Below, piece by piece: positions 1 to 39,424 of a DNA stretch of 39,424 nt (its first letter is position 1; every line of letters begins with the position of its first letter). Made by a program: the position numbers and the translations under genes. Under the pieces are notes generated by a model, which saw only the letters and a program-made list of their open reading frames with translations, had not been told where the DNA came from and did no database searches. The stretch is from Cyanobacteria bacterium M_surface_10_m2_119. GTDB taxonomy: Bacteria > Cyanobacteriota > Cyanobacteriia > PCC-6307 > Cyanobiaceae. The DNA lies in contig VGPU01000019.1 of the NCBI GenBank assembly GCA_016882525.1, positions 1 to 39,424 on the forward strand. The letters run 5' to 3'.

Positions 1-1
1 C

Positions 2-784
2 AAGGCCATGCTCGAGGACATAGCCGTTCTCACCAACGGCCAGCTGATCACCGAGGATGCCGGCCTCAAGCTGGAGAACGCCAAGCTGGAGATGCTGGGC
101 ACCGCCCGCCGCATCACCATCAACAAGGACACCACCACCATCGTGGCCGAGGGCAACGAGGCGGCTGTGAAGGCCCGCTGCGAGCAGATCCGCAAGCAGA
201 TGGACGAAACCGACTCCTCTTATGACAAGGAGAAGCTGCAGGAGCGTCTGGCCAAGCTGAGCGGCGGTGTGGCCGTGGTCAAGGTGGGCGCCGCCACCGA
301 GACCGAGATGAAGGACAAGAAGCTGCGCCTGGAAGACGCCATCAACGCCACCAAGGCGGCCGTTGAGGAAGGCATCGTCCCTGGTGGCGGCACCACCCTG
401 GCCCACCTGGCTCCGGCTCTCGAGGAGTGGGCCGCTGCCAACCTCACCGGCGAAGAGCTGATCGGCGCCACCATCGTGGCCTCCGCCCTCACCGCACCCC
501 TCAAGCGCATCGCTGAGAACGCCGGTGTGAACGGCTCGGTCGTGGCCGAGAACGTCAAGCACAAGCCGTTCAACGAGGGCTACAACGCCGCCACAGGCGA
601 GTACGTCGACATGCTGGCCGCCGGCATCGTGGACCCCGCCAAGGTGACCCGCTCCGGTCTGCAGAACGCCGCCTCGATCGCCGGCATGGTGCTCACCACC
701 GAGTGCATCGTGGCCGATCTGCCCGAGAAGAAGGAAGCTGCTCCCGCCGGTGGCGGCATGGGCGGCGGCGACTTCGACTACTGA
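2..784 (+). CDS. groL: Chaperonin GroEL (60 kDa), C-terminal half, 5' end outside window
   Basis: This is the C-terminal part, about 260 residues, of the ATP-driven double-ring chaperonin that refolds proteins in the cytoplasm with GroES. The window opens in frame inside the gene, so the ATG at position 8 is an internal Met. The reading frame carries the GroEL segment with [13 protein letters not shown], the EEGIVPGGG motif and the NAGVNGSVV region of the equatorial domain. It ends in the flexible Gly/Met-rich tail [11 protein letters not shown], typical of cyanobacterial GroEL1. A strong terminator follows directly. Cyanobacteria usually carry a groESL copy and a lone groEL. The upstream side is not visible, so which copy this is cannot be decided here. 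Confidence 0.97.
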
Positions 785-818
785 TCGTCGACGCGCGTTC
801 CGCATCCTGCGGATTGCT

Positions 819-855
819 GGGGAGAGTGGGGGCACAGCCCTCCTCTCCCCTTTTT
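819..855 (+). terminator. Intrinsic terminator of groEL
   Basis: A perfect 8-bp stem GGGGAGAG/CTCTCCCC encloses an inner GGGC/GCCC pairing and is followed by TTTTT at 851-855. It lies 35 nt after the groEL stop. It should separate groEL from the LysR-like gene that follows, which would then need its own promoter. Confidence 0.85.
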
Positions 856-869
856 CATGGACGATCGCC

Positions 870-1766
870 TTGGTTGCGCTTCACGTGCTGCAGGCTTTCG
901 ATGCCCTGATCTGGCTGCGCTCTGCGGCTGCAGTGGAGTGCCGATATGGCATCAGTGAGGCCACCATCAGCCGCTACCGCAAGAGCTGCCTGGCCCTGTT
1001 CCACGTGGCGCTGGAGCGCCGCCAGGGGGAGTGGGAGTTGCTGGGCGACACCTCGATCCTGATGTTGGAGCGGGCCGTGCATCAGAAGGCACGCTGGCGC
1101 GGGGCGGCACCCCTGCGGCTGGAGGCCACCTACTGGTCGGCGCCGCTGCTGCAGTCTCCGCCCCTGCCCGACTGGCTGCTGGGAGTCTCGAACATCGTCG
1201 GTGTGCGGCGCACCTTCCAGCTGGTGCAGGACCGCATCGTCGATGCCCTGATCACCGGCCTGCCGGACCTTCCCACCGACCGGCAGCCGGCGCTGTGTGC
1301 GATTCCGATCGTGCGCATGCCCGTGGCCTACCTGGTGGCGCCGGGCCATCCCCTCCTCAGGCGGGGATCACTCACCGTTGCCGACATCGCGGAGTTTCCC
1401 TCCCTCGCCCTGCCGGAGGGCTCCTATCCCCTGGTGGAGGAGGCCCTGCGCCGGCTGGGGCTCTGGAATGACGGCGTGCGGATGGCGCGCTATCGCCGTG
1501 ACCTCTGGGAGGGGCGGGCGGAACAGGAGTTGGTGGTGGGATATGGCACTGCTCTCAGCCCTGCGGTGAGTGGGGAGCGTCTCTGCCGACTGCCCCTGGA
1601 GCTGCCCTTTGCCTCCGGGGATGCCCTGGTGGTGAGGCGCGAGTATGCCGATCACCCGCGTCTGCATGACCTGCTCCTAGACCTGCACCGTCGCTATGCG
1701 CCCATGGTGCGCCGGTTTGCGGACGTCACCTTTGATCCCTTATTTCTGAGGCGTCTGGGTGCGTAG
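870..1766 (+). CDS. LysR-like regulator, divergent, tandem copy 1
   Basis: The protein is about 298 residues. The N-terminus resembles a LysR-type winged helix-turn-helix, with YGISEATISRYRKSCLALF as the recognition-helix region. The rest resembles the two-lobed effector-binding fold, including the LysR-like phrases VAYLVAPGHPLL and FPSLALPEGSYP. The expected role is transcription regulation by an unknown ligand. No good Shine-Dalgarno is visible. I chose TTG 870 because it lies just after the groEL terminator and because the segment from it aligns, at the same distance to the shared DALxWLR motif, with GTG 1885 of the next gene. GTG 885 is the alternative. An in-frame extension upstream would run through groEL sequence and is rejected. 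The family assignment rests on motifs read by eye. Confidence 0.7.
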   Translation: MVALHVLQAFDALIWLRSAAAVECRYGISEATISRYRKSCLALFHVALERRQGEWELLGDTSILMLERAVHQKARWRGAAPLRLEATYWSAPLLQSPPLPDWLLGVSNIVGVRRTFQLVQDRIVDALITGLPDLPTDRQPALCAIPIVRMPVAYLVAPGHPLLRRGSLTVADIAEFPSLALPEGSYPLVEEALRRLGLWNDGVRMARYRRDLWEGRAEQELVVGYGTALSPAVSGERLCRLPLELPFASGDALVVRREYADHPRLHDLLLDLHRRYAPMVRRFADVTFDPLFLRRLGA

Positions 1767-1884
1767 GGATTCTGCGGTTATGCAGATCCTGAAAAATCCC
1801 GCACATCCGTTTGTGGATCAGCGTTTGGCCTCGGTTGATTCGTTCGCCAGCCGTACAGTCGCGCCACGTCGGCTGGGTGATCCA

Positions 1885-2798
1885 GTGGTCACAGTGGAGC
1901 TGTTGGCGACTCTGGATGCCCTGCTCTGGCTGCGTACCGGTGAGCGTGCTGCTGGATATCTGCAGTGCACCCAATCCACGGTGAGTCGACATAGCCGCCG
2001 CTGTCTGGAGGTGTTCGGTCTCCGGATGGAGAAGCGTGCCGGTGAGTGGTGTCTGCTGGGAGACCCCACCCTTCTGAATCTCCAGCGCGGGGTCCATCAG
2101 TTCCTGCGGTGGCAGCAGGGGACCGGGTTGCGACTCGATGGCCAGTATTGGTGCCGCCATCTGCTGGAGCCCGGTTTGCCTGTGCCCTGGGTGAGCGGCA
2201 ACGGCAATTACTTTGAATACGAGCGGCCCCTGGCCTTGCTGCAGGAGGGGGTGATTGACGACTGGCTCTGTTCGGCCCCTGATCTACCCGAGCATCCCGA
2301 TCTGCACACCGTGCAACTCACCGCCATGCCCATGCGCCTGGTGGTGAAACCCGGTCACCCCCTGCTCGCTCGCCCCGCTCCGCTGCATCTCGATGACCTG
2401 GCGGACTATCCGGTGCTACCCCTGCCGGAGGGAGCCTTTCCCCGGCTCAGGCGGTGCTGGAGTCTCTCGGACTCTGGTCGTGTCCCCGCCGCGACCACCG
2501 CCTCCGCCAGGCTGCCTGGTTCGGTCAGGTGCCGCTGGAGGATCTCATGATCGCCTTTGACACCCCTCTGCGCCTGGCCGCTGGCCACAGCGAGGGCTGG
2601 GTGCCCCTGCCCCTGGATCTGCCGCTGGTGGTGGGCGAGGCGCTGGTGGTGCGCCGTACCTTTGCCGCCAGTCCGCATCTGCGCACGCTGCTGAAGGGTC
2701 TCCGTCAGCGGGCCAGTCAGCTGGCCCAGGGCTTGAGGGATGTGCAGCTGCTGGAGCCTCCCCTGGCGTCGGTCGCCGCCGGCCTCAACCCGGTTTGA
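1885..2798 (+). pseudogene. LysR-like regulator, tandem copy 2, frameshifted
   Basis: This is a paralogue of the preceding gene in the same orientation. It shares DALLWLR, a TQSTVSRHSRRCLEVF helix-turn-helix region, the GEWCLLGDP segment and LPLPEGAFP. After LPEGAFP the frame is lost. The natural continuation (AQAVLESLGLW, matching the EEALRRLGLW of copy 1) lies in another frame and runs to the stop at 2796-2798. Adding one C to the CCCC run at 2440-2443 would restore one reading frame of about 304 codons. The unrepaired frame stops at 2550. It is either a recent pseudogene or a sequencing error; nothing resembles a canonical slippery site. The 3' end overlaps the convergent msrB by 14 bp. 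GTG 1885 is the preferred start; ATG 1780 is possible. Confidence 0.7.
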
Positions 2799-3276
2799 AG
2801 CTGAGGGCCACGCCGTTGTTGCAGTAGCGCTTGCCGGTGGGACGGGGACCGTCGTTGAACACGTGACCCTGGTGGCCCCCGCAGCGGCGGCAGTGGTATT
2901 CCGTGCGCGGCACGATCAGCTTGAAATCGACCTTGGTGCCCAGGGCCCCGGGAAGGGGTTGCCAGAAGCTGGGCCAGCCGGTGCCGCTGTCGTATTTGGC
3001 CGAGCTGCTGAATAGGGGCAATGCACAGCCAGCGCAATGGAAGGTGCCCTTGCGCTTCTCGCCGTTGAGGGGGCTGGAAAAGGGGCGTTCGGTGCCCTCG
3101 CGCCGCAACACGGCATAGGCCGCCGGGCTCAACCGGTGCTTCCAGGCGGCATCACTGAGGGCCCAGGCCGGGTCCGCGGCCTGGCTTGCGGCCGCAGAGG
3201 CGTCAGCGGGAATGTAGGGAATGGCCAGGCCCCCCAGCATCTGGCTGAGGCGGGCGAGCAATCCGCGGCGGGTCAT
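2785..3276 (-). CDS. msrB: Peptide-methionine (R)-S-oxide reductase, probably exported
   Basis: It reduces the R-epimer of methionine sulfoxide in proteins, repairing oxidative damage. In the 163-residue product the MsrB domain covers about 40-162. The zinc-binding cysteines are C81/C84 (CAGC) and C129/C132 (CRRC), the GWPSFW motif is at about 100, HVFNDGP at about 138, and the catalytic Cys is C152 in RYCNNG. The N-terminus MTRRGLLARL followed by a hydrophobic stretch and Ala-rich segment looks like a twin-arginine or Sec signal peptide, so action in the periplasm or thylakoid lumen is inferred. It lies 12 nt after secG in the same direction and probably shares the gpmI-secG transcript. Confidence 0.93.
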   Translation of the reverse strand: MTRRGLLARLSQMLGGLAIPYIPADASAAASQAADPAWALSDAAWKHRLSPAAYAVLRREGTERPFSSPLNGEKRKGTFHCAGCALPLFSSSAKYDSGTGWPSFWQPLPGALGTKVDFKLIVPRTEYHCRRCGGHQGHVFNDGPRPTGKRYCNNGVALSFKPG

Positions 3277-3288
3277 GGCGCGGACACC

Positions 3289-3519
3289 TCAGCCCACCCA
3301 GCCGGCGCTGAGCACCACCGCCAGCCCGAGAAACAGGGCCAGGAGGGTCCAGGTGATCCGGTTGAGGGTCTGTTCGGCGCTCCTGGCGCTGGTGAACATC
3401 GAGCCGCCGCTGGCAGCCAGGCCGCCCATGCCATCGCCCTTGGGGCTGTGCAGGAGCACGCTGATGATCAGGAGGATGCCCGAGGCAAACCACAACCAGG
3501 AGAGCACGGTGGTGAGCAT
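3289..3519 (-). CDS. secG: Preprotein translocase subunit SecG
   Basis: This is the small accessory subunit of the SecYEG channel for Sec-dependent export across the plasma and thylakoid membranes. The 76-residue product has two membrane helices, about residues 3-22 and 53-73. They are joined by the conserved loop with LLHSPKGDGMGG and the Gly/Ser-rich segment typical of the family. The length is normal. It begins 33 nt after gpmI, with which it is probably cotranscribed. A TAGCCT hexamer overlapping the gpmI stop could also serve as an internal -10 element. Confidence 0.93.
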   Translation of the reverse strand: MLTTVLSWLWFASGILLIISVLLHSPKGDGMGGLAASGGSMFTSARSAEQTLNRITWTLLALFLGLAVVLSAGWVG

Positions 3520-3552
3520 GGGCAGGGCCGTGAAACGGTCGATGGATGCAGG

Positions 3553-5202
3553 CTAGACGCCCAATGTCTGGGGGATGCGGCTGGTGCTGGTGCTCGCCCC
3601 CAGGGGCACGACCAGGGAGGTGCCCGTCATGGTCTCGGGTTTCGGAAGCCCGAGGATCTCGAGCACGGTGGGAGCGATGTCGGCCAGGCCACCCCCTTCG
3701 CGCAGGTGCACATCGTTGCCGTGGCCAGGAAGCTTGCGCTGTTCACCCTCCACCAGGATCACGGGCACCGGGTTGGTGGTGTGTGCGGTCCAGGGGCGCC
3801 CGTCAGGACCCTGCATCACCTCGGCGTTCCCATGGTCGGCCGTGATCAGCATCGTGCCGCCCATGCGACTGGTGGCCTCCAGCAGCCGGCCGACGCAGCG
3901 GTCGACCGTGCTGATGGCGTCTGTTGTGGCGTCCATCTGGCCCGTATGCCCCACCATGTCCGGGTTGGCGTAATTGATCACCACCAGGGAATAGATGCCC
4001 TTGCTGATGGCGGCGATGCAGCTGTCCGTGAGCTGATCGGCCGACATCGCCGGGGCCTGGTCATAGGTGGCCACGCGAGGCGAGGGCACGAGGTGCCGGT
4101 CTTCGCCGGGGAAGGCCTGTTCGATGCCCCCATTCATGAAGTAGGTGACATGGGGGTATTTTTCGGTTTCTGCGGTGCGGAACTGGCGGAGGCCGGCTTC
4201 CGAGAGCACCTGGCCCAGCAGCCCATCAAGGGATTCGGGTGGAAAGGCCACATCCACCGGCAGCCCCTTTTCGTATTGGGTGAAGGTGACCACAGCCAGG
4301 TCAGGGACCAGGTCGCGGGGGAAGGGCTCGAAGTCGGAGACCACAAAGGCGCGGATCAGCTGGCGCACCCGATCGGGCCGGAAATTGAAGCAGACCAGGC
4401 CGTCACCCCCCTGAATGACGCCTTCAGCCACGCGAACCGGCTCGAGGAATTCGTCGGTGATGTCGTCGGCGTAGGCGGCTGCGATGGCGTCAGCTGCACT
4501 GGCGGCACCGATCTCTCCAGATTCGGTCAGCAGCCGGTAGGCCTTTTCAGTGCGATCCCAGCGGTTGTCGCGATCCATGGCCCAGTAGCGGCCGCAAACG
4601 GTGGCGATGCGACCCACGCCGGCCTCCTCAATCAGACTCTCCACCCGCGCGACGAAGGCCTGGGCGCTGTTGGGCGCCGTGTCGCGGCCGTCGGTGATCA
4701 CATGCACGCAGACCGACGTCAGACCTCGTCCGGCAGCCCAGTGCAGCAGACCTCCCAGATGGTCGACATGGCTGTGGACACCTCCGTCGGAGCAGAGGCC
4801 CAGCAGGTGGAGGGTGCCGCCGCTGGCGAGGAGGCGATCGCCCAGGGCATTGAGGGCGCCGTTGTCGGCAATGGAGCCATTCCGGACCGCCTGGCCGATG
4901 CGCACCAGTTCCTGGCGGATGATGCGTCCGGACCCCATCGTGAGGTGACCCACCTCCGAATTGCCCATCTGGTCGTCGGGCAGGCCGACGGCGGCACCAC
5001 TGGCTTCGATCAGGGTGTGCGGATAGGCATGCCACAGGGCATCCATCACCGGGGTCTCAGCGGCGCGAATGGCGTTGTGGGCGTCGTCGTGGCGGTAACC
5101 CCACCCATCCAGGATGGTGAGGACCACAGGGGCCAAGGCTCCCTGGTTCCCGGTCACACCGTCCCCGAGAGATTGTCTCCGCGTGGAGGGCGTGTCCGTC
5201 AT
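3553..5202 (-). CDS. gpmI: 2,3-bisphosphoglycerate-independent phosphoglycerate mutase
   Basis: It interconverts 3- and 2-phosphoglycerate in the cytoplasm, linking Calvin-cycle carbon to pyruvate and using a phosphoserine intermediate and two metal ions. The product is about 549 residues. The N-terminal [12 protein letters not shown] carries a metal-binding Asp (D32), the catalytic Ser is S82 in [14 protein letters not shown], and the C-terminal [11 protein letters not shown] supplies metal ligands. The frame is open to 5346, but the upstream residues have no family similarity. ATG 5202, about 30 residues before the conserved core, is the best start, although no clear Shine-Dalgarno supports it. 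It heads a gpmI-secG-msrB set. Confidence 0.96.
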
Positions 5203-5461
5203 GGTGAGCGTGGAACCTGCAGCGGCCGAAGCCGGATCGCACGCGGAAGTGCTGGTGGACAGCGGCTGCTGGATCACAGCCTGGGCCGCTGAAGGCGACT
5301 GGGACGTCATCGGCTGCTTGGACGGACCTGCGTTCACCCGACTCACCTCACGACGCTTGATGCGCCAGCCAAGGCCAACCTACAGCGGCCCCTCTACCCG
5401 CTCCCCGTCTGATCCCGGTGCGTCAGCCTTTGGCCACACGGGGCGCGGCAACTGGCCTGCC

Positions 5462-5467
5462 TACGAT
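5462..5467 (+). promoter_or_regulatory. Possible -10 element for pyrR
   Basis: TACGAT lies 22 nt before the pyrR ATG and would give a short leader. No convincing -35 is visible. The 286-bp divergent gap 5203-5488 between gpmI and pyrR holds nothing else I can name. Confidence 0.35.
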
Positions 5468-5488
5468 GGGTGGGCCTGCTGGGCATCC

Positions 5489-6019
5489 ATGGAGCGCCTG
5501 GACATCCTCTCCAGTGCTGAGCTGAGCCGCACCCTGGATCGCCTGGCCTCCCAGGTGCTCGAAGCCGTCGCTGACAGCCGCCGACTGGTGCTGGTGGGCA
5601 TTCCCACCCGGGGAGTGGCTCTGGCGGAGGTGCTGGCTGCCCGCCTCAGTGATCTCTGTGGTCATCCAGTGGCACAGGGGCGGCTGGATCCCACCTTCCA
5701 TCGCGACGACCGGGAGCGGATCGGCACCCGCCTCGTGCAGGCCACGGATTTGCCGCCCGACCTGTCGGACCTCCACGTGGTGCTGGTGGACGATGTGATC
5801 TTCACCGGTCGAACGGTGCGCGCAGCCCTTGAGGCCCTGCAGGCCTGGGGCCGGCCCAGGCGGGTGAGCCTGCTGGTGATGGTCGATCGGGGGCATCGGG
5901 AGCTACCGATCCAGCCTGACTTCTGCGGTCGGGTGGTTCCCACCCGCCGCCAGGAGTCCATCCAGGTGTGTCTGATGCCGATCGACGGGGAGGAAGGGGT
6001 GCTCCTGGTGCGCCCCTAG
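5489..6019 (+). CDS. pyrR: PyrR: pyrimidine regulator / uracil phosphoribosyltransferase
   Basis: Family members bind pyr mRNA leaders in some bacteria and also convert uracil plus PRPP to UMP. In the 176-residue product the phosphoribosyltransferase fold shows GIPTRGVALA (37-46) and the PRPP-binding motif VVLVDDVIFTGRTVR with the acidic pair D101/D102. The ending, RVVPTRRQESIQVCL, is typical of PyrR. The start at ATG 5489 matches the usual PyrR N-terminus; the upstream in-frame residues do not. No pyr biosynthesis gene is adjacent, so the salvage enzyme role is safer than the regulatory one. Its 3' end is 11 bp from the convergent ftrV. Confidence 0.93.
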   Translation: MERLDILSSAELSRTLDRLASQVLEAVADSRRLVLVGIPTRGVALAEVLAARLSDLCGHPVAQGRLDPTFHRDDRERIGTRLVQATDLPPDLSDLHVVLVDDVIFTGRTVRAALEALQAWGRPRRVSLLVMVDRGHRELPIQPDFCGRVVPTRRQESIQVCLMPIDGEEGVLLVRP

Positions 6020-6030
6020 TCGGGCACGCC

Positions 6031-6267
6031 TCAGACGCCCTCCAGCTCGTCGGCACGGAAATGGGCCCGGAATTTGCCGAAGGCCACCACCACCGGCAGG
6101 GTCGGACTGATCACCCGCCCTTTCCACTCCTCCAGGACCGAGATCACCTCGCCCTGTTGCCCCTGGAGATCGAAGGCCTCGCCCCGGTGCTGGGGGTGAT
6201 GAAACACCACCACGCTCTGGCACACCCTCACCTGATCGCCGGCCTTGATCGGATCGCCCTGTGGCAT
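6031..6267 (-). CDS. ftrV: Ferredoxin-thioredoxin reductase, variable (alpha) subunit
   Basis: This is the SH3-like variable subunit that stabilises the catalytic iron-sulfur subunit of ferredoxin-thioredoxin reductase. The complex passes photosynthetic electrons from ferredoxin to thioredoxin. In the 78-residue product the core from GDQVRVCQSVVVFHHPQHR to FRAHFRADELEGV matches the cyanobacterial FtrV pattern. The partner ftrC is not in the window. It lies 61 nt after the helical membrane protein in the same direction. A ferredoxin gene sits about 11 kb away. Confidence 0.9.
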   Translation of the reverse strand: MPQGDPIKAGDQVRVCQSVVVFHHPQHRGEAFDLQGQQGEVISVLEEWKGRVISPTLPVVVAFGKFRAHFRADELEGV

Positions 6268-6328
6268 GTGCCGCCCTGCATCGCGCGGCCAATCTTGTCA
6301 TGCGTGAATCGGGGCTGCCGGCAGCCTC

Positions 6329-7156
6329 TCAACGCTGGCAGGCTGACTCGGGTCCCGCTTCCACCACCTTGCCGCCCAGGGCGGCACAGGCGCTCTGGAA
6401 GGCACTCCATTCGTCCATGCCCGCGTCAATGCGGCGGCGCACCTCCCGGTCGAGGTCCTGGACCGACACGGAGTGGGGAAAGGCCCCGTGGCTGTCGTGC
6501 TGCCGGTCCTCGTTGCGCAGTCCGGCAATGCCGGTCTGAACCTGCTGGCGCACCGGCTCGGCCTGCTGCTTCCACCAGGGGTGGTCGAGCCTGTTGAGCG
6601 CTTCGAGGGCCTCCCACCACCGCTGCTCACGGGCCAGTCGCTGGGCCCGCTCCAGCCCCAGGCGGTTCCGGTCCCAGAGCTGGCGCAACTGATCGCCGAA
6701 GGCATTGCCATCGGCCCGGCGGTGCTCGCCCATCGGTTCGAGCAGGGCCAGGCTCCCCTCCAGGTCACCCGCCTGGAAGCGCTCCATGGCCTGCCGACGC
6801 AGGGATTCCTGCCAGCGATCGAGTTCCTGGCGGTCGCTGGGCAGGCCGGCTGCGGAATTCACCAGTTGCAGCTGCAGCAGCAGGGCCTCCCGCCAGCGCT
6901 GCTGCTCCCACAGCTGGGCTGCCTTGCGGCGCCTGCATTCCCCCTGCTCACTCGGGGCCCGGTCGCCGAGCCAGCGCAGGGCCTGCAGCTGTTCGCTGTA
7001 GCGCAGGCAGGCATCGAGATCACCGCGGGCTGCCGCGGCTTCCAGCCGGCCGGGAAGCTGGCGCTCCCACCAGTAGGCCCCACCGAGGCCGGCCGCCACC
7101 AGCCCCAGGGTGAGTCCCAGCCAGAATCGGGGCAGCCTGTGCTGGCGCAGGGCCAA
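6329..7156 (-). CDS. Membrane-anchored helical protein beside Hsp70, function unknown
   Basis: I do not recognise a named family. The 275-residue product has a single N-terminal membrane helix (about residues 10-28, WLGLTLGLVAAGLGGAYWW). A long, Gln/Arg/Trp-rich helical region follows to about residue 215, with repeated helix pairs such as LWEQQRWREALLLQ and LAREQRWWEALEALNRL that resemble tetratricopeptide-like repeats. The last 60 residues form a separate tail containing SAFQSACAALGG. It lies 100 nt after the Hsp70-like gene in the same direction and probably shares its transcript. A co-chaperone or scaffold role at the membrane is inference from this pairing only. Confidence 0.75.
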   Translation of the reverse strand: MALRQHRLPRFWLGLTLGLVAAGLGGAYWWERQLPGRLEAAAARGDLDACLRYSEQLQALRWLGDRAPSEQGECRRRKAAQLWEQQRWREALLLQLQLVNSAAGLPSDRQELDRWQESLRRQAMERFQAGDLEGSLALLEPMGEHRRADGNAFGDQLRQLWDRNRLGLERAQRLAREQRWWEALEALNRLDHPWWKQQAEPVRQQVQTGIAGLRNEDRQHDSHGAFPHSVSVQDLDREVRRRIDAGMDEWSAFQSACAALGGKVVEAGPESACQR

Positions 7157-7256
7157 GGCGAAGGGTCACGGTTTGTCCCGTTCTATGGAATGGGTTGCCC
7201 CACTGCCTGCCTGCAGGTGCAGCAAGCCGTGGCGTCCACCGCCATGCCCTGCCGGC

Positions 7257-8816
7257 TCAGCGCACCCGACCCAGGATGCGGGGTGGCCTCGCCTCTCCGC
7301 TCAGCAGATCCTCGCTGTCAAGCACGAGCTGGCCCTGGTCATCGATGGCAAAGCGCAGGCGTAGCCGGTCCTGGCCCTGCTGGCCTGGGGGGACCAGTGG
7401 CAGGGGCTCGGGTTGGTGCGTCCACGGACGCACCCGTTCCTCACCGGCGGGGCGGACCCGCAGCACGGGCACGCCGGCTTCGAACACCACCTCCCGCCGC
7501 TGCTCCGCCAGGGGCTGCCCCAGCACCAGCTCCAGGGCATCCTGATCGTCACGGCTGCAGGCCAGCACCAGTTCCAGGGGCGCCGTGGTGGGCCAGCTCT
7601 GGCCGGCGAGGAACAGGGGATGCCAGCGATGCCGGCGGCTGCGCTGATCCCAGCAGCGCAGGGATACCCCTTCGGCCAGCACATCGCGCACCTGCACCCC
7701 GGGGGTGAGGGCCAGGGCTCCGAGGGCCACCGCTTCCACCGGCCGCTGCAGGTGAATCCGATCCTGGGGCCACCGCTGGGCCAGCCACTGCCGCACGCTG
7801 CTCAGCTGGCTGCTTCCTCCCACGGGAAGCACCGCGGAGATCGCCTCGGGCCCGATGCCGGCCGCCCGGCCGGCGGCCAGCACCGACTCCAGCAGCTGGT
7901 CGAGGGCGGCGATCAGCCCCTCGTTGCGAAGCAGGTCCTCGAGGTCGGTGCGACTCAGGCGGAGTTCCCGGGTCGGGCCCTCCGGTGGGCTCCACAGCAC
8001 CAGGGCGGAGGTGTCGCTGCTCAGGGCGCACTTCAGGCGTTCGCAGGCCCCCAGCAGCGATCCACTCGCAGGCTGATCCGGGCAGAGGCTGGCCGCGATC
8101 CAGCGGTCGATGTCGCGGCCCCCCAGGGCCAGGCCCGCCTTGCCGATCACCCGGGCGCAGCGGAGCTGCTGGCGACTGTTCTCCAGGGTGCGGCCGGCGA
8201 AGCGCAGCAGTTGGGCGATCGGCGCCGCCCGCCCCTCTCCCCCTTGCAGCTGCACGAGGGAGAGATCGAGGGTGCCCCCGCCCAGGTCGACCACCAGCAC
8301 GGTGCTGCCGGCCGGCAGGCCGGCGCCGATGGCTGCGGCCGTGGGCTCATCGAGCAGAGCCACCTCGGGGACGGCCAGCTGCTCGCAGGCCTCGAGCAGC
8401 CACTGGCGATAGCCCCTGTAGGTCTCGATCGGGGCCGTCAGCACCAGTCTCTCCGGGGCGAGATCGGCGGGCAGGGCCTGCCAGAGACGCTTCAGCAACA
8501 GGCTGCCGGCCTGCTCCGGGCTCAGGCGCTGTTCTCCGACCTGGGGGGTGCTGCCCTGGCCGGAGCCGATCTGCCGCTTGAAGTCCCGGTGCAGCTGGGG
8601 ATGGTCGCCGTCGGCCAGCCCGGCCTCCAGCACCTGCCGCCCCACCAGGGGCTGTCGGTCGCCGGGGTGCTGGAGCCAGAGCAGCGTGGGCACCACCGCC
8701 GGATCGCTCAGGCTGAGCGGGGGGAGGGGCAGCAGCCGGGCAGGCTCGCCTGCCGCCTGGTGGGCCACCACCGTGGTGGTGCTCCCCAGATCAATGGCGA
8801 TGCTGCCCCCTCTCAC
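7257..8816 (-). CDS. Hsp70 (DnaK)-family protein, atypical and short
   Basis: The 519-residue product has a clear Hsp70 actin-like ATPase domain to about residue 375: phosphate-1 loop IAIDLGSTTTVV (6-17), catalytic-site Lys in DFKRQIG (K80), LLDEPTAAAIGAG (154-166), phosphate-2 VVDLGGGTLDLSLV (175-188) and adenosine motif VLPVGGSSQLS (329-339). The linker region (about 374-385) is followed by only about 135 residues, enough for a beta-sandwich but not for the alpha-helical lid of DnaK. Where DnaK has Thr in THLGG, this protein reads LALGG. It is therefore a specialised Hsp70 rather than the housekeeping DnaK. It is followed by the membrane-anchored helical protein. Confidence 0.88.
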   Translation of the reverse strand: MRGGSIAIDLGSTTTVVAHQAAGEPARLLPLPPLSLSDPAVVPTLLWLQHPGDRQPLVGRQVLEAGLADGDHPQLHRDFKRQIGSGQGSTPQVGEQRLSPEQAGSLLLKRLWQALPADLAPERLVLTAPIETYRGYRQWLLEACEQLAVPEVALLDEPTAAAIGAGLPAGSTVLVVDLGGGTLDLSLVQLQGGEGRAAPIAQLLRFAGRTLENSRQQLRCARVIGKAGLALGGRDIDRWIAASLCPDQPASGSLLGACERLKCALSSDTSALVLWSPPEGPTRELRLSRTDLEDLLRNEGLIAALDQLLESVLAAGRAAGIGPEAISAVLPVGGSSQLSSVRQWLAQRWPQDRIHLQRPVEAVALGALALTPGVQVRDVLAEGVSLRCWDQRSRRHRWHPLFLAGQSWPTTAPLELVLACSRDDQDALELVLGQPLAEQRREVVFEAGVPVLRVRPAGEERVRPWTHQPEPLPLVPPGQQGQDRLRLRFAIDDQGQLVLDSEDLLSGEARPPRILGRVR

Positions 8817-8879
8817 CAGATCGGCGCCGTTGCCATCCTTCTAGCGGCAGGCTCCGGGGCTCGGTCGGGGGCCCTCGCT

Positions 8880-8885
8880 TAGATT
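8880..8885 (+). promoter_or_regulatory. Possible -10 element for rpoZ
   Basis: TAGATT lies 25 nt before the rpoZ ATG in the 94-bp divergent region between the Hsp70-like gene and rpoZ. No clear -35 is visible. Confidence 0.35.
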
Positions 8886-8910
8886 GGACTCAATTCTTGG
8901 GATCGGTGGG

Positions 8911-9141
8911 ATGCAGAGCGGGCTTGACGTGAACTCCAAGGACCTGGCCCAGCGGGCCGAAAGCCTCATCCGCCACTCCAGCAACCGTTACCTCACCACC
9001 GTCCGCATCGCCTTCCGCGCCAAGCAGCGCCGTTTCGATGATTTCGACGGGCTGCTCGATGACTCGATGATCAAGCCAGTGCAGCGGGCCATCATCGAGC
9101 TGAGTGACGAGCAGGATCAGCCTGCCCTGTTGCCCGGCTGA
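8911..9141 (+). CDS. rpoZ: RNA polymerase omega subunit
   Basis: This small subunit promotes assembly and stability of RNA polymerase by chaperoning the beta' subunit. In the 76-residue product the cyanobacterial omega core is plain: [30 protein letters not shown] and [18 protein letters not shown] 8911 is preferred over the in-frame ATG 8884 because a GGTGGG purine run precedes it, the putative -10 lies upstream, and the length is normal. The next gene begins 2 nt after the stop, so the two are almost certainly cotranslated. Confidence 0.93.
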
Positions 9142-9143
9142 GA

Positions 9144-9548
9144 TTGCAGATTCAGCAGGGCCCCGGCTGGCGCTTCGGTCTCGATTCCGAGCGCTCTCCA
9201 TTCCCTGTGCTGGTGGGCGGTGAAGGCTGGGCTGTGGAACTCAGCCTGGAGGAAGCCCGGGGGCTCTGTGGGGGGGCGTTGCGCCTGATTGCCGAACTGG
9301 AGCGCTGCGCCGATCAGCTGATGCCCGAGGAGCAGATTGCCCTCGAACTGGATGCCGGCCCGGTCTGGTTGGAATTGGACGGCCATCCCGGTGCCCTCGC
9401 TCTGCATTTCGTGCTCCAGCCCCCTGCAGGCAGCGGCAACCGTGGCGTGGAGGGGAGCTGGCCGGTGGAGGCGACCACCGCATTGCTGGCGGTGTGGCAG
9501 CAACTGCCCCAGCTGGCGGCAGAGTCCTCCCAGTCGACCCCGCCCTGA
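9144..9548 (+). CDS. DUF1818 family protein
   Basis: This is a conserved cyanobacterial protein of unknown function, 134 residues, beginning at a TTG codon 2 nt after the rpoZ stop. It starts QQGPGWRFGLD, and the GEGWAVELSLEEA and PVWLELDGHP segments suggest a compact alpha/beta fold. There are no membrane segments or catalytic motifs. The near-overlap with rpoZ suggests translational coupling, and a transcription-related role is possible but unproven. The assignment to DUF1818 is from recall of the family's N-terminal pattern and its genomic position next to rpoZ. Confidence 0.8.
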   Translation: MQIQQGPGWRFGLDSERSPFPVLVGGEGWAVELSLEEARGLCGGALRLIAELERCADQLMPEEQIALELDAGPVWLELDGHPGALALHFVLQPPAGSGNRGVEGSWPVEATTALLAVWQQLPQLAAESSQSTPP

Positions 9549-9877
9549 GACTCGGGCACAGGGCAGGACTCTGATCAGCACTGCTGATCGTGGCAGTTTT
9601 CCCGCCCAGCCCCCATCGCCGGCTGCCGTTTTCCACCTGTTTTCCACAGGCCCCCCTTCGGCGGATCCCGGTGCTGGCCCGTGCTGGGGAGAACCTCAGA
9701 GCGGCCGCCAACCCACTTGACAGCCCTGGCCGCCGCCAGCCTGTGGGAGTGCGAGCTCCGTGAGCAATGGCATGTGCCCAGTGCTGGCCTGTGATCTCAG
9801 CGGCTGAGACGGGCGGGGTTGGCGGCCGCTCACCGAGTTGACGGCGCGGGACCGATGTGGGGAACTGGTGCCCAGCG
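9549..9877 (+). other. 329-bp intergenic region with DnaA-box-like sites and palindromes
   Basis: No convincing gene is present. The region holds a 17-bp palindrome (9573-9589), two DnaA-box-like 9-mers 11 bp apart (TTTTCCACC 9629-9637, TTTTCCACA 9640-9648), a 16-bp inverted repeat (9699-9714 with 9816-9831) and a 15-bp palindrome (9795-9809). The boxes match the cyanobacterial DnaA-box consensus TTTTCCACA. There is no AT-rich unwinding element. Confidence 0.55.
9580..9600 (+). terminator. Possible weak terminator after rpoZ-DUF1818
   Basis: ACTGCT/GGCAGT can form a 6-bp stem (one G-T pair) with a 6-nt loop, ending in TTTT. It overlaps the 17-bp palindrome 9573-9589, so the two foldings would compete. 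Confidence 0.25.
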
Positions 9878-10177
9878 ATGAACCTGTCGATGCCCGAGCG
9901 CCTGCCCGCTGCGCCTCTTTCCCCAGCTCCCGAGGAGCCCTGCGGGGTGGTGAGCCTGAGGGCGGATGTTCCAGTGGCATTGCTGGCGTCGATGCGCACC
10001 TTCATCGAGCGTCACCCCAACTGGGATCAATACCGCCTGGTGCAGGCGGCCGTGGCTGGCTTCCTGGTGCAGAACGGGGTGCAGAGCCGGGATGTGACCC
10101 GCTGCTACCTCGCCAACCTCTTCCCCGCTCAGCCCGGCTTCCGCTCCGGTGTCGATCGGCCGAACAGCTGCCGGTAG
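9878..10177 (+). CDS. DUF2811 family protein
   Basis: This is a small cyanobacterial protein of unknown function, about 99 residues. The recognisable core runs from VSLRADVPVALLASMRTFIERHP, through NWDQYRLVQAAVAGFLVQNG, to SRDVTRCYLANLF. The conserved Trp-Asp-Gln and QNG motifs are typical of DUF2811. ATG 9878 is preferred, with ATG 9857 and ATG 9893 possible. About 15 residues beyond the usual C-terminus overlap the convergent membrane-protein gene by 49 bp. The gene is alone on its strand here, downstream of the palindrome-rich gap. Confidence 0.82.
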   Translation: MNLSMPERLPAAPLSPAPEEPCGVVSLRADVPVALLASMRTFIERHPNWDQYRLVQAAVAGFLVQNGVQSRDVTRCYLANLFPAQPGFRSGVDRPNSCR

Positions 10178-10908
10178 GCCGCCACCAGGGTGCAGCTGGC
10201 CAGTGGCAGGGTTCCCACCAGCCCCACCACCAGCAGCAGAAAGCCTGCCAGCACCAGCAATCCCAGCAGCAGGGTCAGGCCCAGGGCCTGGGGCCAGTGC
10301 GGATCGATGGCACGGCGGCCGCGGCGAAAGGCCTCCAGCGGGTTGAGTCTGCCCAGCACGCTGATCGGCAGCGCCAGGATCTGATCGGTGATCACGTACA
10401 CCACAGCCGCCACGCCGGCCAGCAGGGGAAGTCCCACCAGCAGCGGTTGGAGGAGGGCCAGCAACCAGGCGCTCGCCTGGGCCAACCGGGTGATCAGGGC
10501 CAGCACGAGCAGCACCAGGCCCAGGGTGCCGCCTGCCCGCAGCAGCCCGGCCGGCTTCGTGGCCAGCAACTCCCCCAGCCCTGGCCGGCCGCCACTGAGG
10601 TTGCGGTCGGCCCCCACCAGCAGCCCCACCAGCAGCCAGAGGTTGGTGATGCCATAGCCGAGCCAGCCCAGCAGCTGGAGAGCCAGCGCCAGGCCATCGG
10701 TCTGGCCGAAGGGGTCGACCAGCAGCTCAGCGCTCCAGCGGATCCCCAGCTGGCAGAGCAGGTTGAAGCCGCCCACCAGCAGGGTGAAGAGCACCAGGGG
10801 CCAGGGGTTCGCGCGCAGGCCGCCCCAGCCTTCCTCCAGGGCCCGGCGGATGGCGATGGCTGGAGCGAGCTCCCCGGAGCCCGGCGGAGGGGTGGTACGG
10901 CGGCGCAT
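10129..10908 (-). CDS. Multi-pass membrane protein, function unknown
   Basis: The 259-residue hydrophobic protein has about six membrane segments, for example WPLVLFTLLVGGFNLLC, ITNLWLLVGLLVG, GTLGLVLLVLALIT, PLLVGLPLLAGVAAVVYV and LGLTLLLGLLVLAGFLLLVV. The pattern of a soluble N-terminus, paired helices and a basic RRGRRAID motif before the last pair resembles integral-membrane domain families found in many bacteria, but I cannot name one with confidence. It starts 5 nt after the EVE-domain gene and is probably cotranscribed with it. The 3' end overlaps the DUF2811 gene tail to tail. Confidence 0.8.
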   Translation of the reverse strand: MRRRTTPPPGSGELAPAIAIRRALEEGWGGLRANPWPLVLFTLLVGGFNLLCQLGIRWSAELLVDPFGQTDGLALALQLLGWLGYGITNLWLLVGLLVGADRNLSGGRPGLGELLATKPAGLLRAGGTLGLVLLVLALITRLAQASAWLLALLQPLLVGLPLLAGVAAVVYVITDQILALPISVLGRLNPLEAFRRGRRAIDPHWPQALGLTLLLGLLVLAGFLLLVVGLVGTLPLASCTLVAAYRQLFGRSTPERKPG

Positions 10909-10913
10909 CGGCC

Positions 10914-11369
10914 TCAGTCCGCCAGCAGGCTGAACAGGCGGACGGCGGTGGCGTCCGGCACCGGCAGGATCGACAGGCGGTTGCCGCGGCGCACCACCGC
11001 CAGCTCATCAACCGTGAAGGACTCCTTCAGTTGATCAAGGGTGAGCATCCGCGGGAATTCGCGCAGATAGCGAAGGCGCACGCAGTCCCAACGGGGGGTG
11101 TCGGGGTTAGTGTCCGGGTCGTGGTACTTCGAGCTGGGATCGAACTGGCTGGGATCGGTGATGCCGGTTTCGATCACCTCCATCAGCCCGACGATGCCCG
11201 GGGGCTTGGTGTTGGAGTGATAGAAGAAGGCCTGATCGCCGATGGCCATGCTCCGCATGAAATTGCGGGCCTGGTAGTTGCGGATGCCATCCCACAAGGT
11301 GGTGGTTTCCTGGCGCAGATGATCGATGCCGTAGACGTCAGGCTCGCTTTTCATCAGCCAGTAGGCCAC
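10914..11369 (-). CDS. EVE domain-containing protein
   Basis: EVE domains are PUA-like folds thought to bind modified bases in DNA or RNA. The product, about 151 residues, shows the classic layout: YWLMKSEPDVYGIDHL at the N-terminus, TTLWDGIRNYQARNFMR, GDQAFFYHSN, GIVGLMEV and a final DELAVVRRGNRLSILPV. Bacterial members usually begin MAYWLMKSEP, so the GTG at 11369 is preferred over the upstream in-frame GTG 11384. A TAGCAT hexamer at 11392-11397 (minus strand) could be its -10. The downstream membrane protein follows after 5 nt. Confidence 0.9.
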   Translation of the reverse strand: MAYWLMKSEPDVYGIDHLRQETTTLWDGIRNYQARNFMRSMAIGDQAFFYHSNTKPPGIVGLMEVIETGITDPSQFDPSSKYHDPDTNPDTPRWDCVRLRYLREFPRMLTLDQLKESFTVDELAVVRRGNRLSILPVPDATAVRLFSLLAD

Positions 11370-11417
11370 GCCTTTGCCCGCCACTCGGGTGATGCTAGAG
11401 CCGGCGGAGGGGAGGCT

Positions 11418-12845
11418 TCAAAGGGCCTGAACCAGGCTTCGGAAGTGATCGCCGCGCTCCTCGAAATCCCGGTATTGGTCGAAGCTGGCGCAGGCCGGGG
11501 AAAGCAGCACGCCCCGGCAGTCGAGCGTGCGGGCCCAGCGCTCTGCCAGGGGAACGGCTTCAGCCAGCCCCACGCAACAGCTCACCTCGCCCGGGTAGTG
11601 CCCTTCGCGCAGCAGATCGGCAAAGGCGTGGCGCGATTCTCCGTAGAGCACCACCGCCCGGGCTTTCCTGCCGAGCGCGGCAACCCAGCTCTGGGCCTTG
11701 CCGATCTTGGCCTGGCCCCCGGCGAGCACCACCAGGGGGCCCTCCAGGGCCTGCAGGGCCACCTCGGCGGCGTCGTAGTTGGTCGCCTTGCTGTCGTTGA
11801 AGTAGCGCACGCCGGCGTGCTCACGAATCCGCTCCAGGCGGTGCGGTACGCCTGGGAACCGACGCAGGGCCTCCTCCATGGTGCTGGCGTTCAGCCCGGC
11901 TTCCAATCCGGCCGCGACCGCCAGCAGCATGTTCTGGCGGTTGTGGGCACCGGGCATCGCCAGGGCGTCGGCGGCCATCAGGTCGATCGCTCCGGAGGGG
12001 CCGGCCAGCCACACCCGACCACCCTCAATCCACAGATGGGGCCACACCCCCTCAGCCAGTTCTTCCCGGGGGCCGGCTGTGACCCAGAGCGCCTGATCCC
12101 AGCTGGCGGCCCTGGCCCGCAGGTCTGGATCGTCGCCGTTGAGCACCCGCACGGCACTGCGCTCCAGCAGCTGACGCTTGATCGCCCGGTAGTTGGCGAG
12201 GGTGCCGTGGCGCTCGAGGTGATCGGGGGTGAGGGTCGTCCAGATGCCGATCCGGGGCGCGATGTCCGGGCAGGACTCGATCTGATAGCTGCTCACCTCC
12301 ACCACCAACCAGGCGGGCAGGCCGCTGCTCGACTGCAGCCGCTCCAGCACCAGTTCGGCGGCTGACCGGCCCACGTTGCCTGCCATCGGGGCATCGAGCC
12401 CGCCGCTGCAGAGCAGGTGGCTCACCAGGTGGGTCACGGTGGTCTTGCCGTTGGTGCCGGTGATGCCGATCCAGGGCGCCGGGCGACTGGCTTTCCAGGC
12501 GGGCACCAGCTCACCGCAGACCGGCACCCCCTCCTGGCGCAGGCTGGTGAGCACGGGATGGTCCCAGCGGATGCCGGGGCTGACGATCACCGGTCCGAGT
12601 TGGCTGCTCTTCCCCTGGGCCGGCGCCAGCACCGTCTCGGAGCTGAGGGGGCAGCCCAGCTCCACGGCGATGCCCTCGGCCTGAAGGGCGGCAGCCCGCG
12701 CTTCGAGCGCGTCGGAGCGCTGGCTCTCGAGCACGTACACGGGTTGCCCCTGGGCGTGCAGCAGACGCGCGGCTCCCACGCCGGAACGGCCCAGGCCGAT
12801 CACGACGGCTGTGGGTGCCTGATCACCGCTGCTGGTGGGAACCAA
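11418..12845 (-). CDS. murD: UDP-N-acetylmuramoylalanine-D-glutamate ligase
   Basis: It adds D-glutamate to UDP-MurNAc-L-Ala in cytoplasmic peptidoglycan synthesis, with ATP. In the product of about 475 residues the N-terminal UDP-binding part has VVIGLGRSGVGAARLL, the central Mur ligase domain has the P-loop WIGITGTNGKTTVTHL and MAGNVGRSAAEL, and the C-terminal domain includes HRLERIREHAGVRYFNDSKATN. No ATG lies near the expected start. TTG 12845 is the best candidate; TTG 12863 would begin inside the T-rich stretch that follows the tRNA. The gene lies directly downstream of tRNA-Val on the same strand. Confidence 0.95.
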   Translation of the reverse strand: MVPTSSGDQAPTAVVIGLGRSGVGAARLLHAQGQPVYVLESQRSDALEARAAALQAEGIAVELGCPLSSETVLAPAQGKSSQLGPVIVSPGIRWDHPVLTSLRQEGVPVCGELVPAWKASRPAPWIGITGTNGKTTVTHLVSHLLCSGGLDAPMAGNVGRSAAELVLERLQSSSGLPAWLVVEVSSYQIESCPDIAPRIGIWTTLTPDHLERHGTLANYRAIKRQLLERSAVRVLNGDDPDLRARAASWDQALWVTAGPREELAEGVWPHLWIEGGRVWLAGPSGAIDLMAADALAMPGAHNRQNMLLAVAAGLEAGLNASTMEEALRRFPGVPHRLERIREHAGVRYFNDSKATNYDAAEVALQALEGPLVVLAGGQAKIGKAQSWVAALGRKARAVVLYGESRHAFADLLREGHYPGEVSCCVGLAEAVPLAERWARTLDCRGVLLSPACASFDQYRDFEERGDHFRSLVQAL

Positions 12846-12864
12846 CGAACCGCAAAAAAACAAA

Positions 12865-12936
12865 TGGGCGATACTGGAATCGAACCAGTGACTCCTACCG
12901 TGTCAAGGTAGTGCTCTACCTCTGAGCTAATCGCCC
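12865..12936 (-). tRNA. tRNA-Val (anticodon GAC)
   Basis: The minus strand folds into a complete cloverleaf: acceptor GGGCGAT/ATCGCCC, D-arm TAGCTCAGAGGTAGAGCA, anticodon stem CTACC/GGTAG with loop TTGACAC, and T-arm CTGGTTCGATTCCAG. The anticodon GAC decodes Val GUC/GUU. The 3' CCA is not encoded. A T-rich stretch (seven T at 12854-12860 plus three at 12862-12864, minus strand) directly follows and probably ends transcription. Confidence 0.97.
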
Positions 12937-13194
12937 TTGATTGATTGCCGTTCCTGGAGATAGTTTAGCTCTGGGGATCCCAGTGAAGGTGACAGTGCTG
13001 GTGGAGCCAGCCTGCGCACTCAAGGAAATCGGGAGCGATCTGCCGGTCGGGCTGGGGAGGGTGGTCAGTGGGCCGAAACCTGGCTGACATTCACCTTGAA
13101 ACTGGTTGATTGGATCGGGGATACCGATCGCGCACCCAGTTGACTCACGGACCTTAGCAGTTGGCGCCGGTCTGGCCCACCGGTCGCCGCTGGC
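12937..13194. other. 258-bp gap between tRNA-Val and the S4-domain gene
   Basis: I see no gene. TAAACT (12963-12968, minus strand) may be the tRNA -10 element. A nested hairpin is formed by AACTGG 13100-13105 with CCAGTT 13136-13141, and GATCGG 13113-13118 with CCGATC 13124-13129. It has no T-tract on either side. Confidence 0.4.
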
Positions 13195-13980
13195 TCACTG
13201 GCGCAGCAGGCCGATGCGCAATCGATCGCGTTTGGTGGTCTGGATCTCCTCCACGGCCAGCTCTCCCTTGCCCTGCAGCTGCACGCGGTCACCGACGACC
13301 AGGTCGCGGCTGGGGGTGGTGATGCGCTGCCAGTTCACGCGCACCTGGCCGCTGCGAATCAGCTCGGCCATGCGGTTGCGGGGCAGGCCGAAGCCTGCGG
13401 AGGCCACAGCATCGAGGCGTGAGGAGGCCTCCACCGTGTGCAGGCGGCGGGGCTGGCGCCGCTGGGGCGGCGTGAGTTCAGCCACGGGGCGCCCCAGCAG
13501 CTCCACGTCAACACTGCGAACCCGGGCCCGCCCCGAGGCCAGGGCGGGAATCTGTTCGCTGCCGATCACCCCCTGGCCCCCGCGATCGCCGCGCACCCAG
13601 AAATCGCCAAGGCCCTCTGCGGGCAGCCCCAGCTCGAGCAGTGCTGACAGCAGGTCCTCCGGTTCGGCCGGATCGAAGAGGAAGTTGCCACTGATCTCCA
13701 CGCCGCTGAGCGGTGCTTCGAGGTCGGAGGGGTCGAGGCCCGCGTCCCGGCGCACCAGCACCAGACGCTGACGCTCGGCGCCTGCGAAGCCCCCGGCCCC
13801 GTGCAGGGCCAGTTCGGTGAGGCTCCCGAGCCGATCCTGGATCTCTTCCCGTTCCTCACCGCCCACAAAGCCGGTCCACCCTGGTTCCCAGGTGCGCAGG
13901 ACCGATTCGGCCACCTCCAGAACGGCAGCCAGGGTCTCGGGGTGCCGGCTGCCGGCCAGCAATGTTCTGCGGGGGAGCAT
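13195..13980 (-). CDS. Photosystem II S4 domain protein
   Basis: The 261-residue product is a cyanobacterial/plant relative of YlmH with a C-terminal S4 RNA-binding domain (about 182-245: SRLDAVASAGFGLPRNRMAELIRSGQVRVNW). An N-terminal alpha/beta region contains the RLVLVRRDAGLDPSD and VRGDRGGQGVIGSEQ segments. The family is annotated as a photosystem II-associated S4 protein, but its RNA target is not visible from sequence. Its ATG overlaps the stop of the upstream membrane-protein gene by 1 nt (TGATG), implying translational coupling. Confidence 0.85.
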   Translation of the reverse strand: MLPRRTLLAGSRHPETLAAVLEVAESVLRTWEPGWTGFVGGEEREEIQDRLGSLTELALHGAGGFAGAERQRLVLVRRDAGLDPSDLEAPLSGVEISGNFLFDPAEPEDLLSALLELGLPAEGLGDFWVRGDRGGQGVIGSEQIPALASGRARVRSVDVELLGRPVAELTPPQRRQPRRLHTVEASSRLDAVASAGFGLPRNRMAELIRSGQVRVNWQRITTPSRDLVVGDRVQLQGKGELAVEEIQTTKRDRLRIGLLRQ

Positions 13981-14483
13981 CAGCTCTCCGCCAGGCGCAC
14001 CACGGCCTGGGGCCTGGCCTGCTGCAGCAGCCGCCAGGGCATCTCAGCGCTGCCCTGGGTCTCGGCAAGCAGCAGCCAGTTGCCCTCCTCCAGGCGGTTG
14101 CGCAGGCCGCGGATGCGGTCATCGTCGTCGGAGCGCACGCTGGCGGCCGCGGCGAAGCTCCCCATCAGCCCCGAAGCACTGCCCAACAGGGCCCCGAAGA
14201 GATGCTGACTCCAGGGGCCGAAGAAGGCCAGGGTGTCGAGATCCGTGATGTAGGTGAAGGTGAGGCCGGCCAGGAACCCGAAGGGAACCAGCCAGCGGGC
14301 CATCGAGCGCTGCCGGCGGCGCCGGGCCGTGGTCGGATTGAGACGCTCCACGTCTGCGAGGTCCGTTTCTCCGGTGCCGATGGCCACCAGCCTGGCCAGC
14401 GGCGGCTCACTGGTCGTCAGCTGCTGGCGCAGCTGGTTCAGCCGTTTCCGGTCGTCGAACACCACCACCACCGTTGTTGACAC
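13980..14483 (-). CDS. Conserved two-helix membrane protein, function unknown
   Basis: The product has 167 residues. A soluble N-terminal part (STTVVVVFDDRKRLNQLRQQL) leads to a basic stretch TARRRRQRSMARW. Two membrane segments follow (about 64-85 and 95-113), the second Gly/Ala/Ser-rich. The C-terminal soluble tail (SDDDDRIRGLRNRLEEGNWLLLAE) resembles a compact domain. This layout is common to small cyanobacterial membrane proteins, but I cannot assign a function. The stop codon overlaps the start of the S4-domain gene, so the two form a coupled pair. The start is 86 bp from the divergent serA. Confidence 0.75.
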   Translation of the reverse strand: MSTTVVVVFDDRKRLNQLRQQLTTSEPPLARLVAIGTGETDLADVERLNPTTARRRRQRSMARWLVPFGFLAGLTFTYITDLDTLAFFGPWSQHLFGALLGSASGLMGSFAAAASVRSDDDDRIRGLRNRLEEGNWLLLAETQGSAEMPWRLLQQARPQAVVRLAES

Positions 14484-14506
14484 GCCGACCTTTCCCGATG
14501 CCGTGA

Positions 14507-14536
14507 TTGGTGGCCATTCTCACCGCTCACTACACT
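14507..14536 (+). promoter_or_regulatory. Possible serA promoter
   Basis: TTGGTG (14507-14512) and TACACT (14531-14536) are separated by 18 bp, and the ATG is 34 nt downstream of the putative -10. Confidence 0.4.
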
Positions 14537-14569
14537 GCACCGCCGGCCGATCCCCAACCCCCGCCGGGC

Positions 14570-16156
14570 ATGACCAAGGTTCTCGTTTCCGATCCCATTG
14601 ACCAGGCGGGGATCGACATCCTCTCCCAGGTGGCCACGGTCGATGTGCGCACCGGCCTGTCTCCGGAGGAGCTCAAGGCGATCATCGGCGACTACGACGG
14701 CCTGATGATCCGTTCCGGCACCACGGTGACCGCCGAGATCATCGAGGCCGCCGACAGGCTGCGGATCATCGGTCGGGCCGGCGTGGGCGTCGACAACGTT
14801 GACGTGCCGGCCGCCACCAAGCGTGGTGTGCTGGTGGTGAACTCTCCCGAGGGGAACACGATCGCGGCCGCGGAGCATGCCCTGGCGCTGATGCTGTCGC
14901 TCTCGCGCCACGTGCCCCATGCCCATGCCAGCACCATTGCCGGCGGCTGGGACCGCAAGACCTATGTGGGCAACGAGCTCTACAAGAAGAAACTCGGCGT
15001 GGTGGGCCTGGGCAAGATCGGTTCCCACGTGGCCCGCGTCGCCAAGGCGATGGGGATGGAACTGCTGGCCTACGACCCCTTCGTGTCGGATGAGCGGGCC
15101 CAGCAGATGCAGGTGAAGCTGCTCCCCCTGGCGGATCTGTTCGCCCAGGCCGACTACATCACCCTGCACCTGCCGCGCACCCCCGACACCGAAAACCTGG
15201 TGAATGCGCAACTGCTGCGCACAATGAAGCCCACCGCCCGCCTGGTGAACTGCGCCCGTGGCGGCATCGTGGATGAGGCCGCCCTGGCCGAGGCGGTAGA
15301 GGCCGGCGTGATCGCCGGTGCCGCCCTCGACGTGTACGCCAAGGAACCGCTGGTGGCCGATTCGCCCCTGCGCACGGTGAAGGAGCGCCTGATCCTCACC
15401 CCCCACCTCGGCGCCTCCACCGAAGAGGCCCAGGAGAACGTGGCCATCGACGTGGCTGAGCAGATCCGCGACGTGCTGCTAGGTCTGCCTGCCCGCAGCG
15501 CCGTGAACATCCCCGGCCTCAATGCCGAGGTGATGGAGCAGCTCAAGCCCCATCTGCAGCTCGCCGAAACCCTTGGTCAGCTGCTCAGCCAGCTGGCCGG
15601 CGGCCAGATCAGTGAGCTGGAGGTGCGCCTCCAGGGCGAGTTCGCCCAGCATCCCGCCCAGCCCCTGGTGGTGGCGGCTCTCAAGGGGGTGCTCTCCACG
15701 GCCCTCGGCGATTCGATCAACTTCGTCAACGCCACCCTGGAGGCCAAGGACCGCGGCATCCACGTGCTGGAGGTGAAGGACGAGGCCGCCCGCGATTTCG
15801 CCGGCGGTTCCCTGCAGCTCAGCTCCCGCAGCAGCAAGGGCAACCACAGCGTCACCGGTGCGGTGTTCGCCGATGGGGAGCTGCGGGTCACCACCATCGA
15901 CGAGTTCCCGGTGAACGTGGCGCCCAGCCGCCACATGCTGTTCACCCGCCACCGGGACATGCCGGGCATCATCGGCCAGATCGGCTCGGTGCTCGGCGAG
16001 CACAACGTCAACATCGCCTCGATGCAGGTGGGCCGTCGGATTGTGCGCGGCGACGCCGTGATGGTGCTCAGCCTTGATGACCCCATTCCCCCCAGCCTGC
16101 TGGCCACCATCCACCAGATCAACGGCATCCAGGAAGCCCATCCCGTGACCCTCTGA
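14570..16156 (+). CDS. serA: D-3-phosphoglycerate dehydrogenase
   Basis: It oxidises 3-phosphoglycerate to 3-phosphohydroxypyruvate with NAD+, the first step of serine synthesis. The 528-residue product is the long three-domain form. The N-terminal catalytic part has GRAGVGVDNVDVPAATKRG. The Rossmann NAD site is GVVGLGKIGSHVARVAKAMG, followed by the catalytic NCARGGIVDEAAL and TPHLGASTEEAQ. An intervening domain is at about 320-450. A C-terminal ACT domain (MPGIIGQIGSVLGEHNVNIASMQVGR) would bind serine for feedback control. ATG 14570 is preferred over an in-frame ATG 14507 because MTKVLVSDPID is the conserved start. prmA follows after 43 nt. Confidence 0.97.
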   Translation: MTKVLVSDPIDQAGIDILSQVATVDVRTGLSPEELKAIIGDYDGLMIRSGTTVTAEIIEAADRLRIIGRAGVGVDNVDVPAATKRGVLVVNSPEGNTIAAAEHALALMLSLSRHVPHAHASTIAGGWDRKTYVGNELYKKKLGVVGLGKIGSHVARVAKAMGMELLAYDPFVSDERAQQMQVKLLPLADLFAQADYITLHLPRTPDTENLVNAQLLRTMKPTARLVNCARGGIVDEAALAEAVEAGVIAGAALDVYAKEPLVADSPLRTVKERLILTPHLGASTEEAQENVAIDVAEQIRDVLLGLPARSAVNIPGLNAEVMEQLKPHLQLAETLGQLLSQLAGGQISELEVRLQGEFAQHPAQPLVVAALKGVLSTALGDSINFVNATLEAKDRGIHVLEVKDEAARDFAGGSLQLSSRSSKGNHSVTGAVFADGELRVTTIDEFPVNVAPSRHMLFTRHRDMPGIIGQIGSVLGEHNVNIASMQVGRRIVRGDAVMVLSLDDPIPPSLLATIHQINGIQEAHPVTL

Positions 16157-16199
16157 GCGCAGCGGGCGTCACACTGCGGGGACGGCTCGTTCCTCAGCC

Positions 16200-17132
16200 A
16201 TGACCCTCGCCTGGTGGCGCCTTGAACTTCCAGCTCCACCGGAGCTGGAGGAATCCATGCTCTGGAAGCTCGGCGAACTCGGGATCTCCAGGGTTGCTCT
16301 CAGCCATCGGCCCGAGAGTCCCCAGGAGCGGCAGCTGGTGGCCTGGTTGCCCGAAGCCGACTGGCCGGAGGCCGAGCGGCAGCAGTTGCGCCAGGCCCTG
16401 GAGCCCTTGGCAGCCACCTTTGGCCTGGCGCTGCCTCCCCTGCAGTGGCAGCGCCAGCTGGACGAAGACTGGAGCCTGAGCTGGAAGCAGCACTGGCAGG
16501 CCGATCCGGTGGGGCAGCGGCTGCTGATCCTGCCGGCCTGGCTGGAGCTGCCGCCGGAGCATGCCCACCGCTTGGTGATCCGCATGGATCCCGGCAGTGC
16601 CTTCGGCACTGGCAGCCATCCCACCACCCGGCTGTGCCTGGAGGCGTTGGAGGGCCTGGCCATGGAGCGCGGGTCTGCCTCCGGAGGGGGGGCCGCCCTG
16701 GCGGGGATGCGGGTGGCGGATCTGGGCTGCGGCAGCGGCATCCTGGGGATTGCCGCCCTGCTCCAGGGCGCCTCCACGGTGGCGGCGGTCGATACCGACT
16801 CCCTGGCGGTGCGGGCCACGGCCGACAACGCCGCGGTGAGCGGCTTTCAGGATCGTCTGCAGGTGCGTCTCGGCTCGGTGGAGGAGTTGGCCGGGATGCT
16901 GGAGGGCCGGCGTGCCGATCTCCTGCTGTGCAACATCCTCGCGCCGGTGATCGAAGCCCTGGCCCCGGCGTTCCACACCGTGCTGGCCCCCGGGGGCGTC
17001 GGCCTGCTCAGCGGCCTCCTCGTGCAGCAGGCCCCCCGCTTGCAGCAGGTGTTGCGCCCCCTGGGCTGGGAAGCGGAGCTGACCGCGCAACAGAGCCAGT
17101 GGGGGCTGATGGTGTTGCATAAGGCACGCTGA
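16200..17132 (+). CDS. prmA: Ribosomal protein L11 methyltransferase
   Basis: It transfers methyl groups from S-adenosylmethionine to ribosomal protein L11. The 310-residue product has an N-terminal substrate-recognition part (WWRLELPAPPELEESMLWKL) and a C-terminal Rossmann methyltransferase: AFGTGSHPTTRLCLEAL, the SAM motif VADLGCGSGILGIAALLQG, a DTDSLAVRATADNA segment and the PrmA-typical LLCNILAPVIEALAP. The family is about 290-310 residues. It lies 43 nt after serA in the same direction, so a shared transcript is likely. Confidence 0.95.
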   Translation: MTLAWWRLELPAPPELEESMLWKLGELGISRVALSHRPESPQERQLVAWLPEADWPEAERQQLRQALEPLAATFGLALPPLQWQRQLDEDWSLSWKQHWQADPVGQRLLILPAWLELPPEHAHRLVIRMDPGSAFGTGSHPTTRLCLEALEGLAMERGSASGGGAALAGMRVADLGCGSGILGIAALLQGASTVAAVDTDSLAVRATADNAAVSGFQDRLQVRLGSVEELAGMLEGRRADLLLCNILAPVIEALAPAFHTVLAPGGVGLLSGLLVQQAPRLQQVLRPLGWEAELTAQQSQWGLMVLHKAR

Positions 17133-17266
17133 TCTGTGCCCAGGCTTTGATTGGCCTTCTCCTTGCCGGCGTCCGAAATCAACAGGAAGGGCCTGCGGCG
17201 GATGTATGAAGGGCAGGTCCTACAGGCCCGGTCGTCCGGGTGCCTGTGAGCCCCAATCCCTTCTCC

Positions 17267-17566
17267 ATGGCTTCCTACAAGGTCACCCTCATCAACGAGA
17301 GCGAAGGCCTCAACAAGACCATCGAGGTTCCCGACGACCAGTACATCCTCGACGCCGCTGAAGAGCAGGGCATCGACCTCCCCTATTCCTGCCGTGCTGG
17401 TGCCTGTTCCACCTGCGCCGGCAAGATCACGGCTGGCACCGTCGACCAGAGCGACCAGAGCTTCCTCGACGACGACCAGATCGAAGCTGGTTTCGTGCTG
17501 ACCTGCGTGGCCTACCCCACCAGCGACTGCACCATCAAGACCCACGCTGAAGAAGAGCTCTACTGA
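17267..17566 (+). CDS. petF: [2Fe-2S] plant-type ferredoxin
   Basis: It is the soluble acceptor of photosystem I electrons, feeding ferredoxin-NADP reductase, nitrogen assimilation and ferredoxin-thioredoxin reductase. The 99-residue acidic protein carries the cluster ligands C42, C47, C50 (motif CRAGACSTC) and C80, and ends in the typical [12 protein letters not shown] 17267 gives [10 protein letters not shown], the usual N-terminus; the in-frame residues upstream are leader sequence. A strong terminator follows 47 nt after the stop. Confidence 0.97.
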
Positions 17567-17613
17567 GCCCTCTGGCGAGGCCCCTGGCGGTCTTGCTCCC
17601 CAGAGTCCGATCC

Positions 17614-17637
17614 GCCACCCTTCGGGGTGGCTTTTTT
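17614..17637 (+). terminator. Intrinsic terminator of petF
   Basis: A perfect 7-bp stem GCCACCC/GGGTGGC with a TTCG tetraloop is followed by TTTTTT at 17632-17637. The ATG of the next ORF starts at the very next base. Confidence 0.92.
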
Positions 17638-18057
17638 ATGCCCCGACCACTGACCTCCTCTTCCTCCGTCCTGCCTGCCGCGGCGGCGGCCACCTCGCTG
17701 CTGGAGCACGGCAGTGAGCATGCCAGCCCCGGCGGCCAGTACAGCTTTCGGGTGCTGGGCCCCTGCTGCCGCCTCTTCGACCGGGAAGAGCTGCCCTGGC
17801 CCTGTTGTCGGCTGGCCTGGCACAGCAAGGAGCCGAGCTGGCGGCGGATCGGCCGGCGGTTCGTCGCCGACCTGGCGGCCCGGCGCTGCCCGTCCTATGC
17901 CGTGGAGCTGCTCCAGCCCGGTGCGCGCCCCACCCGCACCGTGATCACCCTGTTCCAGGTGCGCCTGCAGGCTCCCTTGCAGGAGTGGTGGTACAGCCGG
18001 CTACCCGCCTCCTGTGATCCGGCCAACCAGCATCCCCCTGAGGCGCTGGTGGCCTGA
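17638..18057 (+). CDS. Conserved hypothetical protein immediately after the petF terminator
   Basis: I do not recognise this 139-residue protein. It has a low-complexity Ser/Ala N-terminus, then a well-formed basic segment with RVLGPCCRLFDREELPWPCCRLAW (two CC pairs), RRIGRRFVADLAARRC and ITLFQVRLQAPLQEWWYSRLP, which suggests a small beta-rich fold. The first ATG directly abuts the terminator T-tract, so the true start may be GTG 17752, which still keeps the CC pairs. Expression would depend on terminator read-through or on a promoter inside the gene. Third-position GC is high, as in the neighbouring genes. Confidence 0.65.
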   Translation: MPRPLTSSSSVLPAAAAATSLLEHGSEHASPGGQYSFRVLGPCCRLFDREELPWPCCRLAWHSKEPSWRRIGRRFVADLAARRCPSYAVELLQPGARPTRTVITLFQVRLQAPLQEWWYSRLPASCDPANQHPPEALVA

Positions 18058-18109
18058 TCGCACCCGAGCTCGCCTCCGCGTACAACCCAGCTGCTGCTGG
18101 CGGTTTGCC

Positions 18110-18134
18110 AAAAAAGGTGCCCCTCGGGACACCT
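18110..18134 (-). terminator. Intrinsic terminator of psbV
   Basis: On the minus strand AGGTG, T, CC pairs with GG, G, CACCT around a CGAG tetraloop (stem 18115-18134), followed by a run of T (18110-18115). It lies 65 nt downstream of the psbV stop. Confidence 0.75.
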
Positions 18135-18198
18135 GTGAAGCTGATGTGCAGCAGGCCACCGAGGGGGTGGGGGGCCTGCAGCGATCGAACGGCAGGGA

Positions 18199-18741
18199 TC
18201 AGAAATAGATCTTGCCGCCACCCCACTGCACGCCCTGCACCTTCGGGGCCGTGAGGATGTATCCGGCCATCAGGCGCAGATCGTCGTCGTTCAGATCGCG
18301 CATCTTCACGAAGATGTCGCTGCTGCGGATGCTCGGGTGCACGTCGGCGATCGAATACTCCCCGTCGTAGCTGGTGGGGTCCTTCATGTAGTCGACCAGT
18401 GCCTCGACGTTGTCGCGGGCGGGGGTGGCGAGCGCCAGGGTCTCAGGGTCGAGGCCCACGTTCTGGTTGGTCTTGGTGATCCCGCCGGCATGGCACTCGC
18501 CGCAGCTGGTGTTGAACAGCTTGCGACCGGCCTTGATCTCCTGTTCCGAGAACGTCACCGTGGTGCCGTCGGCTGTGGCAGGGACGGTGAGCTGTTCACT
18601 GGTCCACTGGGCGGCCATGGCCTCGCCTCCGAAGCCGAAGCAGAGCAGCAGCGCCAGGGGCAGGGCCAGCAGGGTGCGGGCAACGGCCCGGAGCGCTCTG
18701 CGGAGGGAGGGGGTGGCGGAGGCCATAGGGGTTGAGGCCAT
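18199..18741 (-). CDS. psbV: Photosystem II cytochrome c-550
   Basis: This lumenal extrinsic subunit stabilises the oxygen-evolving Mn4CaO5 cluster of photosystem II. The product is about 180 residues. An RR-containing hydrophobic signal peptide ends near AMA-AQ (residue 43). The haem-binding CGECH (C80, C83, H84) is followed by TKTNQNVGLDPE, the distal His ligand is H135 in DVHPSIRS, and the C-terminus is WGGGKIYF, all family hallmarks. The frame opens at ATG 18777, but a likely extended -10 (18785-18793) puts the transcript start at about that base. ATG 18741 is therefore preferred; ATG 18726 is also possible. Confidence 0.95.
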   Translation of the reverse strand: MASTPMASATPSLRRALRAVARTLLALPLALLLCFGFGGEAMAAQWTSEQLTVPATADGTTVTFSEQEIKAGRKLFNTSCGECHAGGITKTNQNVGLDPETLALATPARDNVEALVDYMKDPTSYDGEYSIADVHPSIRSSDIFVKMRDLNDDDLRLMAGYILTAPKVQGVQWGGGKIYF

Positions 18742-18784
18742 GGAGAGAAGCCGACGGTGTGGCGGGATGAACCGCATCGGAGAC

Positions 18785-18793
18785 CTTGTATCA
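18785..18793 (-). promoter_or_regulatory. Extended -10 element for psbV
   Basis: TGATACAAG on the minus strand fits the extended -10 pattern TGnTAnnnT loosely (TACAAG). No -35 is evident. Transcription would begin about 18777, about 36 nt before the preferred ATG 18741. Confidence 0.4.
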
Positions 18794-18856
18794 CGGGGGC
18801 AGGGGCCTCCGGGTCGCTTTCGGGGGAACTGTTGCAGGCCCAGGCCAGCCCCTGCC

Positions 18857-19846
18857 TCAGTCCTGCTCCGTGCCGACGCCCGGCGTGATCCCGTCCGGGT
18901 TCTCCTCCGGCAGCACGTCGATGCTGAGGAAATCCTTCGCCAGCACGGTGTTCGTGAAGATCGTCCGGGCTTCCGCCAGCAGGTCGTCGGCGGTGACGGG
19001 ATTGCCCGGCACGTAGCGGGGGCTCAGGTGGGTCAGGGCCAGTTGCCTGACCCCCGCTGCCAGGGCCGTCTGGGCGGCCATGGTGCTGGTGGAGTGCTGG
19101 CGGGCGAAGGCGAGCTCCGCCTCGGCGTGGGAGAAGGTGCTCTCGTGGATCAGCAGGTCGGCTCCCCGGGCCAGCTCCACTGCCGCCTCGCAGAACACGG
19201 TGTCGGTGCAGTAAACGACGCTCGCCCCCGGGCGCTCCGGGCCGCAGAGGCTGGCGCCGTTGATCACACGACCATCCTCGAGAGTGATGGTGCGGCCCTG
19301 TTTCAGCTCGGCGTAAACCGGCCCGGGGGGGATGCCCAGCGCCCTGGCTCGCTCCACGTCGAAACGTCCTGGCCTTGGTTTCTGATCCACCCGGTAGGCA
19401 AAGGCCGGCACCCGATGGGTGAGCGGGGCGCAGCGCACCTGGATGTCTCCGTCCTCCAGAAGGCAGGTGCCGCTTGCGGCGGCCTGGCGCACCCTGTGGT
19501 GCCGGATCGGGTAGCCGATGCGCGTGGAGCTGGTGTGCAGCACCCCCTCCAGGTAGTCGCGCAGCCGATCGGGGCCGTAGAGGTCGACGCCGGTGCAGGT
19601 GCCCGCCAACCCCAGGCTGGCCAGGAGGCCCGGCAGTCCGAAGACGTGGTCGCCGTGCATGTGGGTCACGAAGATCCGCCGCAGCTGGCTCACGCGCAGG
19701 TCGCTGCGCAGGAACTGGTGCTGGGTGCCTTCTCCACAGTCGAACAGCCACAGTTCGGCCCGCTGGGGCAGGCGCAGGGCCACGGCCGAGACGTTGCGGC
19801 CCCGGGTGGGCACCCCGGAACTGGTGCCGAGAAAGGTGACCTGCAC
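18857..19846 (-). CDS. rnz: Ribonuclease Z (tRNA 3' endonuclease)
   Basis: It cleaves tRNA precursors after the discriminator base, allowing CCA addition. This fits the CCA-less tRNA gene in the window. The metallo-beta-lactamase fold shows [15 protein letters not shown], the zinc motif [15 protein letters not shown] and later [13 protein letters not shown] and LTHLSPRY. The frame opens at 19885, but the conserved N-terminus (VQVTFLGT) begins at GTG 19846, giving about 329 residues. The preferred start lies 5 bp from the divergent SpoIID-like gene start. Confidence 0.95.
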
Positions 19847-19851
19847 GCCTG

Positions 19852-21243
19852 ATGGGCCTCTGGCGCATGCTGCCACGGCAGCCACAATGGCAAGCGCCTT
19901 TGCCGTTGCGCCCCGTGTTGCTTCCCCTGGCCGCTGTGGTGGTGGTCGGCAGCCTGCTGGCGCCGGCGGCGGTGGCGCCGGTGTTCGCCGCCGGCACGGA
20001 GGTGCGGGTGTTGCTGCTCGAGGCGCCCGAAGTGCCCGTGGCGGCGCTGGATCGCCCCCTGCAGATCCGCACCCAGGCGCCCGCTGCCGGTGCCCCCGGG
20101 GAAGCCCTGCTCACGGTGCCGGCGGGGGAGCAGGCCACGCTGCGGCTGGAGCAGGGGCGCCTGCAACTGGAGACCGCCGCGGGCAGTCGCAGCCTGGCCC
20201 TGCCGCCGGTTCTCTGGATCGAGCCGCTCGCCCCGGCGCCCCTGAGCACCAGCGGCGACTTCCTGCTGCAGCAGCGGGCCTATCGCGGTCGCCTGCAGCT
20301 GCGCCTCAGCGGCGCCACCTGGCAGGCCATCAACCACCTGCCACTCGAGAGCTATCTCCCCAGCGTGGTGGGCAGTGAGATGCCGGCGAGCTGGCCCCAG
20401 GCAGCCCTGCGGGCCCAGGCCGTGGCCGCGCGCACCTACGCCCTGCGGCAGCGCCGGCCCAGCGCTCCCTACGACCTCAGCGCCACCGTCAAGAGCCAGG
20501 TCTACAAGGGGCTCGAGGCCGAGACGCCGTCCACCCGTGAGGCGGTGGCGGCCACCCGCGGGCAGGTGCTCACCTACGGCGGCGCCCTGGCCAACACCGT
20601 GTTCCACAGCAGTGCAGGAGGCGTCACCGAAAACAGCGGTGACCTCTGGAGTCAGCAGCTTCCCTACCTGGTGAGTGTGCCGGACTTCGACCAGCAGAGT
20701 CCTGTGCACCAGTGGCAGAAGCGTCTGGAGCCCGATCAGCTCCAGCAGGCCTTCGTCGAAACCGGTGGGGTGGACCGCATCGAGGTGCTGGGCACCACGG
20801 CCAGCGGCCGCCTGCGCCAGGTGCGGGTGCAGGGGCCCTCCGGCAGCCTCTTGCTCACGGGAGCCCAGCTGCGCACCCGTCTCGGTCTGCGCAGCACCCT
20901 GGTGCGACTGCAGTTGGTGCAGCCGGAGATCGCCAGTGGTGCCGTGCTGGCATCGGCGGAGTCGCAGGTGCCGGCAGGGGCAACCGTGGCCGTGCCGGCG
21001 GTGGGTGCCCTGGGTGCTGCACTCAACGGCGTGGCTCCCCCTCCCCCGGTGCCGGTGCTCGAGCAGCAGCCCCCTCTCCAGGTGCCCCGACCTTCGCTGC
21101 TGGTGATCGGCCGTGGCTTCGGCCATGGCGTGGGCATGAGTCAGTGGGGAGCCCTGGCCATGGCCCAGCGGGGCCACAGCCATGCGGAGATCCTCAGCCA
21201 CTACTACCGCGGTACCCGTCTGAGCCTCGATGGTGGTCGTTGA
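19852..21243 (+). CDS. SpoIID/LytB domain protein, exported
   Basis: Relatives of the SpoIID amidase enhancer/lytic transglycosylase act on peptidoglycan. The 463-residue product has a signal peptide or membrane anchor ([22 protein letters not shown], about 22-43) followed by an Ala-rich region. The SpoIID core includes [47 protein letters not shown] and the final [25 protein letters not shown] 19867 is an alternative start. Its 3' end overlaps the NagB-family gene by 14 nt, suggesting coupled expression and a joint role in cell-wall amino-sugar turnover, which is inferred. Confidence 0.9.
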
Positions 21244-22012
21244 CCATCGCCGCACCAGCGCGGGCTTTGCCCTGCTGGTGGTTCCCGATACCACCTCCGC
21301 CGCCCTGCAGGTCGCCCAACTGCTGGTGGACGAGCTCCAGCAGCAGCGCCAGCCCTTGGGGCTGGCCACGGGCCGCACGATGGAGCCCGTCTACCGGGCT
21401 TTGGTGGATGAGCTGGCCGGCTGGTCATCCCCAGCTCGCGCCAGGTTGCTCGGCAGCTGGCAGAGCTTCAATCTCGATGAATACATGGGCATTGGCCCTG
21501 GCCATCCCGGCTCCTTCGCGGCCTACATGGCCCACCATCTCGTGGATCCGTTGGGGCTGGACCCCGCCCGGGTGTGCCTGCCCGACGGCCTGGCGGCCGA
21601 CCTGGCAGCAGAGGCGCTCCGCTACAGCCGTGCGCTGGCGGCGGCAGGAGGCATCGGCCTGCAGTTGCTCGGGCTCGGGCTCAACGGTCACGTGGGCTTC
21701 AATGAGCCGCCGTGCGGTCCGGAAGCCGGCACCCGGGTGGTGGATTTCTGCCCCACCACGCGCGCGCAGAACGCCGCCGCGTTCGGGGGTGATCCGGCAG
21801 CAGTGCCAGCCCAGGCCATCACCCTCGGCCTGGCCGAGATCCGGGCCGCGAGCCGGATTGTGCTGGTGGTGACGGGAGCGGCCAAGGCCCCGGTGCTCAC
21901 CCGGTTGCTTCAGGAGCCGCCCAGCCCGGCCCTGCCGGCCAGCTGGTTGCAGGGGCATCCGGCGGTGACTGTGGTGGCCGATCGGGCCGCCCTCCAAGAG
22001 GGGCCCGGCTGA
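21230..22012 (+). CDS. nagB: Glucosamine-6-phosphate deaminase (NagB family)
   Basis: The family converts glucosamine-6-phosphate to fructose-6-phosphate and ammonia. In the 260-residue product, LATGRTMEPVYRAL binds phosphate, FNLDEYMGI includes the catalytic acid, and GLGLNGHVGFNEP holds the active-site His and Glu. A 6-phosphogluconolactonase is less likely because the NLDEY and GHVGFNEP motifs favour NagB. The gene overlaps the SpoIID-like gene by 14 nt. Its 3' end meets the convergent yebC after 7 bp, and no terminator is evident there. Confidence 0.88.
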   Translation: MVVVDHRRTSAGFALLVVPDTTSAALQVAQLLVDELQQQRQPLGLATGRTMEPVYRALVDELAGWSSPARARLLGSWQSFNLDEYMGIGPGHPGSFAAYMAHHLVDPLGLDPARVCLPDGLAADLAAEALRYSRALAAAGGIGLQLLGLGLNGHVGFNEPPCGPEAGTRVVDFCPTTRAQNAAAFGGDPAAVPAQAITLGLAEIRAASRIVLVVTGAAKAPVLTRLLQEPPSPALPASWLQGHPAVTVVADRAALQEGPG

Positions 22013-22019
22013 GGGCCTC

Positions 22020-22838
22020 TCAGGCTGCCAGGGCCGTTTCGATCAACGCCTCATCCGCCTCCAGGTTGCTGGTCACGCTGCGCACGTCGTCGAGGTCGTC
22101 GAGGGCGTCGAGCATGCGCAGACAGCGGCGCAAGGTCTCCGGATCGCTCAGCGGGCAGGCGGTCTGCGGGATCCAGCGGTGCTCCCAGCTGGTCACGTTG
22201 AGCCCCAGGCGGCGCAGGCCGTCCTGGAGGGCCTCCAGGTCGGCGTAGGCGGCGAACACTTCGGCGCTGGCCTGGTCGCCGGAATCAGCGCCGTCACTGC
22301 CATCGGCCAGCAGTTCGTAGCCCAGCACCGCCGGGCCGCCGCCCTCCTCCAGGGCCAGCAGCGCTTCCAGCAGGGGCTCCTCGGCCAGGGAGGCGCCAGC
22401 GGTGCCGGCCAGCCGGGCCACGCTGCGCTGCTCAAACAGATAGCCCACGCAGCCGGTTTCGCCCAGGTTGCCGCCGTGCTTGCTGAAGGCCAGGCGCAGG
22501 TCGGCGGCAGTGCGGTTGCGGTTGTCGGTGAAGGCCTCCACCAGCACGGCTACGCCGCCGGGGCCGTAGCCCTCGTAGCGCACCTCTTCAAAGGCCGAGC
22601 CCTCGCCCGCCAGCTGGCCGGCCCCCTTGGCGATCGCCCGCTCGATGTTGGCGTTGGGCAGGCCAGCGGCCTTGCCCTTTTCAATCGCGGTGCGCAGCTG
22701 GAAGTTGCCGGCCGGATCGGCGCCGCCGCGGGCGGCCACCATGATCTCGCGGCCCAGCTTGGTGAACAGGGCGCCGCGCTTGGCGTCGACCACCGCCTTG
22801 GTGCGCTTGATCTGGGCCCACTTGCTGTGGCCGGCCAT
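22020..22838 (-). CDS. yebC: YebC/PmpR/TACO1-family protein
   Basis: This widespread family was first described as DNA-binding transcription regulators and more recently linked to translation of proline-rich stretches. The product has 272 residues. The N-terminus [30 protein letters not shown] is diagnostic, followed by [39 protein letters not shown] and [16 protein letters not shown]. It is slightly longer than usual because of a Gly/Asp-rich insert (about residues 178-192, SDGADSGDQ). It starts 59 nt after truB on the same strand and may be cotranscribed. Confidence 0.95.
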
Positions 22839-22897
22839 CGGGGGTGCGGGAGAAAACAGCAGGAGGGGGAGGCGACGGCCGCGGCTGCGGAGGACCG

Positions 22898-23809
22898 TCA
22901 GCCGGCGGCGTCGAGCACCAGCTTCGGCTGCAGCACGCCCGCAGCGGCGCGTGCCATGCCGGCCAGGTTGCCATCCGGATCAAGCACCACCACCGCCGTC
23001 TCGGGCGCCAGCGCCGCCAGGGCGGCCGGTAGCTGGGGGGCGCGGCCGCAGCGCCAGCCGGCCTGCTCCTCGGGGCTGAGCCTGTGCTGGCTCAGGTGGG
23101 CCAGGGGGGCCAGGGGATCCAGGAGTGGCGGCAGGGCGCCTCCCTCCCGGCCAGCGTTGAGGGCTTCCAGCGGAACAGCCTGCGCCAGCGTGAAGCCCAG
23201 GGCCTCGGTGCGGCGCAGCCGGGCCAGGGCGCCGCCGCAGCCCAGGGCCACCCCCAGGTCGCGGGCCAGGGCCCGCACGTAGGTGCCGGCCGAGCAGCGC
23301 AGCTCCAGCTCCAGCTGGCCCGCGGCTGGCTCCCAGCCCAGCAGCTCCAGGCTGTGGACCGTGATCGGCCGTGCCGCCAGCTCCAGGCTCTCGCCGCGAC
23401 GCACCCGGGCGTAGGCCCGCTCACCATTCACGTGTACCGCCGACACCTGCGGTGGTACCTGGTGGATGGCGCCGCGGAAGGGGGCCAGGGCCGCATCCAG
23501 TTCAGCGGTGCTGAGGGCCGGCACCGTGCCGCGTTCCAGCAGCTCGCCCTCCAGGTCGTCGGTGCTGGTGCGCACGCCCAGTTGCACCACCCCCCGGTAC
23601 GCCTTGTCGCTGCCGAGGTAGGGCAGCAGCCGGGTGGCGGACCCCAGGGCGATCGGCAGCACGCCCGTCACGGCCGGATCCAGCGTGCCGCCGTGGCCGA
23701 CCCGCTTGAGTCCATAGGCGCGCCGCACCTGGGCCACGCATGCGTGGGAGCTGAGGCCGGCCGGTTTATCGAGCACCAGGAAGCCACAGGGTTGCTCGGG
23801 GCGGGTCAT
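22898..23809 (-). CDS. truB: tRNA pseudouridine-55 synthase
   Basis: It makes pseudouridine 55 in the T-loop of tRNAs. In the 303-residue product, [17 protein letters not shown] is the N-terminal motif, [21 protein letters not shown] contains the catalytic Asp (D44), and [20 protein letters not shown] and [15 protein letters not shown] are further family motifs. The frame continues upstream to 24415, but that part is antisense to the next gene. ATG 23809 ([15 protein letters not shown]) is the proper start. The gene is divergent from the transporter gene, with 63 bp between them. Confidence 0.95.
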
Positions 23810-23872
23810 CGGGGATCGGCGACAGGCCGCCGCATCACTGGCAGGCTTGCAGCGTCCCACGACGGGTTCCCC

Positions 23873-24577
23873 GTGACCCTGCAGCAGCGCCGTGACCTGG
23901 CCTTTCTGGTGCTGGCCGGGATCTTCCTGGGCACGATGGGCATGCTCAACATCCTGGGGCTCACCCGCTTCCTTCAGCTGGGCAGCATCGGCTCCTGGCC
24001 GATCGTGGTGGCGGTGGGCGCCCTGCCCTATCCGGTCACGTTCCTGTGCACCGACCTGATCAGTGAACTCTGGGGGGAGCAGAAGGCGGGCCAGCTGGTG
24101 TGGGTGGGGTTGGCACTCAACGGCTGGATCGTGCTGATCCTCTGGCTGGGGGGCGTGTTGCCGGGGTTGGCCGGCGCACCGGAGACCACCTTCTTTGAAG
24201 TGCGGCGGCTGGCCTTCGGAGCGGTGGGAGCGTCGATGGTGGCCTATCTGGCCGCCCAGTTCACCGATGTGCGTCTCTTCCACTTCTGGAAGCGCTTCAG
24301 TGGCGGCCGGGCCCTGTGGCTGCGCAACAACGGCTCCACCCTGGTGAGCCAGCTGGTGGACACCAGCGCCGTGGTGCTGATCAGCCACTACGCGAACCAC
24401 GTGCTGCCGCTGCATCCCGGGGAGCCGGTGCTGCCCCAGCTGGCCGGGTTCATCGCCAGTGGCTATCTGTTCAAGGCGGTGGCGGCCCTGGCCGATACCC
24501 TGCCCTTCTATCTGCTGGTGGGCTGGCTCAGGCGCTGGCTTGATGTGCCGGGCGAAGGAGCGGAGCTGGCCCCGTAG
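23873..24577 (+). CDS. Queuosine precursor transporter family (YhhQ-like) membrane protein
   Basis: The family imports queuine precursors used to modify the wobble base of some tRNAs. The 234-residue product has six or so helices, including LAFLVLAGIFLGTMGMLNIL, PYPVTFLCTDLISELWG (a family hallmark), VWVGLALNGWIVLILWL, and a C-terminal block with RNNGSTLVSQLVDTSAVVLI and YLFKAVAALADTLPFYLLV. The GTG start at 23873 fits the family's usual length; the frame upstream is antisense to truB. Specificity for queuosine precursor is by family only. Confidence 0.88.
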   Translation: MTLQQRRDLAFLVLAGIFLGTMGMLNILGLTRFLQLGSIGSWPIVVAVGALPYPVTFLCTDLISELWGEQKAGQLVWVGLALNGWIVLILWLGGVLPGLAGAPETTFFEVRRLAFGAVGASMVAYLAAQFTDVRLFHFWKRFSGGRALWLRNNGSTLVSQLVDTSAVVLISHYANHVLPLHPGEPVLPQLAGFIASGYLFKAVAALADTLPFYLLVGWLRRWLDVPGEGAELAP

Positions 24578-24580
24578 GTT
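24575..24580 (+). promoter_or_regulatory. Possible -10 element for the methyltransferase
   Basis: TAGGTT overlaps the stop codon of the transporter and lies 25 nt before the next ATG. No -35 is clear. Read-through from the transporter is the alternative. Confidence 0.3.
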
Positions 24581-24604
24581 GGCCCGAGATCAGGACTCCG
24601 CGCG

Positions 24605-25390
24605 ATGGCCGCAGCAGCTGCATCCCCCGCCGCCAGCGGCGCTGCCTCCGGCTGGGGTGTGGAGCGGTTCCTGGCGGATGGCTTCGATCTGCGGCGGCAG
24701 CTGGCGGCTTACCTGCAGATCAGCGAGGCCGAACTCACGGGCCGGCTTCCCTCCAGCACCGCTGACCTGGCTGCCCTCCATCCCGGAGCCTTTGATCTCA
24801 GCCGCGCCGATCAATTCTACGAGGAGACGGTGGGCACCGGCCACCTGCTGGAGCTGGCCGCCTGGCATCTCGGCAGTGCCGACTACATCGCCGACACCCT
24901 GCGCCTTCAGGAGCGCTTCGCCTGCGGCCATCTGCTCGACTTCGGCGGTGGCATCGGCAGCCATGCCCTGGCGGCAGCGGCCCTGCCCCAGGTGGACGCC
25001 GTGTGGTTCGTGGATCTGAACCCCCACAACCGAGCGTTTGTGGAAGCCCGTGCGGCTGCTCGCGGCCTGGCCCACAAGTTGCGCTGTTTTCGGGATCTGG
25101 GTGATCCTGCCCTGCCCAGCCGTTTCGACACGCTGGTCTGTCTCGATGTGCTCGAGCATCTCCCTGATCCGGCCGAGCGGCTCGCGGTGTTCGCCGATCG
25201 CATGGCGCCGGAGGCGATCGCTCTGCTGAACTGGTATTTCTTCCAGGGGTTCAAGGGGGAGTATCCCTTTCACCTCGACGATCCTCTGCAGATCGAGCGG
25301 TTCTTCCTCACGCTGCAAGAGCGCTTTCTGGAGGTCTTTCATCCCTTCCTGATCACCACCCGGGCTTACAGGCTGAAGGTCGGCCCATAA
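24605..25390 (+). CDS. SAM-dependent methyltransferase, substrate unknown
   Basis: In the 261-residue product a class I Rossmann methyltransferase occupies about residues 110-230: motif I LLDFGGGIGSHALAAAAL, VDLNPHNRAFVEARA, and FDTLVCLDVLEHLPDPAERLAVF as the motif IV/V region. An N-terminal helical part (to about residue 105, WGVERFLADGFDLRRQLAAYL) and a C-terminal YPFHLDDPLQIERFF section are unusual and may set specificity. The substrate cannot be deduced. The DVLEH motif resembles small-molecule methyltransferases. It is 27 nt downstream of the transporter gene. Confidence 0.85.
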   Translation: MAAAAASPAASGAASGWGVERFLADGFDLRRQLAAYLQISEAELTGRLPSSTADLAALHPGAFDLSRADQFYEETVGTGHLLELAAWHLGSADYIADTLRLQERFACGHLLDFGGGIGSHALAAAALPQVDAVWFVDLNPHNRAFVEARAAARGLAHKLRCFRDLGDPALPSRFDTLVCLDVLEHLPDPAERLAVFADRMAPEAIALLNWYFFQGFKGEYPFHLDDPLQIERFFLTLQERFLEVFHPFLITTRAYRLKVGP

Positions 25391-25416
25391 AAAAAACCGG
25401 GGGTTTGCACCCCCGG
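25389..25416 (-). terminator. Terminator of rplU-rpmA
   Basis: A perfect 7-bp stem CCGGGGG/CCCCCGG with a 6-nt loop is followed on the minus strand by eight T. The hairpin sits 3' of the convergent methyltransferase gene and may also stop its transcript, but the T-tract is correct only for the minus strand. Confidence 0.88.
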
Positions 25417-25470
25417 CTCCAGTGGTTCCGCCTAGCAGCGGCTGCAGGCCAGTCACCCACAAGCTGGTGG

Positions 25471-25734
25471 TCAGCCAACGGCGATGTTGATGCGCTTGCG
25501 GCTGCGCAGCCCGCGCTTGATGGTGTCGAAGCTCACCACGCCATCCACGAGGGCGAACAGGGTGTCATCGGAGCCGCGGCCCACGTTCACGCCGGGAAGC
25601 ACCGAAGTGCCGCGCTGGCGGATGAGGATCGAACCGGCCGAGACGGCTTCACCGCCGTAGGCCTTGACGCCGAGCCGCTTGGAGTTGGAGTCGCGGCCGT
25701 TGCGGGTGGAACCCGTGCCTTTCTTGTGTGCCAT
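25471..25734 (-). CDS. rpmA: Ribosomal protein bL27
   Basis: This component of the large ribosomal subunit has its N-terminus near the peptidyl-transferase centre. The 87-residue product begins [24 protein letters not shown], and its core includes the [32 protein letters not shown] pattern of the family. It lies 39 nt after rplU, as in most bacteria, and ends before a strong terminator. Confidence 0.97.
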
Positions 25735-25773
25735 GGGGGGGAATCAGGAGTGACGGAGGAAAATCTGCGGGGC

Positions 25774-26172
25774 TCAGGCCAGGGCTTTGCCGCCGACGCT
25801 GATCGACTGCACCATCACGCGGGTCAGTTCCTGGCGATGGCCGTTCTTGCGCCGGGTCTTTTTCTTCGGGCGCATCTTGTAGACGATCACCTTGGGACCG
25901 CGGCGGTGGGCCAGCACCTTGAGCTCCACCTTGGCGCCGGCCACGTAGGGCTTGCCCAGGGTCGCGGCCTGGCCGTCGTTCACCAGCAGCACGTTCTCCA
26001 GGGTGACCGTGCTGTCAACGTCGGCACTGAGGCGGTCGAGGTCGTAGTAGCGGTTGGGCTGGAGCCAGAACTGCTGGCCTGAGGCCTCAACGATCGCGTA
26101 GGGGCCGCCGGCGCTGGGGACGGCTGGGCTGCTGGCGGCCTTGGCCGTATCGGAACTGGGGGTCTGGGGCAT
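25774..26172 (-). CDS. rplU: Ribosomal protein bL21
   Basis: This large-subunit protein binds 23S rRNA. The product is about 132 residues. The bL21 core runs from YAIVEASGQQFWLQPNRYYDLDRL to KVIVYKMRPKKKTRRKNGHRQELTRVMV. The frame opens at 26205, but those residues lie in the leader. ATG 26172 is preferred, giving a short Ser/Ala-rich extension seen in picocyanobacteria. It is divergent from kaiA with a 160-bp gap that holds a likely promoter. Confidence 0.96.
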   Translation of the reverse strand: MPQTPSSDTAKAASSPAVPSAGGPYAIVEASGQQFWLQPNRYYDLDRLSADVDSTVTLENVLLVNDGQAATLGKPYVAGAKVELKVLAHRRGPKVIVYKMRPKKKTRRKNGHRQELTRVMVQSISVGGKALA

Positions 26173-26256
26173 GGAAGGAGGGCGTGGCCAGGCTGGCGCC
26201 TGCACGGAGTGTCAGGGCCATTGCGGCCTGGCGCACGTTTCGGAAGACAAACATGA

Positions 26257-26286
26257 ATTCTCCCCGTTTGATCTTCCTTTCGTCAA
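26257..26286 (-). promoter_or_regulatory. Possible rplU-rpmA promoter
   Basis: On the minus strand TTGACG (26281-26286) and GAGAAT (26257-26262) are separated by 18 bp. The transcript would have a leader of roughly 80 nt. It overlaps the region upstream of kaiA. Confidence 0.4.
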
Positions 26287-26301
26287 CATTGGCTCAAGCT
26301 T

Positions 26302-26319
26302 CGGCGGGACGTCCCGCCG
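26302..26319. promoter_or_regulatory. 18-bp perfect palindrome upstream of kaiA
   Basis: CGGCGGGACGTCCCGCCG is its own reverse complement and ends 13 nt before the kaiA ATG. As RNA it can form a 7-bp all-GC stem with an ACGT loop; as DNA it could be a dimer-binding site. Confidence 0.6.
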
Positions 26320-26332
26320 CCAGCGGCTCTCC

Positions 26333-27166
26333 ATGCCCGAACCGGCCCTCACCATCCTCTCCCTGATTCACGACTCCACCCTGCGAGGGGCCGTTGGCCA
26401 CTGGCTTGAGGGCCAGGAGCGCTACCGCCTGCAGGTCTGCAACCCGGAAGCGGACCCGGTGGAGGAGCTGGAGCGCCTGCGCGACAGCGGCGATGCCCTC
26501 CTGCTGGAGCAGGGGCTGTGGGTGGAGAAGACAGCCGCGGCCCTGCAGGAGCGCGGTCTGCTGCTGCCCGCCGTGGTGATCGGTGAGGTGCGTGGGCGGG
26601 TCGACTATCACCCCGACGAGGTGCATCTCCCGCCCGATCAGCTCGAGCAGCTCACCTACAGCCTCGATGCGGCGATTTCCCGGTTTCTCAGCCGGGGCCT
26701 GGCCGCCGCCCCCGGCAGCCTGGCCGAGGCGGGTGATGCCGACATGCCGGAGCGCTGGCGCCTCGCCAATCGCCTGCAGGGCCGTCTCGGGCTGTTGGGG
26801 GTCTTCTACAAGCGGGATCCGTCCCGCTTCCTCCGCAATCTCTCCGCCACGGAGGCCGCTGAGTTGGTCGCCTCCCTGGAGCGCACCTACCGCGATCTGC
26901 TCCTCAGCTATTTCCGCAATCCTGCGGCGGCCAACCAGGCCCTGGAAAGCTTCGTGAACACAGCGTTCTTCAGTGATCTTCCAATCACCAAGACGGTTGA
27001 GATTCATGTGAATCTCATTGATTCTTTTTCAAAGCAGCTTAGGCTGGAAGGACTCAAGAGCGAGTTTCTCCAGGACTATCGCCTCGCGCTTCTCGATGTG
27101 ATGGCTCATCTCTGCGAGATGTATCGCCGTTCCATCCCCCCCGATGGTGCCCTGGCTGGGCCTTGA
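26333..27166 (+). CDS. kaiA: Circadian clock protein KaiA
   Basis: KaiA binds the KaiC C-terminal tail and stimulates KaiC autophosphorylation. In the 277-residue product the N-terminal pseudo-receiver-like half (about 1-135) includes LTILSLIHDSTLRGAVGHWL. The C-terminal four-helix dimerisation and KaiC-binding half (about 150-277) contains LLGVFYKRDPSRFL, LERTYRDLLLSYF, INxF-like NTAFFSDLPITKTVEIHVNLID and FSKQLRLEGLKSEFLQDYRLALLDVMAHLCEMYR. The gene is full length, unlike Prochlorococcus, which lacks it. ATG 26333 matches the usual start. kaiB follows 67 nt later. Confidence 0.96.
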   Translation: MPEPALTILSLIHDSTLRGAVGHWLEGQERYRLQVCNPEADPVEELERLRDSGDALLLEQGLWVEKTAAALQERGLLLPAVVIGEVRGRVDYHPDEVHLPPDQLEQLTYSLDAAISRFLSRGLAAAPGSLAEAGDADMPERWRLANRLQGRLGLLGVFYKRDPSRFLRNLSATEAAELVASLERTYRDLLLSYFRNPAAANQALESFVNTAFFSDLPITKTVEIHVNLIDSFSKQLRLEGLKSEFLQDYRLALLDVMAHLCEMYRRSIPPDGALAGP

Positions 27167-27233
27167 TGGGTCCCCTCAGCCGCTGTGATCCCCGAGTTCA
27201 TCCCCTTTCTCCGATCTCCAGAGTCACCTGCTC

Positions 27234-27584
27234 ATGTCCCCCCGCAAGACCTACATCCTCAAGCTGTACGTCGCTGGAAACACCCCGAATTCCATGCGCG
27301 CTCTCAAGACGCTGCGCAACATCCTGGAGACGGAGTTTCAGGGGGTGTATGCGCTCAAGGTGATCGACGTGCTCAAGAATCCCCAGCTCGCCGAGGAAGA
27401 TAAGATTCTGGCCACTCCGACCCTTGCCAAAATTCTCCCCCCGCCAGTGCGGCGGATCATCGGCGACCTCAGCGACCGTGAGCGTGTGCTGATCGGTCTC
27501 GATCTGCTGTACGACGAACTGGCGGAGGATTCCATGCTGGGAGATGATCAGATGCCAACTGGTCCCGGTCAGCAGCCTGTCTGA
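27234..27584 (+). CDS. kaiB: Circadian clock protein KaiB
   Basis: It is a metamorphic thioredoxin-like protein that binds phosphorylated KaiC and sequesters KaiA. The 116-residue product has the family core: [28 protein letters not shown], then [46 protein letters not shown] Gly/Gln/Pro-rich tail of about 15 residues follows, which resembles the longer cyanobacterial forms. It lies 67 nt after kaiA and 59 nt before kaiC, so all three are likely on one transcript with possible internal promoters. Confidence 0.97.
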
Positions 27585-27643
27585 CTCGGGTTCTCCCCCC
27601 TTCACCTGTTTCCCTTTCGGTTTCAACTCGGCTACGCCCTGCC

Positions 27644-29182
27644 ATGTCGGACTCCATCACCCCAGCGGCGCCCCTGATGCAGGTGCAGAAGCTCCCCACC
27701 GGGATCGAGGGGTTTGATGACGTCTGTCATGGGGGGCTGCCGATCGGTCGTTCCACCCTGGTCTCGGGAACATCCGGCACGGGTAAGACCGTTTTCTCCC
27801 TCAACTTTCTCTATAACGGCATCAGGCAATACAACGAACCTGGGATATTCGTCACCTTTGAAGAGTCCCCTCTGGATATTCTCAGGAATGCCGCCAGTTT
27901 CGGCTGGAATCTCCAGGAAATGGTGGAGCAGAACAAACTCTTCATCCTGGATGCATCCCCCGATCCTGAAGGGCAGGATGTGGCGGGCAGTTTTGATCTT
28001 TCTGGGCTGATTGAGAGGATCAACTACGCGATTCGCAAATACAAAGCTCGCAGGGTTGCCATTGATTCAATTACCGCTGTTTTTCAGCAGTATGACGCTG
28101 TTTCGGTGGTGCGCCGAGAGATCTTCAGGCTGATAGCCAGGCTCAAGGAAATTGGTGTCACCACCGTGATGACTACGGAAAGGATCGATGAATATGGTCC
28201 TATTGCTCGTTATGGGGTTGAAGAGTTCGTCTCCGATAACGTGGTGATCCTGCGCAACGTTCTTGAGGGTGAGCGCCGGCGTCGCACGGTCGAGATCCTG
28301 AAATTGCGGGGCACAACCCATATGAAGGGGGAGTTCCCCTTCACCCTGGGAAGCCATGGCATGAGTGTCTTCCCGCTCGGGGCCATGCGTCTCACCCAGC
28401 GCAGTTCCAACGTGCGCCTCAGCTCCGGTGTGCCCAGGCTCGATGAGATGTGCGGCGGCGGCTTTTTCAAGGATTCGATCATCCTTGCTACAGGTGCAAC
28501 CGGCACCGGCAAGACCCTGCTGGTCTCCAAGTTCATTGAGGATGCCTGTCGCAGCAAGGAGAGGGCGATCCTGTTTGCCTACGAGGAATCGCGTGCCCAG
28601 TTGCTGCGCAATGCGACCAGCTGGGGGATCGACTTTGAGCAGATGGAGCAGGATGGTCTGTTGAAGATCATCTGTGCATATCCGGAATCAACGGGCTTGG
28701 AAGATCATCTTCAGATCATCAAGACAGAGATCGGACAGTTCAAGCCTTCGAGGATGGCGATCGATTCTCTGTCTGCCCTCGCCCGCGGTGTCAGTCACAA
28801 TGCTTTCCGGCAGTTTGTGATCGGCGTCACTGGCTACGCCAAGCAAGAAGAGATTGCCGGCTTCTTTACCAATACATCCGAGGAGTTCATGGGCAGTCAT
28901 TCAATTACCGACTCTCATATCTCCACAATCACTGATACGATTCTGCTTCTTCAGTATGTGGAGATCCGCGGCGAGATGGCCCGGGCTCTCAACGTCTTCA
29001 AGATGCGCGGCTCCTGGCACGACAAAGGTATCCGGGAATTCGTGATCACCAGTAACGGCCCGGAGATCAAGGATTCCTTCTCCAATTTCGAGCGCATCAT
29101 CTCCGGTGTGCCCCACCGCATCACCACCGATGAGCGCAGTGAGCTGGCCCGCATCGTGCGTGGGGTGGCGGACGACAACTAG
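27644..29182 (+). CDS. kaiC: Circadian clock ATPase/autokinase KaiC
   Basis: It is the hexameric central oscillator of the clock, with ATPase, autokinase and autophosphatase activity. The 512-residue product is a tandem of two RecA-like domains. CI has the P-loop GTSGTGKT (42-49) and catalytic E73/E74. CII has GATGTGKT (284-291) and E314/E315. The phosphorylation sites are S427 and T428 in ITDSHISTIT, matching S431/T432 of S. elongatus, with T422 matching T426. The C-terminal tail is ELARIVRGVADDN. GC content is far below the neighbours. The stop codon overlaps the convergent kinase gene's stop. Confidence 0.98.
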   Translation: MSDSITPAAPLMQVQKLPTGIEGFDDVCHGGLPIGRSTLVSGTSGTGKTVFSLNFLYNGIRQYNEPGIFVTFEESPLDILRNAASFGWNLQEMVEQNKLFILDASPDPEGQDVAGSFDLSGLIERINYAIRKYKARRVAIDSITAVFQQYDAVSVVRREIFRLIARLKEIGVTTVMTTERIDEYGPIARYGVEEFVSDNVVILRNVLEGERRRRTVEILKLRGTTHMKGEFPFTLGSHGMSVFPLGAMRLTQRSSNVRLSSGVPRLDEMCGGGFFKDSIILATGATGTGKTLLVSKFIEDACRSKERAILFAYEESRAQLLRNATSWGIDFEQMEQDGLLKIICAYPESTGLEDHLQIIKTEIGQFKPSRMAIDSLSALARGVSHNAFRQFVIGVTGYAKQEEIAGFFTNTSEEFMGSHSITDSHISTITDTILLLQYVEIRGEMARALNVFKMRGSWHDKGIREFVITSNGPEIKDSFSNFERIISGVPHRITTDERSELARIVRGVADDN

Positions 29183-31257
29183 CTCTTAGCCAGGATGTCT
29201 TGGCGGGTTGCGCTGAAGGGGGCATCCTGCCGGCGACGCTCGGCCAGCAGCTGCAACTCATCGCTGTCGGAGTGCTCCAGGGGCAGGTCGAACCAGAAAG
29301 TGGTGCCGACCCCCGGCGCGCTCACCATCTGGATGCGGCTGCCATGTTTCTCGAGAATGCCGCGCACGATCGAGAGTCCGAGGCCCGTGCCGGCTTCGGT
29401 GTGCACAGCGTTTTCCACGCGATAGAAGCGCTCGAAGATGCGCTCCTGGTCGGCTTCCGAAATGCCACAGCCGCTGTCGGCCACCTCAACCCGCAGGCGC
29501 GGCAGGGGTGAGGTGAGCCCACAGCTGGGTGCATCTTCGGCGGCGATCGCCTGGGGGTCGAGTTCACACAGGTCCGGCCACGGGTAGGCGCGCAGCATCA
29601 GCTGCCCGCCGCTGGGGGTGAACTTGAGGGCATTGCCCACCAGATTGCCGAACACCTGGAGCAGCAGATCCCAGTTGCCCAGCACGCGCGGGAGCTGGGG
29701 ATCGGCTTCGAAGGCCAGGGTCACTCCCTTCTCCTCCGCGTTGAGGCGGTAGGTGCGCAGGGTCTGGTCGATGGCCGGAGCCAGTTCCACAGGCTCGAAG
29801 CTCCACTGGCGATCCGATTCCAGGCGCGAGAGATCGAGCACGTCGTTCACCAGACGGGTGAGTCGATCGGTCTCGGCATTGGCGATGCCTAGAAATTCCT
29901 GCTTCTCCGCATCTGTGAGTTGATCCCCAAGATCGTGGAGAGTCTCCACATAGCTCTTGATGTTGAACAGCGGTGTGCGCAGCTCGTGGGACACATTGCT
30001 GATGAACCGACTCTGGGCTGCATTCAGTTCCACTTCCCGGGTGAGGTCCTGCACGGTCATGGCGATGCCCTTGAGGGATTCACCGCTGGCATCCCGAACG
30101 GCCTGCAGCACGATGCGCAGCGTCCGGGCCGGATCGCCCACGCTGCAGCGCACGTCTGCGTCGTCTCGCTCCCCACTGGTCACGTTGTCGAGGGCGGATT
30201 GCAGATCCATCGCCAGCCGTTCAGGCAGCTCATCGATCAGGTCGTTGCCCTCGAGGCTGCGCCCTTCCCAGCGAAACAGGCGCCGTGCTGTGGGGTTGGC
30301 CAGCACGATTGCGCCACTGGCATCGAGCAGCACGGCCCCGTCGGCCATGGTGGCGATCAGGGATTCCTGCTTCACCTGCGCAGCGGTGAGCTCCTCGATG
30401 TTCGCGGCCTTGTAGGCCTCCAGCTGGGCCGCCATGGTGTTGAAGCCCTGCAACAGCTCCCCCAGTTCCCCGCCCACCGGCAGGGCAATGCGGGCCTCGA
30501 AATTGCCCCCGGCGATCTGGCGCACGCCCCGCAGCAGCTCCTTGACCGGCTGGGTGATGGTGAGGGCGTTGAACACAGAGCCCAGGATCACGAGCACCCA
30601 GATCGAGATGAACACCGCCACGGTCACCTCGCGGGTGAGGGCGGCACTGGCCAGCAGGGTCTCGTTGGGGTTGATGCCCAGGGCCAGCACGCCGAGGTAG
30701 CGCCCCTCGCTCACCATCGGCACGAACACGTCGGTGACCTGGCCATCAGGGGTGAGGTGCTGGCGCACCAGTGGGTTGTCAGGCCGCTTCTGGATGTCGG
30801 CGGGCAGTTCCAGGCGGCGGCTGAGCAGCAGTTCGCTGCTGCCGTTGTTGGAGCCGATCGGTATGCCGAGGTAGATCACCCCGTCGGGATCGGCGAAAAA
30901 GATGTAACGAAGGCTGCGGCTGGAGCGCCAGAAGCGGTCGGCCACCGACGCCAGCTCCCGGTCGTTGCCCTCAGCCACCAGGGGCGTCACGTTGGCCGAC
31001 AGCAGCAGTCCCAGGTCGCGGGCGTAGCGGGTGTCGCTCATGCGCGCGTCGCGCTGGATGCCGTTGAGCGCCACAAAGGTGATGCCGGTCATCAGCAGGC
31101 TCACCACCAGGGTGGCGACCGCGAGCAGCTTGGTCTGCAGACTGAATTCGGCCCACCAGCGGCCCAGGCGCTGCTGCAAGCCCCGGAGGGCGCCCGGGTT
31201 TGGCGGAACCGTTGGGCTTGGTGGGAGGCTCGAGCTGGGCGGCACAGTCGGACTCAT
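29179..31257 (-). CDS. nblS: Sensor histidine kinase, NblS/Hik33 (DspA) type
   Basis: This is a membrane sensor kinase of the family that phosphorylates RpaB and controls light, stress and phycobilisome responses. The product has 692 residues. TM1 is about 42-63, followed by an extracytoplasmic sensor region (64-210), TM2 about 211-235, HAMP (236-288), PAS (296-405), a dimerisation/phosphoacceptor domain with H424 in SHELRTPLFNIKS, and an ATPase domain (NLVGNALKFTPSGG, DSGCGISEADQERIFERFYR, GTGLGLSIVRGILEKHG). Its start overlaps the stop of purD (ATGA), so translation is coupled. It is assigned to NblS rather than SasA because SasA has an N-terminal KaiB-like domain. Confidence 0.9.
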   Translation of the reverse strand: MSPTVPPSSSLPPSPTVPPNPGALRGLQQRLGRWWAEFSLQTKLLAVATLVVSLLMTGITFVALNGIQRDARMSDTRYARDLGLLLSANVTPLVAEGNDRELASVADRFWRSSRSLRYIFFADPDGVIYLGIPIGSNNGSSELLLSRRLELPADIQKRPDNPLVRQHLTPDGQVTDVFVPMVSEGRYLGVLALGINPNETLLASAALTREVTVAVFISIWVLVILGSVFNALTITQPVKELLRGVRQIAGGNFEARIALPVGGELGELLQGFNTMAAQLEAYKAANIEELTAAQVKQESLIATMADGAVLLDASGAIVLANPTARRLFRWEGRSLEGNDLIDELPERLAMDLQSALDNVTSGERDDADVRCSVGDPARTLRIVLQAVRDASGESLKGIAMTVQDLTREVELNAAQSRFISNVSHELRTPLFNIKSYVETLHDLGDQLTDAEKQEFLGIANAETDRLTRLVNDVLDLSRLESDRQWSFEPVELAPAIDQTLRTYRLNAEEKGVTLAFEADPQLPRVLGNWDLLLQVFGNLVGNALKFTPSGGQLMLRAYPWPDLCELDPQAIAAEDAPSCGLTSPLPRLRVEVADSGCGISEADQERIFERFYRVENAVHTEAGTGLGLSIVRGILEKHGSRIQMVSAPGVGTTFWFDLPLEHSDSDELQLLAERRRQDAPFSATRQDILAKS

Positions 31258-32576
31258 GGGCGGCGCACCTGGTGGCCGATGTCGCGTCGGAAGGTGATGC
31301 CCTCGAAATGCACCTGATCCAGACCGGCATAGGCCCGCGCGAAGGCGGTATCGAAGTCGTCGGCCTGGGCCACCACCGCCAGCACCCGCCCGCCGCTGGT
31401 GAGGCAGGTGCCCTCCCCGTCCTGCCGGGTTCCGGCGTGGAACAGCTGCAGCTGGTCGTGGGGCTCAAGCGTGCTGCGGATCGCATCCCCCCGGCGGATC
31501 TCGCCGGGGTAGCCCTGGGCGGCAGCAATCACGCAGGCGCTGCAGCCCGGGGCAATGGTGAGAGCGGGGGCCTGATCCAAGGTACCGGTGGCACAGGCGA
31601 GCAGCACCGCCGCCAGTTCCGGCCCCAGCAACGGCATCAGGGTCTCGCATTCCGGGTCTCCGAAGCGGCAGTTGAACTCGATCACGCTCGGACCGGCGTC
31701 GGTGAGCATCAGGCCGGCGTAGATCACGCCGCGGTAGGTGATGCCCCGGGCCCGCAGGGCCGCCAGGGTGGGCTCCAGCACCAGCTGCCGCACCTGCTCC
31801 AGGCCCTGGGCATCGAGCAGGGGCGCCGGGGCATAGGCCCCCATGCCGCCGGTGTTCGGGCCGGTGTCACCTTCACCGATGCGCTTGTGGTCCTGGGCTG
31901 GCGGCAGCAGCACCATGCGTTCCCCATCGGTGAGGGCAAACACCGACACCTCGGGGCCGTGGGTGCGCTCCTCAAGCACCAGCGAGGCACCTGCGCCACT
32001 GCCGAAGCGTCCACCGAAGATCTCGGCGATCGCGGCCCGGGCCTCCTCCAGGGTCTCGGCCACGGTGACCCCCTTGCCGGCAGCGAGCCCATCGGCCTTC
32101 ACCACCAGGGGCCTGCCCTGGCTCTCCAGGGCTGCCAGGGCCTCGGCCTCGCTGCTGGCTGGCCAGTAGCCGGCCGTGGGCACGCCTGCCTCCTGCATCA
32201 GCGCCTTGGCCCACTGCTTGCTGGCCTCGAGCTGGGCCCCATCAGCCCCGGGACCGAAGACCGGAATGGCTTCAGCCCGAAGAACGTCACCCAGGCCAGC
32301 GGCCAGGGGCGCCTCCGGCCCCACCACCACCAGCTCGATCCCGTTGTCGCGGCAGGCGGCCAGGAGGCCGGCCTGGTCGGCTTCCTCGATGGCCAGCTGC
32401 GTACATCCGGCCAGTGCCGGAGTGCCGCCATTGCCCGGCGCCACCCACACCTGCTCCACCTCCGGACAGCGGGCCAGAGCCCAGGCCAGGGCGTTTTCCC
32501 GGCCGCCGCCACCCACCACCAGAATTCGCCTGGGCGCTTGCAGGGTGGTGGCAGTGGCGATTGCCTCGGGGGCCAT
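31254..32576 (-). CDS. purD: Phosphoribosylamine-glycine ligase
   Basis: It joins glycine to phosphoribosylamine with ATP, step 2 of purine synthesis. The 440-residue ATP-grasp enzyme has ILVVGGGGRENALAWAL near the N-terminus. VKADGLAAGKGV lies in the ATP site, followed by LLPPAQDHKRIGEGDTGPNTGGMGAYAP and YRGVIYAGLM. FNCRFGDPECE is the metal site. It overlaps the kinase by 4 nt (ATGA), and the exported unknown gene lies 89 bp away, divergent. Coupling of purine synthesis to the stress kinase is only positional. Confidence 0.96.
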   Translation of the reverse strand: MAPEAIATATTLQAPRRILVVGGGGRENALAWALARCPEVEQVWVAPGNGGTPALAGCTQLAIEEADQAGLLAACRDNGIELVVVGPEAPLAAGLGDVLRAEAIPVFGPGADGAQLEASKQWAKALMQEAGVPTAGYWPASSEAEALAALESQGRPLVVKADGLAAGKGVTVAETLEEARAAIAEIFGGRFGSGAGASLVLEERTHGPEVSVFALTDGERMVLLPPAQDHKRIGEGDTGPNTGGMGAYAPAPLLDAQGLEQVRQLVLEPTLAALRARGITYRGVIYAGLMLTDAGPSVIEFNCRFGDPECETLMPLLGPELAAVLLACATGTLDQAPALTIAPGCSACVIAAAQGYPGEIRRGDAIRSTLEPHDQLQLFHAGTRQDGEGTCLTSGGRVLAVVAQADDFDTAFARAYAGLDQVHFEGITFRRDIGHQVRRP

Positions 32577-32624
32577 GGCAGAGGGGAGACGGACGTGTCT
32601 GGGGAAATGCCGGCCCGGCTCGCC

Positions 32625-32630
32625 TAGGTT
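32625..32630 (+). promoter_or_regulatory. Possible -10 element for the exported-protein/purC transcript
   Basis: TAGGTT lies 36 nt before the ATG at 32666 in the divergent gap with purD. No clear -35 is seen. Confidence 0.3.
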
Positions 32631-32665
32631 GACGTCCTGAGACGAACCCCGCAGGTCGGGCGGCC

Positions 32666-33616
32666 GTGCCCCATCTTCTCTCCACGCCGCTCCTGGTTCT
32701 GCTGGCCGCCTCCTGGTCGCTCCCGGCCGCTGCGGCCGTTCCCCCCGCGGGCCCCCGGATGCCTCCTGCGGCCGAGGCCTGCGCCGCTGCCGTGCGGGCT
32801 GGAGCGCCTGGGGAAGCCCGTCGCCAGCGCCAGCTTCTCCAGGCTGGCCTTCAGCCTCCCGTCGGTCTGGAGCCGGTGCTCCAGGCCGCGGAGGCCCTGC
32901 TGGCCTGTGCGGCGCCTGAAGCGGCCCTCGCAGTTCTGGCCCGCATCAGCCCGGCCCCCGGGGAAGAGCGCCGCCGCTGGCTGTTGATGCAGTGGCAGGC
33001 GGCCCAGGCGGGTCTGCATCACGACCGCGCGGCCCAGGCCCTGCAGGCCCTGGCCGGAGAGGAGCTGGCGAGCCTGGAGACCCTCCTGCTCCCGCTGGAC
33101 GGTTCCGGGCAGGCTGCTGGCCCCCCGGGCCGGCGCCCCGCCATCGATCTGCTCGCTGACCATCTAGAGAGCCTGGGGCAGACCCGGCGGGCTGCGGTGG
33201 TGCTGCTCTCCAGCCGTCAGCCGGGTGCGGCGACGGCAGCGCGCTGGGGCCGGGCGGCGCAGCTGGCCGGCAGCCTGCCCCAGCAGGAGCGGGATGCGAT
33301 CGTCGAGCGGGCCCTGGAGCTGGCAGCGGTCAGCGAGGCCTGGGGACTGGTGGCCGAGCTGCTGGATCAGCAGTTGGCCGCCGGTGTCACGGACCCCACC
33401 ACGGCCCGGGCCCTGGAGCGGCGCCTGCGGCTGGGTGCTCGCATCGATGATGTCTACGGTGAATGGCTGCAGCGTCGTCGTCAGGCGGCTGCGGGGCCCG
33501 CCGCTGATCAGCGCCTGCAGCTGCTGGATGGGCAGCTGCGCTCCCCCCGGGCCACCGGCGGCCACGCCGCCCCTTCCACCGCGCCTCCCTCCCCGTCCCT
33601 TTCTCCCGCGCCATGA
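32666..33616 (+). CDS. Exported helical-repeat protein, function unknown
   Basis: The 316-residue product has a probable signal peptide ([22 protein letters not shown], cleavage near residue 24). A Leu/Ala/Arg-rich helical region follows, about 35-275, of repeating helix pairs such as [55 protein letters not shown] and [18 protein letters not shown], as in tetratricopeptide-like solenoids. The last 40 residues are a Pro/Ser/Ala-rich tail. No enzyme motif is seen. Its stop overlaps the purC ATG by 4 nt (ATGA), so the two are cotranslated. I cannot name a family. Confidence 0.72.
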
Positions 33617-34380
33617 CTGCCTACCGCCTCGCCAACCTGCTCTATGAGGGCAAGGCCAAGCGTGTGCATGCCACCGACCAGCCGGATCTGGTGGCCGTGG
33701 AGTTCAAGGACGACGCCACGGCCTTCAATGCCCTCAAGAAAGCCCAGTTGGCCGGCAAGGGCAGCCTCAACTGCCGCATCTCCGCGCTCGTGTTCGAGGT
33801 TCTCGCCCAGGCGGGCATCCCCACCCACTACCGCGGTCTCGGGCAGGGGGATCACGCTGAGTGCTGGATGCTGGCCCGTCCGGTGCGGGTGATCCCGGTG
33901 GAGGTGGTGGTGCGCAACGTGGCGGCAGGCTCCCTCTGCAAGCAGCTGCCCCTTGAGCCCGGCACCCCCCTCGACCCCCCGCTTCTCGACTTCTATTACA
34001 AGGACGATGCCTATGGAGACCCGCTGCTGACCGATGCCCGACTGGAGCGACTCGGCCTGGTGACCGCCAGCCAACGCCAGGAACTGGAGGTTCTGGCACT
34101 GCGGGTGAATGCAGTGCTCCGGGAGCTCTTCCATTCCGTCGGTCTGCGCCTGGTGGATTTCAAGATCGAGCTCGGTCTCACCGCCGATGGCCAGCTGGTG
34201 GTCGCCGACGAGGTCAGTCCCGATACCTGCCGTCTCTGGGACGAGGCGGAGGCCGACGTGCAGGCCCGGATTCTGGACAAGGACCGATTCCGACAGGATC
34301 TGGGCGGGGTTGTCGAGGCCTATGGGGAGGTTCTCAAACGGCTCCAAGGGGTCTGTGCCCAACCCCAGGTCTACGGGTAG
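33613..34380 (+). CDS. purC: SAICAR synthase
   Basis: It condenses CAIR with aspartate using ATP in purine synthesis. In the 255-residue product [31 protein letters not shown] is the N-terminal motif, [15 protein letters not shown] lies mid-protein, and [34 protein letters not shown] is the ATP/metal site. The start ATG overlaps the upstream stop. bamA begins 43 nt later. No terminator separates purC from bamA, so a long transcript into the envelope genes is plausible. Confidence 0.96.
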
Positions 34381-34423
34381 GGTTTGCGACATTTGCGGCC
34401 TGGCCGCACCGAACGCGAAGCTC

Positions 34424-36652
34424 ATGGCCGGCTTGCTGAGTTCCAAGGCTGCGCTGCCCCTGAAGGTGGCGCTGCCATTGCTCGGCGCCGCCCTTCTGGC
34501 TGCCGGTCCCGGCAGGGCGCAGCAGACACCGGCAGAGGTCCAGCCCGGGGCTGCCCCACCGGCTTCCCAGCAGGTTGATCCCCCAGGGTCTTTCCCCCTC
34601 CCTGGCGGCACCAGCCCCACGACCCCATCTCCCCAGGATCCGGCGTCCACGCCGGCGCCGGTGGCTCCGGCTGCTGAAACGCCGGCTGAGCCCCGGGTTC
34701 AGATCGCTGAGGTGGTGATCGAGGGCCTCGACGGCCATCCCGAGCGGGAACGCCTCGAGCTGGCGGCCTACGCCGCCATGGCCGTCACTCCGGGCACCCA
34801 GGTCACGCGCAGTCAGCTCCAGACCGACCTCTCCGCCATTTATGCGACGGGCTGGTTCTCCGATGTCCGCATCCAGCCGGTCGATGGGCCCCTCGGGGTG
34901 CGCCTGATCGTCACGGTGGTGGCGAATCCGGTCCTCAAGAGCGTCAGCCTGCAGCCCTCCGGCGAGCTCAGGATTCCCTCCACGGTCGTGGAGGAGGCCT
35001 TCACGCCCGATTACGGCAAGACCCTGAACCTCAACACCCTGCAGACCCGGATGCAGGAGCTGCAGAAGTGGTACGCCGATCAGGGCTATTCCCTGGCCAG
35101 GGTCACCGGGCCCAGCCGGGTGAGCCCGGAGGGGGTGGTGGATCTGCTGGTGCGTGAGGGCACCGTGCAGGGGGTGGAAGTGCAGTTCATCACCAAGGAC
35201 GGCGACACCACCAACGACAAGGGAGAGCCGATCCGGGGCAAGACCAAGCCCTGGGTGATCACCCGTGAAGTTTCCCTGAAGCCAGGCGGGGTCTTCAACC
35301 GCCGTCAGCTGGAGGAGGACATCAAGCGCATCTACGGCACCGGCCTCTTCAGTGACGTCAAGGTCACCCTGCGCCCCGTCCCGGCCCAGCCCGGCGAGGT
35401 GGTGGTGGTGCTGGGCATCGTGGAGCAGTCGACCGGCTCGATCTCCGGCGGCGTCGGCTACAGCCAGAGCCAGGGGGTGTTTGGCCAGATTCAGCTGCAG
35501 GACACCAACCTCTTCGGCCGGGCCTGGGACCTGGGCACCAACATCTCCTACGGCCAGTTCGGCGGCCTGGGCGACATCACCTTCACCGACCCCTGGATCA
35601 AGGGAGATCGCTTCCGCACATCCTTCCGGGCACGGGTGTTTTTCAGCCGTGAGATTCCCCAGATCTTCCAGAGCGAAAACAGCACCTTCAGCACCGACCT
35701 CCAGAACTTCAACGGGGCCGACTTCGATGTCGTAACCAACAAGCCCCGCTCCGTGGGCGGGGACGACCTGCTGGTGCGCACCAATTTCGACACGGTCGCC
35801 ATCCAGCGCATCGGCGCCAACGTGCAGTTCGTGCGTCCCCTCAACGGGGGGGATCCCTTCCGGAAGACCCCCTGGCGCCTCGTGCTGGCCTTTGGCGGTC
35901 AGGAAGTCACGCCCATGAACTTCTCGGGCACCAAGTTCTCCCAGGCCGTGGTGGGTGCGAACAAATCGCCCGATGTGGTTCCCTCCCGCCAGGTGATCTG
36001 CCTGGCCTACAACTGTGCCTCCGAAAACCAGCTGCTCAGCTTCCGGGTTGGTCTGACCTACAGCACCCTCAACGACCCCCGCAATCCCACCAGCGGCAAT
36101 TTCTTCAGCATCGGCAGCGAGCAATTCCTCTCGGTCGGCGACGATTCACCCACCTTCAACCGCATCCGCGGCAGCTTCACCCACTACATCCCGGTGAACT
36201 GGCTGAAGCTCTACAAGGGCTGCCGTCCCAAGCCTGGCGAAGCGGAGGATTGCAAGCAGGCCCTAGCCTTCCAGGTGTCAGCCGGCACCCTGGTCGGCAG
36301 TGAGATTCCCCCCTACGAGGCGTTCTGTCTCGGGGGTGGCAATTCCGTGCGGGGCTACTTCGACTGCGATCTCGGGGTGGGCAAGAGCTTCGGTGAATTC
36401 ACGATCGAGTACCGCTTCCCGATCTTCAGCATCGTGAGTGGGGAGATCTTCTTTGACGCCGGCACCACCTTCGGCACCCAGGAAGATATTCCGGGCAATC
36501 CCGGAGGCCTTCTCGGCAAGAGTGGGGATGGCTTCTCCCCGGGGGTCGGCCTGATCGTCACCACCCCGGTCGGCCCCCTGCGCCTGGAAGTGGCCACCCA
36601 GGACTTCACCAGTGAGTGGCGCTTCAATCTGGGGGTCGGTTGGAAGTTCTAG
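34424..36652 (+). CDS. bamA: Omp85/BamA outer-membrane assembly factor
   Basis: It inserts beta-barrel proteins into the outer membrane. The 742-residue product has a signal peptide (ALPLLGAALLAAGPGRAQ) and a long Pro/Ala-rich linker (about 34-90). N-terminal POTRA domains occupy about 95-325, with RVQIAEVVIEGLDG at the first, and YATGWFSDVRI and YGTGLFSDVKV repeated in later ones. A C-terminal 16-strand barrel (about 340-742) includes FCLGGGNSVRGYFDCDLG, the conserved VRGY-type lid-lock motif, and ends in the aromatic WRFNLGVGWKF. ATG 34424 is chosen because it begins the signal peptide. Cyanobacterial Omp85 commonly has three POTRAs, matching the spacing here. Confidence 0.95.
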   Translation: MAGLLSSKAALPLKVALPLLGAALLAAGPGRAQQTPAEVQPGAAPPASQQVDPPGSFPLPGGTSPTTPSPQDPASTPAPVAPAAETPAEPRVQIAEVVIEGLDGHPERERLELAAYAAMAVTPGTQVTRSQLQTDLSAIYATGWFSDVRIQPVDGPLGVRLIVTVVANPVLKSVSLQPSGELRIPSTVVEEAFTPDYGKTLNLNTLQTRMQELQKWYADQGYSLARVTGPSRVSPEGVVDLLVREGTVQGVEVQFITKDGDTTNDKGEPIRGKTKPWVITREVSLKPGGVFNRRQLEEDIKRIYGTGLFSDVKVTLRPVPAQPGEVVVVLGIVEQSTGSISGGVGYSQSQGVFGQIQLQDTNLFGRAWDLGTNISYGQFGGLGDITFTDPWIKGDRFRTSFRARVFFSREIPQIFQSENSTFSTDLQNFNGADFDVVTNKPRSVGGDDLLVRTNFDTVAIQRIGANVQFVRPLNGGDPFRKTPWRLVLAFGGQEVTPMNFSGTKFSQAVVGANKSPDVVPSRQVICLAYNCASENQLLSFRVGLTYSTLNDPRNPTSGNFFSIGSEQFLSVGDDSPTFNRIRGSFTHYIPVNWLKLYKGCRPKPGEAEDCKQALAFQVSAGTLVGSEIPPYEAFCLGGGNSVRGYFDCDLGVGKSFGEFTIEYRFPIFSIVSGEIFFDAGTTFGTQEDIPGNPGGLLGKSGDGFSPGVGLIVTTPVGPLRLEVATQDFTSEWRFNLGVGWKF

Positions 36653-37524
36653 AGCACGCCCTGGCCCGGCACCCCTGGCCCGAGAGCTACGGCGGCGCCC
36701 ACACCCTGGCGGCTGAGGTCCACACCGCCGGCGTGGGCCTCCACAGCGGTGCCTCCTGCCGGGTGAGGCTCGCCCCCGCCTCTCGGCCGGGGTTCTGGCT
36801 CGGCTGGCTCGACCGTCCTGCCCTTCCCCTGGAGCGGCTCACCCCAGCCCAGGTGGCGGAGACCACCCTCTGCACCGCGCTGCAGGTGGGCGACCGTCGC
36901 CTGGCCACGGTGGAGCATCTGCTGGCTGCCCTGGCCGGCACCGGGGTCACCCAGGCGGAGCTCTGGGTTGACGGCCCCGAGATTCCCCTGCTGGATGGCT
37001 CGGCCCTGCCCTGGGTGGAGCTGATTGCCGAGGCCGGGGTGCAGGAGCTGGTCCCGGCCGCGGCGCCGCCTGCCCTGCAGCGGCCGGTGAGCGTCTATGG
37101 CGGTGGTGGCTGGGTGACGGCCGTCCCCGCCCCCGCCCTCCATCTGGGTGCGGCCATTGAGTTCAGCGAGCCCGCCATCGGCCGTCAGTTCCAGGCGCTG
37201 CCCCTGACCCCAGCCCGGTTCGTGCAGGAGATCGCCCCTGCCCGCACCTTTGGTCTGCGCTCCCAGGTGGAGCAGTTGCGGGCCGCCGGCCTGATCCAGG
37301 GCGGGGGACTCGACAATGCCCTCGTCTGCGATGGCGACCGCTGGCTCAACCCGCCCCTGCGCTACGCCGACGAACCGGTGCGGCATAAGATCCTCGACCT
37401 GCTGGGTGATCTGGCTCTGGCCGGTCTGCCCCGGGCCCAGGTGTTTGCCTACCGGGGTTCCCACCGCCTGCACACCGCTCTGGCCGCGGCCCTGGAGGCC
37501 GAGCTAGCCCCCCTCTCCGCCTGA
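36640..37524 (+). CDS. lpxC: UDP-3-O-acyl-N-acetylglucosamine deacetylase
   Basis: This zinc enzyme carries out the first committed step of lipid A synthesis. The product is about 294 residues. LAAEVHTAGVGLHSG is the opening motif, VEHLLAALAGTGV supplies a zinc His, ELWVDGPEIPLLDGSALPWVE is the signature, and RHKILDLLGDLALAG holds the second zinc His and Asp. TTG 36640 is preferred: a GGGGGT run lies about 4 nt upstream and the extra residues from GTG 36616 add nothing conserved. Either start lies inside the end of bamA, so translation is coupled to it. Confidence 0.94.
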   Translation: MEVLEHALARHPWPESYGGAHTLAAEVHTAGVGLHSGASCRVRLAPASRPGFWLGWLDRPALPLERLTPAQVAETTLCTALQVGDRRLATVEHLLAALAGTGVTQAELWVDGPEIPLLDGSALPWVELIAEAGVQELVPAAAPPALQRPVSVYGGGGWVTAVPAPALHLGAAIEFSEPAIGRQFQALPLTPARFVQEIAPARTFGLRSQVEQLRAAGLIQGGGLDNALVCDGDRWLNPPLRYADEPVRHKILDLLGDLALAGLPRAQVFAYRGSHRLHTALAAALEAELAPLSA

Positions 37525-37530
37525 TGTTCC

Positions 37531-37986
37531 GTGGCTGACGTTCCCTCCCCTTCCGTTCTGCTCAGCGCCGAGCAGATCCAGGGGCTGCTCCCCCATCGGT
37601 ATCCGTTCGCCCTGGTCGATCGGGTGATCGAGCACGAGCCGGGCAAGCGTGCCGTGGCCCTCAAGAACGTCACCCTCAACGAGCCCCAGTTCCAGGGCCA
37701 TTTCCCGGGCCGACCGTTGATGCCGGGGGTGCTGATCGTCGAGGCCATGGCCCAGGTCGGGGGGCTGATCGTCACCCAGATGCCGGATCTGCCCAAGGGC
37801 TTGTTCGTGTTCGCCGGGATCGACGGTGTGCGCTTCCGCCGGCCGGTCGTGCCCGGTGACCAGCTGCGCATCAGCTGCGAGCTGATCAGCCTCAAGCGCA
37901 AGCGCTTCGGCAAGGTGCAGGCCGAGGCCACCGTGGATGGGGAGCTGGCCTGCTCCGGAGAACTGCTGTTCTCCCTGGTCGACTGA
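37531..37986 (+). CDS. fabZ: 3-hydroxyacyl-ACP dehydratase
   Basis: It dehydrates 3-hydroxyacyl-ACP in fatty-acid elongation; the same substrate feeds lipid A acylation, which explains its place between lpxC and lpxA. The 151-residue hot-dog-fold protein shows [14 protein letters not shown] near the N-terminus and the active-site pair H57 (GHFPGRP) and E71 ([12 protein letters not shown]). It starts at GTG 37531, 6 nt after the lpxC stop, and lpxA begins 5 nt after its own stop. Confidence 0.95.
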
Positions 37987-37991
37987 GCGCC

Positions 37992-38798
37992 ATGAGCTCC
38001 CTGATTCACCCCACGGCTGTGATCGATCCCCGTGCCGAGTTGGCAGCTGGCGTCGAGGTCGGTCCCTATGCCGTGATCGGCCCGGATGTGCGGATCGGTC
38101 CTGACTGCCGGATCGGAGCCCATGTGGTTCTGGATGGCCGCGTGCGCATGGGCCGCGGCAACCGGATCTTTCCCGGCGCGTGCATTGGTCTGGAGCCCCA
38201 GGATCTCAAATACACGGGCGATCCGACCGGCGTGGAGATCGGCGACGACAACACCCTGCGGGAGTGCGTCACGGTGAACCGGGCCACCCATGGGGAGGAG
38301 TGCACGCGCATCGGCAGCGGCAACCTGCTGATGGCTTACTGCCATCTCGGCCACAACTGTGTGCTGGGGGATCGCATCGTCATCGCCAATGGGGTGGCGG
38401 TGGCCGGCCATGTGGAGATTGCCGATCGGGCTGTGATCGGCGGCGTGCTCGGCATTCACCAGTTCGTGCACATCGGCACCCTGGCCATGGTGGGCGGCAT
38501 GAGCCGGATCGAGCGGGATGTGCCCCCCTACTGCCTGGTGGAGGGGCATCCCTCGCGGGTGCGGGCGCTCAATCGCATCGGGCTGCAGCGCAGTGGTGTG
38601 GCCGATCTCGACGAGGGCCGGCAACTGGCCGATCTCAAGCGTGTCTGGATGCTGATCTACCGCCAGAGCCCCACCCTTGCCGCCGCCCTTGAGGCCCTGC
38701 GCGCCGAACCGCTCACCGCCGCCGCAGCTGGTCTGGTGGCCTTTCTGGAGGCCTCGCTGGCGGAGGGGCGCCGCGGCCCGATCCCTGGAGCCCGTTGA
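37992..38798 (+). CDS. lpxA: UDP-N-acetylglucosamine O-acyltransferase
   Basis: It transfers a 3-hydroxyacyl chain to UDP-GlcNAc, starting lipid A synthesis. In the 268-residue product a left-handed beta-helix of hexapeptide repeats spans about 5-185, with the catalytic His H121 in [14 protein letters not shown]. The [18 protein letters not shown] motif and a C-terminal helical domain complete the family layout. The stop overlaps the lpxB start by 1 nt (TGATG). Confidence 0.96.
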
Positions 38799-39424
38799 TG
38801 CTGCGGCTGCTGGTGAGCACCGGAGAGGTCTCCGGCGATCTGCAGGGCTCCCTGCTCGTTCAGGCCCTCAGACGGGAAGCCCTGCGCCGCGGTCTCCAGC
38901 TGCAGATCATGGCCCTGGGGGGCGAGCGCATGGAGCGTGCCGGCGCCGAGCTGCTTGCCAACACCACCAGGATGGGGGCCATCGGTCTGCTGGAGGCCAT
39001 CCCCTTCGTGTTGCCCACCCTGCGGGTGCAGCGTCGGCTCAAGCGCTGGTTTCGCCAGCAGTTGCCGGATGGGGTGGTGCTGATCGACTACATGGGGCCA
39101 AATGTCAGCCTCGGGCTGCGCCTCAAGCGCCGCTATCCCCAGGTGCCGGTCACCTACTACATCGCGCCCCAGGAGTGGGCCTTCAAGTTCGGATCGGAGG
39201 GGCGTACGAACCTGATCCGCTTCACCAACCAGATCCTGGCGATCTTTCAGGAGGAAGCGCGCTACTACCGCTGTCGGGGGGCCTCGGTCACCTATGTTGG
39301 CCATCCCCTGCTGGACACCGTCGGTTGTCCTCCCGACCGGGAACAGGCGCGGCGAGAGCTTGGTCTCCAGCCCGATGCCCCTGTGCTGTTGCTCATGCCC
39401 GCGTCCCGGCGGCAGGAATTGCGT
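38798..39424 (+). CDS. lpxB: Lipid-A-disaccharide synthase, 3' end outside window
   Basis: It joins UDP-diacylglucosamine to lipid X to form the lipid A disaccharide. The first 209 residues are visible: [23 protein letters not shown] (GEVSGD is the family signature), [55 protein letters not shown] and [12 protein letters not shown]. The window ends inside the gene with no stop. The TGATG overlap with lpxA shows coupled translation. Confidence 0.95.

Follow-up and report, generated by a model that had tools for sequence, protein, structure and literature searches.

A perfect palindrome in a putative kaiA 5′ leader and a conserved rplU promoter beside it

Results and discussion

Upstream of kaiA in Cyanobacteria bacterium M_surface_10_m2_119 lies a perfect 18 bp palindrome, CGGCGGGACGTCCCGCCG (26302–26319), which we read as specifying a small stem-loop within the 5′ leader of kaiA mRNA, a feature of genus-level depth; we consider this reading about equally likely to be right or wrong. 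The adjoining predicted promoter of rplU is the firmer of the two features, and the −10 box of kaiA probably overlaps its −35 box on the opposite strand, the whole arrangement spanning 26257–26290. After the leader hairpin in order of probability comes a palindrome that arose by chance, which is a serious rival, and then a DNA operator, which is less likely.

The palindrome and its setting

The first-pass annotation of the window (the whole stretch of 39 424 nucleotides that was analysed) was correct in placing a fully symmetric sequence here, with 13 nt between it and the start codon of kaiA, an ATG at 26333. The sequence, described there as the strongest palindrome near a gene start, is the sole perfect palindrome of at least 16 bp in the whole window, where the next longest are 14 bp. 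RNA from the plus strand would form a 7 bp stem with an ACGU loop. The coding sequence of kaiA (26333–27166, plus strand, 277 residues) was matched by the Pfam KaiA domain in a search of the genome itself. It is divergent from rplU, which encodes ribosomal protein L21 (25774–26172, minus strand; the start is uncertain and an ORF opens at 26205), as had been annotated. A tblastn match adjoining kaiA (27234–27584, plus strand) is taken to be kaiB. The gene order rplU–kaiA–kaiB appears in a passage of PMC8113500, which mentions rplU as a neighbour once.

For comparison, 96 kaiA loci were reduced to 89 distinct loci by removing repeat rows (L001, L003, L005, L006, L007, L012 and L013). The kaiA ATG is common to all 89, the start of L027 having been shifted by one codon to an ATG. 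The 13 nt spacer between the palindrome and the ATG (26320–26332, plus strand) contains none of the Shine–Dalgarno-like cores GGAG, GAGG, AGGA and AAGG in a motif scan, in agreement with the earlier annotation. Such cores are almost missing upstream of kaiA in relatives too, with one among the 89 leaders compared with 48 at the 258 ORF starts, themselves uncertain, of the genome sample.

One palindrome of this length is no more than chance would give in the window. In Markov copies of the window (40 per order), the mean number of palindromes of at least 18 bp was 0.38, 0.50 and 0.58 for orders 1, 2 and 3, respectively, i.e. 0.4–0.6 per window, and a sample of 359 424 bases from this genome (16 stretches of 20 kb plus the window) contained eight, three of which were 22 bp long. 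Of the other seven, six were inside called ORFs; the caller is crude, and it also assigned the kaiA palindrome to an ORF, opening at 26171, as the kaiA frame continues open in the upstream direction. The existence of the palindrome is therefore unremarkable and only its place could be of note. Its stability is also matched elsewhere: a stem of −14 kcal mol−1 or lower was found in nine of 262 sampled ORF upstream regions and in 2.2% of the 45 nt tiles, 15 960 in all, from the same genome. The fold of the kaiA leader in the window gave a shuffle P of 0.06, and 42 of 200 shuffles folded equally well when the flanking codons were included. The palindrome counts and the equally stable stems elsewhere agree with a functionless chance palindrome in a genome of 68% G+C, the hairpins of the genus then reflecting shared ancestry and CGG/CCG-rich sequence. 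We regard this explanation as possible and as somewhat improbable; the comparisons that bear on it further are described below.

The rplU promoter and a candidate kaiA −10 box

A promoter scan identified a sigma-70-type promoter for rplU on the minus strand, TTGACG-N18-GAGAAT (26286–26257), where shuffles of the region gave a mean of 0.0. The −35 box (TTGACG, 26281–26286) and the −10 box (GAGAAT, 26257–26262) are TTGACA-like and TANNNT-like, respectively, stand at the right spacing (18 nt) and are conserved. GTCAA, the complement strand of TTGAC, is found upstream of kaiA at 89 of the 89 distinct loci, at 39–54 nt before the ATG in 82 of them, and the A in the second place and the T in the sixth place of the −10 box are equally invariant (89/89). 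Where a leader has GTCAA twice, as four do, the presence of this −10 box decided which site was used. Just 3′ of the −10 box is a T-rich conserved block (26243–26254, minus strand) with the consensus TTGTTTGTCTTT; together with excess folding across the genus in the rplU leader (first 45 nt, z of −3.3), it constitutes a possible L21 leader element.

The pattern TTGAC-N19-GA...T is also kept in genus g18, at 29 of 30 rplU loci, the sequence of the remaining one (L127) ending too near rplU to tell. No match to kaiA was found at any of these 30 loci, and no KaiA domain was found in G029, the one g18 genome searched whole. The plus-strand base A26288, two bases past the rplU −35 box toward kaiA, is present at 89 of 89 kaiA loci (87 of 89 if the last GTCAA is used as the anchor) and at one of 29 g18 loci, a contrast that amounts to a single phylogenetic comparison with an A+T-rich genus. 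An additional conserved base at this position is what an overlap between a kaiA −10 box and the rplU −35 box would predict, the candidate being CAACAT or AACATT (26284–26290, plus strand). All 89 distinct kaiA upstream regions show the arrangement of boxes; the promoter scan gave no −35 box for kaiA.

Judging from these boxes, transcription of kaiA would start near 26296. The boxes are upstream of the palindrome, which is therefore downstream of the likely start, and a start near 26296 would thus place it within a kaiA 5′ leader of ∼37 nt. PMC6091082 quotes a median leader of 52 nt in S. elongatus UTEX 2973 and shorter medians, 27 and 29 nt, in two Prochlorococcus strains. A shared promoter in other cyanobacteria was set aside: a KaiA match was obtained in 53 of 59 genomes of a class sample, and among the loci of the 30 matches from which the orientation of rplU was taken, with ∼1 kb upstream of kaiA viewed, rplU was divergent at just two.

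Stems at the same place within the genus

The genus comparison comprised 13 species genomes including that of the window. In a fixed 45 nt upstream of the ATG, a stem was counted if it had at least 5 bp and an energy of −6 kcal mol−1 or lower. Nine of the 13 leaders contain such a stem, compared with 5.3 expected from shuffles. In eight the stem ends 12–14 nt before the ATG (L002, which is the window, L004, L014, L017, L019, L009, L010 and L016) and in L011 it ends 7 nt before it; no stem qualified in L024, L008, L015 and L023. The summed stem energy of the genus leaders is −117.9, compared with −65.8 ± 14.1 for shuffles, a value reached by none of 1000 shuffles and, with the window left out, by one of 1000. 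This recurrence at one place argues against a chance origin. However, several control stretches also exceed their shuffles, namely the rplU leader mentioned above and two kaiA coding stretches (z of −2.5 and −2.9), whereas no excess is seen for the first 15 kaiA codons (z of 1.3), the third kaiA stretch (z of 1.5) or the kaiB leader (z of −0.6). The excess in the rplU leader and the two kaiA stretches comes from the repetition of one hairpin among related rows, and shared ancestry therefore accounts for part of the leader signal.

A stem at the same place, as expected of a structured leader RNA, was found inside the genus only. Among 41 representatives outside it no clear excess was seen (ten stems compared with 7.6 expected; 30 of 200 shuffles equal), which is compatible with chance. 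A family-wide leader structure was ruled out, with a mean fold z of −0.08 for 89 leaders and −0.16 for 51 representatives; these folds were anchored on the last GTCAA, which is the wrong, second site in two of the 89 (L048 and L095).

The exact sequence is not conserved, again as would be expected by chance. Within its own genome CGGCGGGACGTCCCGCCG has a single occurrence, and no exact copy was found in an even draw of 120 other genomes of the family; one of these (G048) has a match with at most one mismatch. Conservation of the exact palindrome was thereby ruled out. The first-pass annotation had named a lack of symmetry in closely related strains as evidence against its reading, and this is half borne out. 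None of the 12 further genomes of the genus has the exact symmetry, but pairing is often kept through wobble or changed pairs: one stem pair is G–C, G–U and A–U among close relatives, and another changes from G–C to U–A.

The arms have a mean pairwise identity of 0.64, compared with 0.43 for the rest of the leader (Mann–Whitney P of 0.004, uncorrected for base composition; columns without any letter pair were omitted), and are thus more conserved than a chance palindrome would lead one to expect. Pairing was compared with a simulation in which a perfect stem was placed at the root and evolved along the kaiA protein tree, using its topology and branch lengths, for 12 rows, with L023 left out and the partial L014 given the branch length of L004. 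The observed proportion of paired cells, 76%, exceeds the 47 ± 7% that simulated decay at the rate of the flanks gives (0 of 300 runs), a further point against chance. At rates bracketing the divergence of the arms themselves, 63–73% of cells are paired and 7–38% of runs attain the observed proportion, and therefore no pairing is established beyond the conservation of the arms. Covariation of the stem is weak, in keeping with chance: changes on both sides are seen at two of seven pairs, a number that 225 of 500 shuffles reach; 20 of 500 shuffles reach the covariation score and 26 of 500 the paired percentage. The structure slid by +2 columns outscores the actual register (0.207 compared with 0.148), and RNAalifold gave no consensus pair for the 13 genus rows.

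An operator for a dimeric regulator

In principle, a dimeric regulator acting on kaiA, on rplU or on both genes could use the palindrome as its DNA operator; the earlier annotation had also suggested a dimeric regulator. The perfect 18 bp dyad, the conservation of the arms as sequence and the position, between two diverging genes and on the upstream side of the rplU −35 box, are all in keeping with this. The half-sites do not, however, have the fixed spacing of an operator, as the outer span is 17 or 18 bp and the centre is unconserved in the closest relatives, and some of the changes retain G–U pairs only, which breaks the symmetry of the DNA. There are no further copies of the site in the genome at up to one mismatch; a single copy is compatible with an operator that has a single target. 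A search for the PadR family, to which Pex is taken to belong, gave no matches in the genome, whereas the S. elongatus control was matched; the search covered PadR only. With no PadR protein there is no Pex, and Pex-type control of kaiA was ruled out. Thus, the regulator-site proposal finds little support, and we consider an operator improbable.

Proposed role of the leader hairpin

For the preferred leader hairpin, transcription of kaiA would begin near 26296, from a −10 box overlapping the divergent rplU −35 box, and give a leader of ∼37 nt in which the 7 bp stem would start ∼6 nt from the 5′ end and end 13 nt before the ATG. Folded in the cell, such a hairpin, with no Shine–Dalgarno sequence, would most likely set a low, steady rate of translation initiation on kaiA and/or shield the 5′ end from decay; on our best reading, any effect on the KaiA level would be modest. 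The annotated suggestion of a hairpin limiting kaiA translation is therefore plausible in view of the upstream boxes and the same-place stems in eight of 13 genomes, but the exact symmetry on which it was based is confined, within the genus, to the genome of the window.

Leader hairpins and overlapping divergent promoters are both known kinds of element. Stem-loops near the 5′ end stabilize or damp bacterial mRNAs, as in the E. coli ompA type. The kaiA stem resembles these in being short, stable, upstream of the start codon and near the putative 5′ end, and differs in being limited to one genus, with weak covariation, and in being predicted from sequence. Overlapping divergent promoters are a known general arrangement, and the rplU −35 box and the candidate kaiA −10 box would likewise share bases on opposite strands; here the rplU half is well supported by its consensus and its conservation, whereas the kaiA half amounts to one conserved base beyond the −35 box. 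In S. elongatus, Pex is a transcriptional repressor of kaiA according to a passage of PMC5520375, and a reference within that paper concerns a Pex-regulated negative element in the kaiA promoter. The likeness lies in a cis element before kaiA that is proposed to hold KaiA low; the difference is that S. elongatus has a PadR match and the genome of the window does not. No description of the present element was found in the titles, abstract openings and some passages of the kaiA literature, which does not imply its absence from print.

Of the two features, the overlap between kaiA and rplU may deserve the greater interest. It is conceivable, if doubtful, that throughout the Cyanobium/Synechococcus family the kaiA −10 box lies inside the rplU −35 box such that polymerase serves one gene at a time, with the hairpin of this genus as a second brake. 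If this were true, the supply of KaiA would fall as ribosome synthesis rises, and the clock would receive an input from the state of growth. The clock responds to the dose of KaiA relative to that of KaiB and KaiC, and Prochlorococcus, a picocyanobacterium, has lost kaiA. If either the hairpin or the shared promoter sets the KaiA level, it would offer a concrete site for a link between growth and the clock in picocyanobacteria.

Other features of the region

An intrinsic terminator was ruled out, with no G+C-rich stem followed by a T run in 26150–26400. A coding N-terminal extension of KaiA was likewise rejected: the length of the leader does not stay in frame among relatives, and the leader is therefore non-coding. 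No Rfam family was matched at the palindrome, the sole match in the window being a tRNA at 12865–12936. Within kaiA itself there is a 9 bp inverted repeat with a two-base centre, TGAGATTCA-TG-TGAATCTCA (26998–27017). Six loci of another clade (L075, L078, L080, L083, L084 and L089) carry a different, 12 bp palindrome, GGGGAGCTCCCC, whose end likewise lies 13 nt from the kaiA start codon; its centre is variable in sister loci.
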